From: Volvariella volvacea V23
Lineage: Eukaryota; Basidiomycota; Agaricomycetes; Agaricales; Pluteaceae
Length of the DNA: 64,000 nt
NCBI GenBank assembly: GCA_000349905.1
Contig: KB722736.1
Span: forward strand, 3,631,057-3,695,056
Direction of reading: 5' to 3'
Shown: one piece after another, positions 1 through 64,000 of the stretch
Layout: the number at the start of each line of letters is the position of its first letter
Position numbering within the stretch: the stretch's first letter is position 1
Program-made: the position numbers and the translations under genes
The notes under the pieces: generated by a model
What the model was told of the DNA's origin: nothing
Seen by the model: the letters and a program-made list of their open reading frames with translations, nothing else
Databases searched by the model: none

Positions 1-767
1 TTTAAATCCCAACGGCTTAGACGGGAGTCTGGTGGGTTCCACCTCTGTTGAGCCCGATGGATTAAGCTTTCGAATCAAAGACTCCTCGACCTGGAGCAGC
101 GGTTGTAATCGTAGCTTTAGTTTAAGAAGTTCGGGTGATAGCGGCGGCGTGTCTGGATCCTGAGCGCTCATTGCATCAAGAATAAGGTGGATTGAGCGGA
201 CGACGTTTAGCTGAATGACAGCTCTCCACGACGCTCGTTCAGCGCGGAATGCCTAGGAGCAAAGCGTCAAGTCCGACGAATCAAGCGGAAGTAATCAGAC
301 CGACCTTGGGCTTGCACATCAACTGAAAGTCTAACCATTCGTAATGACGTTAAGACACGCAGTGTTGCAAAATCACTGAGATGAGATACGCACTCTTTAG
401 TAGTGTGGATTTTCCTTGCTTTATATGAGAATCTATGGCCGCAGAGTAGACAACGACGACGTACCTGATTCGCTTTGGCCTGGATGCAACCCGCCAGGTT
501 ATCAACTCGACCGATTCACCACTACCAGAACGCACGGAAATGCAACTCACCCAGCAACAGTACCTTCAATGGCTTTGAACCTTTTTTCTCCGCATTTCTT
601 TGCCTCTCCAACTCTGCGTCAATACCATCTGAGATCATCTTGGCCTCCTTCTCGGCTAATAATCTCGCCTCCCTTTCCTCCGGCGATTCATTGTCTGGCG
701 GAGCAATGGCTCTACTCAGGGGGTCATCATCACTGGGCAATGGTACACCATTGAGTTTCCCCATCAT
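1..767 (-). CDS. Heterotrimeric G-protein alpha subunit (5' part, truncated by window edge)
   Basis: The gene encodes the GTP-binding alpha subunit that relays receptor signals at the plasma membrane. Deduced exons are 551-767, 465-479, 394-414, 305-330 and 1-252, all phase-compatible. Splicing rebuilds the P-loop GQSESGKST (residues about 73-81), followed by LLKNFQ and then the helical-domain start AFRAERASWR, which is diagnostic of G-alpha. No single frame shows the P-loop because it sits on a 15-nt exon flanked by exons of 21 and 26 nt. The N-terminus starts ATG-ATG. The first ATG has the better context (ACCATG), whereas a start at the second would give MG and permit N-myristoylation. No cysteine for palmitoylation is seen near the N-terminus. 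The catalytic Arg/Gln switch regions lie outside the window. Family call is confident; the subtype is not determined. Confidence 0.9.
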
Positions 768-3700
768 GGTCTACGGGAGAGACTAGTGGGAAGGGCTCCG
801 GAAAGAATAGTTGATGCGTCCGTTCAGCACACGAAGGGTGATGCTGGCCGTGGGTGCGCGCAAATGCTTATGTGCGAACAGGACCCTGGCGATTGAAGGA
901 CCAGACAGGAAAGGAAAATAAAGGGAATGGAGGGGGAAGAGAAACAGAACAAGGAAGATAATATAAGGGGAATGAATGCGATAGCTGAGATGTATAAGCC
1001 TGATGCCGCCTGTCCATCACAATTTCCATTTCCGGGTCTCCCACCATCCGTTGTTCATGTCATCCTGGTGACCTTATTCCACCTTGGACTTGGACTGGTC
1101 GTCCCTGTGCCCTTGGCCTTGCTTTCTCGCGCTTTGGGAACGACTCTTGCCTCGCCGCCAGATACTGCGTACTCTCCTTCATCTTCTCCAGGTTCACGGG
1201 TGATAACGCTTGCAGAAGTTTGATGTGATGAGCCGTTCGTCGCTTAGTCAGGCATCTCTGCCGCATTGGGTGACGTATCATGCTGCTCAGTGTGGCTAGC
1301 GAATAGAGTACTTTGTCTGGGCAAGGCCGTTCAACACCCGCCCACGGAGCTGCGCCAATTGGTTGTCATAGAACACGACGCCACAGAATGCATGATATCT
1401 ATCACGCACTGTCAACTCTCGGTAGAACTGGGAAGATTGGGCTTGCCTTGTTAACTCTATCTTGTCCTGATGTCGCAATGGGAGCGCAGTTCTTTGTTGT
1501 ATCTCGAGGTACGTTTGATTCAGCGTTGAATGAGTTGAAAGCAGAGTTCAAGTTCGCTACCCGCAGTTGACCGAAGTAGAGAAATTAGAGGCCACTGCCG
1601 AACAATTGGGTGCCGGCTTTCGATGCAATGACCCTCGCGTCGACACGCGAGGGATTGGCGGTCTATTGAATTGTCATAAGAAGCAGACTAGAACCGTGTG
1701 CGATCGTCCGCATGCCGACAATGGCAAGCCCAATCACAATCACCCACCCAGCCACCTGACCTCGGCGAGGGCACCTTCAACACTAACAAATCTCGGTGGT
1801 TTTCCCAGCGTATCAATTCACCATTTACAAACCATGCTTCAGGCTTCGAGGACGCACAGTAGTGTCTTCATCACGCTTCTTCGTTTCTATTGCTTTGTGG
1901 GCTCCCTGTGTATCCTCTGGGCCATTTTACCGACTCTTCAATTGCCAGATGCATCTAGCCATCTATATAAACTGTATAGCATTGTTATACACCATCACTG
2001 AGCATCCTTGCCTCGAGCGCTGGACCGGAGTGTGATACTACTTCTCGATCCACCTCCCCACCCTTAAAACGCTCCAACTGGAAGTCACCACTTCGACGGC
2101 CTTCTGCTAGACCCGCTGGGTGATGCTCCCTAGCTAGTCTCAGATTTTGCGCCGAGGACCGACGAACAAGGAGACAAACATCGCTCAGACAGCACATAGG
2201 ACAGATAACACAGCTATACAATGTTTTGAATCTGGCCCTGCATGCACTATCCAATGACTGTTGCTCTTCCCATGCCGTACGCTGTTTTCTCTATTCCCTA
2301 CAACACCTCCTGCAACCACGGCTGATTAGTCCCCAAATTCCGAGAGCTCAGCCAGCGGGAGTTGTGTGTCGAATCCAGAGTAAGTCGGGATACATATGCA
2401 CCCACAAGTGTAGCACAGACCGTGTTTGAATCGTTTTGGGTGCCCCGCGGGCAGCTTAGCCTTGCAGATGATCCTGTCGTGGGTGAGGCGGCCGAAAGGG
2501 GGATCCGCATCAAATCAAGCCATGTAGGGATATCGATGCATCACTGGATGTTTATCTTGCTAGACCCTGACACTTCAAATAGGTAACTCGAACTTACCAT
2601 ATTGAACAAGGGTAGATTCCCAATTAAAAATTCAAGAATTATCTACGAGGATAAAGTACACAGGGGTTGCTGTTTATTGAGCGTTGACACTTGCACTCGG
2701 GCCGATTCACGAAAAGTAGGGTCCTTTACTCGGTATGATTCAAGTCCGCAGTCACTGAGCGTGTTGTATTCTCGAGTGCAGCACCAAGATAACCCACATT
2801 GAAAGCCGCTGTTCAACATAGTCACAATTTATTCAGTAGTTCTAGTCATATTCTAATATATTCACGAGCCCCAGGGGTCATGACACTTCATTTATCTACA
2901 AACCCATCTGCTACACCCTCCGAAGAGGCAGCGTTAAGGTTCGTTTCTTCAGCAATGAAATCTTCCTCGGAGCCTTTACCACTTTTGCACAGCTTCACAG
3001 ACACTTTCGGTATCCTTTCCGACAGCCCCCCGAACCCGTGGTCAAACTCAAACCCTCATGGTCCAGGACCATCAGATCCCTAAGGTTCGCACCTGAGGAG
3101 GGTTATCAGATAATCTGCATTCTTCCGCGGAGGTCGAGATATACGTGGGTGCAATGTTGGTTCATGCGACCACCAAAGTTCCATTCCAGCGAAATTCAAT
3201 ATGGTGCTGACATCTCACCTCGACCTACCACGGCAGTATAGTACCTAGACGCTCTAAGAGCTTAAAAGTTGCTGTCTCGACTCAACCTTTTTTATTTTCA
3301 ACTTTGGCCGAGGCGCTCGAATTAGCACCAAGTATTTGCATTTCCATCACTGGAAGGTAACTATACATAGGGTCTCGAAGGATGATACTGAATCAGCCGG
3401 GTTGCCCATGTCTCGAAATAAAACGAGTCAAAACCCAACCCCATCCCGTCACCTTCGCTAGTGCAGGCTATCCCCGTGCTCGGTGGCTGGAGGCGAATGT
3501 CTGGATTATTTCCAAACGATCACCGAGGATGACTTTCAGACACTCTGCACACTACACCCCTTCCCGTGCCCACGGGAACAGCCCAACAGGGCGCCGCCAT
3601 GAAATTTGTGGGTCCAGGCACGCGCTTATTCAACCCTCGGAGCGCCCGTACAGGCCCTGGACCAACGAATTGCTTCCAACGCACGAGAAACCACCCCCGT

Positions 3701-4277
3701 TCGAGGACCTGACCATGCCTCTCCGGCGCAGCAATGGAGGCTCGGACTGATATTTAATAATCACCCACAATAATCCTATCCAGCACCGCCGCATTTCCCA
3801 AGTATGCAGTGCCAAGGTGCTGTCTGAATAAGTCATGCTGTCTCAGGATCACTAACCGAGTCGTGGACGCCAATACAACGTCAAGCGTGGCAGCGTAAAC
3901 ACGTTGGAATAGGAGAATAACAACGCCTGTGGCTGTGGAGGTGTTGGATGCACAACTTGGTTACTCGTTACCCAGATTAGATCTCGCAATTCCGCCGACT
4001 GACTTTCGTTCTATCAGCTTGGGATTTCTCGAGCCCAGTAGCGAATCCTTCTATGTGCTATCGCGATTATTTGCGTGAGTAACGGGGGCACTCACATCTG
4101 TCTTAACCAGTCTAGTTGACTCGCCCATTTTCCAGGATAATCACCCGGATATTGAGGAGCCGCTGATGTAGGCCCAACACTCAGTCTTTCAAACCCGAGT
4201 AATTCATCACGCAGTAATTACACGCAAGCAAAGCAGGTTTTGCATCCGCCTCGGCCCATCTTACTACTTCCTCATTA

Positions 4278-4325
4278 GCCTCCACGAATTTCAGCCTCCA
4301 CGAATTTCAGCCTCCACGAATTTCA
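4278..4325. repeat. Perfect tandem repeat, 3 copies of 16 bp
   Basis: The unit gcctccacgaatttca is repeated three times head to tail (4278-4293, 4294-4309, 4310-4325) without mismatch. It lies in the gene-poor interval and looks like a recent minisatellite or slippage expansion. Confidence 0.95.
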
Positions 4326-5100
4326 AAAACTCAAAAGGAAGTAAATTACCCGACATATGATTACAAATCCATGTCGGACCTGTCATCCTCGGCCTTCACT
4401 GGCAAAGGCTCACTGCAAACCGCAGCTACAGTTCACAGTGTCTTCCGTGTTCAACGCGTCGTCACCATCACGATGCATGCATTTCTATCATCCTGGGTTG
4501 CTGTTTTACTTGTCGACACCTCTATTAATCACGTGCACTCACGACAGTTACTAATTCTGGTCACCACTCTCGCGATCACGCTGGCAATCACAACTCTTGG
4601 CACCGACAAGGACCCCGTGTTTTTTTGGGCGGTGTTGAGCCCAATGATATCAACACCCCTCGGAGGACGAGAAACGCCTACCGCTTGGTCATCTACATGA
4701 GAAAATTGACAAAAACCGGAACCACAAGCAGAACCAATGAACGTGATTACCCCATAGTATGATATCATCCCAATGCACATGTGGCTGTGTTTGGTACGAT
4801 TTGACCCAATCGTCGATTTCTTCTTCCGTCATAGGCGCAAGGGGAGTCTTGATCAAGCCAGTGAACATGGCGAATAAGCAAGGCAGGTTCAATCTCGGAA
4901 CTAAGCCAACATTGCCTTTTGAGCGACTCGGACGCCAGTACCCTGTACAATACGGTGTGTCAAGGTCCGGGAACACAACATACCGAAAGCCTAACATCGA
5001 GGCATGCCGGTGCCTACTAGCACACGCAGTCAAAGAAACGTGCGCGTGCGATCACGCATCACGACCCTTAGACTCACTTCAATTTCGGTCAAGTTCTAAA

Positions 5101-5117
5101 CCCGCCTGCCAGGCGGG
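5101..5117. repeat. Perfect 8-bp inverted repeat with 1-nt spacer
   Basis: cccgcctg-c-caggcggg forms a GC-rich perfect dyad. It lies in non-coding DNA, with no adjacent gene to assign it to as operator or terminator. Confidence 0.8.
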
Positions 5118-7651
5118 ATAGATGCCATGTAATAGAGCCCTCAAATCCCGGGATGTAATACTTATAAGGAAAAAGTCCGTGATAATCAGATATCAGGGGA
5201 CTCGAAGCTACTAAACTTACTAATATGCCTTCTTACATGAAATAAGCAGCAGGCCATTACCGAAATCGATGGGAAACGTCAACGGACAGCGCCAGCAAGT
5301 CATTGAGCCGGTTAATTCTGTTAACTTGCATTGATGATCATTTTGATGCTTATCCACCCACGAGTTAACGTTGTCCATGAGCTGAAATAAAATAAACTTG
5401 ACTGATTTACCCACAAAATGTCATCCGAACTCGCCTATACGACGGTAAAAGAACTATCCTTACGATCTTCTCTGTTTCCTCTGCATCGGCACATAGTTTG
5501 GCGGTGCGAAACATCGAAAGTCGATACCGATCCATCGTCGTTGCTCCTTTGGATGTACGACTGCAACTGACAAGCTGGGCACACCGCATCGGGTTAATCA
5601 AGCAACGGATTGGCAGGTGATTATCCTCTTCTCGCCCGGCTAAACGCAGTCCTCAGGCATCTATAATCAACTCCGTTCAAACCATCAAACTACCCAAACG
5701 TAGCCAAGATGCCCGTGCTTGTGATCGGCGGCTCCAGCGACTGTAATGATACGTGACGTTGATGGTGGCGCGTGTAGGCGCGTGTAAGCGCACGCAGTAT
5801 TCCATGATGGAGTACGGAACACACCTTCAAAAGACAACGAGGCTGAAAAAGCGTGCTGCGGACTGGCAAAGTCTCCTAACTTGGTCTGAGCTCGCCTACC
5901 GTGCCGCATTTCCCTAGTATCAACTTTGATCCGTTGTCTGAGGAGGGGCCCAGAAGGGGATCGATGCTGAAGGGGCCGTCAGGGAAGTAAGCTAATGCTT
6001 CTTCTCTACTGCTTTTCCTTTTCCAAGAAGCTGTAAATAGGCAGGCACGTTGATCCACGAGGCAGGCCATCGTAGTATGCGGGGTAGACACAATGTCTAC
6101 TGCTTTTCTGGGATCTAGAGCGATTACCGAGGCGAATTATGTGTAAGAGCTGGGCGTTGTAGTCGAGTCGGACACTCGAGACTGGACACGTGGTCTTGAA
6201 TGTCTTCGAATGTCGTACTATGATGCGCTTAGAGTTCACACTAAACCCGGTTCATTATGATATGATCTAGCGCTTCCGTTTTATCACTAATGCTTTAGCG
6301 CAGGGTATTGGTAGATGCTAACAGGATTCCTATATTTACTGTGAATGTACGTACTTGACAATCTGCTTAATTTATCGGGTAGGCGGACGCCGCAGCTGAT
6401 TCAAGTTGGCATTCCTGCATTCGTCGTCTCTCAAATACCTGGTATACTTTTACCATGGCGCACCATAAGCAAGCTGCCTGCCGGAATACGCGTGTACCTC
6501 TAGAACAACAAAGAGGTGCATGCACTCCGATCATTTGGAGCGCATACGTGCTCCCAATTGCGCACTTGGAATGCGTCCCAAAATGGGATCAACCTGACGG
6601 CCCGAGGAGTAGCATTGCACGCCCATAATGCATGGCGCCCAAGGAAGAGGACACCATATTGATGTAAATCTACAGCAATAGAGCCCGTGCCGCACGGAGG
6701 TGAAGCGCCCAGAGTGTGTGTGTTTTCATTTGTCCCGGTAGAGCCCCTCGACGGAATGCAAAAGATGATTCGGAGCGGCGAGAATGAGAGTGGTACCGTC
6801 AGCGAAGCAGGACGGATAACCTTCGGGCAAGGAACATGGAAAGTTAGCAGAGGACCCCAGTACACCAAAGAGGGGAGCTAGATCCCCTAAAATCGAAATC
6901 CGAACTCACCGGGGAACTTATACCCACCTCATACGAGTGCAACTCGCTCGGGCAGGGGGCATTAGCAGGTGGCGTTTACCACCTAGAACTAGGTTACTGA
7001 GGGTCGTAGACCGACAAGGTGAATCCGCCCAAGTCAAACTCGTGATTGTCGGGTGAGCATCGCCAGGATTTTAATGTTTCAGTTCCGATTGGTGCATGTA
7101 GTGAGAACACGCCGTGATCGTTCATGACTTTCAGATGGTAGGATGGGAGTCGAACATTGTAATGACGCAAGGGGTTGGGACGAGGACTCGATAACTCAGA
7201 AGGTCGACACGAATTTTGCTGTATTTCCTCATCCCGGGCCGCCCGGAGGTGATCTGAGATGAGGATAGTGTTCTGCGAAACAAGGCCGGTGAGGGCACAA
7301 ATAACGTGTTGCCAACGATGTGATGGCAGAGGACAAGCAGGAGGAACAAGCCAGAAATTGCAAGACGGCGTCGGAGGTTGCCCAGGATGTCCAGTGGGTG
7401 TTCGCAAGGGTCCTGGACGGGTGCCAGGAGGGGCACAGCATGGGATCTGAGATGGGATTACGTAAGTACTAAAATCTTGCAGCGAACGACAAGCACGGAC
7501 ACCAAGAAAGCAGCTTAGCCAAATCCAAACCAGGAGAACAATCTCCCTCCCTACAAATACGACCCATCTTCCGTCTTTTCTCCCCGCTTTTCTCGTCATC
7601 GTCCTCGTCATTCATCTCTCTACTCAGCTATTCCCCTCAGCACCCACCTCC

Positions 7652-9040
7652 ATGGCCCAATCCTGGCAGACGCTACCCGCCGAGATGAAGGCGGCCGTCA
7701 TCAACGTCCTGGAGATCGAGGACGTCAGGGTGTTTTCCAGAGTCAACCGAGACGCATACTCTATCTGTATCCCATTCCTATTCAAGGTGCGTACTCGCCC
7801 GGTCTGTGTTGTTCGTGTCTAACCTCCATAGTAGAATGTCGTATTGAAAGACATGGCAGCACTGGACCAGTTCCTGTCTGTCGTACCTCGAGACTATTGC
7901 CACTACATCGAAACTCTTTCCATCAGCACCGAATTCCCAAGCGCCACTTCCTCGCAGGATGAGCGTACCGACGCCGTTGTTGCTATTCTACTCGCTTCCC
8001 GCCGGCTGATTTCACTCGACCTTCGCATTGGTGGATGTCTGGGCAAGAATGTTATCACTCCTTTCTCCTGTTTACCTCACTTGAAACGCCTCGCTATCTA
8101 CAATTGTAATGACGAAACCGTCTATCCATTGTGGGTCCCACTTTCACTTACTTGTTCCACGCCACTGATCCCTATCAGGAGCGAGAGGCTGGCCGTATCT
8201 ATTGCTGCTTCTCTCCCATCACTCGAAGAGCTCACGTTGGATCGCATTTCCCGTTCCCGGATGCATGCCCCCGAACTCGAGGGAGTCTATCCATTTGTTC
8301 CTCTGGTCATTGGTGACGAGGATGTCCCAGACCATGCAGTGCTCGGATCAGAGCTCTTCCTCCCCTCCCTCCTCCGAATCCCGACTCTGCAAAAGCTCAG
8401 CATCCGTGATACCCATCTAGGCGATCCTCGGTGGGCCACCACCCCCATCGCTTGTCATCTCCAGGTTGTCGATCTGGGTAGTTGCTATCATGAAAGCGAA
8501 GAATCGAACCGCATTTGCACAGAGCGCATCATGTCCGCCGTAGGCCGCACTGTCCATGAATTCTCGCTTGCTACGTCGGTCACCGACTCCGTATTCGCCA
8601 AGCCATTGATAACCCCACTCCCCCGTCTCCGCAAGCTTCACATCAGTCCATTCTTCCCTGTCGACAGTGTTGTGGATACAATGTCGACTTTGGCCGGGTC
8701 CCCCATTGAAAGTGTGTCGATGCAGTGCTTCGAAGATGATGTCCTTGATGTCTGCTTAGCGTTGGAGGATTTTTTGAGTCTCAAGGTTGAGAAGGGTCAG
8801 GAGTTCTATCAGAACCTGGCGAGGATTGATGTGACGGTTGCTGCAAACGAGGATGTGGAGGCTACATTAGAGGAGAAGGAGGAGCGCAAGCAGGCTACCG
8901 AGAAGTTGCAAGAATTTTGCCGAGACCTCCGCCTCTCCAGCGCTGTTATTGAGAATGCCTCAGGCATTACTTCTAGAGGTGCTTCCCGAAGCGCTTCGGT
9001 TATGGAGTTCAGGCCAGAGGAATGCCCCGATTGCTTTTAA
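7652..9040 (+). CDS. F-box-like / leucine-rich repeat protein
   Basis: Deduced exons 7652-7786, 7835-8130 and 8179-9040 give 430 residues. The start ATG follows a CT-rich leader and opens directly into an F-box-like segment (LPAEMKAAVINVL, residues about 9-21, then VRVFSRVNR). It continues into leucine-rich strand/helix units such as LPHLKRLAIYNC, LPSLEELTLD and IPTLQKLSI, and ends with a charged helix (EEKEERKQATEKLQEF) and a low-complexity tail. Mushroom genomes carry very many such F-box/LRR proteins, thought to be substrate receptors of SCF ubiquitin ligases. No substrate can be inferred. Both introns are 48 nt, a multiple of three; the second is read through without a stop, so retention would still give a full-length protein. 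Confidence 0.75.
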
Positions 9041-12000
9041 GTGCATGCATAGACCATATCTGATTTGGGACTTTTGTGAGTATTTAGTGCTACCTTTGCC
9101 ATCCTTCCTGGTTTTCTATACGACGCGACACTTCACTCTATACAATTACTATTAAGTTATCTATTTTTCTCCTCTTTATATGCTATCGTTGGATACTTTG
9201 CTCTCTGGTGATGACACTTGTATACTCACCGCCTATGTACGTCCGTACATACCAAAACTTGCGTATTGGCAATGCACTATACCCTTGACTACGTATCATC
9301 ACCCCCACACATCTATCTGCGCTCGATCGAGCCGTTTCATCTCGTCTATGCACCGCACACTGTATCCCCCAGCTTCCCACCATTCTTGTATCAATGGCTA
9401 ATATATTGCGTATATACTCAACTGTGGCGCGTCATAACCACAACCAGGTTTCCGACATCACGGAAAATGGTCATATGAAAAACTGTCAAGTCAAACAAGG
9501 GTCCATCATCCTCGACCGGTTGCTCCGTCGTCATCTCGAGCTCAAGGACAACAATGCAATCCTTCATCAAAACCGAATGAACCAACCTCCCGGTACCGGT
9601 GCAGTATCCGTGCAAGGGGTGCACAGGTGCACCGCTTTGGGGAGCTTCAACCAGTCGATGCATCGACGTAGATCATTCATCTGCCCATAATGTTAATGAC
9701 ATCGCCTGGGCGCATCAATTTGCCAAGAACGCCTCTTCCTGAAATAGAACCACTTTGTCTGAAGGTTTTGATACTGTGATAATACTTACTTTATGAGGTC
9801 CACGATCAGCCACAATCCCAGTCGACTTGTTAGCGGGTTGGGCTGTGCTCCAAGGTATCGTCGTGTACCTGTCATCTCTTTTGATGTACACTTGTCAGTG
9901 GACGTGGATAGCGGAGTTGGGAGGTGGTTGTGGACCCCTTGAACGTTAAGTGGACATCAAGATATCGCGAACACCGGGGCTTCTCAGCAGAGGAGCATCC
10001 ATTCAGGGTTTGACAGCGCCGGAGAATGCATGTTGCCCTCGTCAAGTCTCTTGATGATATCAATCCAACGAGTTTTCCGAGTCGTGTGTCACGGCTTCAG
10101 ACCCTCCAATCATCCGGAACTCAGATGGACTCAAATCTTCCAAAGCACTTCGGCCAGAATGACCGCGAAGTGCGATACGGCTTCCAGCTACGCCGGCTTG
10201 TCACCGGTTCAGTGGGGGGATCTGCAACATCTCATTCCACGTCAGTATAACTCGACTACAAACCGGCATATTCGCAGTATTCGTTCACATATAAGTCATC
10301 CACGTCCTGACTGACGTTTGTGCACCCGGGCTGCCTGAACAAATGCTCTCGCCCTGAAGGCTGAACTGCGCTCGAATCATAATGCGCCCACATCCGCAAT
10401 CCATTCAGTAAATGCATCGCAAATCCTTACTCAATAACCGGTCTTTATGCTTACCCATTTGGAAACCAGCAGCTGCCAACTTCCCGCTGCTTCCTACCGC
10501 GGTGGGATCGAAAGAAGCACCCGTTTTAACCTAGCAGCCTGCCAACCAGCCGGCTGTTCTTCCGCAGTAGGCGGGAACTCACAGCGTAAGCCTAAGTGTC
10601 ACCTCAAGAACGACAGTGGTGCAAATCGCGAATCCCTATCATCCAGGGATAGTAAAGAAGGCTCCAACTATAGGTTTCTCCTCTATTTGAGTAAGAGGCC
10701 CGAGAAGCCGTTTAGGAAGCACGGACTTGAAGCTGAAGCTTATAGAGCGCGATCTAGTCATATAGACGCAGAAGCTCTAGCCTACAGCCTCCCTGTATAT
10801 CAAGTCGGGGTATGTCGGATGTTGAGCTCGAGCTCAAGGTAACTACGAGGGGGCGCGTTGTAGAAACGAGAACGCCTGAATCAGTCGCCAGAGCGAACAG
10901 TACGGAGTTCACTTGTTCAGTGACTCAGAATGAGGCTGAGGCCTGACTAGCGACTAACGACTGATTCTGCAATTGTTCTTGCTTGCTGCCGTGAAGTAAC
11001 AGCCCGTCAAGGCCGCCAGAGTGAAAAGAAAGAATGGCTGGATATTTAATAATTATACAGCAGTTTAGTCTTGGTGCTCCACAAAATATCAGTTAATTGT
11101 ACTACATTCGTCATCCAATCCTGAGTCTCCCCTGACTACGCATCGGGAGCTAAAGGATCAAAGGCTATGTCAGGCAATCTATGGACAATGCGAGGGCATT
11201 GCTGACTAGGAAGCGTAACGCATCTTTCAACGCCATTTCCGACACTGAAAGGAGAGTCGCGGATCTGGCATCCGGAAGATGCCTTACAAGGTGAGGCGCA
11301 CTAGCCCAACAAGGGGTTACCAAGGGTCGGTTCAGGTTCACAAAAGCCGAACAAGGCACAGTAAACTACGAACAAATACCAGCCAAACCACGATCCTGTC
11401 CATTGTGAGGCTCACCGATCATAGATACCAACATACAAACTCCACACCATATAATGGAAGGGGGAATCCTGATTGGACGTCCTGCCAGAGACATCTTTTT
11501 TGGGATAAAGAGGAATGAGGAAAGCATGCAAATGCAACAACCTTTCGATGCGAAGCAGAGCACGACACATGCTGTGAAACTCATCCCTTCAGCCCTCCGC
11601 AGCACAAGGCCTAGAGTAGCCAAGCATGGCTACTATTGCCCGAAACTACAATCGGACACCGATCGTTTAGCGCCATTTCCAAAGATTGTTACCAATAATA
11701 AAAACTGCTTTATCTGTACTATCTGGACACGTATCTCCGTATCCTCACGTCCTTCAAACCGTGTTGTAGGGGCGCACCTTCTGATCCGTTAATAGCTCGA
11801 TCATTTCCAAGGTGGAGGTATCTGGCAGTACAGTTAATGCAGACGCCTGACCGAGATTAGTACCATCAGCCCACTACTCAACGTCTAGCAGGTAGGTAAG
11901 CAAGGTCACGCCGACCAGACAGAGGACGCTGCATGAGTAATTTACCTTGTAAGATTAGATCTCCTTTGTCCTCGCTGGTCGGCAAACTTCGGGGTACTCC

Positions 12001-14274
12001 GTCCTGGTACTACACCCAAAACTGGTTTGTACGACGAGGGTCAAGATGCTGACATTTTGGTTGGGTAGGCAGGGTGCGCTTTACAGCGTCCTGATGCATG
12101 GACAAAATGAGGTGATGGGTTCCAAGTTTGGTGCGAGTCCAAACGTTTAAGTGTCGTTCTCCGCATGGGCGGCCTGGACCAAATAGTCAAGTGGCCGCTC
12201 CAGCCCGAGTAGGATCGTCCGAAATATCAACAACAATTCAGCCTGCTGCACCTGTTTTGGATCGGCCGCATAGAGGCGAAGTGTGTCACGGTGGTCTAGG
12301 CGGTGCTGGCTTCGTCAGGACATTATCACGGGCTGATGACTCTGGGGAATGCCCAGACGGCATAATGTAATGGTAGGAACATTCACCCCGCCTCTAGTTC
12401 GCCTCAAGTGTCAGAAAGGCTGACGCAATCCCGATAAGTACACTTACACTACCATAACGGATCAAGTATTGCACCTCGTACTTTGAGTAGAGCTACCTGA
12501 ATCTAGCAAGCTGAAACACAGGAAAAGGTCCGTATTGCCTTTGTGAGTCATCGGCCGGCGTGCTAAATTTTGGCCAAAGCTAACACGGAATTCGAAAGCC
12601 CTGCACCCTGCTACACAGCCGGAACTTCGGGATAGTGGTTGGACAGAGAGGAACACACAGCAGGCTTCTGTTTCTGGGGCCGTGGACCCAGTCTAAGTGG
12701 GTACTCACACCATCTGTGTCACCACTGACTCTCGTGCGGTCGCCGGAGTGGCAACGAGTATAATCGCGAGGAGGACGGAAGAGGCTTGAGATGCCCTCTC
12801 AGTGAAATTGAGCTATTCACCGCACATCAGTACCCACGACCGTCGGGCCAAAGGTTCAAAGCATGGAAGATGCTCACAGTCTTAGGGCTATTATAGAAAG
12901 AAAATCGACAGACGGACACACTCACCGGACCAATTATCAGCTTTGGAGGCAAGACATGCTCTGAGTTGGCTGTCTATTTTGCGAGTGCTATGCAACTGCG
13001 CAGTCTAGTCGGTTACATCCGAAGTGATATGTTCCCTAGGCGTAGGTAATAGCACCATAGAAAGAGTCTCGCTAAGAAGTTTCAAGAAATAACCCCCTCC
13101 GCCCTCGACGGATCGGGGAGACAAAAGGAGGAGGATTCCTTACAGATATCCAACTCCATCTATGCCATGCACGTATCCTTTCTTTCAGTTGATGGGATGA
13201 TGAAAGGGACGATGCTGTATGTACATAAGCCCCTCGAACTCTCCTTTGCTTCCAAGTCAGGAAATATACAAAAAATGAGGCATGTCCCGTTAGTCGCGTA
13301 CTATATGAGTAGATCATAGACCCACCAATATCTGCAGAACATTCATTCATGCAGTATCTACTGCCCAGAGCTCCGAAAGGCAATCACCTGTCATAGCCAA
13401 CTATTGCCGTGGGATCAATGAAGCAGAAAGTTGCCTAGTGCATTGTCTCCGGCGCATCTTTACTTCTCATCGAGCCCTAGATCAACCAATGTGCACAGGC
13501 TTCGTGGTCTACGGAACACCTGAGGAAGATCCTGGAAGCTGTGTAACGGTGTGTTCCACGTCAATGAAGATCATACTCGATACCAATTTAGGTTGATGCC
13601 GAGCCAATATTTACACCTGTTTGCCATCGGCTACCAATTTACTGTGTTGGGCTGTAGTTGAACTCAGCATTTTACCACCGCTACCTTGAACTCCCCGTCC
13701 TCGATTGAGCACTCGAGCTGTACACCACGCGCGACAAACATTGCGCGGATCAACGTTCTCAGAACTTAATACACTTCAATTCGTGTTATTAACGGCATCA
13801 ACTTCGTAAACCCAGCCACAAAGCACAAGAAGACTGCGGAGGTGTATTCTTGGCCTGCGTTCATCACTCTTTTTCGCATTCGTAGAATGGCAGTGAGAGA
13901 AGATGTTTCATAACGCAATAAGTGAGTCTTCTACATTGCTTCCCAACCTGTATCCCATCCCATCGTCTCTGGGACTTCCATTTCGTATGGCATATGATGC
14001 GAACTTCACACCTTGGAGAAGGTCTGTGCGATGAGCACGCTTCGGTGAAATCAGAGACCTGTCATTCTATCCAGGTATACAGCCTTGCTGGAACCGTTTA
14101 GAAGCGAGTCAAGAACGGAAAGCTGATGTTTAATATTAGTCCCTCATTCACACCTATCTTATCATCTCCATATCACGGGACACTGACGCATAAGTCTGTT
14201 ATAGATTAGCTCCGTATCGACACATTATATGAATGTGTATAAATGGCATTAAGTGACGTGATGAATGATGACAG
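9041..14274. other. Gene-poor interval with possible coding relics
   Basis: About 5.2 kb without a convincing gene. Two minus-strand stretches look protein-like. One lies around 9700-9860 and ends in a frame reading GKLMRPGDVINIMGR before a stop. The other is an open frame at 9418-9663 that is acidic and valine-rich. I could not connect either to a start codon or to compatible splice sites. They may be remnants of an inactivated gene or an unrecognised lineage-specific gene. The rest (9.9-14.2 kb) shows only short frames. Confidence 0.5.
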
Positions 14275-17195
14275 TTACTCCGGTGCAGCATTACCCTCTG
14301 CGTTTACTGGTTCCTGGGCAGAGAGTAAGCCATCAAGAACTCTTAATCTCTTCTCCCAATTATCAACTTCGGCCAGCTTGTCTTCAAGCACAGCAATTTC
14401 CCGGTGAATACTCATGCGTTCCTCTGCCGTTCCTACTCTAGTCAGCGTCCATTCCGACGTGCCATCACCAGTCAACGTCAAGAGTTGAGTGTGATATTTC
14501 ATCAAAGAGGGTCTATTGACTCGTATGAACATCCATCGGAGAATACTCGTGCAGAAAAGGCCGTACCGTAGTGAAATGGTGATTAAAGTAATCCCTAGTG
14601 ATTTAGCATGTTCGTACATGCGGCCTTCCACATCACTGGAAACGGCACTTGTGCACTCTAGTGAACCAGAATCAGGCGCTGGTCGTATATACATCGTGAT
14701 TTCACTCACCATCGAGAACAGCAAATCTAGGACGGTGGTAGAATACTCGCGCCATGCCCATCTACATTGAAATGGTTCAGCAAAACCGCCATCAGTACTA
14801 CATAGAAGCAGACTGACCCTCTGTTTCTCGCCTCCACTCAGCACATCTCGCCATTCCTTCCTCGTAAACCAACCACCCTCGCGCTCCGGAAGATATTCAA
14901 GAAACACTGCCTCCAAGATTTTCTGCAAATCCTCAAACGTCTTCCCAGACTTCAAGAAATCTGCATATGAGTGCGGGTAGATCATCTGGTCTAACAGGCT
15001 ACCAGTAACCATGTACACTCGCTGTGGTACTACAAACAAACCTCTTCGTCCATCATCGCCATCTGCAGGCCGTTTAACCTCGGATAAAGGACCTTCTGGT
15101 GCCCATAAACCGGCCAACACTCGTGCCACAGCAGTCTTTCCGACACCGTTGGATCCCGTAATCATCAAATGCTCGCCCTCCTTCAGCACCAACGACAGGT
15201 CCTTGACCAACAGGGGATGGGATGTACCGTCGTCGGATGCACCCTCCGCTGGGATCTCATCCTCTGATTGGACAACTTTGACTTGTGGCACCCCCACGTC
15301 GACATGTGATATTTCTACACCATCCGGGCTTGGTGTATTCACTGGGAGCTTGGGGAGGTTGTGGAGCGTTGAAAGAAGCGTGTATAGTCGTGTTGTCAAA
15401 CCGGCAAGCTCCAATAGATCTTTGTATGCATACATTAGACGGCCGCCTGCGTCCGCCAACGAAAGCAGTAGCCTGCGGTTCGAGATGTACGCTGGTACGA
15501 AGTCAGATTAGGTTCGTTTTCAGTGCGGTGATGGGCATACTTTCTGTCCGACCTGCAACTGCATCATCTTGCGTCGCTCTGTGGGAGGATTCGTCAGCCT
15601 GTAGGCCAAGTGATCGCTTGGTCCGTGTGTAGAGTAATGGTACTGCTATCAAAGCGTAGCCGGCTGCCGACCAAAGATATTTGATGACATAGTCCTCTGT
15701 CCATTCATATGCGATGCGTATCTATCACCTTGGTTAGCACCACTGTCTTCGTCATCCACTGAATATTACCGACCTTGTAGATTGAGTTGACGTGTTTAAT
15801 AAGTCGAAGGTACGCCCCTGTCAGGATATCCTTCTCTCTTGCTCCACCGTTATAGAACCTAATTGTCCTTTCCGTTAAAGTTCCAACAAGGAATGAATAC
15901 GGAAGCTGACGTACGCGATCTCTTCCGACTCTCTTCCTAGTCTACCCATGCCCGTCCTATACTCTCCCTCCAATTTAGCCTCAACAGCTGCCAATCTGCC
16001 AAAGGCCGGAGTGACTGCTCTCAAAATAGCCACTGTTGCATAATAATTGACGAATAACAGCACCGTCCCCCTGGCACCCAACGATCGTGAAAGCTGACTC
16101 GTGAATAGAATTAGGTCCAACGAGGGCTTGAGCAGATTCCCACTAAAATATCACGAAATTGAATCGAGTTAGTGAGTGAACGTAAATGAAGCTTAATGAT
16201 GGGCTTACTAAAGCACCGATAGTGCTTCGGACCAGGCTTCGACATCAGCAGTTATATATTGATCTACCCCTTCAAGACCCGAACGGTAATAGCGCAGATC
16301 TGGGGAAGAAGACAGATATAGGTCGTGGATATAACGTGTAAGCCGCGTCCGTAGCCGGAGTGACAGCTTGGATTGTAAGTGGCGAATCTATTGTGGAGTT
16401 GTTGCAAATGGGTAAACGGAAGTGACAAAGGAGGAGTGACTCACCATGGAGTTCGTGTATGTACTGGGTATAGCGAGTAGGAACCATAGGCCTAAGCCTT
16501 TGAGGAAACCTTTTCCATCGGCGCTGACCTATTGGAAGGGAATGAATAAGAGGGGTCCATTGGCCCAAATGATTGAACGGACCAGGTCCCGGACAATTCG
16601 ACCGTCTAGCCGAGCCACGGCAATGCTGAGAACTGTCCTCAGCACCAAGAAGAGGGAGTGTGACAATACGATCAGAGTTTCCTTTGAACGAAACTTTGGA
16701 AAGGCGATGCGAAATAAGATGGCACGAAGCTGGCGAAGGAAAGCAATATCAATGTTCGGTTTTGTCTTTAATGCTGGTGGGATTGATGGGAAATATGGTG
16801 CATCTGAATCGAACTTGGACTGGGGGATGGGGCGGATGTTGACCTAGGGAGAAAATGTTGAGTAACAAGAGCTCGAATGGAATCCTCTTCACTCCTGCGA
16901 CCCTTGATCATTGCTAAGGTAGGAGATACCAAAAAACTCTTGCCTTGGATATCCGATCACTGTATGGCACAAGCAGCGTCTTGGAGCCATCCTTTTCATC
17001 AACGTATACCTGCTGTAGCGCCTCAGCAAGTTCTTCAGGTGTTGCACGATTCCCTCTCGAGACAGCTGTCAGGCGCTTAACTACTGCCAGAGCTCCTCGC
17101 CCAAGCTGTCCACGTAGTAGCAGAAGGGTGGCCAGAGAAAGGATGATCGTACTGCGAGGCGACAAGGGTCGGACAGGCTTCGAAAGGACAGCCAT
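14275..17195 (-). CDS. Peroxisomal ABC half-transporter, ABCD (ALD/PXA) family
   Basis: This family imports very-long- and long-chain acyl-CoA into peroxisomes for beta-oxidation. Eleven deduced exons (16944-17195, 16583-16843, 16445-16528, 16209-16387, 15915-16142, 15774-15858, 15541-15721, 14818-15491, 14710-14761, 14567-14657, 14275-14512) join in phase to 774 residues. The N-terminal membrane domain carries the ABCD-typical LDGRIV, ADGKGFLKGLGLWF and EEIAFYNG (EAA-like) motifs. The C-terminal nucleotide-binding domain has Walker A GSNGVGKT (536-543), Q-loop PQR (Gln580), signature LSGGEKQR (641-648) and Walker B FAVLDE (661-666). The switch-loop reads S-L-R at 694-696, where the family has S-H-R or T-H-R. 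The first intron is GC-AG. It is a half-transporter, so it should dimerise; which yeast Pxa it matches is unresolved. Confidence 0.93.
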
Positions 17196-17690
17196 GGCGA
17201 TGATTACGGGCCCAAATCTTTATGTGCGTTGAGATTCCAGTATGGAACGGTTGCGATCAAGGTCGTTGAGAGATGCTGAAGGGAGTTGGACAAGCGCAGG
17301 GGACGCTTGACAAGGTCAGGAAGCAGAAGCATGTGATATTCAGCCCCATTTATCTAATCAGATAAGGTATAATCTATATCACGTTGAAGCGGCCACTGCC
17401 GTGATAACTGGTCCCTCGTTGTCCCTACCCTTGACATCAACCATCATGTCCTGAAATTCAATCTTAAGGACTCTATCATCACTTCCTTCGGACTCACAAC
17501 GCATCTGGCACCTGCCACGCCGGGTGCAACACCCCCTAAGCTAAGCGCAGTCAAGCTGACGTTTATCAGGTTGCTCACGTTCGTAGGCACAGATACATTA
17601 GAAAGGGACTTCTATTCGCCTCCACACGTGCACCTACTGCAAAGCCCATAAAACAGAACAGCAGAGCTCTAGTGGTGCATATCTCTAGAT
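17196..17690. other. Intergenic region, promoter of the ABCD gene and 3' flank of the first dsRBD gene
   Basis: No coding feature is seen. It contains the paired GATA-type motif at 17350-17365, annotated separately. Confidence 0.6.
17350..17365. promoter_or_regulatory. Inverted pair of GATA-factor motifs
   Basis: TTATCT-AATC-AGATAA is a perfect palindrome holding two AGATAA sequences, the consensus bound by fungal GATA zinc-finger activators. It lies about 155 bp upstream of the ABCD transporter start. The function is inferred from motif and position only. Confidence 0.4.
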
Positions 17691-18176
17691 CTAACCGCTG
17701 ATAACTCCTTCATTCTTCTTTTCTAGAGTCTCGAGAGCCTGTTTAGCGGCCAGCTCTTTAGCTTCATTCTTCTTTGATGCTACACCTACCCCCGCTAACT
17801 CCCCATCGACTGTAAATGTAGCGGGAAGTTATGTTCAGGATCAACTCCGTTAGCCAGATTCCTAGTCCATTTTCAACTTACTTTTAATCACACAGTGCCA
17901 CTTGGGTTTATTGTCCTTTCCCTCTTTCTCGTATTCATCGTGAATCTTCTCGAACATTTTTCTACTCTTAAAGATATGAAGTTGATGCCAATACTCTGCG
18001 AATAAATGATTAGTGTCAATTCTCAAGCCCAGGAAGAGTGGAGCATCATACACCGTACCCGGTTTTTTGGCCTTTTGGTTTGTTGTCCGTTCAGCCGGTC
18101 CAGCCTCTGTAGTTTCGGCTGCAGGACCTATAGGACCTTCAGCTGAGTTATTCGTGAGGTGTTCCGGTGATTGCAT
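17691..18176 (-). CDS. Stand-alone double-stranded RNA-binding domain protein, copy 1
   Basis: Exons 18059-18176, 17882-17995 and 17691-17809 join in phase to 116 residues. After a 39-residue low-complexity leader comes one dsRBD: alpha1 EYWHQLHIF, a central beta sheet with WHCVIKIDGE, and alpha2 SKKNEAKELAAKQALETL, which carries the lysine-rich helix start that contacts the RNA backbone. No second domain is present. Both introns are phase 1 and fall exactly before EYWH and before DGE, as in copies 2 and 3. A TATATAG box lies about 55 bp upstream. Family knowledge supports dsRNA binding; the biological role (RNA silencing, antiviral response, regulation of an enzyme partner) is open. Confidence 0.85.
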
Positions 18177-19267
18177 GATTGATTCAAGGCTTTGGATTCA
18201 ACACTGATGCCCTCACCAGCTCTAATACTATATACTCAGTGGATCCTGTCGAGGATCAATATTTTTTGGAATGTCGAAAAAAACTCTTATGATTGCATTG
18301 GGGTTCCTCCCGTCCGCAGGTGCTAGAGCTGACCGGGAGCGGTAAACAGGATGACTTCAAGTTTCCACGAACTACTCGGCTTTGCCGATACTGACCTCAT
18401 GCCTTTTGAAGGCGTATCGGTAAGTCTCGTGGCCCACGTAGGGAAGTGCGGAAGGAGCTTCAAGTGCCTTAGCAGTGGTCCGTGGGTAGGTTCGCTCTCG
18501 ATGTGAAGAAATCTTGGACTTCCCGTCGATCCTGTCTTGCTTCCAGAGGCAAGAACCGGCTATGTTATATTCAGCGCGTCGCTTTTGACCTTAGATAGTA
18601 TGCCGATTACCCTCACGAACTATGCAATAACGGCTACCTGGAATATTGAACACACTGCGACCAAGTTAAGGTGTGTCTGCAGGTCCGGCGCAAGAGCATT
18701 AACAGGACAGAAACCCCCCTCGATAGTCAGAAGGTCCCATAGAGTATCTGGGTTCCTTGCATTTAAGATTTTTCGTGAAATCCACAGTTGAGAGAGTGGA
18801 AGGGAGACGGTTTCTATATACCTCCTGGCGACTCATCAGTCTTGCACTCCATCATTCATGCATCCTCATAGTGGCCTGGAGTGGTAGCACTCTCGAGCAA
18901 GTTGAAAGTCATCTCAATGACATGATTAGTAGGAGACTTGGTGAACATAGCGCAACACAACGGTATGTAAAATTCCCCTTCATGTGTCATCTATCCGCAT
19001 CTTACGCTTGGCTTGGAGTACGGCTTTTCACACCCACCATACCATTCAATAGGGAGGTAGCTACTAGAAATTAGAACGACGCCGCTGGCTATAAACACAG
19101 AGTCTTGACACGTCGTAGCAGGTCACTGGAGTTCAAAAGACAGAAGACAGACAAGCGTATGTCAGGAAAACAGTTTACAAAGCCTATTAATTGATATACT
19201 TTTACACATCGTGCATTAGTCATGCTCTACACAACACGACCCACAAATGATCCAGTGTATACTCCTT
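18177..19267. repeat. Intergenic part of a tandem segmental duplication (block A)
   Basis: No gene is seen. Sub-blocks at about 18229-18310, 18501-18590 and 18639-18690 match, in the same order and with substitutions and gaps, 19646-19725, 19936-20010 and 20153-20203 upstream of copy 2. With the coding parts, the duplicated unit spans roughly 17.7-18.7 and 19.3-20.2 kb. Shared landmarks include a TATATA box next to atcctgtcgag, and an acttcccgt...atcctgtcttg element. Confidence 0.75.
18228..18234 (-). promoter_or_regulatory. TATA-like box of dsRBD copy 1
   Basis: TATATAG on the minus strand, about 55 bp upstream of the copy-1 ATG, is conserved at the matching position upstream of copy 2 (19646-19652). 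Confidence 0.5.
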
Positions 19268-19600
19268 TCAGGTAGCATTCAGACTCTCTAGAGCTTTCAA
19301 GGCAGCTAGTTCCCTGGCAGCCTTCTTCGCTGATGCCTGTCCCATCCCTTTGAGTTCTCCGTCAACTATACGAACGCGGCAAGGCTGCAGTCAGTACCAG
19401 TCGACATATTTCTTCCCCATTTAACTCACTCGAAATCTTGCAGGTCCATATTGTTGCGTTCTGCGGTCCGCTTTGGACGAAATCATCATCGACTATGTAG
19501 CCGTCTCTGTTCCCCAAGTTTTTTAGTTCGTGCCAATATTCTACGAATTGACGACGCTGTCAGTAAAACCCCAGAAGGTCTAAGAAGGCATACCACGCAT
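19268..19600 (-). CDS. Stand-alone double-stranded RNA-binding domain protein, copy 2
   Basis: Exons 19594-19600 (7 nt), 19430-19540 and 19268-19365 join to 71 residues that are almost exactly one dsRBD. The order is alpha1 EYWHELKNL, the GPQN turn, WTCKISIDGE strands, then GMGQASAKKAARELAALKAL, the canonical RNA-contacting helix. The start ATG-CGT is chosen because it lies about 50 bp downstream of a TATATAG box and gives the only phase that joins to EYWH. Upstream ATGs fall too close to the TATA box and in a wrong phase. Intron positions and phases equal those of copies 1 and 3. Function beyond dsRNA binding is unknown. Confidence 0.85.
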
Positions 19601-20831
19601 GGTTTCCACGAGTTCTTTGAGTCATCACTTGCGCCGTCATGTGCACTATATATTCGATGGAATCCTGTCGAGACTTAACACTTTTGGAATATCGCAAAAC
19701 TTCTCATGGCTCCATCGGGGTCTTTGCTCTCCTTCTGCGCTACCCACCAGCATCAGGATCGCAAACCTCAACAGGATTAGGGTACCGCCGTCGTAAGACA
19801 CCCAGAGATCCCGATCCCGACCGTTAAACTTCACTGAGGGTCGGTCAACTCTTGTATCCAATGTGGAAAGGTGAGCAGAGGTGCTGAAGCATTGGAGTTG
19901 CACCTCAGGAATGGAGCGGGAAGGCACGTCCAACGTGTGGAATAGCATGGCACTTCCCGTTATCCTGTCTTGTATAGGTGATAGCCTATGCTATATTCGA
20001 CATGTCCCTTAAATTCAACGCGTAGCACTCCCACAATTCTCGCAGGCGCTTATATAGCCAAGAAGTAAGTGATACTATCAGGAAGTATCCAGACAGGTGG
20101 AATTACGTTGATCTTACCTCGCTGGCAGTATTCGTCAATCCCGATAGCAGAGGGGTATTCAATTCCGCTGCATCCAAGCTAAGGTATTCCTGCATGTCCT
20201 ATACAATTGAGCTGGGACTACAGGAAAAATTCCCCCGATAACCAGCAATCTCACAACGGTGTGTAGACCGGGGAAAGCCCTCTACCCAGGCTCAGCCATG
20301 AGGCTATACGTCCCTAGAAATTCAAAGCGACTCCATAGCGTTCGGTGGATATATCGGCCTCTCAAAGTTGCAGTTCTGATAGAAGGAGACCGCTAGGTCA
20401 CCTGGACGTTGTCTATCCCCATCGCAACCAATAGGCAACAGCTACTCGTGAAGTCCGTTGTACTTACTGGCTCATGGACTGAGCTCGGATGTCGGGAGTG
20501 ATTCATGCTGTTGCACCTGTGCACCCTCCGACCTCGGGGTTTTTATCGGGACGAACGCCACGGCATTCGTTCCAGGGACTCGCGAAATACGCGTTCAAGG
20601 CCACGAGGCGGGTGACATCTTGAGCTCTTGAGTCTCACGTGAATATTGTACTTCCAGCATCAGACACAATTTCTGTCCACAAATGCGCTCATTCGCCTCC
20701 ATGCAAGACATTCTGGCAATACATCCTAACAACACTTGCGCGCATTCACCAAATTATCAACGAGATGAAGTGTACAATGGCTCGCAAGCTCAAGCACCTT
20801 CTTGAGCCTCCTGGACTCCCTAGCTCTCCCC
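19601..20831. repeat. Intergenic part of a tandem segmental duplication (block B)
   Basis: This is the counterpart of block A (see 18177-19267). Matching sub-blocks lie at about 19646-19725, 19936-20010 and 20153-20203. No additional gene is visible in 20.2-20.83 kb. Confidence 0.7.
19646..19652 (-). promoter_or_regulatory. TATA-like box of dsRBD copy 2
   Basis: TATATAG on the minus strand, about 50 bp upstream of the chosen ATG, sits inside the segment shared with copy 1. Confidence 0.5.
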
Positions 20832-21165
20832 CTAATTCAATTGGTCCAAAGCCTGCTTGCTAGCCAAGTTCCTAGCTGCCTTCTTTGTGGACGCTTGTCC
20901 TCCCCCCCTAATTTCACCATTGACTACCAATTTCAGTCAGACTATCTACCAGCTCAAGTCAGAAAAAAGAACGCACTATAGATCCGGGCCTCCCAAAGTT
21001 GATTGTTTTGCGGACCGTTTGGTTCACATTGACACGATAGTTCAAAGCCGTCTCTGTCTTTCCTCAGATTCAACTCGTGCCAGTACTCTGTAAAAAAAAG
21101 TATGAGAACGGGTCAGGACTCGACGCTTGCGAGCAGAAGCACTACGAACCTCCATTACCAGCCAT
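20832..21165 (-). CDS. Stand-alone double-stranded RNA-binding domain protein, copy 3
   Basis: Exons 21150-21165 (16 nt, coding MAGNG plus one base), 20977-21087 and 20832-20923 give 72 residues. A single dsRBD is seen: EYWHELNLRKDRDG, GPQNN, WEARIYINGE, GGGQASTKKAARNLASKQAL. Both introns are phase 1 and lie before EYWH and before NGE, identical in position to copies 1 and 2. Exon 2 has the same length (111 nt) as in copy 2. The upstream region lacks the block shared by copies 1 and 2, so this is the older or more rearranged duplicate. A run of seven G in the coding strand is a potential slippage site but is in frame. Confidence 0.85.
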
Positions 21166-23707
21166 AGTAAAGTCCCGATCGCAAAAATAGGAGAAGATAT
21201 GAAAAGTGCTCAGTAAACTTGTATGTCTATGAGGTGCCGACTTGTCCAACGCATTCACGACTGCTTTTTATCCTGCAGCCAGAGACGACGTAGGCAATAC
21301 CAGTGCGCATATCCACATTTGTGTTTATCTGGCCTGTGTCCAGTCAGCTTCTTGCAGCCCCCAAGAACGGGGACTTGTACCAGGCCGTGCATAAAATTCG
21401 ACCCCAACCTGAAGGAGTTAAAGGCAAATGGGCATTTTCAGCTGCAGCTAGATGACAGTATGCAGGCAACACTGTCATATGATGCTTTAAGCGCTAGGCG
21501 CTTGGATTGATGGAGACACCGTAGGCGTCTCTAGCGCGCTAAGCCCAAGGAGTCCAGGTATACTTGCAGGGAATTTTTTGGGAAGCCTTATCTCTAAGTT
21601 CTGTTTCACCCTCCTGTTTGATGCATATGGTTAGCCCGATTTTGTAGTGCATTTGGGTTGGTCCTCTCCATTACAACATTGCGAATTGCCGCCATGCCCT
21701 GGAGGAAGTTGTATGAAGTATCAAAACTTGCACATGCGGGGTAAAAATGAAAGGAACAAGTCAAGGACAAGCCTAACACCGATAATTGCAAATGCCGGTA
21801 AGTTGATGCTACATACTACGAGTTCTGAGTTCTTGATAAAAACCCGGAGTCCTTTTTTAGTGCTAATGAAACCTTGGTTGTACGAAGGACTCGCCAGATG
21901 ACGTTCAACGTACTTCATAAAGGTATACAGGCGATAGGTGGCTCCAACACCACTTTCCCCTGTAGGTTTAGCGACCTAGTGCATAGACTCAACATCTGGC
22001 GCCATTGGTACGAAGAGGCCATAGCGTCATTAGGTTCCGAAAGCCGCGCGAAGCACACTCCCCCCTCACCTTGTAATGATGCTCATGGAATACGCATTTG
22101 CTTTGCGAATCAAGTGCGTTTCAATTGTTGGACGCGTCGGGCAAGTTCGACAATAGATGAGCTTCCAAATGGATGCTTACTCCCCCTTCTCCACGCCAAC
22201 TAAAAATTCGACATTTGTGGATACAAGCCATATGCAAGCATGGTTCAATGAACGTTTCATAAGGGGAAAATCTTCAGGACTTCGACTTCGAGTTTCATCA
22301 GGTTCCTTTTTGATACCCAGGACAGGTAGAAGTCAACCACACAGAGCTCCCTGTGCTAGTATCCCCGATTACAACTCTGAGTATAGCTGCACATCGTGAA
22401 TAAAATTTGTCAGGTACTAACGCTTGCATAGGACAAAAGCAAGGCACCCAACCCCGCCAAGATAATATTGTTCACTCGAAAGCATCAGCAATTATGAGAA
22501 TCCCGGGTTTGTACCATGATACACCGGTCTCTGATAAAAATCTGGGGACCTTTTGTCAGTTCCAATCTAAGGCATTAGCGGTCAAAGCACCCACCGAATG
22601 ACGTCCAAGATGGGGCGCGAATTGTGCTCGGTGACCAGAAAGCAGGCACATGTGCACGTTCAACTATGGCATAGGTGAGTATTACTTTCCCCTGTAGGTG
22701 TAGCGAGCTAACGGAACGGCTGAATACCAGCACAGGTTAACGCCACTAGTGCTGATTAACATAGAAGCCGTCATTGGAGTTTTGTGGCTAGGTCCTTGGG
22801 GGGCCAATCGATCGTGAAACCCGGGAAGCAAACAAAGGCCTCAGCGCCTCGGTAGAGTAAAAAATAAGCATGTCGCGGTTGTTTATCGTGGGTATTGAGT
22901 TCATCTACGATGAGTGCAGAATTTGTCCCGATTTGTTGTTGCTTGTCCAGCTTGAACAAGTTCGAACCTTGCGCACTTGTCGAGCGCAGCGACCAAACTC
23001 CTGTCCTTCCCTCACAAACTCGATTTGGACTTTATTCGTCCATGTGCCACATACAGCTACCACATTCTTACTTGACGCCCACACCGGGAGGCCGCAGGAC
23101 CCTCAAAGTGTGTTGCTGCTTGGACCCACCTCGCTGGTGCTAAGAATGCAAAGTCCATTACGTGTAGAGTCGAAGGTGTCTCGTCGGTGTGCTCCCGACG
23201 GTAAGCTAGGACAGACCGACAATTGGTCACCGAATGGAGTATATGTCATCCGTCAAACCGGTCTCTATGCGGGAGTTGGGTTCAATATACTGTCGTCATT
23301 ACCGCGCTTGTGAGCATCCTTTCATCATATCCCCAAGCGTAGTATTTTATAATGACACCGCGTACTACGTGCCTGAGAAGAGCATTGTGTCTGTGATAAT
23401 GCAGTGCTACCGCCCTTCTGACTTCCTCATTCAGGTAGTGTCCAATTGGAAGCGAAGTACCAGAGGAGTGGCTATTACGGAGGCAAGCCAAATTTCTCTC
23501 GCGAAACACCTGGGGATAGATACCCCGGGCAAGTGGCGTAGCTGTTTCCAAACACGATGTTATGTGTGATTCAAGTGCATTATCCCTATCTAAGAGCATG
23601 TACACCATGTATCCATGGATATCTCAACATGTATGCAGGTCAACATCCGTAAGAGCGCAGAAACAAGAAACATCGTCATGAGTATTCGAAAAAAATCCCG
23701 TGTTAAT
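21166..23707. repeat. Non-coding interval with two diverged copies of a ~300-bp sequence
   Basis: Segments around 21720-22060 and 22420-22780 align collinearly with many substitutions. Shared anchors include gataaaaa-ct-gg-cctttt, gaatgacgt/gatgacgt and actttcccctgtaggt-tagcga-ct. They look like an old local duplication or two copies of a degenerate transposable element. No open frame in 21.2-23.7 kb is convincing, and a fourth dsRBD copy was looked for and not found. An imperfect hairpin lies around 21486-21545. Confidence 0.5.
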
Positions 23708-23950
23708 TTACTTCTTGGCAACCTTCGCGGCTTTGCTAGCACCTGGGGCGGCCTTAGCGACTTTGGGTGGAGGACTTGATGGGGCACTGCTAGAAGCAGT
23801 CTTCGTGTTTGAAGCAGCTTTTGCGGGTGCCTCGGCAGCTGCAGGGGACTAAACCTAGTTGAGCCGACGCCCAGCAAGGGAATTGAAGGGGATGCTCACC
23901 CTGGCAGTCTTTGCCTTAGCGGTCTCAGCCTTGGTTTTGGCAGCGGGCAT
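23708..23950 (-). CDS. Small Lys/Ala/Pro-rich protein, histone H1-tail-like
   Basis: Two exons (23900-23950 and 23708-23848), joined by a 51-nt phase-0 intron (GTGAGC...TTTAG), give 63 residues. The protein begins MPAAKTKAETAKAKTAR and continues as alternating Ala, Lys, Pro and Ser to a KKVAKK-type end. Composition matches the disordered C-terminal tail of linker histone H1 and other DNA-binding tails, but the globular winged-helix domain is absent. It could be a small basic nucleic-acid-binding protein or the end of a larger gene whose upstream exons were not found. The ATG context and clean splice signals support expression; function is unassigned. Confidence 0.55.
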
Positions 23951-24708
23951 GATGACTAGAATGGAGGTCAGCTACAGCGATGGCAGTGAGGAGGCATTGC
24001 CTCACCTGTAGCAAGAGGAGTTGAAGCTGAAGGGGGTTGAGCGAAGGAACTTTGCTGGCTGGATCGGGGGGCAGTACCAGTCCTTTTATCCTGTAGACTG
24101 CCTCTCAAATTCGGTATTCGTGTACATCGCGAACAACAGATGTCGTGCTCAGCGGGAATTCCGCCATAGCAGCGAATGAGCGATTAGGAGATAAGACGAT
24201 GGAGGAGCCTCGGTAATGAAGTGAAGGTTAGCATAGCCCTCGCTAGACGTTGGACCAACCAGAAAATAGGAGTCCCTGCGACTTCCTGGCACTATGCACC
24301 TAAACCTAGCTGCAACATCTCGAGCTGAATTATGATGACCAGGATAGTATAATCGATAGGGATATTTAGGGACGACGGAGTGGAGGTAAGCTGGCCAATG
24401 CATCAGAAGTTCCTGAGCTGTGTTATCGTGAGCATATGAAGTTTCCTTCGAACGTGCATTCGTCGGGCAATACAAACCTGGCCATCAGCGGTGGGCCAAT
24501 TTCGTGGAACAGTTTGGATCTGTTGTGGACTTGGGCTAGCCTTCGAGGGCTGATGGTAGGCGTTCGAGGCATAGGAGCGAGTATAGTATCCCAAAATTCC
24601 ATTACTAGTGTATGAACCACTCTGCCAGCGGTGCCAGCATTGAGGGGATGGTGGAAGTGAGGTCGCAAATGACGTACATGATATATTACAAACTAAGCAC
24701 ATTAATAA
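23951..24708. other. Intergenic, nothing recognised
   Basis: Overlapping short frames only, with no domain and no splice-compatible set. It contains the flanks of the H1-like gene and the tRNA gene. Confidence 0.5.
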
Positions 24709-24780
24709 TCCCTCTTAGCTCAGTTGGTAGAGCGCGTCACTAGTAATGACGAGGTCAGTCGTTCGAGTCGGCTAGAGGGA
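24709..24780 (+). tRNA. tRNA-Thr (anticodon AGT), intronless
   Basis: The 72-nt sequence folds as a complete cloverleaf. It has acceptor stem TCCCTCT/AGAGGGA, D-stem GCTC/GAGC, anticodon stem CGTCA/TGACG with loop CTAGTAA, and T-arm AGTCG-TTCGAGT-CGGCT. The anticodon AGT reads threonine codons (wobble A to inosine). A TTTT Pol III terminator follows at 24785-24788. Confidence 0.95.
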
Positions 24781-25707
24781 ATTCTTTTACCACTTTCACC
24801 GTACGCCCCATAATTTTTTCTTCATAAAATTACGATTAGTTCCAATTGTATAATTACAAATTTACTATGAGATAAAGCATATATCTTGCGTATCAAGTAG
24901 ACAGAAGACAAAAAAAGGTGGGGGGTAGTAATTGATAGTGTTAATAGATAAGTGGAGGAAGTGACATACTGTATTACAAACAAATAAAAGGGGCAGGGCA
25001 ATGCACCAAGGTAATTCCGCAAAAAATGAGAGCGGGACCCGTCGTGAAACCAAACTGGTAAAGACAAATGGACAGGTCCAGTACCGAACAAGAATTGCAT
25101 ACCCAACAACGGCTTAAAAATGGGAGCAGAAAATTCAAAAAAGTTGCGCTGTTGGCTGGTCAATAGGAGGGGTGCGCATGCGAAGGAATTACTAGTTGAA
25201 GTTGGAATTGATAAAGAAGAGATGCATAGAAGACAGGTCAATGTCAGACACAAACACAAAGAGGGTAAAGTACGAAAAAAACCGTCAAAAAGTAGTAAGG
25301 CCATCGGTTGATTATAATCAAACTTCTTGTAGGCGTAATGGGTGTTTAGGGTGTGCAAAGTAGTAAATTTGGTCCATTGAAATGATAATGCGGGCAGGGA
25401 GGTGTGCTGTGTCGTGTCATGGTAGAGTAATATGGCGTGTGCATAGTGTTACATTATGTTGATTTGTTTAACTATTCGTCGTTGTTGAAGTCGAGCATCC
25501 ATGACCAAATTGCTGTTGATGAATTCCAAGAGTCGATATGATGCAGTGCAGAGAGGGGTTAGGAGGAGAGATCCAATGGCGGGCTTGTGCCTTGCTGGTA
25601 TGATGACTGGTTCGCGCGAGACATAGGATCAACAGAACGCCAAGGGGAGGACAGCAGGCAACACCAACAGCCCGCAAATCACCAACCCGAGCCCTAAAGG
25701 CACGCAA
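24781..25707. other. Intergenic, 3' flank of the next minus-strand gene
   Basis: AT-rich. Frames here (e.g. plus strand 25120-25311) have no recognisable domain and are probably chance. Confidence 0.5.
24785..24788 (+). terminator. RNA polymerase III T-run terminator
   Basis: Four T residues begin five bases after the 3' end of the tRNA-Thr gene, the usual Pol III stop. Confidence 0.6.
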
Positions 25708-28449
25708 CTACGAGTCAGCAGCACCGGAGGCACCAGCACCCCAGACGTTCGGTAAACCCAACCTGCTGCCCCTTCCCGTCGCACTTCTCCCACTCCCAGA
25801 TTTATTATTCTTCCCACTGGCAGTTTTCATGATACGCATCTGGCCTTCCTCGCTATCTTCGTCCACTTCATCGTGATTCTGACTCTGCTGACGGTCATAT
25901 GCACTCCTTTGAATCATGCCCCGCCTGACCCAACCCTGGATCCTATCTGTACCCGCATCCTCCCGCTCACGATCCGAGGTTACTCTTCGCGACACATGCG
26001 CAGAACTCCGTAGTCTTTCAGCATTTATGCTACTAGCCGCACGTATCAGGCTTACACTCGCCCTCGACGAGATAGCCCTCGAACCTAGCCCATCCAACTC
26101 ACTGTCTTCCTCCTGCACGATATCCCGCGCCGGAGTTACAGGGGCGGCCGACGGTACATGTAAGTGCTTCCTCAAGCTCTTGATAGAGTTTTGTCGTTTA
26201 GGTGGCACTAGAATCTTCGCCAGGTCAGGCTCTCCATCATCCGACTCGTCCTCGTCCTCCTCATCTCCATCCTCTTCATCACCACGATCACCCAAATCAT
26301 CCCCCTGGTCCGCACTGTCTGCACCTTTCGGGCCAGGGGATAGCCCTGTCGTGCCCCATCCGCCCAAATAAGGTTCTGCGTATTCTGACTGGACCTTCCT
26401 TCGCCCTCTCTCCCGCTCCCACTGTTCCTTGTCGCCACCTCCCTTTCTCGCTTTCGTCCACGCATCACCTTGGGCTTTAGTCTTCGCCAAAGTCGGCACC
26501 TGTGGCTCATGGTCCCTCGTCCGTCTTCTGCCCCTAACTCTCCCGACCACGGCGCTAAAGCCACTCTCTTCACCGCCCTGGTGCCTCCCGCCGCCACCAC
26601 CACGAACCCGTGATCCAGCTCGACTCGCAGGGGCACTCCTGCACACGACTTGCATCATGACAACCTCTCCTTCGCTCCTGCCCGACCTTCCCCGTCCAAT
26701 CCTCGCGAACAACTCGGGTGGGGCAAGGAATTGAGAATTACGAATCGTGACATCCGTATTGCTCTGGTCCGAAAGCCGACTCGTCACGCTCCTCCCATCA
26801 CTTACCACCAACGATGTGACGCTCTGCCTGGGTAACCTTGCCCGGGTAAGATCTCGATACGAGTTGACTTGTGAGATCGAGCTCCTTGTCTGTCTAAGCA
26901 CGCGGTCTTTCTGACTTGAGATGTAAGAATGATTAAGCGGTGAAGGATCTGGATGCTGAGCTTGAAAATAATGTTGCGTGGGCCTCGAGCTTTGATAATT
27001 AGGATCCTGATTGTAGCGGTGGTGTCCGGTACTACTACTTGACTGTATAGGACCTGTTGTATGTGCACCTGCGCCACCAAACAAAACGGCCTTGGCCACA
27101 CTTTCAAGCCATTTCTTCGGCAACGGCGGCTGCACCGATCTCGTGGTATCATCTTCGCCTTCTCCACTACCCCTTTTACGGTACAAAACCTCCGGGCTCT
27201 CCGAATCACTATCATTCAACAACATCGTCCTCCGGGACGAGGTGAACCTCTGCTGGGCAGGAGTTGAGTTTGGGCGATGAATACTCGGAGCGGATGCCAT
27301 ATGCCGGAGATATGCCCTAGCCCGGGAGGGAGGAAAGACGGGCGAAGGTGGAGGAAATTGCGGGTAATTACCAGGTCGTACGGGTGTGGGGGATTGTATT
27401 AGGAGCTGGTTCTGCCGGTCCGTCGAATTCTGGGATGATCGACGTTGGAGAGATGGAAGATGTTCGATAGAAGCTGATGGGAACGGAGGAGGTGGTGGGG
27501 GTGGCATATACCGAGTTTGGGTAGAGTGTCTATGGACTAATCCCGGACGGGCTGATTGCGGCTGAGTTTGGTGCCGGATATTCGAGAACTGCGGGTGATA
27601 TGTCTCCATGAAATTCTGGGAATAATGAACGGGAGTTTGCGCTCGCGATGAAGGTAACTGATAGCTCGCGCGGGGTGTCGGTTGAATGGCTTCAATGGAG
27701 TTGGTAATCGTCATTAGTGTCGGCGTGAGAGAACCTTCGCTACCTTGATCCTTGTGAGAGTGTCTATGCGCCAATGGCGATACAGGCGGCGAGTACGAGT
27801 CTGACATGAGCGGAGGCGACGGCGGCGGCGGCGCATGCATCCCTTGACCTATCGTGCCTTGCGTTTGTAACCCCTTATTACTCGAAGAGGAGTGCATGAG
27901 CCCGGCCAAAAAGCCCACTACGGCCCCCATGCCACCTCTCGCGCTGCCCTTACCCTCCTTCTTTTCTTTATTCTCTCCATCGCCCCGCTCACCCTCGGGC
28001 GTGAAGACCCTTGTTTCTTTGTATCCTGCCTCGCGCAATAGATCCTCCAGACGCTCATACGTCTTTGACGTGCCTCTTCGATGGAGAGGAACACGTCCCA
28101 GATCCGGAGGATAGCGATTGCGCGACCGGCTCGGTCGTGGAGGAGTAGTAGGCTGAGGCGGGGATCCCGATGAATTCGAGTTGGACGTCGATTGCGTGAG
28201 GGTCGGCGACGAATGCGAGGGCGAAAGAGACGTCTGCTTCCTATTGTAGCTTGCCTGGCATTCCACAAATCGAACAGTCAGTGGTTGGGACATGGACAAT
28301 CACACGAGAACCAAGCAAGCGTCTCGCAGTAAAGGCAAAGGGATCGCTGCGTTCCGATTCGGCTGTGAAATGACTAAACACACCTTGTCGTAGATGGCAC
28401 GCACGCTAGCACCATCGTCATCCCGTGCGACCTCGCTTTGGTCCGCCAT
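25708..28449 (-). CDS. Large intrinsically disordered protein of unknown function
   Basis: Exon 1 (28384-28449, coding MADQSEVARDDDGASVRAIYDK less the last residues) joins in phase 0 through a 129-nt intron to exon 2 (25708-28254), giving 870 residues. This start is preferred over the internal ATG because it leads with a good context and the splice joins YDK to ASYNRKQ. The protein is rich in Ser, Pro, Arg and Gln, with a short ordered-looking segment near residue 80 (TYERLEDLLREAGYKET), a proline-rich PPPPPPP patch, Arg/Gly stretches and an acidic run (DEEDGDEEDEDESDD). No catalytic domain is recognised. It may be a scaffold or nucleic-acid-associated protein. Further unspotted in-frame introns are possible. 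Confidence 0.7.
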
Positions 28450-29010
28450 TTCCGCCGTCTGCAGGGCGATTGTACCTTGCCTGAGGCTTGCAGGAGTTAC
28501 AGGCGCAGTGGTCGAAGCTTATGGTTACAATGTGATTGACTAAGTAGGAGGTGGCGGCAAATTTGCGAAAATCACCAAAGTCGGTTCATCGCATCATCAC
28601 GTGAGCAGCCCTCCACACTCAGAGTCAGACACCAGATATACAGTGCATTCGAAGATTAACTCAACATCGACACGTAACAATCCAGCCATTACGGGCGTCC
28701 ATAAAGCAAAAAAGAAAACATTACGGGAACTATAGGTAACCATTCGTGTGGGGGCAGGGGTGAATGTGAAAGGGTCACCAGGAACATCGAATTAATGTTG
28801 CAACGAATGAAACATTGAGCGAATACGACAGCAAGTGCATATGTCTTTTGAAAGCAAAGAGCAACGATAAAAACAAACAATAGGATATTTAATCGTGAAA
28901 CGTGCTGGACTCTATCGCATTGGTGGGCGTGGAAAGCAGCGGTATTGGACGGAAGGGTGGCAGCGAATGTACTAACTTTGTCGATGTGGCGCTGAGTGTG
29001 TCGGGACCTA
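28450..29010. other. Intergenic: promoter of the disordered protein and 3' flank of the RING/RRM gene
   Basis: Nothing further recognised. Confidence 0.5.
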
Positions 29011-32000
29011 TTAACGCAATGCACTCAGCCTTTGGGCCAGTGCGTGGACTAGCTGTGCTTCAACGCCAAACTCTTTCGCGATATCGTCAAAGGGTGCTGC
29101 TTCCTCTGCGTTCCCCTTTGCTCCTTTTTGGGCTTTGCTGCCCTTGCCCTCAATTGTGCGAGTGGCTGGCGTCAAAGGTTCACTTGGTCCCGAGTTGGAA
29201 GAGCGTTCGTCGTCAGCAACAGAGGGAACGGGTACGGAGGAAGTTTCCATAAAGGTCGTAAACTGAGTGAATTGCTGTGAAGTGAATGCTGCCAGAAATG
29301 AGATTATAGCGTCGCGAGCAGAGACTAGTGCTTACCACGGCAACGCATGATGACAGCTGCAAGCTCAGTTACGAGTTCCATTGTGTACTCCGAGTCACTC
29401 TTCGTAGCCTTTACAGCATCACCTCGGGAAAGTAGCACCTGCAAAGCAGAAAAGGTGACATCTAATCTTACTTAGCATTTCGACAAAGCATTAAACCGGT
29501 AAACACAAACCATAAAGCAAGTCCCGGACACCAGCGTTCCAGAATACTCGACTATCCACATCCGAAGGGAACTTGCTCAAGATGCTAATCAGTGAATGGA
29601 AAGGCAGCGAAGGCACTTTGAGGAAGTGAGACTGATGGGCAGGTATTAGCAAAACCCAAAAAGGTTAACAGAAGCGCACAGAAATGACGCACATCAGGTT
29701 CTCGAATAAGGTGAAGCAATCCTTTCAGTTCGCCTTCGCTGATCAGACCTCCTTCAAGAGCACCAATGACACGATCGCCATCAAGGCCCGCAAGAGAAGG
29801 TCGAGAACCGTCGAAGGTTCCTCTCCAGTTGGGGAAGAGCTACCATAACGCAGTCAGCATTTGAAGCAAAGAAAACAAGGACTAGTATGCATACATCAGC
29901 CATCAACTCCTCTTGCCCACTCTTAGTGATGGTGACCCCTCTCGCCCTTCTACCTTTTCCGAGAACGCTGCCTCTTGGTTTCTTGACGATGACACCATTC
30001 TCATTTACCTGAGCTTCGCCTCGAAGGATGGCACCAGCAACGCTGGAGTCCCGCACCTCCACATACGCATGGCTCATGGTTTTTCCTTTGGGATCAAGCA
30101 ACACATGAACTCGTTCCACTGGCTGTTGCAGCCAACGCTTGATCTGTGGAGGTGTTATATCCTACAGAATACGGTCAGCGCTCACCATTTAATACATATA
30201 TGAATCCTCCATACCCAAGGCACATTGTCGATGCGCAAAACGACATTATCGCCATTTTGTGGTGCTTTGCTCGGAGCGCCTTCAAGGTCTTTGCGTTGAA
30301 GTTTAGGTGTACTAGCCCTCAACGCTCCAAACTCGAACATATCATCGATGTCCAGATTTTCCGTCGATAGTGGAGGGGAAGGAATAGTAGACTCGGGCCT
30401 CGACGCGTGGTTCACCGTCGCAGGTTCTACAGAGGGTTCGTTCTTCTTTACTGGTCTATTCTTGACAGAGTTGTCATTTTTGCTGTCTGCACTCGTGTTG
30501 GAAACGATGAGCTTGAAATCCTCTACGCCCTTCTTGCAAACAGCGCATTCCATATCCTTCTCTCCAACAATGTTCAATGCACTCGTCAAGCACCCAGAAC
30601 AAAGAGGATGGCTGCATGGAATTAGAATAGCGAGGCTTCGAGGGGAAGGGTTCAAGCACACTGAACATCCGGATTTCTTCATGCTCGTCGGGGAGACTGC
30701 TCGGTCTTTATCAGTGCTTCCGTTATTGCGATTAGCTGGTTCGATAGGATGCTTAATATCTTGTTTGAAACTCGGTTTGGAGACGACACCAAATCCATTT
30801 GCCTGGGGCATCGTGTAACCAGCACTAAGCCCAGGGATTAGGGTACCATAGCCCGGAGCGGCATGCTGCACGCTGGCAGGGGGAACCGGAACGTATGCCG
30901 GTGTAGGATACACACCAAGGTTTCGGCCTTGGCCTTGTCCGATAAAGGGGAAGTATGTTCCTTCTTCAGCGACTACAGGTAGATAAGCACCTTGTCCAGC
31001 GTGGAAGTGGGGATCCACTGGCTCTGAGATGCTATTAAGTATATGCCCACCTCCCATATTAGTAGTAGTAGTAGCGTGGAAGGGATCACCGAATGCTTGT
31101 TGAAGAGGAGAAATAAAACGATCGGGATTGCGAGATTGAGGTTGGGAGAGTGATGTCTGATATGTTGGGTTCAATGCAAAAGTGTTGTTACTCATAAGAT
31201 CGGTGTTAAAAGAGTCATCATAGTCGTCACCAGGTTGCTGATATTCATATTCGTAGTCATTTTCGTCAATATCAAAGAGGTCCAAGGAAGTATCGTTATG
31301 GGTCGTGTTTTGTGCTGGAGTCCGGACCTAAAAACTTTATTAAGCAACACGAACATGAGTCACGTTAAAAAAGTCTACATACAACACCGAAAGCTTCCCG
31401 TCTTCTGGGTTGTGGTGGATCCGTCAACGATCCCTTTTGCTTCAGCTGCCTTACAAGAGCGCGGTTTGGAGGTGGAGTAGATGTCAAATGTAGGTTTTGC
31501 GACTGATTGAGGGAAGACAAATGACGGGCGTTAAGAGGAGACGCCACCGAAACTCGGGAACTTTGCCGGACATTCGTAGGTGAGGGAGGGATTGGCTTAT
31601 TCGGTGGTAGGGATGCGTGGGATTGCGCGCGCGGTCGGGTGGCTGCGGTCCGTCGATGGTTAGAGAGGAAAGGTGGGGGAAGCAAGCCTGGTGATTTTGA
31701 CGTGATTACGCGGCATAAGTTGGGTGTGAAATGACGATATCATACCTTCTTCGGTGACAATGAAGCCCGAGGCGTTCGCAGCGTCTGACAGGGCTTGGTC
31801 GCTGACTATATGCGCAAGATTAAACCCAACCAACATGCAAAATTTTGAAACAAGACAAACCTTCGTCATCCGCATACTGTGGCTCCACAGCGCGGATGGA
31901 AGAGACCTTGATGCCATTGTCATTAGCTCGAGATCTCCAGTTGTCTGCAATATCTGCAAGGCTTTGATCCTTGCGGCTAGCAGGAGCGATCGTAGAAACT

Positions 32001-32263
32001 TCTGGAGACACAAAAGCAAGTCTTTTAAGACTCATGCTATTGTCCCCAGAGCTATTTGGGGTCGTTAGGGTTGATGAACCATTGGATGTAGAAGAAGTAA
32101 ATGAGCGAAGGCTAAGCGGTGTGTAGGGTGAGTTGGGAGTGATGGGGGTTTTGAAAAGAGAATGAGAATGACGTGGTCTTGGGACTGATCGCTGGGGCGT
32201 AACTGGATGGTTTTTGGAGGAACGAACGACTGCGGGCGACGTTGGGACCGAGAAGGACTGCAT
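29011..32263 (-). CDS. RING-finger and RNA-recognition-motif protein
   Basis: Nine deduced exons (31861-32263, 31746-31805, 31383-31687, 30215-31327, 29895-30161, 29693-29839, 29511-29631, 29336-29470, 29011-29288) close in phase to 942 residues. The N-terminal half is disordered and Ser/Pro/Asn rich. A C3HC4 RING finger follows: Cys477, 480, 494, His496, Cys499, 502, 517, 520. An RRM starts near residue 615 (VVLRIDNVPW) and continues with SHAYVEVRD and a basic KKPRGSVLGKGRRARG segment. A helical region then precedes an Ala/Lys-rich C-terminus. The combination suggests an RNA-binding E3 ubiquitin ligase or an RNA-regulatory protein using the zinc finger for protein contacts. One intron is only 40 nt; its boundaries are inferred from phase. 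No gene name is assigned. Confidence 0.82.
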
Positions 32264-33913
32264 CTTCGAGGCAAGGAACAACTCAACTCGTGTGATGTGA
32301 CAGCCCCTTGTCAACGCGTGTGTCACGTCACACTTCCTCGATCACGTGCCCGCGCTTGTAAGTTCGTAAAAATAGAGTTGCTGCAGAAAGGGCCGCCGCC
32401 AGAACACCGCCCCTGACGATGCCTATCGACACTCTAGTCGTTCACAGAAGGCGGCTGCAGTGAAGTGCTGGGACTGACGAGGGCGGGGACAGAGCACTGG
32501 ATATCGGCATGTCGTGCCGCCGACCCAGCCTCTGACACAATGTCACAAACAACATGATGCGAAGATGCGTGGCCCACATGCACGTAACAGCCTTCATCTC
32601 GGTCCTCATGCCCTATCTTAATGTTAATGAAGTGAATGTCGAGGCCGTCGCTGCGCGATCGACATTGGAGCCTTCGATGAATCTAGAAGTCATTGGTGCT
32701 CGTAATATATTGCTCCGCGACGGTCTGACACGACCCTGCTGGACGAAATGCTATTGGTCCAGAGCCGTTTCAGCGCGGACTTATGTGCGGTAGAGGCCAT
32801 CTCCAAGCCCTTTTGCCCCTACCTCTTGACGAGTCGTTGAGTCACCCGTGAAGACGGAAGGTCGACCCGTCGGGTCAACGCCTCAACAATACCAGAACGA
32901 CGGAATGCGTCTCATCTGCGCGCCCGCGCCACCTCGATACGGTTTCCCCTTAAAATCGGATAAAGTCCCTGCAGCCACCTCTTCAAGCTCTTCTCAATCT
33001 AGCTATAGTCGGATACCCCCGAAGTCCAATAGAAATGCTAACCATCGACCATTCAACACCAACCTGACGCCCCAGATTTCCATCTCGAAAACCCAGAGCG
33101 GACCAAAAGCGCATACAACCTCACCCACAAATGTGCGCACTAATCGGCACCTCAGATATTCACAATTAAACAGCCCGCCCTCCTCCAATTTCAGACCCCC
33201 CACAGATCAAGCCACAACTCACAGCTCCCGCCCCTTAAACGTTGTGAACAACTCTAGATCCAACATTTGTGCTCATCTCACTCCAACCCTCAAGCTTCCA
33301 ACTTCGACATCCCCTCGACCCATAACCAAAGTTAGTCTGGTACCCTTAACCCAGTGCCAAGTCAGAGCACTTGAACTGGCATAACACTCCAACAGCTTGG
33401 TTCCTGTGTACCTTTATCAGATAACACCGTAACCCAAGTACCTCAGCTGTAATTTATCTCTTACTGTACTGGTTCCAATGCTTCTTACTATCTACGACCA
33501 AACGACCTGGTTTGCTCAATCGTTGCATATCAAACTTGGACGACCCAATATCCGCACCAGCCACATTGCTGTGTACAGAAAAGCATCGCAGCTGTTGATG
33601 ACAGCATCTCCAGCATTCTGGCCTTCTATGGCACTGACAAGGCTTCTTGGAGCAAAACAATGAGCCGAAACAGGGCGCGGTCATGAATGCAATTCATCGT
33701 CTAGTGGGACGTAACATATGTAGGTAGGTTATAATAACATCCGAAAAAAATAGAGTTGTGCACATGCGCAAGACACAACATGGTCTTACGAGTAAGAGGG
33801 ACTTCGAAGAGAAAGGTGGTCCCAGCGATCAATTAATGCAACATGTTTTGTGTTCATTCCTGCCGTCGTCCTGTGCCCTCAGAAAGTGATAACCCTCAAT
33901 AACCCAAAAAAGT
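32264..33913. other. Interval between RING/RRM and desaturase genes
   Basis: Contains the promoter of the RING/RRM gene and the doubtful plus-strand frame at 32902-33384. The rest has no supported feature. Confidence 0.5.
32902..33384 (+). CDS. Doubtful Ser/Pro-rich hypothetical protein
   Basis: An uninterrupted frame of 160 codons starts at ATG (context GGAATGC) and is rich in Ser, Pro, Asn and Thr, with no recognised domain. Low complexity keeps such frames open by chance, but this one is longer than other spurious frames nearby. It is oriented divergently from the RING/RRM gene. It could be a lineage-specific protein, part of a larger gene, or non-coding. Confidence 0.3.
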   Translation, partial: GMRLICAPAPPRYGFPLKSDKVPAATSSSSSQSSYSRIPPKSNRNANHRPFNTNLTPQISISKTQSGPKAHTTSPTNVRTNRHLRYSQLNSPPSSNFRPPTDQATTHSSRPLNVVNNSRSNICAHLTPTLKLPTSTSPRPITKVSLVPLTQCQVRALELA

Positions 33914-35629
33914 CTACCAGCCTCCCAGCATACCCTCACCATCCGACTGAGCAGCGCTGCTTCCATATGGAGAGCTGAGTTCGCTGTAGCGGGCAATCTT
34001 GAGACGTTGTGATGGGGGAATGGTCTTGTCTTCGAGGCCGTGTGGTTGACCTCCGTGAAGAACACCAACACGCTTCATTGCAAGGAGCTGCAAGAATGTA
34101 AGTGAGACATTCAAGCTCGATGAAAAAGACGTACATTGTGAGCGGCATTGGAGTGGTCGTAGACGCCACCAAAGAATGCTGTTGTTGCATCTTTACCGAT
34201 CATCTTGACAAGTAGGTGAGCGCCACCAGGATGCTCCTCAATAAAGTCAGAGACGTCGTGAATAAATCCGGCAATCAAGATCAAGGGTCGTTTCTGGGCT
34301 TGTTCCTGGACTAAAGGGACATAAGCTGGAGAAAGCAACACAAGAGAAGGACAACATACAAGATTCCCAGGAAATGACAGGGAGGTTGGTAGACTCTGAG
34401 GGCCAGGAAATTTTATCTTGAGTCTCCCTTAGGCGCTTGAGTTGCATGGTGAGCTGTCCTTTCTTGACCTCATTATCGGGGAAGACCTTGAATCAAAGTG
34501 TGAGTTGAATCACAAACCAGCTAATGACGGAGCCTACCTTCAGATGAGAGGCAAGTCCGACTTTCTGGCAGGCCCAAATGAACCACTTGGTAGGGTCATA
34601 CTGATACCACTTGATGGCGTTGCGATAGTCCATGGGGAATTGGTGGTGGAAGTTGTGGTAACCCTCGCCGATAGTAACCAATGCGGTCAAGACGTGGTCG
34701 CGGGGAGTGTGCTTGTCATCGAAAGGTGTCTCGCCCAACCAATGAGCCAGAGAGTTGACGCAGAAAGTAGACTAAGTAAGGTTTAACGACGAGAAAACAG
34801 CTGGCTATATGCGCGACTCACGTGGTGGACGAAGCAAAGACGAAGGACACCAGCGTAGACGTATCCACCCCAAGGATCGTTCCAGAAGAGCCAGGGGATG
34901 ACTGTTGGAATAATGAATCCGGCGAGCAAGATGAGAGTCAAGTAATTGCGGTGTTGCCATCTAACGACAGCACTCTTTGACAAGTCGCTGACATCAGCTA
35001 CACCAGGCTTTCGGCGTGGCTTGACCAACATCCAACCGATATGGGACCAGAACAAGCCCTTGTGGGCGTTGTAGGGGTCGAGCTCGGTGTCGGTATAACG
35101 ATGGTGAGCGCGGTGGCCACGTGACCACCACTTGATTGAACCCTCCACCGCGCCAGCGCCAGCAATTGCCAGGAAATATTGAAGGGGCTTTGAGGCGTTA
35201 TAGCTACGATGTGCCCAGAGTCGGTGATACCCCGCGGTAATCCCTATCGAAATAAAAGCTGTCAACACGCGCAGTCTTCGTCGCGGACAAAACAGAACGC
35301 TCACCCAACCCTGTCACGTAATAATAGAAAATAGCAAAGAAGAAAGTTTTCCATTGCAGCTTAACGTAGGTCGCTCCAATAACACCCATGAGCGGGGTGA
35401 CCGTCAGGATGGTAAAGCTCAGCCAGCTAACCTCCTTCCACCAGTTGTCCCAGGTGATAGGTGGAAGCGGCTTCTGGGTCTTGAGGGTGTGGGCGACGTA
35501 GTTATCGGGGATGTCAATGTCAATGGGAACCTCGTCAGCAGCGCCATTCTTGGTTGCGTCCGGCGTTGCGGGTGGCGTCAGGACAGCTGACTTGGCGCCA
35601 TTGGCCGCTTTACGTTGGTAGGCGGACAT
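33914..35629 (-). CDS. OLE1: Delta-9 acyl-CoA desaturase with C-terminal cytochrome b5 domain
   Basis: The enzyme introduces the cis-9 double bond into palmitoyl- and stearoyl-CoA in the endoplasmic reticulum, using its fused cytochrome b5 as electron donor. Six exons (35305-35629, 34822-35243, 34538-34771, 34360-34486, 34135-34325, 33914-34087) join to 490 residues, the usual fungal Ole1 size. All three di-iron histidine boxes are present: HRLWAH (115-120), HRAHH (152-156) and HNFHH (288-292). The cytochrome b5 heme motif HPGG is at 401-404. Hydrophobic segments flank the boxes. The N-terminus is a Pro/Thr-rich cytosolic tail. No catalytic residue is missing, so it should be active. Confidence 0.97.
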
Positions 35630-36378
35630 GGTGCTGAAGGGGGCGGGGGATGAGGAAGAGAGAAAAAGGAGGAAGAAAAGGAACCAAGGATGCTACAGTG
35701 CAGGGTGGGGGTTGACCAAGATTTGGAGATTATTTATTGACTTTGGAGAATGCCGATTCTTTGGGGTTGTCCAATTTTACGTCCCTGGTTGAGTGGATCC
35801 CGCCACCTCTCCGTTTGCTTCCCACACTTTTTTCGCGGTTAATGGATCGGCATTCTCGCCGTCCCCATTAACGGCCATGCCATTGATCGTGGCGTTCATG
35901 GCATGACAATAGTGCCCGGCGTCGTTCCCAACATCGATGGACAGTGAAAATTGGCCCGCGCTGCGTTGCCTCCGCGGGATGGTATATTGGTCACGTGCTA
36001 TCGCGGAATTTTGGGGTTTCCAAAAAGGGTAATAAACGTCGTCCATCATGACGGTGGGTCATTTCCACGTCGCCCCGGGAATTCATTGACGGATTGACCG
36101 TCACTCCTTTGAAAATCCTGCCTGCGCCGTATTCACATGCACTTTCATGCACTGCGCATTCATAGACTGGGGTTCCCCTGCGCAGTACAAGCTGCATGGC
36201 TTGGGGATTCGACGGTCTTCTATACCCCCAGTCAAGGCACTGCAAGTTGACGCTCGCTCGGCGTTCAAAGTGGGATTAAGGTTATCAGATAACTATGACA
36301 TGCCAGCTAATCTGCACGCTCAGAAATAAGCACAATCCGGGGCAATGCTAAACTATGACAACACACAAGCTGAACCGA
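35630..36378. promoter_or_regulatory. Upstream region of the desaturase gene
   Basis: About 750 bp between the desaturase start and the 3' end of the 4-TM gene. It contains a perfect GTTATC-A-GATAAC dyad at 36281-36293 (two GATA cores), about 650 bp upstream of the desaturase ATG. No coding feature is seen. Confidence 0.35.
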
Positions 36379-37518
36379 CTACAAACAATCACTGCTGTCC
36401 ACCTGCTGCAGCCATCTCTCGACTTTATTCGTCAGTCGCTTCGATGGCACGTCGTCCTTCGGCCTAACAAGGGACAGGTCTAGAATTGGGGTTGTCCAGA
36501 CTGGCTCTTTCCCCACAGCGTAAATCAACCCAACTACAAAGAGAAGCAACACATACAAGAACACTGGGGTTGATTCAGTTGCGGTGGGGATGGGGACGGA
36601 ACGAGGGGAATTACGAATTCACTGCGTTAGCGCGCGGCGCGAACTGTCTAGCCCAATCGACTCACTGGATCCACAGGCCACGAATGAAGCAATTACAAAT
36701 TTCTGATAAGCGCTACATATACTACGAAGGTCCAGAAAGACTAGTAGAGCGTCAATGACCTTGTTGGATTGTATTAATTGCATTGCTCACCCTGTTCAGA
36801 GGCAAGGATGTCCTCCGACAAGCTGTCGAGCGCAGCACAGTCGAACGGGTTCTTCGAGCTCAACCTGTTGAACGAGAGCAGTCCCGCACCAAGCCACATA
36901 ACAGCGACGATCCCTACAAGCACGGACAAAATTCGGTTCAATCAGCCGCCGAATTGACACAATAGCACCTATGCTGTAAACCCTCGAAACAACCTACCGA
37001 ACCAGCACATCTCCATGACCAAACTAGTCATTAGAGCTGTCCTCGAAATACACCCCACGATGAACCTAGAGCCCCCAAAAGACACATACACCATGTCCCC
37101 AACATCACCCAGTGAGCCGCGACACGCCGATTCCAAAAAGCCCAGTACTAGTCAGCTCTCCGGCGGTCCAGATTTAACGCTCTAGAAGTAGATCACTCCC
37201 AGGCTCCAAGTCCACTCACCATATCGGAAGGGTCGCCAAGGACACGCCCGAGCAAGCAATCAAGAACAAAGTGGTATCCGAACCGAAGAGCGGTTCGTGC
37301 TTTTCCATATCATGTACACGAAGCGCAGACTTGAGCTGAAAAATTGACACTACAATCGCCGAACCTATAGTATATGCGTTCAGTTTTATGTTTTTTAGTT
37401 GTTAACATCCGCAAGCGACTTGTGTCCACTGGCGTCGGATGCTTGAGGTGCTGCAGCTGCAATGGGCATACTCACAGACGACCAAAAATCGGATTACATG
37501 GATAGCAATAGGTCTCAT
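36379..37518 (-). CDS. Small four-helix membrane protein of unknown function
   Basis: Six short exons (37476-37518, 37220-37364, 37109-37147, 36998-37065, 36791-36913, 36379-36563) close in phase to 200 residues, although no single frame is long. The model begins MRPIAIHVIRFLVV and shows four hydrophobic segments, around residues 5-25, 48-68, 78-110 and 120-155 or so; the last ones contain AVMWLGAGLLSF and FLYVLLLFVVGLIYAVG. The C-terminus is polar and probably cytosolic. The topology resembles small fungal 4-TM (MARVEL-like) membrane proteins, but I do not recognise a family signature. The 39-nt exon 3 rests on phase and hydrophobicity, so its ends are the least certain part. Confidence 0.6.
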
Positions 37519-38116
37519 GGCTCTTTTAGATCTATGTCAACCTAGGAACTGGTTTTGATAGGAAACAGTGGCTCGAAAACAGACGAAAAACGAGTGACTT
37601 GAGTGAGTAGGACAGCTGAGTAGAGACAGACACGCAGATGGGAGTTGACAAAAAACCGAACTGGTCCCCAATCCCGAGCTGGGATTGACATATACGGACC
37701 TGATGCCGTCAAGGGAAGGCTTAAGGGCAGATCGTCATTCCTGGGATCCTGATCGTGTGCATACAGGGTCGAATATATAAAGGGGCACTATATGGCCATA
37801 TGTCCCTGGAACCGAATAGTTGTCATAGACACGAAATTGTATAATGATTACTAGGAACTACAAAAGTATGTACGGAGAGGAGTGAGTACTAGGTGCTTTC
37901 AGCTGTAAGTACATCATTGAAGTAACGGATACTTCAGTACCACGCCATAAATAAGATCCAGTAAATGATGAAGGAGAGAAGCGCTTATTCAAAGGAGTAG
38001 TGATAACCGAAAGGAATGAACATAAGATAAACGAAAACAAGAACGACCTCTTACAGCAATCCGCAAAGTTCCAAACAAGATCATTGTAGCTCTTAATGGT
38101 ACACATACCAGAGCGC
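37519..38116. other. Intergenic, nothing recognised
   Basis: Promoter of the 4-TM gene and 3' flank of the next polytopic membrane protein gene. Confidence 0.5.
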
Positions 38117-39563
38117 CTAAACCACAGTCTTATCCTGCTTCTGCTCCTCCGCCCCCGCATCCACGAGCGCCGAATTAGTCTCCACCCTCTTCAACACCTC
38201 AAGGGGGAAGCATTCCTGCTCAGTAGCAGGATGACGTCGGCGATGTACCCTCCCACTCCCATACCGTTTACCATCTGCCTCCACCATCTTTTTCAAAAGG
38301 TACGTGTCAACAATCGGGACTGCGAACACGACCAAAGTGTGGAACAGCACTACCAAACATCAGAGCCAAAAATATTAGCAACGCGAGTACAGGAGCTGGA
38401 CGGACTCACATAGAGCTATGATGGTTATAGTAAGGTTCCTTGTAATTTGATAGGATTGGCAAACCGAGGCGAGTTGGTCGTCGCTGATAGGAAGAGCTGT
38501 AGAGGTTCACAGCCACAGCCACAATGGAGTGTATTACAATGAAAGGAAGAAAGAAGGTTCGGGATCAGTATTCAGTCGATGCTGTTCATCGCTCCTTATC
38601 CCATGGCAGGCGGCTTACAGGCGGCAATTGCCAGCGCCACTAGATAAGGAGCGAAAAATTCTGAGTGATTCAAAACAACTCACTGGCCACGTTCTTGCTG
38701 TTCGGTGCTGTATAGTCCTTTCTAAACGCATCGCAGAGGTAGTTCACTGCTATTGGTTTCAACGGGTTGTTCCTCGATCCTGTGTCGTAGTATGGTGGCT
38801 CGATGGTTGCGAACAACCACAAAGCACTTGTCCAGACTGCATGAATATACAACAAGAAAGGCATTTATAGGTGAAATTAATATTATTAGACATGAGCGGT
38901 AGAGGAAAAAGGAGATCGTGTGATGGGTTGCGAAATTAGCGGACTCCGGCGGAAGCATAGAAGACTCACAGGCAAGCATCATGTCCACGAATAACAGGCC
39001 TTTAGTCATTGGCCAGGCAATCAAGGCGCTTCAGAATCATTACAAGTCACATTACACGCCCACGGCAAGCGTAGGAAGACGAGGACATAGACGCCACGGG
39101 AAAGCGTCAATGTGATTCCATTAAGCAAAGCTTGAATACCTACGTTATGGGCCTTCCGAGTGCTGTTACACCAGCCGCAACGAATGTGAAGACCGCAAAA
39201 CGGTTTTTTTCAGGCACGAACTGTCGTTCGTCGAGCCTTAAGGCTCTACTTGTAATCCAGATCGTACAGCACGATAGGACGACAGTTGAGCCTATACGCC
39301 ACAGACACCAGTACGACGAGTAACAGGGGTAGACGGAATGAGCACAGCCCATGAGCGCTTAGCATGCAGCGTCCATGAATGATCGAACAGTACGCACCAC
39401 ATACAAAGAGCGATTCTGCATGTATTGCAAACCGCCACTTTGTAGACTGACGGATTGGTGAGATGATTGCAGTGCTAGCGGACAAGGAGGTAGATGCAGT
39501 CATGGCTTCACGAGAAAGAGCAGAAGGCACGCGCGTGGTGGATGCCGGTTGGGAGTCGACCAT
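38117..39563 (-). CDS. Polytopic membrane protein of unknown function
   Basis: Seven deduced exons (39398-39563, 39144-39357, 38970-39028, 38684-38836, 38619-38639, 38410-38496, 38117-38349) give 310 residues in phase; exon 5 is only 21 nt. A Ser/Thr-rich N-terminus precedes about five to six hydrophobic helices, among them VLSCCTIWI, FAVFTFVAAGVTAL, LLFVDMMLAFWTSALWLF and ITIIALLLFHTLVVFAVPI. The tail is a charged cytosolic segment with RVHRRRH. The arrangement resembles the numerous orphan multi-TM proteins of mushrooms. Exon 2 has an alternative, more hydrophobic reading frame in its first half, so an extra splice event there is possible. It lies next to another orphan membrane protein on the same strand. 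Confidence 0.6.
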
Positions 39564-40994
39564 GGCATCTTATATGCCCCTCGAACAGTCGCTGTTCCCT
39601 GGAAATTGCCTTGAACTTAGTCAATGGGGCCTAATGAGCGAATAACGAACCTGTAGACTCGGTGCCATATCCAGTGTCAATATTCCATAAGAAGTACGCC
39701 TCATGCTGAACCCCCCGGGTCAAGCACAGGCGTACAGATAAGTGGTGCAACTCCGAGGGGGATGCATTGAGATCTGTGGTCTACATACCAATTCGGATAC
39801 ATCGCGATTGGTTTGCTCAAGGCGGCTTAAGGCAACTACTCCGACCTGAGGCGGTTCGTATGTCCAGGTCTCAACAGCTTCAACTTACTGCGGGCGGTCA
39901 TCGACATGCACCCCCTTATCAAATCAATTTTAATAGCTTGTCCAACAGGGTGCGCTTTGTGTAGTTCAAACACGTACCTGTGGACAACTGACAGTCTTGA
40001 GGTATTCGAGGACCTCGTGCCTCAAATTTGGATTTGAGTTGCGATGATTCGTCGGCGGATTTTAACCATTTTGAGTGTTGCAAGGAAGTGCTGCAAGTAC
40101 AAGGGTCCTACAAATGAAAGAGGCAACTAAGTCTAGTGAAGGTAATATTGGAGTCCGCTGGTGACACTCTGGCTGCGGAGTGATATAGTTGGAGCAAGCA
40201 TACTGGCTTGCCACTACCAGTGTCAACTTACCACCCATCACGATAGCTCTCTTACCCACGCGTCCAGCCTCACGTCCATCAAAATATCCAACCCGAAAAT
40301 AATATTATTCGTATCGAAGCGAAAGACATAGCACATAACGATACACAGAACAAACCAAAGCAAGAAAAAAATCATAGTAGAGTTTGAATGCGAATCCGAA
40401 GTGTTAAGTTGAAAAAGAAAGCCAAAATCGAAAACGAACAAAACGATACGGTCTGTACGTTACTGACATGTCATGATTCGTGAACTCGAGAGGTAAGATA
40501 TTGGGTTTATACTGATGGTAGTAGACGATGAGTGAGATAGTAGTAGTGATTTTTGTGCAATATGCAAGTCCATGGATAGGAGTAGGAGGGAGTAAAAGAT
40601 GAAAGGGCACGCTGCTAGCCCGGAGGATTGCAAACAAGAGATGGTCATCTGCATCCCTACCCGCTAGCCATGGCAGCTTGTTGGTTGATGAATTTAAATG
40701 CGATCGTTATATGAACCATAAATGCATGCGCAATAACTTAAAATTTACGTTGATGTCTTCAGGTAGTCAGCTTCGGGTTGTTGAACCAGCCCAGACCCCG
40801 GCGAGAGCGGGGGCGGGGGTGCGTGAATCTTCAGATTGTAAACGGAGTCCTTGTAGAAAGTCGAAAGTGCGCATGCCGAACTTGAATCGAACGAGTAGCG
40901 GAAAGAGAGAGAGTAACTAGCGATGTCGATGTCGATGGCGGTTTCTTGTCCTAGGCGTAGTGGTGTTGTAAGCTTAACTTGATCTTGATCTTGA
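39564..40994. other. Intergenic, nothing recognised
   Basis: About 1.4 kb between the membrane-protein promoter and the cyclin 3' end. Short overlapping frames without domains. Confidence 0.5.
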
Positions 40995-43048
40995 CTAAAA
41001 TACTTCGTCTTCACATTCCTTCTTGAGTTTTTCGAGTTCGCGTTCGCGTATCAAGTCTTCTTTTAATTGCGAAAGGTGGTATTCCAAATCAATATCATAA
41101 TCATCCGGCCATCTTTCTTGAGCCCAAGCACGTAAGACTAGACTGCACTTTTTACGTGTTACGCGAGTGAATGGAGAAGACAATAAATAGATTGAGCATC
41201 AATGTACTTCGGGTAGAACACAGGCTTTGCTGGCCGGTGAACAACAGGAATGGAGCTTACCTTATAGAATGACTTCGAAGCATACTTCCTGAATATCACA
41301 GGGAATAGCTCAGGAGCACTAGGCTGTGCGATGAAGTTGAGCATCACGTTTGCTATCGGAATTAGTTCCTCTTCTTCATATGTTGAGTAGTAACGTAGTT
41401 TGGGCGTCTACAGCAAGAACCAACCAATGCAGTTCGTTAGCATCGCTATTCGGGGTCTGGAGAAAGGGCGGGAAGAATCCGGGGAAGGGTGAGCACTTAC
41501 CCATTCAGTATGTCCAACAACCAATCGAGCAAGCCACATAGCCGCAGCGGCGAGTAATGAAGGTGGAGTGCCCACGAGGCGCCACTCCACACACCCAATC
41601 TCTATGAGGAACTTGGCTACGGTCCTGGGTCTCGCCTCAAAGTCGTCCGCCTTGCTGATCCGTCGCAGCCAGCCCAGAGGGCTAGGGTAGCTCAAGTCCC
41701 ACCCTATAGTCTTTAGAACGTATTTTTCGGCTTTAAGAAGATCATCGGCTCCAAAAGCACCGCGCGAGAACTCGACGACTTCTGGGACGGAGGGTGCAAA
41801 CATTTCCTCGTACTTGCAAGCGATGAGGAAGCAGGCCATGGCGGCTAGCTGGAACTTGCTAGCGGAAACGCGTCTCCTGGAGAGGAATCGATCGAGGACA
41901 TTAGTGAATAGGAAAATGGTCTCCTGAACGAATTGGTAATGGCGATGAAGATTGATGATCCACTCCACAGCAGCAGCTCGCTGGTCCCAGTCGATATCTG
42001 TTTGTAACTCCATAAGGTTAGGATTGGGCAAGGTCTTGATCTGCGCAGAGCGTAAGTTTAGATGGAGATGAATGCAATGCAATAACCTCACTTCTCGTTC
42101 TTTCATGTACTTGTAGATATCCTTCGCGTACTCAGCAACCATCAGCTCGTCTGGATCATCAGCCTCCAACGCATCCCAGATCTCCTCAGAGGTATCTTGT
42201 GTGTCTTGCGTTTTGATATCGCATTCCAGTTGCTCAGCAACTTTGGCGATATCAGCCTCCGACTCGCCCTCGGGAGTGGGCCGAGTGAAGACAGGCTCGA
42301 ATACCTTGACTTGTCGAGGTGGCTCAGGGCAGTATTCTCGACACGGTTTCTTGAAGACCCGTTCTATTTCCACTACATCAGCACTCGATACAGGCCGTTT
42401 GGACGAAGAGCTGTTGCTAGACTCTACACGCTGGCGTAATGAGGGTCGGATGACCTCTGTGGTACTCGTCGTAGTCTTAGATGCGGGTAGGAGAATGCCC
42501 TTGTCCTGGATAAGCGGCCGGCTAATGACGAACTTCTCAAGTGCTTGGACACGCTCCTTGCCGGTGACGATCAAAGAACGTGGTCGCTGTGCCCGCGTTT
42601 CTGCACGCGTGAGAGGAGCACCTTCTGCTACTTCCACTTCCTTCTCCTTCCCTTTCACCTTCAGGTTTCCTTTCAGGATGCCACTAACCTTGGCGAGACC
42701 GACGTTCTTCTTGTTCGCGACGAGCTTGGTAACTTCGACCAGCACTTCTCGTTTCTTCTTGATTGGGACATCGTCGGGCTTTGTGTTCACGCATTTGGCC
42801 AGGGACGCGGCAGTAGGAGCAGTAACTCTGCTCGTGACTTCGGCTAGAGATGTGGCATAGTTGGTACTTTTCGATGAACGCGACGAAAGCGATGACGGAC
42901 GCGCTATTATATTTTCAGAGTGCTTGAGCACGGTGGCATGGTGTGTCCCTTTGCCAGCGCGACGGACCTGATTGGTTGGCGTGCCCAAATGAGTGACTCG
43001 GAGCTGTGAACGTAAGGTGTGAAAGGCGCTTACTGGAATAGAGGACAT
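40995..43048 (-). CDS. G2/mitotic B-type cyclin
   Basis: It is a regulatory subunit that activates Cdk1 and drives entry into mitosis. Four exons (42092-43048, 41501-42040, 41261-41407, 40995-41147) give 598 residues. A long regulatory N-terminus contains a basic PIKKKRE stretch (residues 95-101). The cyclin fold follows: IDWDQRAAAVEWI begins cyclin box 1 near 335, then FLSRRRVSASKFQLAAMACFLIACKYEE, and box 2 starts around LGWLRRISKADDF. The usual MRAIL-type start reads QRAAAVEWI here. Intron 1 is 51 nt, a multiple of three and stop-free, so it is hidden in a continuous frame. The acceptor of the last intron (AAAAAG) is weak but required by phase. A canonical destruction box is not obvious. 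Confidence 0.92.
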
Positions 43049-43970
43049 GACACTGAAGAGTATACTGTTGATGTTCGGAGAGGAGGAGCAGACTCGAGGC
43101 GCAGCCTCCGGTGAGTCAGTGGGGGAGTCGGGTGGGAGTGGAGGAGGTGAAAAGTTGTGGGGGTCAATTTATGAACCGCCCTATGTTGCCGAGGATGCAA
43201 ATACAAACAGACATATTTCGTGCACCCCTAGCAAAAAGCCCGTCAGTGGCATTCCAAGGCGTCATTGTCTGCAGTCCGTACAATGCGCCTCCACAATCTT
43301 AGGTATTCCTTACGAGGCGAGATATCTTTCCCTGAGTACACGAGGCAGAAAATGATGATATATACACAGTCCCTCTTTGTGGACTCGACATTGGCGGTGG
43401 CCTTCTTTAGTGACCCCTCGGTGCGTAGACCTCCAGAGTGCATTACCATCAGGTGCTTTGACGACTCCCCTTCTCCATCCCTCAACCGGTCCATCAGAAA
43501 AATTTTGAGGCTAGAACCCGATTAGTGGCGGAGCTCTGTGGCTCGTACACAGGCACCACCAGTCGTTGCCCCAGAGTACCTTTTGCTTTGGCGGGATATG
43601 TAAGCGAGCTTGCAACTCTACATCTGGACGAGCAGGATTTGACATGACGTGCGCAGTTTTTAATTAATTCCGCGACCGCGACTCGCGCGTGGTCAGGCAC
43701 GCGTGTCACATCACGGGATCCGTGACAGGGATTGCAGCCAAATACACGCACATACTTAGGGGTGCCAGCCCCGCTGCCCCGCAGGCCTGGTGCACTACAG
43801 ATGCGCGCTCTCATATCACTGGCCAAGAGTCCTCATTCCCAAGCATGAGACTAGCAACCGCCCGGTCAGGCTTATAGCTAATGTCTTCCAATTATATAGC
43901 TGACTAGTACAATAGATTCTATGAAGTCTAGGTGTTGAATCAAAGAAACTGATCTATGCGAGAATCAGAT
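43049..43970. other. Intergenic: cyclin promoter and 3' flank of the FAD oxidase
   Basis: No gene or repeat recognised. Confidence 0.5.
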
Positions 43971-45681
43971 TTAGAGGGGGAGCTTTTGACCACCAACGAG
44001 GTTCTGGAAGACACCATTAGGGTCGTAAGCAGCAGCAACTTCCTGCAAGAACTGGATATTCTCAGCGCCATAGCTCCCGATGACTGGCTGGTTGAAGGCA
44101 GAGTAGTTCCACATGCTGTAGCGATACGTGGTGAGTTTATGGTCCCAGGTGATGCAAGTTTAATATCCACTTACATGTAGCGGTGAAGGCGACCGCGCTC
44201 TTGGGCAAGTTGACGAATACTCTCGACGAACTCATCGTGTGCAGCGAACAATGCCTCGGAATCTTCAAGGTTCTTTGCAGTAACACCGAAGTATTGGACT
44301 AGAGCACAATGCGAGTCAGCTACAATCGCGATGCAGAGAAGAGCAAGCACGAACTGGAAAGTGTTTCTTCGATGCCCTCAAGGCCAAGGACGTTACCACC
44401 GTTCTCGATACCCTTCTGAACCATGAACGGAGTGATGGGCATCTTGCAGTGCAACGCATAGAAGCCTTCGATATGAACCCACGATTGCGCGAATGCATGG
44501 AATCTCTCCGAAATCTCGCGGAAGAGTTCGCGGTCGGCAAAGATGGTGATGGTGCGCTGTTGTTGAGCGTCTCCATTGAAGTATCCATCGTGGTTCTCGA
44601 ATGAGAGAGGTGCAAGAGCCGATGTGTTACGAATGGTGTTGTGGACCCATGGAACGTCGACCCAAGGTTGAAGTGAAGGGGGAAGTTGAGGTTGGTTGCT
44701 GAGGTATAGGAATGGTGTGAACGATTCACGTTGACCAGTGGCTCCATTGAATCCCCACTGAGGAAGAATATGGGTAAGCTTGTCGTTAACTGCAGCGTCT
44801 ACGTGATAGTGATATGCCAAATCATCATAGAATGGCATGGCCTCTTCGCCATAGGTGACCAATCCACCGAGAACGGTCTCGGGGTAGTCGAAGATCTTGA
44901 TGTCGTAGCGAGTGACGACACCAAAGTTGTTGCCACCGCCCTTGAGCGCCTTGTGGAGATCGGGATGTGAGTCTGCGGATGCAATGACAACGGTTCCATT
45001 GGCGAGAACAACCTCGTGAGCGACGACGTTGTCGACGGAAAGACCCTCAGGGTTGTTGAGGTAGGACAAGCCAGCACCGAGAAGGAGACCAGTTCCGACT
45101 TGAGCATACCGACCGAGGACACCGACTTTATGATATACGTCGGTCGCGGAGTATACTTCGTGGAATCGATTGCCGGGACCAATGCTGGCAATGTTGTTGA
45201 CTGGGTCGATATCACGTTGCTTGAAGTTGGTCATGGCAATGGTGACACCACCGATGTTACCAGCAGCGCCGACTGAAGAGTGGTGACCACCGGCGCGAAC
45301 GGAGAATCTACACTCGTTGGCAGAGAGCAATCCAACAGCGGTAGCAACCTCTGCTGTGACGTCGGGGGTGAAGTAGCAGTTGGGTGACAGGGTGCAGCTC
45401 GATGCTATTACCAGGATGAGCGAATAAAGTGCTATCGCAGGTATGGGCACTTACACCAATAGGCATCGGTTTCTTGACTGAATCTGGATGTTCCAGGGTA
45501 GTTGACCTTGTCAGGGAAGACGTCTTGCAGGATGGCGCACTACAAGTACTGTTAGTACCCTCCTGGTAACTGGTTTCAGAGTACGCACACAGTCGACTTG
45601 ACGAGCTTCATTGGCAGGCGCAGGAAGTGCAGAGACGATAGCAGCGCTGACTAGAGCAAGCAAGGAGGCGGTATGGCGCAT
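43971..45681 (-). CDS. Secreted FAD-linked oxidase, BBE / oligosaccharide-oxidase (AA7-like) type
   Basis: Proteins of this family oxidise alcohols, often the reducing end of oligosaccharides, passing electrons to oxygen. Five exons (45589-45681, 45455-45539, 44355-45404, 44175-44298, 43971-44115) give 498 residues, the family's normal length. The start ATG is at 45681 and opens a signal peptide (MRHTASLLALVSAAIVSALP). The PCMH-type FAD domain has R-A-G-G-H-H with His100 as the covalent flavin ligand. The second-site motif G-x-C-x-x-V-G reads G-R-Y-A-Q-V-G, so Cys is replaced by Tyr159 and the flavin is probably attached by one bond only. The C-terminal BBE segment (NYSAFNQPVIGSYG, YDPNGVFQNL) is present. 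Substrate is not predicted from sequence. It is head-to-head with a pectin lyase gene. Confidence 0.93.
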
Positions 45682-47923
45682 GTTGAAGAGCAAGATATTC
45701 TATGGAGTTCTGTAAGGTCTAAGGAGTCTAGGAATCTGGAAGGATGTGAGTGATGTTTCCTGATGCTGCAGAATGCCTGGTTTTTATATGCTCTTATAGC
45801 ACCCCCTCAAGCGTCGTTAAAACGCGCAATTGTATTATCCCGATACGAATGATGAGTATCGTCGACTGATACCACCTAGAACGCAACAGTACAACATACC
45901 TACATTCTGCAGTCGCGCTTAGCCGACATGGACGTGAATTGGGACCGGAGTGCCATTATGCAGCATGCTCGCTCCGGATCTTTGAATGGAAGCGCCTAAC
46001 AACGATGTTTTGCACGCTCGGGGTAGGGTCGATTGCAGAACGTCGGTGTACGTTGTATGTCATGTTAGTATCTATCCCTGTAGTTTGAATAACGCCAGAG
46101 CTACTTTTAGGATGACGACGGATGCATAGTAGGTGCATTGGTAACATTTGATCCGTCAACCCCACCCTTGTGAGGCCACTTTTGTGGCATTAAATCTTCG
46201 CTGCATCATCGTCACATGCAGGTCTAGATGCACGGATAGCATATGGGAGTAACGAGCTCGACGTTACCCCTCGATGGGACTTACGAGTGCCCGGAATCGG
46301 TGATCAATTCACTACCGATCCGTCGAGTCTTTATGATGGCTAACTGAGGACAACATTATCATTATGCCGACCACGATGTTTACGGTGTTTCTGGAAATTA
46401 TCTGCGCTGTTGCACATCTCTGGTTCGTCATCCCTTACTCAAAATTTTCATGAAGAAATGAACCTATAGGGTCGCTCTTGCCTTTACTGCAGGTCTGCGT
46501 GCCATCCACCGCCACTCAAACTCGGTTGCTACAGGATATGAACGATCAACACTACCGGCATGCCGACGTCCAAGTGGCTTTTTCTCGGCCTTGCAATATA
46601 CAAGTGGATGCGCCAAGCATTACTCTTCTCGTATCACGATCAGGAGGACTCAGAGGTCTGATATGGCTACCACTCTGGTCCGTTCAATCTTCAAGCGACG
46701 ACTTTATTTCAGCTCGCAGATGTTGATCACCGGGACTTTATCTTCATTATCTGATATTCTACCCGCAAGTTCGATAGGGATAATCGAGTTGGCGAGGGTT
46801 CTGTTGCATAGGAGAGAATCGGCAGACAGTGTTATCTGCCGATACTATCCCTATGCAGCAGAAACAACCTTTACTCTTCCTTCTACAGGTCGTCAAATTG
46901 GCTGACCTACTTACAGGTAGAACACTCTTTATGAAACTGCACTTGGACATAGAATGTCGGGAGGCGACATAAGATGCGATTACCCTATTGGGAAAGATGC
47001 AAAGTTACCTGGATCATAGCATGCAAGGTCGCTCGCGTGTTTCTGTCCGCTGAAGGCGAGGAATTACGGTGTATGCTAATCGACTTTGGGATACTCGGAG
47101 AATTGCCGCGGACCATTAGTGTCAAGCCACGCTCCTGAGCTATTTGACATTTTTCGCCATTAAATTGTAAAGGTCAGGTCCACTTCCGTGCGCTAACAAT
47201 CATTTCAGGGAGAAGCAAAGAACACACATAATGCTGCATGGTGAATACCTTCTCTTGTGCGAGCATCGGGTACTTTGAAACGTTTGTACACACAGGTGAT
47301 CATAGTTGTGTGGGTAGCCGACAACTCCCGTCTACTTTTCCGTCCGAACAAGCGCCGTTGTTTGGACAGATTCCAGTCTCTAAGAAGCTTAACGACTCTA
47401 AATCACGATTGGTCCTGGCTCTGTTGACGACCTCCATTCGTCTTTTAGTACCCTCACGGGCCGTCATCCCTGCTTTATCCAGGGTATACCCGAACACTCA
47501 GCACAAGGAAGCTTGAATTCCTAATTGACTTGCGCTTGCCCATCCTCGGCATAACTTCTTCCCCAGCATGCCGACCCTGTTCCTCGCGGCTCCCTATTGC
47601 CAGAAGTGCCAGGAAATGCCTCACAAGGTCCATTGGAAATCTCCATACCGACAACAGAAGGCTTAAAGCGGGCCGCTTGCGTTGCCCGATATTCCAGCTG
47701 AATAGGACGCTCACTGAAGCTCAATGTTAAACTTCCCCGTGGGGTTTTTGGACGCACTTGGCTTACATCTACCACCTAAAGTGAGTTGCTTCCGCACTCG
47801 GTGATTTGTGCGACGATCACTCAACCTAGCGTATTCTTCGGGGAATTTCAGACGTCAGTTAGTATAAAGCCAGAAACCGAATAACCTAGAGGGTGCTGGC
47901 ACTCGAGCTCGGATTTCGCGGAA
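45682..47923. promoter_or_regulatory. Divergent intergenic region between FAD oxidase and rhamnogalacturonan lyase
   Basis: This 2.24-kb non-coding stretch separates two divergently transcribed genes for secreted proteins. It has no convincing open frame. An imperfect inverted repeat sits at 46801-46861, annotated separately. Confidence 0.45.
46801..46861. repeat. Long imperfect inverted repeat (hairpin), ~26-bp arms, 8-nt loop
   Basis: The left arm (46801-46826, starting ctgttgcatagg and ending atcggcaga) is almost the exact reverse complement of the right arm (46835-46861). The differences are one substitution near the end, one insertion and a short mismatch. The spacer is cagtgtta. It could be a remnant of a miniature inverted-repeat element, a structured transcript or a dyad binding site. 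Confidence 0.8.
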
Positions 47924-50802
47924 ATGCTGAAGAAGCTGCTACTGGGATTGTTGCACGTCGGGTCTCTGGCTTCCTTCGTGACCGCTTTTGGTCTTACTGA
48001 GTCCGGCAATTCGTACATTGTTCAAACGGATGGAGGTTTAGTGTTCACTGGTACGTCATCTTATCGTGGCGCCGCGGAGCGTTCAACTAATGCGGTCAAC
48101 TCGCAGTCGACAGGACAAATGGAGATATCACCTCCATGGTTTTCAATGGCATTGAGGTACGAGTTCCTTGTGCTCACACCAGCATGGAGCGTATCGTCTA
48201 ACGAAGGGAAATCTTTAGGCTCAAGATCAAGGCAGCAAGAAGAGTCACATAGGATCTGGAATTGGCGCATCATGCTCCTGGGTCCGCACGGGTAACGATA
48301 ATAACTACATCAAGATTACATGTACGACCTCCTCTCTCATACAGTACGTTTGACCCTAGAATCTTATTTCTCCATAAATTAACGAGTTCGCAGATACTAT
48401 GTTGCGAGGTACAAAGACCCGGCCATTCATATGGCAACCTAGTAAGCTTCACATATGTTAATCAGTTGTCGTTCCACCCCTGACTCTAATAACAGCATTA
48501 CTGCTGAACCTTCCGTTGGAGAACTACGTTTCATCGCCCGTCTCCGCCGCGCAGCCCTACCCAACGGATACCCACAATCCAACATCCAAGGTGGAACAGC
48601 AATTGAGGGCTCGGACGTCTTCCTTGTCAACGGCCAGACCCGCTGCAAGTTCTTCTCCTCCAGGCAGTTCATTGACGATCAAATTCATGGTGTTAGTGGG
48701 AATGGTATTGCAGCGTGGATGATCATTCCTGGGACGGGATATGAGAGCAGTTCCGGTGGCCCGTTCTTTAGGGACATTAACAACCAAGGAGGTATGCCTG
48801 ACGTTTCTTGCTGCACTGGCAACGTACTCATGTAACATGGAAACACACAGGCGATCAACAAGAACTATACTTCTGTGAGTTGACCTATAGACTGTCGTAA
48901 TTATCAGGGGGCTGACTTTGTTACTCTCTAGATATGGTAAATGTTTCTCCCACAGATGAAGCATCTGGCATTGGGCTAACTTGAAGCAAAGAATTCCGGT
49001 CACACTCAAACCGAAGGTGCGATCTAAATGCCAGCTTCCTTAGAAATTAATCCTGACCCGATTTTCAGCATATCGCATGGGCCTGCACGGCCCTTAGTGA
49101 GTTTGATTCCCCACTCATCATTCACTCTCCATAACCTTGGAACTCCCTTCTTCAGTGCTCTCTGGTTTACTACAGGCAGTCAGCCTTCGGCGGGCATAAG
49201 TAAGTTTCATAGCTCACTTTCATCAAGACAACTACTTACACTATGCATTCAGACACAGCCTTCTGGGATGGTCTCGGTATCAACGGCTGGGTACCTCAAT
49301 CCGGCCGTGGTCGTGTTACAGGACGTGCCTCCGGTATTCCTTCTCAATTCTCTGGTCTTCAATCCATCGGTTTCAAGAACAATAACGCGCAATACTGGTA
49401 TGTGCTCAATGTTCGACGTATTCGTCACTTCCATCCGTTAACTTCAGACATGTAGGGCTCGAACGGATAGCTCTGGAGCTTTCACGTCTCCGTATATGAA
49501 GCCCGGAACATATACCATGACATGTGAGTTTTGAATCCTCAAAAACATTGCTTGTGATACCAGCCTGCCTTCACAGTGTACAAGGTCGAATTAGGTGTGG
49601 CCTCGCAATCAGTTACTGTCTCAGCTGGTGGCGTCACTACTTCCAACATTGCATCTACTGAAGCTGTGAGTTCAGTTCCTCAGAAACTATTAGTCCGAGC
49701 AACGCTGAACTCCATTTCCTCTGTCCCCTAGAATCCGTCCGTGATCTGGCAAATCGGTGACTTCGACGGTACTCCAAGAGGATTCTTGAATGCAGAGTTA
49801 GTGTATACCCTGCTTACTTGATGTTGGTACTAACTACACATACTTCAGCAAAATTGAGACCATTCAGTATGTACCAACCGACGTGTGCCCCTTCATCAGC
49901 TCTAATGGTGTACCTGCAGCCCAAGCGACTCCCGTATGAGCAACTGGGGACCAAGTGGGTTTTGACCACTCCGATTGACCACTCCTTCCTCGCTTATCTG
50001 ATACTTTTAGTCACATTCACCGTCGGAAACTCTATCGGCTCTTTCCCAATGGCCATTTTCAAGGTAGGGGATAGTCATAAATTAGAACCCAAACTCACTG
50101 GGCACTAATCTTCACATACTTAGACAATCGGACCTGTCAGGATCCGCTTCACTCTTTCGTCTTCACAAGGTGCTATCTGTCATCTTACTATTCACCTGCT
50201 ATTCTGACCACTTTATTGGAACTTGAAGGTGGCGCGCGAACACTTCAGATCGGGACCACACTTGCGTTCGCTGGTATGCGATTATTGATTGGCTTGTCAG
50301 CAAGCAGCTTGCTTATCCTGTGCACCAATTACAGGTGGACGACCTCAGGTTACTGTGAATGGCTGGACCGGTCCTGCTCCCCCGGTTCCAGACCAACCCA
50401 ACTCTCGAGGTAAGATTGCTTTCATCGGTAAATTTTTGACAAAAAATGCCAATAAAACATTTAGGTGTCACTCGCGGCACATGGAGGGGAAATGTAAGTT
50501 CGGTTTGAGATTTCGCGAATTAGCGCTTTAACCCTGCCAAAATTACAGAATATCATGTACACAGTCAACATCCGTACGTCTTCCTTGCGGTGGCCATGCT
50601 CTGAAAAAGCTGACACAGATTTATCAGCCTCTGGTGTCCTGTACACTGGCTCAAGCGTCAACGAGATTACTATTAATGTTATCTCTGGTTCATCTGGTGA
50701 TATGTACTTGTAAGTGCTTCCTCCAAGTGACGACAGGACCAACACTAACTGGGATACTGAAGGTCTCCAAATCTCATCTTTGATGCAGTCCGCCTCTACT
50801 GA
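47924..50802 (+). CDS. Secreted rhamnogalacturonan lyase, polysaccharide lyase family 4
   Basis: It cleaves the alternating rhamnose/galacturonate backbone of pectin (rhamnogalacturonan I) by beta-elimination outside the cell. Twenty-four exons can be placed in phase: 47924-48050, 48107-48156, 48219-48343, 48394-48441, 48496-48791, 48851-48874, 48932-48936, 48992-49016, 49069-49096, 49156-49199, 49253-49397, 49456-49523, 49577-49665, 49732-49796, 49849-49866, 49920-49954, 50011-50063, 50124-50169, 50229-50273, 50335-50409, 50465-50493, 50549-50573, 50628-50709, 50763-50802. Total 528 residues, the normal length of fungal PL4 lyases. A signal peptide ([21 protein letters not shown]) leads. Family landmarks include [33 protein letters not shown] and [13 protein letters not shown]. 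Exon 7 is just 5 nt. Confidence 0.93.
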
Positions 50803-51238
50803 TGGAGAGGAAGTGGAACTCAGATTGAATAGCGGATAATGAGGCGAATTCCCTGTACCTGCTGATACCCTTGAAAATGAATATATGTCTGCGTCGGTGA
50901 TGGACGACCTGTGAGGAATCGAAATATCAGTGATCCTTCGTATTGGTTATAATATGCATACGAAGCTCTTCAGGGCTCGCTGATCTCATATAAAGCATAT
51001 CATTACACTTAATGACTTGTGGCCGTATCAAATGGGATCAAGAGGGGGTAATCTCCCAGAGACGTTCCAGTTGGTGGCTCACCCTGTTGTGCGATGTGCT
51101 CCAAACAAAAGCTGCTAAATAGATAAGGTACACGCCGTACCATGGGTAGCCATTCCAAATACATAAAACTTGCGTGAGACGAGGTCATAATGAGGAATAA
51201 TTGACTCAGAGTGCCATCAACGCTCCTATCCTGCGTCA
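50803..51238. other. Convergent 3' ends of lyase and CBS-domain genes
   Basis: 435 bp between two convergent genes; nothing recognised. Confidence 0.5.
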
Positions 51239-51986
51239 TCAGAGTCCCCTGCGCGACACAAAGTTCTCCAGGTCTTGGATAGTTGCAACAGCGAGCACAA
51301 ACTTCTTGCCACTGTCCGTCACTGGATGTATAACCGGACAATGCGGGTTCAAAAAGCAAGGCGTTGATATAGTGAAGATATCACGCACCAAGAGCAAACT
51401 CGTTCTTCTTCAGGAAGTCTTCCAAGTCATCAAGAGGTGATAGCGGCGTGATGAGTGTATAGGGCTCTGAGATTTTGCGATTGAATTTGGTCATATACTG
51501 TGAGACCTTATCGTCCTGTTCCCATGATAGGTAGCGATGCAATCATCACCAGATATAGCAATGAGTAGTGGGTAGGGAGAAAAAGCAGCGATTGGCATAC
51601 CGGGTTGGCTTGACCCGCTTCCCACTTGGACTTCAACTGTGCAACGTCCACGTATCCCAAGGGTCTTCGATTCCGGTCAAGAACCCTATAGATTGTACAT
51701 TCGTTAGCTGGCTCTTGCTCCAAACATTATGAGAAGCAGCTCACGGAATATAAGAGAAGTCTCTATCATAAGCAGCTTCAATAGCTCGTACAATGGATTG
51801 GTTCCACGGTAGCGAGAAAGCAGGTGGCAGTTGGAGGTCCTAATGCAGGATCATCACTACACTGAGCCCGTCAATTGGCTCGTACTGGGAAGACTCTACC
51901 TCAACAACAGCACCTCGGTATTTGTCCTGCTTCCATGCGTCAAAAGAGTTTAGTGCGGGCGTCGTTTGTGTCGTCGTGGCAGCCAT
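51239..51986 (-). CDS. Small CBS-domain protein
   Basis: Five exons (51900-51986, 51745-51839, 51601-51685, 51389-51515, 51239-51321) close in phase to 158 residues. The protein is essentially a Bateman-type pair of CBS repeats. The first (about 30-90) contains IVRAIEAAYDRDFSYIPVLD and the RRPLGYVDV strand. The second (about 92-155) contains VSQYMTKF, PLSPLDDLEDFLKKNEFALV and KKFVLAVATIQDL. CBS pairs bind adenine nucleotides and often regulate a partner enzyme or channel. Here no catalytic domain is attached, so it may sense nucleotides or act in trans. It shares a 160-bp bidirectional promoter with MLH1. Confidence 0.85.
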
Positions 51987-52070
51987 TAGGATTGCCGTCT
52001 AAAAAGTAGGTCGAGAAACGGAATAAAAGTGGCACCAACGTCGGTCGATAGCAGTCTCATGCGGATCTAA

Positions 52071-52113
52071 TTAGGGTTAGCGTCATCCAACTCCAGATTA
52101 GGGTTAGGGGTTA
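52071..52113. promoter_or_regulatory. Telomere-like TTAGGG boxes in a bidirectional promoter
   Basis: TTAGGGTTAG at 52071-52080 and TTAGGGTTAGGGGTTA at 52098-52113 lie in the 160 bp between the divergent CBS and MLH1 starts. TTAGGG is the usual telomere repeat of filamentous fungi and is the site of Tbf1/TRF-like Myb factors, which also act at gene promoters in yeasts. The regulatory role here is inferred. Confidence 0.5.
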
Positions 52114-52146
52114 ATCCAATTACTTCTCTTTCACCAAGTCCACATC

Positions 52147-55100
52147 ATGTCTACACACCAGGAACAACCACGCGCGTCGTCCCCGGAACCACCAGGTCCA
52201 TTGCCCATCAAGAAATTGCAAGAGTCTTTGATAAACAAGATTGCTGCGGGCGAAGTCAGTTTTTGCAGGGCCAATGAGTGCATGTACTGACAAGGCGTCG
52301 TTGCCAAGATCATACACCGGCCAGTGTCTGCTCTGAAAGAACTACTGGAAAACTCTCTTGACGCGGGCGCAACCTCTATCTCAGTAACAGTCAAAGATGG
52401 CGGCATGAAGCTATTGCAAATTCAGGATAATGGCTGTGGCATTAGGGTTTGTTTCGATTTCGTGCATGCACCCACAAGTCGCGTTAATTGAGGTAGAAAG
52501 CTGATCTGCCCATCCTCGCTGAACGATTTACAACATCAAAACTCTCCAATTTCTCGGATTTATCGCGACTTACGACCTATGGGTTCCGCGGAGAGGCGTT
52601 GGCGTCAATCTCTCATGTGGCTCATCTGAGTGTCATTACCAAGACTAAGAAGGATACTTGCGCGTGGAAGTGTGTTCGTGTTCTTTTGTGAGCACTCTGT
52701 AAGGTGCTAATTGGCTGTAAAAGAGCATGCTATCTAGATGGAACACCAGTCGGAGAGAAGCCAGGCCAGAATGCCGATCCAAAGCCTTGTGCAGGAAACA
52801 ACGGCACAACGATCATTGTGAGCTGAGCATTCGCCACCACGCCACTTTAATTCAACTCTGCGTTTGGATAGATTGAGGACCTGTTTTACAACATTCCAAC
52901 GAGACTGTCTGCATTACGAAGCTCCTCAGAGGAGTACTCGCGTATACTCGACGTGCTCACTAAATATGCTGTGCATAACTGCAAAGTTGCCTTTTCTTGC
53001 AAAAAGGTGACACAGCGCTTGCTCTTATCTCCAGCCAACAAATTGATCTCATTTTCCTGTGACACAGGCAGGCTCGTCGAACGTGGATTTGTCCACACCT
53101 TCCAATTCTCAGGTGCCCAATGCTATTCGATTACTGTATGGACACACTATCGCCAAGGAATTGCTGCACGTCAAGGTGTCTTCCAAAAGCGGTGGTGACG
53201 GGCAAAGTGCAATCCATCACAGTGATGACCCGGAAGCCTGGGCAGCTGAGGCACACTTCACGAACGCGAATTACCAAGGGAAGAAAACCGTCTTCTTACT
53301 TTTCATCAATCGTGAGTTTTAAAATAATTAAATATCTGCTTATGCACTAAACATGTGCCTCTATGAGATCGACTTGTTGAATCATCTCGGATGAAACGAT
53401 CCATGGAGGGGGTATATAGCGCAATTCTGCCCAAGGGAACAGCACCCTTTGTTTATCTGAGGCACGTGTAGCTGTTACAATTTCGCTGTAGGGCTAATGT
53501 ATCTCACAGCTTGTTGATTGATCCACGCTCAGTTGATGTCAATGTACACCCTACCAAAAGAGAGGTGCACTTTCTCAACGAAGATGCCATCACCGAGAAG
53601 ATCGCAGATACACTCCAAAAGACGTTGGCCGCCCAGAGCCAATCTAGGTCATTTGAATATCAGGTCCGTTACCCAGTTTCTTCTCCGATGTTGGCCGATA
53701 CTGATATCCCTACGTAGACCCTATTGACGGGTGGTATAGCATCTACTGAGCCCATTAACCCAAGAAAAAGAAAGGGCAAAGATAGAGAAACCGGACGTGC
53801 CGATTCGGACCGAGGAGAGGGATCATCAGCCACCTCTTCTATACTACGTACGTCTCTGCATGTCCCGTCGGTGTGCCTACACGCCCTGCAACTTAACAGC
53901 ATTAGCTCACTAGTGATATCCCCATAGCCTCTTACCCTCAACCACAACGAACAGCATCTCAACATAAAGTTAGAACTTCTCAAGCAGACCGAACCTTGGA
54001 TTCTATGTTCCCTGTTTTGAACCCAGCCCATTTGGAGAAAACGAGGAACGGGAGTGCTACCGGTTCAAGCTCAGCGCCTGGCGGTGGTGAGAGTTCGGGA
54101 ACAGCACGATCGAAAACGAAGGATGTTAACGAGTCGGAGTGTTATTTGACATCCGTGTTAACTCTGCGAGAGAACGTAAAGAAGGGAAAGCACCGGGGTT
54201 CGTGCCGTTCTTTTGTAGCTTCTGAATTGGGATATGTTCTGAAAATGGGACTTTATCCAGCGCTCACGGAGATACTGGAGAAGCACATTTTCGTCGGGAT
54301 CGTCGACCTTGAGAAGACATTGTCCTTGATTCAATATTCGACAAATTTGTATCTCGTCAATCATGCATCATTGGCGTATGTAGCCACTCCCAGTTCACAC
54401 GCGTCTACTGACGCCCATTCCTTTAAATTACTGATTTGGGTTTTGCACAGGAAAGAGCTATTCTATCAGCTCGGACTACGTCAATTCGGCGACTTCAGTC
54501 GCATCCGGCTCGAACCTCCGCCGTCCTTGCGCGATCTCATCGAAATTGCGGTTAACGCTCAAGGAGAATCGATAAAAAACACAAGCCTCACGAAATCTCA
54601 GATCATCGACCGTATCGTTTCTGTTCTAATGACGCGTAAGGATATGCTGTCGGAATACTTTTCATTAGATTTTTCCGAAGAAGGGAACGTGGAGAGTCTT
54701 CCTTTGCTATTGCCGGATTATACGCCAAGTTTGGATAATCTACCCACATTCCTGATGAGACTGGGACCACAGGTAAGGACTCAAGCTCATTTTGAAGCGC
54801 TCAATAATTATCTGACACTATCTAATACCTTGCGCCTCTTACTATAGGTTGAATGGACTTCCGAAATGGAGTGCTTTGACACATTCTTCCGCGAACTGGC
54901 GCTGTTCTATGCGCCTAGTCCATCTCTTGTACTACCATCTGGCACAAACAAGCCTCAACCCTCACAACCTTCGTCAATGAATGAGCAAGCCACCGAGCAG
55001 CCAGATCAGGCATCGGGCTCAGACGGGAAATCAACTGTCTCTAGTAAAGACGACGCAGAATCAGAAGAACGGGAGGCCCAAGAAAAGGCTGAACGATGGC

Positions 55101-55225
55101 AGATTCAGCATATAATATTCCCCGCTTTTAGGAGGTATATGAAGGCTCCGAAGAGTTTGTTGGACCGGGATGTCGTACAGATCGCCAGTTTGCCAGAGTT
55201 ATACAAGGTATTTGAACGGTGCTAG
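52147..55225 (+). CDS. MLH1: DNA mismatch repair protein MLH1 (MutL homologue)
   Basis: MLH1 pairs with PMS1-type partners to form the MutL-alpha endonuclease in nuclear mismatch repair. Twelve exons (52147-52254, 52309-52446, 52497-52669, 52724-52817, 52872-53006, 53068-53311, 53368-53461, 53510-53663, 53718-53847, 53928-54375, 54451-54772, 54848-55225) give 805 residues in phase. GHKL ATPase motifs are intact: [17 protein letters not shown] and [15 protein letters not shown]. The transducer domain has [13 protein letters not shown] Ser/Arg-rich linker precedes the C-terminal dimerisation domain. The protein ends in FERC, the conserved MLH1 C-terminus that completes the partner's metal site. 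Exon 7 is followed by a GC-AG intron, required by phase. No defect is seen. Confidence 0.97.
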
Positions 55226-55583
55226 TCGATTGACTGCTTTTACGGGTTTCGTTGGTTGGAGTGGCATTCGTGATAGCACTCGGATATTTTTAACTCAATA
55301 ATAACGGGTATGGATATGATATGGTACCTATTGGTTCGAGATTTCTTGGTTAGGTATAACGATACTAGTCTATTGTTGCATGCGTCCTAATTCTTATACC
55401 ACAATGCGGACAATATTCGCGATGCGGCTTATCAGGCGATTTAGTTGTAGGTACACTGAAATGGAACTGAACATGATATCGATACGAAGATAAATACCAC
55501 AAAAAGCTGTTGGCAATTCTGGAACCACCTGCCCTCATCCTAGGCAGCTCCAGTCACCCTCTCTAGGTGCTGATATTTTATGC
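55226..55583. other. Convergent 3' region of MLH1 and the F-box gene
   Basis: 358 bp; nothing recognised. Confidence 0.5.
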
Positions 55584-58500
55584 CTACCAGAAATTAGTCA
55601 ACCCGTGTAATTCATTCACATTCCGAAGGACATACTTGGATTTAATATGACTCTTTACTCCATCAATATTGAATAGCCTTGGCTTTTGAGCATTTCGACA
55701 GTGGTTGCACGTATATTTCTTTGGAGGCTTCAACTTTTCACGGCGCTCTTGGATGAGGGCTTCAACTGGTGAAAGTGTTCCTGTAGAAAGCAACGTGGGT
55801 CCGTAAGCGAGGAATCACGTCAGTTTCTTTATTCTTACCAGCAGGGGCATCCTCATCATCAGCCTCGTCGTCAGCACTAGCATGGAATGGGGGCAAGGAT
55901 GTGAATGGGAACCGAAGGATGTCTATATACGCCTTTGGAGATTGGACATCATGCCTAGGGATAACCATAAGTTTTGTAGGGAATTTCCATCATTGTGTAC
56001 GCACTTGGTTTGGGTATGAGCAACCGTGACGGACTTTGGTCCCAACTCCAGATCGCTGCAACGCATGCACGTCCATTCGTTCAACAGGTCAGCAGGGCTC
56101 GTGACTTTTGTATACCCTGCAATTTCTTGTTTACCCAGCACGCGCCAGCTCCAAGTAGTTGTCCTTTGGATTTCCATCTCATAAGTTATCTGATGTAGCA
56201 TTAGACTGTCGACTAGTGAAAAGCTGAAAGACTTACCGCATCGCGCCATGAGAAAGCAAGTTTTCTTCGCTTCATTCTTCTCCCAAAGAGCACGTCTAAA
56301 TTATCCATGTCCTTTGCCTTTGCCTTTGCCTTGTCTGGATCCAAGCCAGCCAAAATAACCAGGCAACGCGCGAAAGTCGAGGCTTCCTGCCAGTACTCTC
56401 GTGTTTTACCACATCCTTCTTGACCCGTCTGAAGACACTTTTGCTGGATAAGTGCAGGATTAGAGCCAAATATAGGCGATTTGTTGGTACAGTGCTTGCC
56501 ACCGTATTGGAAAATTGCAGTTGCTAACCCAACTGTCCCGAGCATAATTTGGGGTACCGATCCGTTAGTGACGCTCCAAGCAGAAATAAATACGAAATCG
56601 CTGTTTCCTATAGGCTGAGAGTCTGAAGGAAGAAGTCCGAGCAGCTTGGACTTTTCTGGCTCTCTGCCTGCCCTGTGTTGAAGGTATGGATTAGTAGGCA
56701 GGAATGACGTATAATACTTTTCCTTCTTCCCCAGGAAGTTGTATATACTCTGTGGCAAGTCTTTGGCTACTGCCCAGAAGTTCTCCTCTGTGACTTTTGC
56801 TTTGAGTCGGGTATGCACGGCGATCTGCATGATATGTTTGAGGTAGGAAACGACCCAGGATTCAGGCGGAAACCAGAGTTTATCCTTGGGAGGAAGCGAT
56901 TCAAGGTAGTCCTCCCAGAACTTTTTAGCGACGAGCAGTCGTCTGTGCTCGATCTCTTCACGTTGAGATTTCGACCTTTCGTCCTCAATACAATTAATGA
57001 TCCTCTCAAACCGACTGTGAACATGGGACCAGCCTATAGACATTTTAGATAGGAATTTCGTAAACAAAAATACATGCCATACCGTTATCTGTGAGTGGCT
57101 TATCGCTGATGCCAACGCAGCGCTCCAAAGCTTTAGTAATATCATCAAGCAAGTATCCGTTATCTAAACACTTTTCCTTGATTCTACAAGAGGTGTAAGA
57201 AGACAAGAATCTCTGGATTGATCACTACTCACTGCTCTCTTCGACGATTCTGGCCCCGCTCAAAGGCTCTGAATTCACGTCCTTGTCCGATTCGCAGCCA
57301 GTTCCAACCATGTTGAGCATTCTAGCCGCCAGGGATGATAAGGTAAAGCCATGACAATGGAGGTTATATAAACTCACAGCAACGACCGCTTGCACATACG
57401 CCTTCCTCTCTGCGATAAACGCTTCGTACTTCTCGGTGGCCCCTGGAAGCTTGGCTTCAATATCTTTTCGATAAGCCTCGAGCTTTTTCTCCATCTCTTC
57501 CAGGTCATCTTTGAGGTAATATATACGCTTACGCTGCAAACGAATAGCATATAACGAGGCAACTAGATGGTGCTTTAGAGATTATATGTCACTAGTATGA
57601 TGCGGTGAAACCTTACCACGGATGGACGTATGCAGAGTTAGTTCCAAGGCAAGGGGAACTGTTTCAGACCAAGCATTATCCCTGACGAGGCTAAATCAAG
57701 GGGGTTTAGGCTCAGTGATTGAGAGGTATGCCACACTCGATGGCGACCTACTTAAGCTTCCTGCAAATACGACACAATCTCCGGAGGAGAGCAAAGTCCG
57801 GTTGTTTGAAGCATTCAATTGATTCTCCTTGGCAAATCTTGAGAAGTCCCCTGAGCGTGAGCTAATGAGGTGATAATAAAAACATCAACATACTTCACAT
57901 GGTTCAAGGCTATACATGAAATCTGCCCATCGAGGCTCCGAGAACCCCGGGGGACAAGGTGGGCACCCGTGGTTTTGCCGTGATGACTTCCAGACAGTAG
58001 TTGCTTGACGTGTCATCAACAAACCACGAAGGTGACGCGTCGATCGAGCCAACGATAGTAAGTCTTTTGATCGAAGCCAACGAAACACCTGTTGAACGTA
58101 GTCAAGCCTTATATGGCGTGTCGTTGGTGGGATATTACATACCTCATATATCAAAGCACGACTCATTTTTAGCAGTCTGTTCAAGTCTGGTAATAGTCTA
58201 CAACCGGGCTTCCGTGATCTCAGGCGGTACTCATACTAGAAGTCGGCTTTGGTAGGTTTCTGCTCCTCTGAAATAGCCAATTAACACCAAGGTTTATGCA
58301 AAAACAATGGACTTACCCTCAAGCTCTTGAAAGGGCGAAAGAGCCCCTATTATATCATCACGTTCATCGTCCTTTAGGAGGTCGTCCTCGCTTTCCCAGA
58401 TATCGTCGAGAACGCCAGCTGCAGGACCATTGTCCTCGTCGCTCTCATCTTCTGCTTCTGACTGACTTGCAGGCCACTGGTGGTATGGAAGGTCCTCATT

Positions 58501-58605
58501 ATCTGTCCCCGCGTCATTTTCAAAGTCAGACTCGTCGTAAATGGCAAGTTTGCGAGGCCTAGACGGAGAGAGATCCATGGCCGTAGTAGTTAGGTCGATG
58601 TCCAT
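55584..58605 (-). CDS. F-box protein with cysteine-rich clusters (multi-exon, boundaries partly uncertain)
   Basis: The start is at 58605, opening an acidic N-terminus (MDIDLTTTAMDLSPSRPRKL, then long Asp/Glu stretches) that ends near 58309. An F-box follows at about 58020-58160 (LIYEVFRWLRSKDLLSLARST), then KSSRQN, PPCPP and a WADFMY element typical of a large basidiomycete F-box family. A CxxC pair-rich segment (CRICRKLN) lies near 57770, then a coiled-coil-like KDDLEEMEKKLEAYRKDIEA, then a long region from 57030 to 56220 with IMQIAVHTRLKAK and FGRRMKRRKLAF. The C-terminus has a C2H2-like YTCNHC...HIKSK motif. Such proteins act as substrate adaptors of SCF ubiquitin ligases. Most junctions are phase-consistent, but the one around 57820-57900 could not be closed, so the exact product is not certain. 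Confidence 0.72.
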
Positions 58606-59196
58606 AATGGTCGGCTAAATTCAGCTTTATATAGCACGCAAAATATACGTAATAAGTCAAACCGCGACGAACTACCTCCCGAACTACGTCCTGGAGTTTC
58701 TGCAGTGAGAACGGTCTCTGAGGTTGGTACACATTTATGGGGCTATGTGCACGTGCTCCACCCTTTACAAGCGCTTGGAACTGGTGTATCGAAACGACAA
58801 AGTATTCATCGGTGCAGGTACGAACAAGGTTTGCATTATGGAAAAAATATACATTACAGTAGTGGGACTCGACGATGGGAGTCTATCTTAGCAATTATAC
58901 AATGAGGTGTAGTGCACTGAGGGATGCGAGGGATGCGCCAAATGAGAATATTCAAGTAGGTCGTAGAGGGCTAGGACGATCGTAGATAGCAATAGTTCAA
59001 TAGCAAGAGCAAGGGTCCTGATCCATGGTGATATTACAAAATGTCGATGATGGATGAGGGTATACCAACGGTATGAGGTTTCGTGTTTGCGGAGTTATGA
59101 TGCGATAGTGTGATGCAAGCGTTGCGCAGGACAAGATGTAAGTGGTCGGAAAGCAGACAAGAAAATCCAGACAGGTATATCGCTGTTGTCCTCTGT
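58606..59196. other. Intergenic: F-box gene promoter and 3' flank of the Furry/Mor2 gene
   Basis: 590 bp; nothing recognised. Confidence 0.5.
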
Positions 59197-62100
59197 TCAA
59201 TAGTATCGGTTCGCATTAGGTGTCGTTCTATAAACTGCCGGTGAATCAAACATAAACTCGTCATCCTCTTCCACTTCCTCAATATCTGAATACTCCTCAT
59301 TGGAGTCGTCGTCCGTGTGCGTCGATTCAACTCTAAACACATCCAAAAACGGTGTTGGAGGCACAACCGTGTCGGCGGTTGATTTCGCCAAGATAGCGGC
59401 GACTCTGGCTTCAATTCTTCTGTCGAGGGGAGGATGCGATGTGCCGAATACGTTTGATCCATCGGCCTCTTGGAAGAAGCTGGTCAGATCGTGAAGATCC
59501 TTTACTAGGCCCCCTAAGTCATCATCACCCAAGCCCGACATCATTCCTCTTCTCTGAATTCCCACCGGCCCGTCCAGAGATGCCAAAGCCTCGACCTCGG
59601 GTTCGAAGTCAATCTGTGAAGGTCGCGTAGGCATAGAGCAGGTATCGAAAACGGCCATGACATTTGCGCGGCAAATTTCTTGCATGACGTCCGCCTGGGC
59701 AATACACCACCCGGATTCCTTGGGAACTCCAAACACAACGGTGACCGAGCTAGTCTCTTCTTCAATAGTCTTGATGTGCATGCTCATTCGGAGGACATGT
59801 TTCGCTGCAGGGCCACCAGACATTGTCATAGGTTCCTCTAACACCTCAAGTGCTTGGGATGCAAGGTCGGTCTCCAGTAAGCGAAGCAACGGCATGAGAA
59901 GCTCCGATCCCAACCGCTCCACAGGGTTTCGAGTTTCGCGTTGCTGGAACAAGACCTTCAAGATTTGCATAGCATGGATTTGCAGCCAACGTTCGGAATT
60001 AAGCACCAAGCTGAGCAACGATGTGACAATGTCAGTCCAGTAGTCGACACCATAGTGTTCGCGGAGGCTGGATACGGATTGTCGAAGAAAATCGTCCCTG
60101 GTCCTGAAGTGGCCCTTGGCGAAGGAGTTCATGATCTTGGTGATGCTTTGGCGTCCTTCCAGAGATGCTAAAGCACCAATATCCTGCGCAAACTCTTTGA
60201 GTCTATCATCTGGGTTCTCCGCTGTCATGTTATAGAGGCACCAGGGCAACGAAAGTGTATAAAGATCGCGAACACGGCCATCCGAGGGATCGATGATTTC
60301 GTCATCCTTCACTTTCGCAAGGCGGAATAGGAGTTTCAAAGTAATATCCGATGTTTTCGACGAGCGCAGGCCTTTAAGCAGTGCTGGTTGTAGTGCGGTC
60401 GACCCTTTCCAGTTTGGTGGACAATGCGATAGCAGAAGGGAGACAGTATTCTCGTTATCCAAGTTAATTCTGTCAAGTAGGGAATGCAGCAGCGACACGA
60501 TTTCGGAGAACTCCGCCTCAACAGTAGTAGAAAGACTTGCTATGGCGCACCAAAACATCTGAGGAAGGAGTGAATGATCGAGGTCCCCTTGAATTGCGAC
60601 AGTATTGATGGTGAGAATGATTTCAGAGGTAAAGGATTGGATATTCTCGTCGGTAGCAGCAATAGTGTTAGAGAGACGTCCAAGAAGAAGGGCCAGATCC
60701 GACTGCTTGACTCGGGGCATGAGAGCTCGGAAGATTTGCAATGACCTGAAGGCGATGGCACGGATCGAACAAGCCGTTCCCCAAGAGAGAGCCAATGACC
60801 CCCAACGCTCAGCCAATGATGGCGCCAACGGTTCCAAAAAGTGAATGACCTGGGAGCAGAGCCACTTCATTTTGGGCACAAGCTCAGCATTGGGTTCATC
60901 ATCCTTCCAAAACATCCCTTTCGCTTCTTCCTCTAACTTATTGATACCATCCTTCAGAGCGTATCGAGAGTAGATGTCACGTTCCTGTGATTCATCGTAC
61001 CCTGGCGCCCAAGCACGAAGGAGTTGGAATAGCATTCTCTGGGCCCGCTCGCGGACGAAAGGAACTCGGTGATCCAAATGGGTTGTCAGTGCATGTAACA
61101 GCACAGGAAGCTGCGGTTTGAGGTCCCAGTATCGCTGGAGAGCTACATCTGCTAAGAACAACCAAGCGAATTGCGCTGAGCCAAGTTGCAGTCTAGGCTG
61201 GTCTGCAAATAGCGCATTTAGGCCATCCCAGAGTTCGATATCGTCATCGCCGGGTTTCGTCAGTCTATGCTCGATAGTGGGTAGCATGCGGGCTGGTTCG
61301 ATGACGGAGCATAACTCCTCGAAAACCTGGCGCCCGATCTCGGTTTGACAGAGGCACGCAACAATATTTGCCGCGCAGCTAATAAATGTGATGCTTCCGA
61401 CCTTGTGAGACTGTTCAAGAAGGAAGCGAACGGTGGCATGACTATTGGATTGGTGTGGGTGCTCGACAAGTCTGGACCAGATAACAAGGATTTGCTCGGT
61501 GTGCGTCTGTCCATAACGGAGCGTAAGGGAGACGAGATGGTAAAGCGCGCTAAGACCTTCTTTCGACAAGCCCGATTTGTCTTCGGTCATGAGATCAATA
61601 TCTGGGATCCAAAACTCGAGGCTTTGCAACAGCAATAAGACTACGTTGGTATTTGAAGCAGCTTCAGGAAGTTGGGGCAGCCAAGTCGCTAGTTGAGCAA
61701 GAATGCTTAATGCTTGGTGCGGGTGTTCTCCAGCAAGGAAGTCGGCAACAAGTCGGTGAGCATGAACATAAGTTCCTGGAGCCAAGCTTCCAACAGTACT
61801 TTCAAAAAGCGACATAGAGAGTAAACCAGCAGATTGGTGGTGGATGGCTTCAAGCATGTTGAATGCCTGACGACGTGTTTCTAGAAGAGGATGCCGTAAG
61901 TTGGAGAGACCAAGGCATACGATCTGGCTGAAGGTGAAGCAGTGGTTATCCGAACCGCAGACAATATCAGCGATAACCTCAAAGAATCTGCTGTTGCTGT
62001 TGTTAATGCTGTCACTGATAATAGCTGCTCGTCGCAAGGATTCGTCCATGAGTCGAATATCATGCATATTGTGGGACAAGATTGACTTCAATGCTTTCCT

Positions 62101-64000
62101 AAGGCGCGCGAAGTGGTCCTCAGTATATCAACACGGCCTCAAATGTAAAATTGACTTACTTTCCTCGGGCTTGGCAAGTGGTATTGTCTGATGCGAGGAT
62201 TGCCCCCAGCCGATCCAACACAGCGTAAGCAGTTAAAGGTCGAAGATATTCAGGCGCGTGTTTTTCTCCCGTCGGCGAATTTGAAGCCTGGTCCGGTGGG
62301 AAGAACGCCTTTTGCTGTTGCCACCGCAGTCAGTAACATTTATCAAACTGCCGTAAGGTACCTACACAAAGCGATGCTAATGCACCAACAGCAGCATTAG
62401 ATAGGAGTGTCGTGTCGTGTTGGAACTTCTCTGTTGCTTGTGCCACGTCTTGACTTCCGGACGCACTAGCCATAGCCGCTCGTTGCATCTTCAGCAACCT
62501 CTGCTGAAGATGTTCCGGTTGCGGTCCAAGTTGACACCACTCCTCGCAGAGTCTGAACAACGTCAGGTGCATATTCGGGGGTATGAAACGATCCGAATCT
62601 TTCAACGTCGCCAATCCGTCAAATAACCTCTCAACAGTCCCACAGAAATACCTCCTCAGCCGCTGGAGAGTGTGATTCTCCTTCATTTCTGGGGCACTCA
62701 GGAAAGACTGAGTGTTGCGGACGAACTTGAGTACATTTGCCAACGCGGCTGGTCGTCCAGTTGTTCGCTGTTGCTGCAACAGATGTGCAGTTAGATAATA
62801 TATCCTCGCTACAGCCGAGTGCAATCGCTCTTGCCGTCTCGTTCGGTCGATGGTATTCGGTATCGTGTGCTTCAACCTTGGGGTCTGGCCTTCATCGTAA
62901 TTCTGTCTTCCAGGCAAAAGACCGACACTCGACTCTACGAACAATGCAGGCGTTTTTGACCTCGGGTCATCGTAGAACTGTCGGCCTGCCAACAAGCTGA
63001 GATCTTCTAGCAGCTGCGAGTACGCACTTGACGGGAACGAGCTTATGCACAACACGGCTGCATCCCTAAACAGTGTATACTCCGAGTCTAAAAAAGGCGT
63101 GAGATAGCGGAATAGTCCACGTGTGGTTGACATTCGTTCGCGTTCGAAATTGGCATCCGACGGGGCCCTTGAATGCTCCCTCCCGAGCTGGGTTAGCAGA
63201 GGTCGTGACGTCTCAGAGAGCATTGCTGTTGAGCAGAGGATCTTGACCCATATATGCCACTGGTTGATGAGCGACTCGTTGTCCTTGATCAACCTCAGTC
63301 CATCTCTCTCTGTGGAGATTTGAGTACGTCCAGCAGCGAAAGGTCGAGTGCTAAGCCCAGCTAATGCAGAAATGGAGGGATGGTAACGGGTGGCGGAAGC
63401 AACGATTGTCTCTCGTAAGGAAGTCAACGAATGACCTGGATAATCCATGCAACCTTGAAGCAAAGACGGGAAGACGTATCTCCAAAGCTTTCGATCCTTT
63501 TCGTGGGTGCTGTCCACAATTCGAAGGGGAACGTCCGATCTCTTAGACTGTCGCCATTGCTCCAACCTCGCCACTTCTTGCTTATCCAGCAGCTCGTCAT
63601 ATCCCTGAAGATATGATTTATCTCGACCCTTCCCATGCAACCTCTCCACGAGATAGAACGGACCGTGAATATCATTGGGTGAAGCGTTGTCGTCGACTAT
63701 ATGCGTCGAAAGAGAACCCAAAGTACGCATAACCTTAACCCCAGAAAGGTGTACGGTACGAGTACCGTGTGCGAGCAAGAACAAGCCAGCAGATTCAATC
63801 TCATAACATCTCAACAAAACCACTTGATCATCCACTATTGCGGCAGGACTTTTGGTCAACAAACCTTTAATCCAACCCTCCACCAAAGTGACCCAGAGCG
63901 TTAGGATAGGCGATAACTCAGCGAACAATCGAACGCCAGACTCCTGTGTGATTCGCTGGGGGCTGAAGAGGAAGATATTGAACCGCCCTAGCACCGTCAG
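59197..64000 (-). CDS. Cell morphogenesis protein of the Furry/Mor2/Tao3 (PAG1) family, C-terminal part
   Basis: Furry-family proteins are very large HEAT/armadillo-like scaffolds that work with NDR kinases (the RAM/MOR network) in polarised growth. Three exons are visible (62366 to beyond 64000, 62160-62314, 59197-62098), in phase, covering about 1560 residues. The N-terminus lies outside the window. The protein is almost entirely helical, with repeated helix pairs such as FVRERAQRMLFQLLRAWAPG, which match the family's C-terminal half. A disordered acidic tail (SDIEEVEEDDEFMF) ends in NANRYY. No break or frameshift is seen. The assignment rests on overall family resemblance (WAPGYD, RYALKDG and similar stretches). 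Confidence 0.88.

What the first reader, a model, noticed from the sequence alone, without database searches (positions are those of the whole stretch)
17691..21165. Tandem family of three stand-alone dsRNA-binding-domain proteins
Three same-strand genes encode proteins of 116, 71 and 72 residues that are little more than one dsRBD each. Both introns are phase 1 and fall at identical domain positions in all three. dsRBDs usually sit in larger enzymes (Dicer, RNase III, ADAR); naked single-domain copies expanding in tandem suggest a distinct role. Possibilities are binding or masking dsRNA of mycoviruses or transposons, or acting as cofactor or antagonist of RNA silencing. This is the best candidate for an undescribed system here.
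Basis: partly seen in the sequence, partly recalled or inferred. Interest (0 to 1): 0.75.

Follow-up and report, generated by a model that had tools for sequence, protein, structure and literature searches.

The report
Tandem trio of one-domain dsRNA-binding proteins
A mushroom-type fungus carries three neighbouring, long-conserved genes that each make little more than a single double-stranded-RNA-binding domain; two share control motifs seen nowhere else in its genome, and they are probably small helpers or blockers of dsRNA processing, though that role is untested.

Summary
Three minus-strand genes at 17691-21165 encode 116, 71 and 72 residues, each with one dsRNA-binding domain (Pfam dsrm over its cut-off in 3 of 3). 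Both introns of each gene are phase 1 and fall at the same domain positions. Five of 6 introns carry a branch-point motif (shuffles p = 0.0002). The copies are old (45-50% amino-acid identity, third codon positions 33-42% identical) and under purifying selection (2dlnL 14-32 against omega = 1), so they are unlikely to be pseudogenes. New here: genes 1 and 2 share upstream DNA, including two motifs whose exact forms occur only twice in the 35-Mb genome, before these genes. Of 12 dsrm matches in the genome, 3 are this trio and 9 lie, by my reading, in RNase III-type, Dicer-like or helicase genes. Four RNase III-like genes have an intron at the same codon and phase, which suggests common descent; the tree does not support it. 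Most likely these are minimal dsRNA-binding accessory or competitor proteins acting beside RNase III/Dicer enzymes. Binding and direction of effect are untested.

The parts
17691..18176 (-). Gene 1 (c1): exons 18176-18059, 17995-17882, 17809-17691; 116 aa; 39-residue N-terminal tail plus one dsRBD
   Evidence: dsrm 42.4 bits, E 1.1e-10
17996..18058 (-). Gene 1 intron 1, 63 nt, phase 1, branch-point motif CTAAT; can also be read through in frame
17810..17881 (-). Gene 1 intron 2, 72 nt, phase 1; the one intron without a CTRAY motif in the range tested
19268..19600 (-). Gene 2 (c2): exons 19600-19594 (7 nt), 19540-19430, 19365-19268; 71 aa, one dsRBD
   Evidence: dsrm 33.6 bits, E 6e-8
19541..19593 (-). 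Gene 2 intron 1, 53 nt, phase 1, CTGAC branch-point motif
19366..19429 (-). Gene 2 intron 2, 64 nt, phase 1, CTGAC branch-point motif
20832..21165 (-). Gene 3 (c3): exons 21165-21150 (16 nt), 21087-20977, 20923-20832; 72 aa, one dsRBD
   Evidence: dsrm 39.4 bits, E 9.2e-10
21088..21149 (-). Gene 3 intron 1, 62 nt, phase 1, CTGAC branch-point motif
20924..20976 (-). Gene 3 intron 2, 53 nt, phase 1, CTGAC branch-point motif
18227..18304 (-). Upstream block of gene 1 shared with gene 2 (proximal GACAGGAT box at 18243-18250 and a TATATAG sequence); likely core promoter
   Evidence: local score 53, highest of 300 shuffles 27; exact motif twice in the genome, reversed control 0
19645..19721 (-). Upstream block of gene 2 shared with gene 1 (GACAGGAT box at 19662-19669 and TATATAG)
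18518..18538 (-). Distal upstream motif of gene 1 (AAGACAGGATN{1,2}ACGGGAAGT), about 350 nt before the ATG
   Evidence: exactly 2 exact copies in the genome, reversed control 0
19952..19971 (-). Distal upstream motif of gene 2, about 360 nt before the ATG

Best explanation
Three real, anciently duplicated genes each make a minimal dsRNA-binding protein: one dsRBD and little else. Shown here: the gene structures (by sequence signals), the domain (by profile match), purifying selection among the copies, and shared upstream motifs for genes 1 and 2 that have no other exact copy in the genome. Inferred: the domain descends from the dsRBD of an RNase III-type protein, still folds as alpha-beta-beta-beta-alpha, and binds A-form dsRNA mainly through the kept lysine/arginine patch at the start of helix 2. 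Inferred further: having no catalytic domain, the proteins work by occupying dsRNA, or by pairing with the fungus's RNase III-like and Dicer proteins, and so tune which dsRNAs (transposon, antisense or viral) reach those enzymes. Genes 1 and 2 are probably switched on together. My estimates: real genes 0.9, dsRNA binding 0.65, a role in RNase III/RNAi processing 0.35.
For: Domain. Gene models. Purifying selection: codon-position identities (first 53-64%, second 67-70%, third 33-42%); 2dlnL of 14.1, 31.6 and 25.6 against omega = 1. Shared upstream DNA of genes 1 and 2. Kinship to RNase III-type dsRBDs: profile comparison with four RNase III-like dsRBDs, probability 96.2%, E 2.5e-9 over 56 columns; RNase III gene L001 is the best match outside the cluster for genes 2 and 3; intron 2 matches the intron of L002, L019, L020 and L024 in codon position and phase. 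RNAi-type genes present: RNase III 6 matching stretches, Piwi 18, RdRP 17 (stretches, not gene counts). The helix-2 patch (KKAAR in genes 2 and 3, KNEAK in gene 1) is read from the alignment; its role is recalled.
Against: The middle dsRNA contact (GPxH of typical dsRBDs, recalled) reads GPQN in genes 2 and 3 and GKDN in gene 1. Pfam matches start at profile position 15-21, so helix 1 is weakly conserved. The proteins are not basic overall: pI 7.0, 5.7 and 6.6. Against the RNase III origin: in the tree a supported branch (96/99) sets the trio together with helicase L003 apart from all 24 RNase III-type rows, though with long branches and 16 of 25 inner branches unresolved; L001 lacks the shared intron; gene 1's best match outside the cluster is an unrelated-looking stretch at E 0.08, with L001 at E 0.2. 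A profile of the three scores RNase III dsRBDs (L001 35.7 bits, L002 26.5, L024 25.3) no better than PKR (37 bits over two domains). No expression or binding data. No homologue was found in other species, so conservation across species is unseen.
Confidence: 0.4

Rival explanations
1. The domains have become protein-protein modules: they no longer bind RNA and instead dimerise with other dsRBD proteins (the RNase III-like proteins or Dicers).
For: GPxH is absent in all three, helix 1 matches the profile poorly and net charge is near zero or slightly negative. That dsRBDs might serve protein contacts is raised for R3B2 (passage seen).
Against: The helix-2 basic patch is kept in all three. The RNase III orthologues in the alignment also lack GPxH at that place, so its absence alone is a weak sign.
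Confidence: 0.25
2. They are antagonists of RNA silencing: dsRNA shields like viral dsRBD suppressors, perhaps captured from a virus or a mobile element.
For: 340R of an insect iridovirus, which contains a canonical dsRBD, blocks Dicer-2 processing of long dsRNA and siRNA loading (abstract and passages). The genome keeps RNAi-type genes to antagonise.
Against: No relative confirmed in the viral collection. Spliced genes under purifying selection with profile and intron kinship to fungal RNase III-like dsRBDs favour a cellular origin.
Confidence: 0.15
3. They are broken-off or decaying fragments of RNase III-like genes, kept by chance.
For: Kin of RNase III-like dsRBDs by profile and intron position.
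Against: omega = 1 is rejected in all three pairs. Three intact frames with splice signals and conserved upstream motifs for two. None of the 6 RNase III matches in the genome lies in the window.
Confidence: 0.07
4. The three copies are exons of one larger multi-dsRBD gene.
For: Same strand, 1.1-1.2 kb apart.
Against: Each has its own ATG, stop and the same first-exon intron; genes 1 and 2 each have their own upstream copy of the same motifs.
Confidence: 0.03

Closest known systems
Class 1 RNase III of Agaricomycetes (own genome: L001; 416 database relatives, 120 listed)
   Same: C-terminal dsRBD with a KKAAR-type helix-2 start; best outside match of genes 2 and 3
   Different: The trio has no RNase III domain; L001 has no intron at the intron-2 position
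RNase III-like proteins with changed catalytic motif in this genome (L002, L019, L020, L024)
   Same: dsRBD profile match and the same phase-1 intron position
   Different: They keep a degenerate RNase III-like part and an intact GPxH loop; the trio has neither
Mucor R3B2 (non-canonical RNAi; listing and passages)
   Same: Fungal dsRBD protein in RNA silencing and degradation
   Different: R3B2 has an RNase III-like domain and two dsRBDs; no sequence comparison was made
Dictyostelium RbdA and RbdB (abstract and passages)
   Same: A single dsRBD and no other defined domain; RbdB is essential for miRNA processing
   Different: 297 and 733 residues against 71-116; homology beyond the domain not tested
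Insect iridovirus 340R (abstract and passages)
   Same: A dsRBD protein that binds dsRNA
   Different: Viral; no sequence comparison made
Short dsRBD-only ('DRBM domain') proteins of other Agaricomycetes (recalled, from no call)
   Same: Would be the same kind if confirmed
   Different: Not found, which only reach relatives sharing exact 5-residue words

Membership tests
dsRNA-binding domain (Pfam PF00035) | Score over the curated cut-off | tested here: met
   3 of 3 proteins: 42.4, 33.6 and 39.4 bits against 23
dsRNA-binding domain (Pfam PF00035) | alpha-beta-beta-beta-alpha fold | tested here: inconclusive
   Alignment to solved PKR domain 1 (E 0.001 for that domain) implies it.
dsRNA-binding domain (Pfam PF00035) | Helix-2 basic patch (KKxAK/R; recalled) | tested here: met
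   KKAAR in genes 2 and 3; KNEAK in gene 1, one lysine fewer
dsRNA-binding domain (Pfam PF00035) | GPxH loop (recalled) | tested here: not met
   GPQN in genes 2 and 3, GKDN in gene 1
Class 1 RNase III | RNase III domain with catalytic motif | tested here: not met
   No PF00636 or PF14622 in the three proteins; none of the 6 genome matches lies in the window
R2D2/HYL1/DRB-type Dicer partner | Two or more dsRBDs (recalled) | tested here: not met
   One dsRBD per protein
R2D2/HYL1/DRB-type Dicer partner | Binds a Dicer | not testable with these tools
   Needs an interaction assay
Viral silencing suppressor | Viral relatives | tested here: not met
   33 pattern stretches in viral contigs, 0 confirmed; short patterns limit sensitivity
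Viral silencing suppressor | Blocks silencing | not testable with these tools
   Needs a reporter assay

The most novel reading that the evidence does not exclude
A dedicated set of minimal dsRNA-binding proteins, two of them co-regulated, freed from an RNase III-like ancestor and kept for a long time in tandem, forms a non-enzymatic layer over the fungus's RNase III-like, Dicer, RdRP and Argonaute proteins: each copy buffers or hands over a different class of dsRNA, as small dsRBD partners do in animals and plants but with one domain only.
Probability: 0.2. Interest if true: 0.65.

Novelty: new member of a known kind. Interest (0 to 1): 0.42.

Why it matters
My ten literature searches showed, judged by their listings, no paper on single-dsRBD accessory proteins in mushroom-forming fungi (open-licence PMC papers only; searches had no hits; some searches listed only part of theirs: 20 of 26, 15 of 244, 8 of 12, 8 of 11). 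If these proteins bind dsRNA they would be very small complete dsRBD proteins and a ready test of whether fungi use non-enzymatic dsRBD helpers, as animals and plants do. They may also be missed by gene finders, because two start with exons of 7 and 16 nt.

Tried and rejected
Recent tandem expansion: rejected, since third codon positions match at only 33-42% and dS is saturated in most pairs. Pseudogenes and exons of one gene: see rivals. More copies: searches of the genome with all three proteins at E <= 10 and of the window gave no fourth stand-alone copy; these genome searches read exon by exon and score only the best candidates. A second dsRBD family (PF24995) found one weak stretch, gene 1 itself. 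Gene 3 sharing the upstream region: rejected (scores 19 and 18 against null means of 20). 3' flanks: scores 22-26, null maximum 29, so no similarity shown. Upstream block as a dispersed repeat: the 383-base query found only itself, but that search also missed gene 2's 75%-identical copy, so the motif searches carry the point, and those allow no mismatch, so near copies elsewhere are not excluded. Homologues in other species: no candidate; 325 candidates, none with E <= 10; 33 and 86 pattern stretches, none confirmed. The control for the protein database is: 416 RNase III relatives, many of the 120 listed being named Agaricomycetes, best identity 64% at full coverage (70-71% for a few over about half the length); so the database holds such fungi but probably no very close relative of this one, and the lack of hits shows only that no close homologue is annotated. 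Tree: 28 rows, made of 19 of the 120 listed database proteins, 6 own-genome dsRBDs and the trio; P0061 was cut badly and L003 and gene 1 are long branches; the trio was not one clade in the best tree (12% of bootstraps) and a supported branch keeps it, with L003, apart from the RNase III rows. NG86 and YN00 gave no dS and were replaced by a maximum-likelihood fit, in which two of three pairs are saturated and give no usable omega value. The global upstream alignment (277 of 371 columns) has no shuffled control and is illustration only. Alignment A3 was made and not used.
Full report
What is there. On the minus strand, three small genes lie at 18176-17691, 19600-19268 and 21165-20832. Spliced as the sequence signals suggest, they encode 116, 71 and 72 residues. 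In all three the first intron falls just before EYWH(E/Q)L (splitting the E codon) and the second just before (D/N)GE (splitting the I codon), both in phase 1, with all introns 53-72 nt and GT-AG. For genes 2 and 3 the open frame upstream of EYWHEL ends at a stop with no ATG between, so a spliced short first exon is needed. The start of gene 2 (ACCATGCG at 19600) lies opposite the start of gene 1 when their upstream regions are aligned (no shuffled control).

Are the introns real? In 5 of 6 a CTRAY branch-point motif lies 8-38 nt before the acceptor; shuffled introns give 0.70 of 6 on average and reach 5 in 0.0002 of 20,000 trials. Intron 2 of gene 1 is the one without. Intron 1 of gene 1 has no in-frame stop, so retention would give a 137-residue protein.

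Is the domain real? Pfam dsrm is over its cut-off in 3 of 3. The matched part begins at profile positions 15-21, so helix 1 is weak. A profile of the three finds PKR first in the PDB at E = 3e-8 over its two domains (first domain alone E 0.001, aligned from helix 1 to helix 2), among 15 distinct sequences at E <= 0.01, whose names (PKR, DRB2, DRB3, DGCR8, TARBP2, RNase 3, RDE-4, RNA helicase A, E3) are all of proteins I know to carry dsRBDs. The basic patch at the start of helix 2 is kept; the GPxH loop is not (residue roles recalled).

Is it under selection? Pairwise amino-acid identity over the domain is 45-50%, with identity by codon position of 53-64%, 67-70% and 33-42%. In a codon model omega = 1 is rejected in each of 3 pairs (2dlnL 14.1, 31.6, 25.6); omega is 0.21 for genes 1-2 and not estimable for the two saturated pairs. 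The copies are old and behave as protein-coding genes.

Upstream regions. Genes 1 and 2 share about 80 bp at 75% identity, ending in TATATAG (local score 53, highest of 300 shuffles 27). Gene 3 does not share it. Two motifs drawn from the shared region each have exactly two exact copies in the 35.4-Mb genome, one before gene 1 and one before gene 2, with no match to the reversed control. The octamer GACAGGAT, read on the minus strand, occurs six times in the window, four of them in these two regions, at 67 and 353 nt (gene 1) and 62 and 362 nt (gene 2) before the ATG; it never occurs on the plus strand. Because third codon positions of the same genes are near random, this upstream conservation points to kept control elements. 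The motifs were chosen from the alignment, so their pairing before genes 1 and 2 is expected; the new fact is that no other exact copy exists.

Kinship. Of 12 dsrm matches in the genome at E <= 10, 3 are the trio (gene 2 below the cut-off there, because the search reads exon by exon). The other 9 lie in or beside larger genes by my reading: five RNase III-type genes (L001, L002, L019, L020, L024), a DEAH-type helicase with two matches (L003, L023), an RNase III-domain gene I take to be mitochondrial ribosomal protein mL44 (L021; recalled), and a weak match (E 0.8, L025) in an 818-residue frame that I take to be the one carrying a Dicer-like RNase III match. The closest outside match of genes 2 and 3 is L001 (E 2.7e-5 and 8.5e-6); gene 1 has none better than E 0.08. 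The profile comparison with the dsRBDs of L002, L019, L020 and L024 gives probability 96.2%, E 2.5e-9, over 56 columns without gaps. Those four genes have an intron at the same codon and phase as intron 2 of the trio; L001 does not. About 66 codons by 3 phases makes chance agreement roughly 1 in 200 per intron (my estimate). Against this, the tree keeps the trio and L003 apart from the RNase III rows by a supported branch, with long branches and little resolution, and a profile of the trio scores the RNase III dsRBDs (L001 35.7 bits) no better than PKR.

Setting. The genome has RNase III, Piwi and RdRP matches in number (6, 18 and 17 stretches). Other genes of the window are ordinary: ABC transporter, RING finger, cyclin, FAD-binding protein, Mlh1 C-terminus, MOR2-PAG1. 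The best named database relatives of L001 are from Agaricales (by recalled taxonomy) at about 60-62% identity, so the fungus is probably in or near Agaricales; I could not name it.

What it probably does. The simplest reading is small proteins that bind dsRNA non-catalytically and so guide or limit RNase III/Dicer access. Cofactor or competitor cannot be told from sequence. A protein-contact role is the main rival because GPxH is absent and net charge is about zero.

Literature. I saw passages, not whole papers, of PMC4894637, PMC4231766, PMC4395119 and PMC7827160, and listings of the rest. Proteins whose only defined domain is one dsRBD are known in Dictyostelium, so the kind is known; what is new is a tandem set of such minimal proteins in a mushroom-type fungus, as far as my searches go. 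I recall that short 'DRBM domain' proteins are annotated in other Agaricomycetes, but no call shows it.

Verdict. Observation confirmed; interpretation partly supported; ordinary domain, unusual format, function open.

Noticed in passing
L002 (G000 C7:496297), L019 (C23:300906), L020 (C28:151788), L024 (C7:242164): At least four RNase III-like genes with a C-terminal dsRBD and a degenerate RNase III part. By eye, the D of the LGD signature (recalled) reads R, W, E and E; a D-to-E change of that kind is described for Mucor R3B2 (passage). A basidiomycete counterpart of a non-canonical RNAi pathway would be worth testing.
   Followed up: partly
window 17996-18058: Intron 1 of gene 1 is a multiple of three with no stop, so retention could give a 137-residue protein.
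   Followed up: partly
window 18518-18538, 18243-18250, 19952-19971, 19662-19669: Paired GACAGGAT boxes 286 and 300 nt apart before genes 1 and 2; the longer forms have no other exact copy in the genome. A possible binding site of an unknown regulator.
   Followed up: yes
G000 C5:1862992-1864339 and other Piwi and RdRP matches: Many Argonaute and RdRP stretches, some with stops inside the match; not resolved into introns or pseudogenes.
   Followed up: no
window 24709-24781 +: A tRNA gene (Rfam 61.6 bits).
   Followed up: no
window 25711-28299 -: An 863-residue open frame with no Pfam match at E <= 0.001.
   Followed up: no
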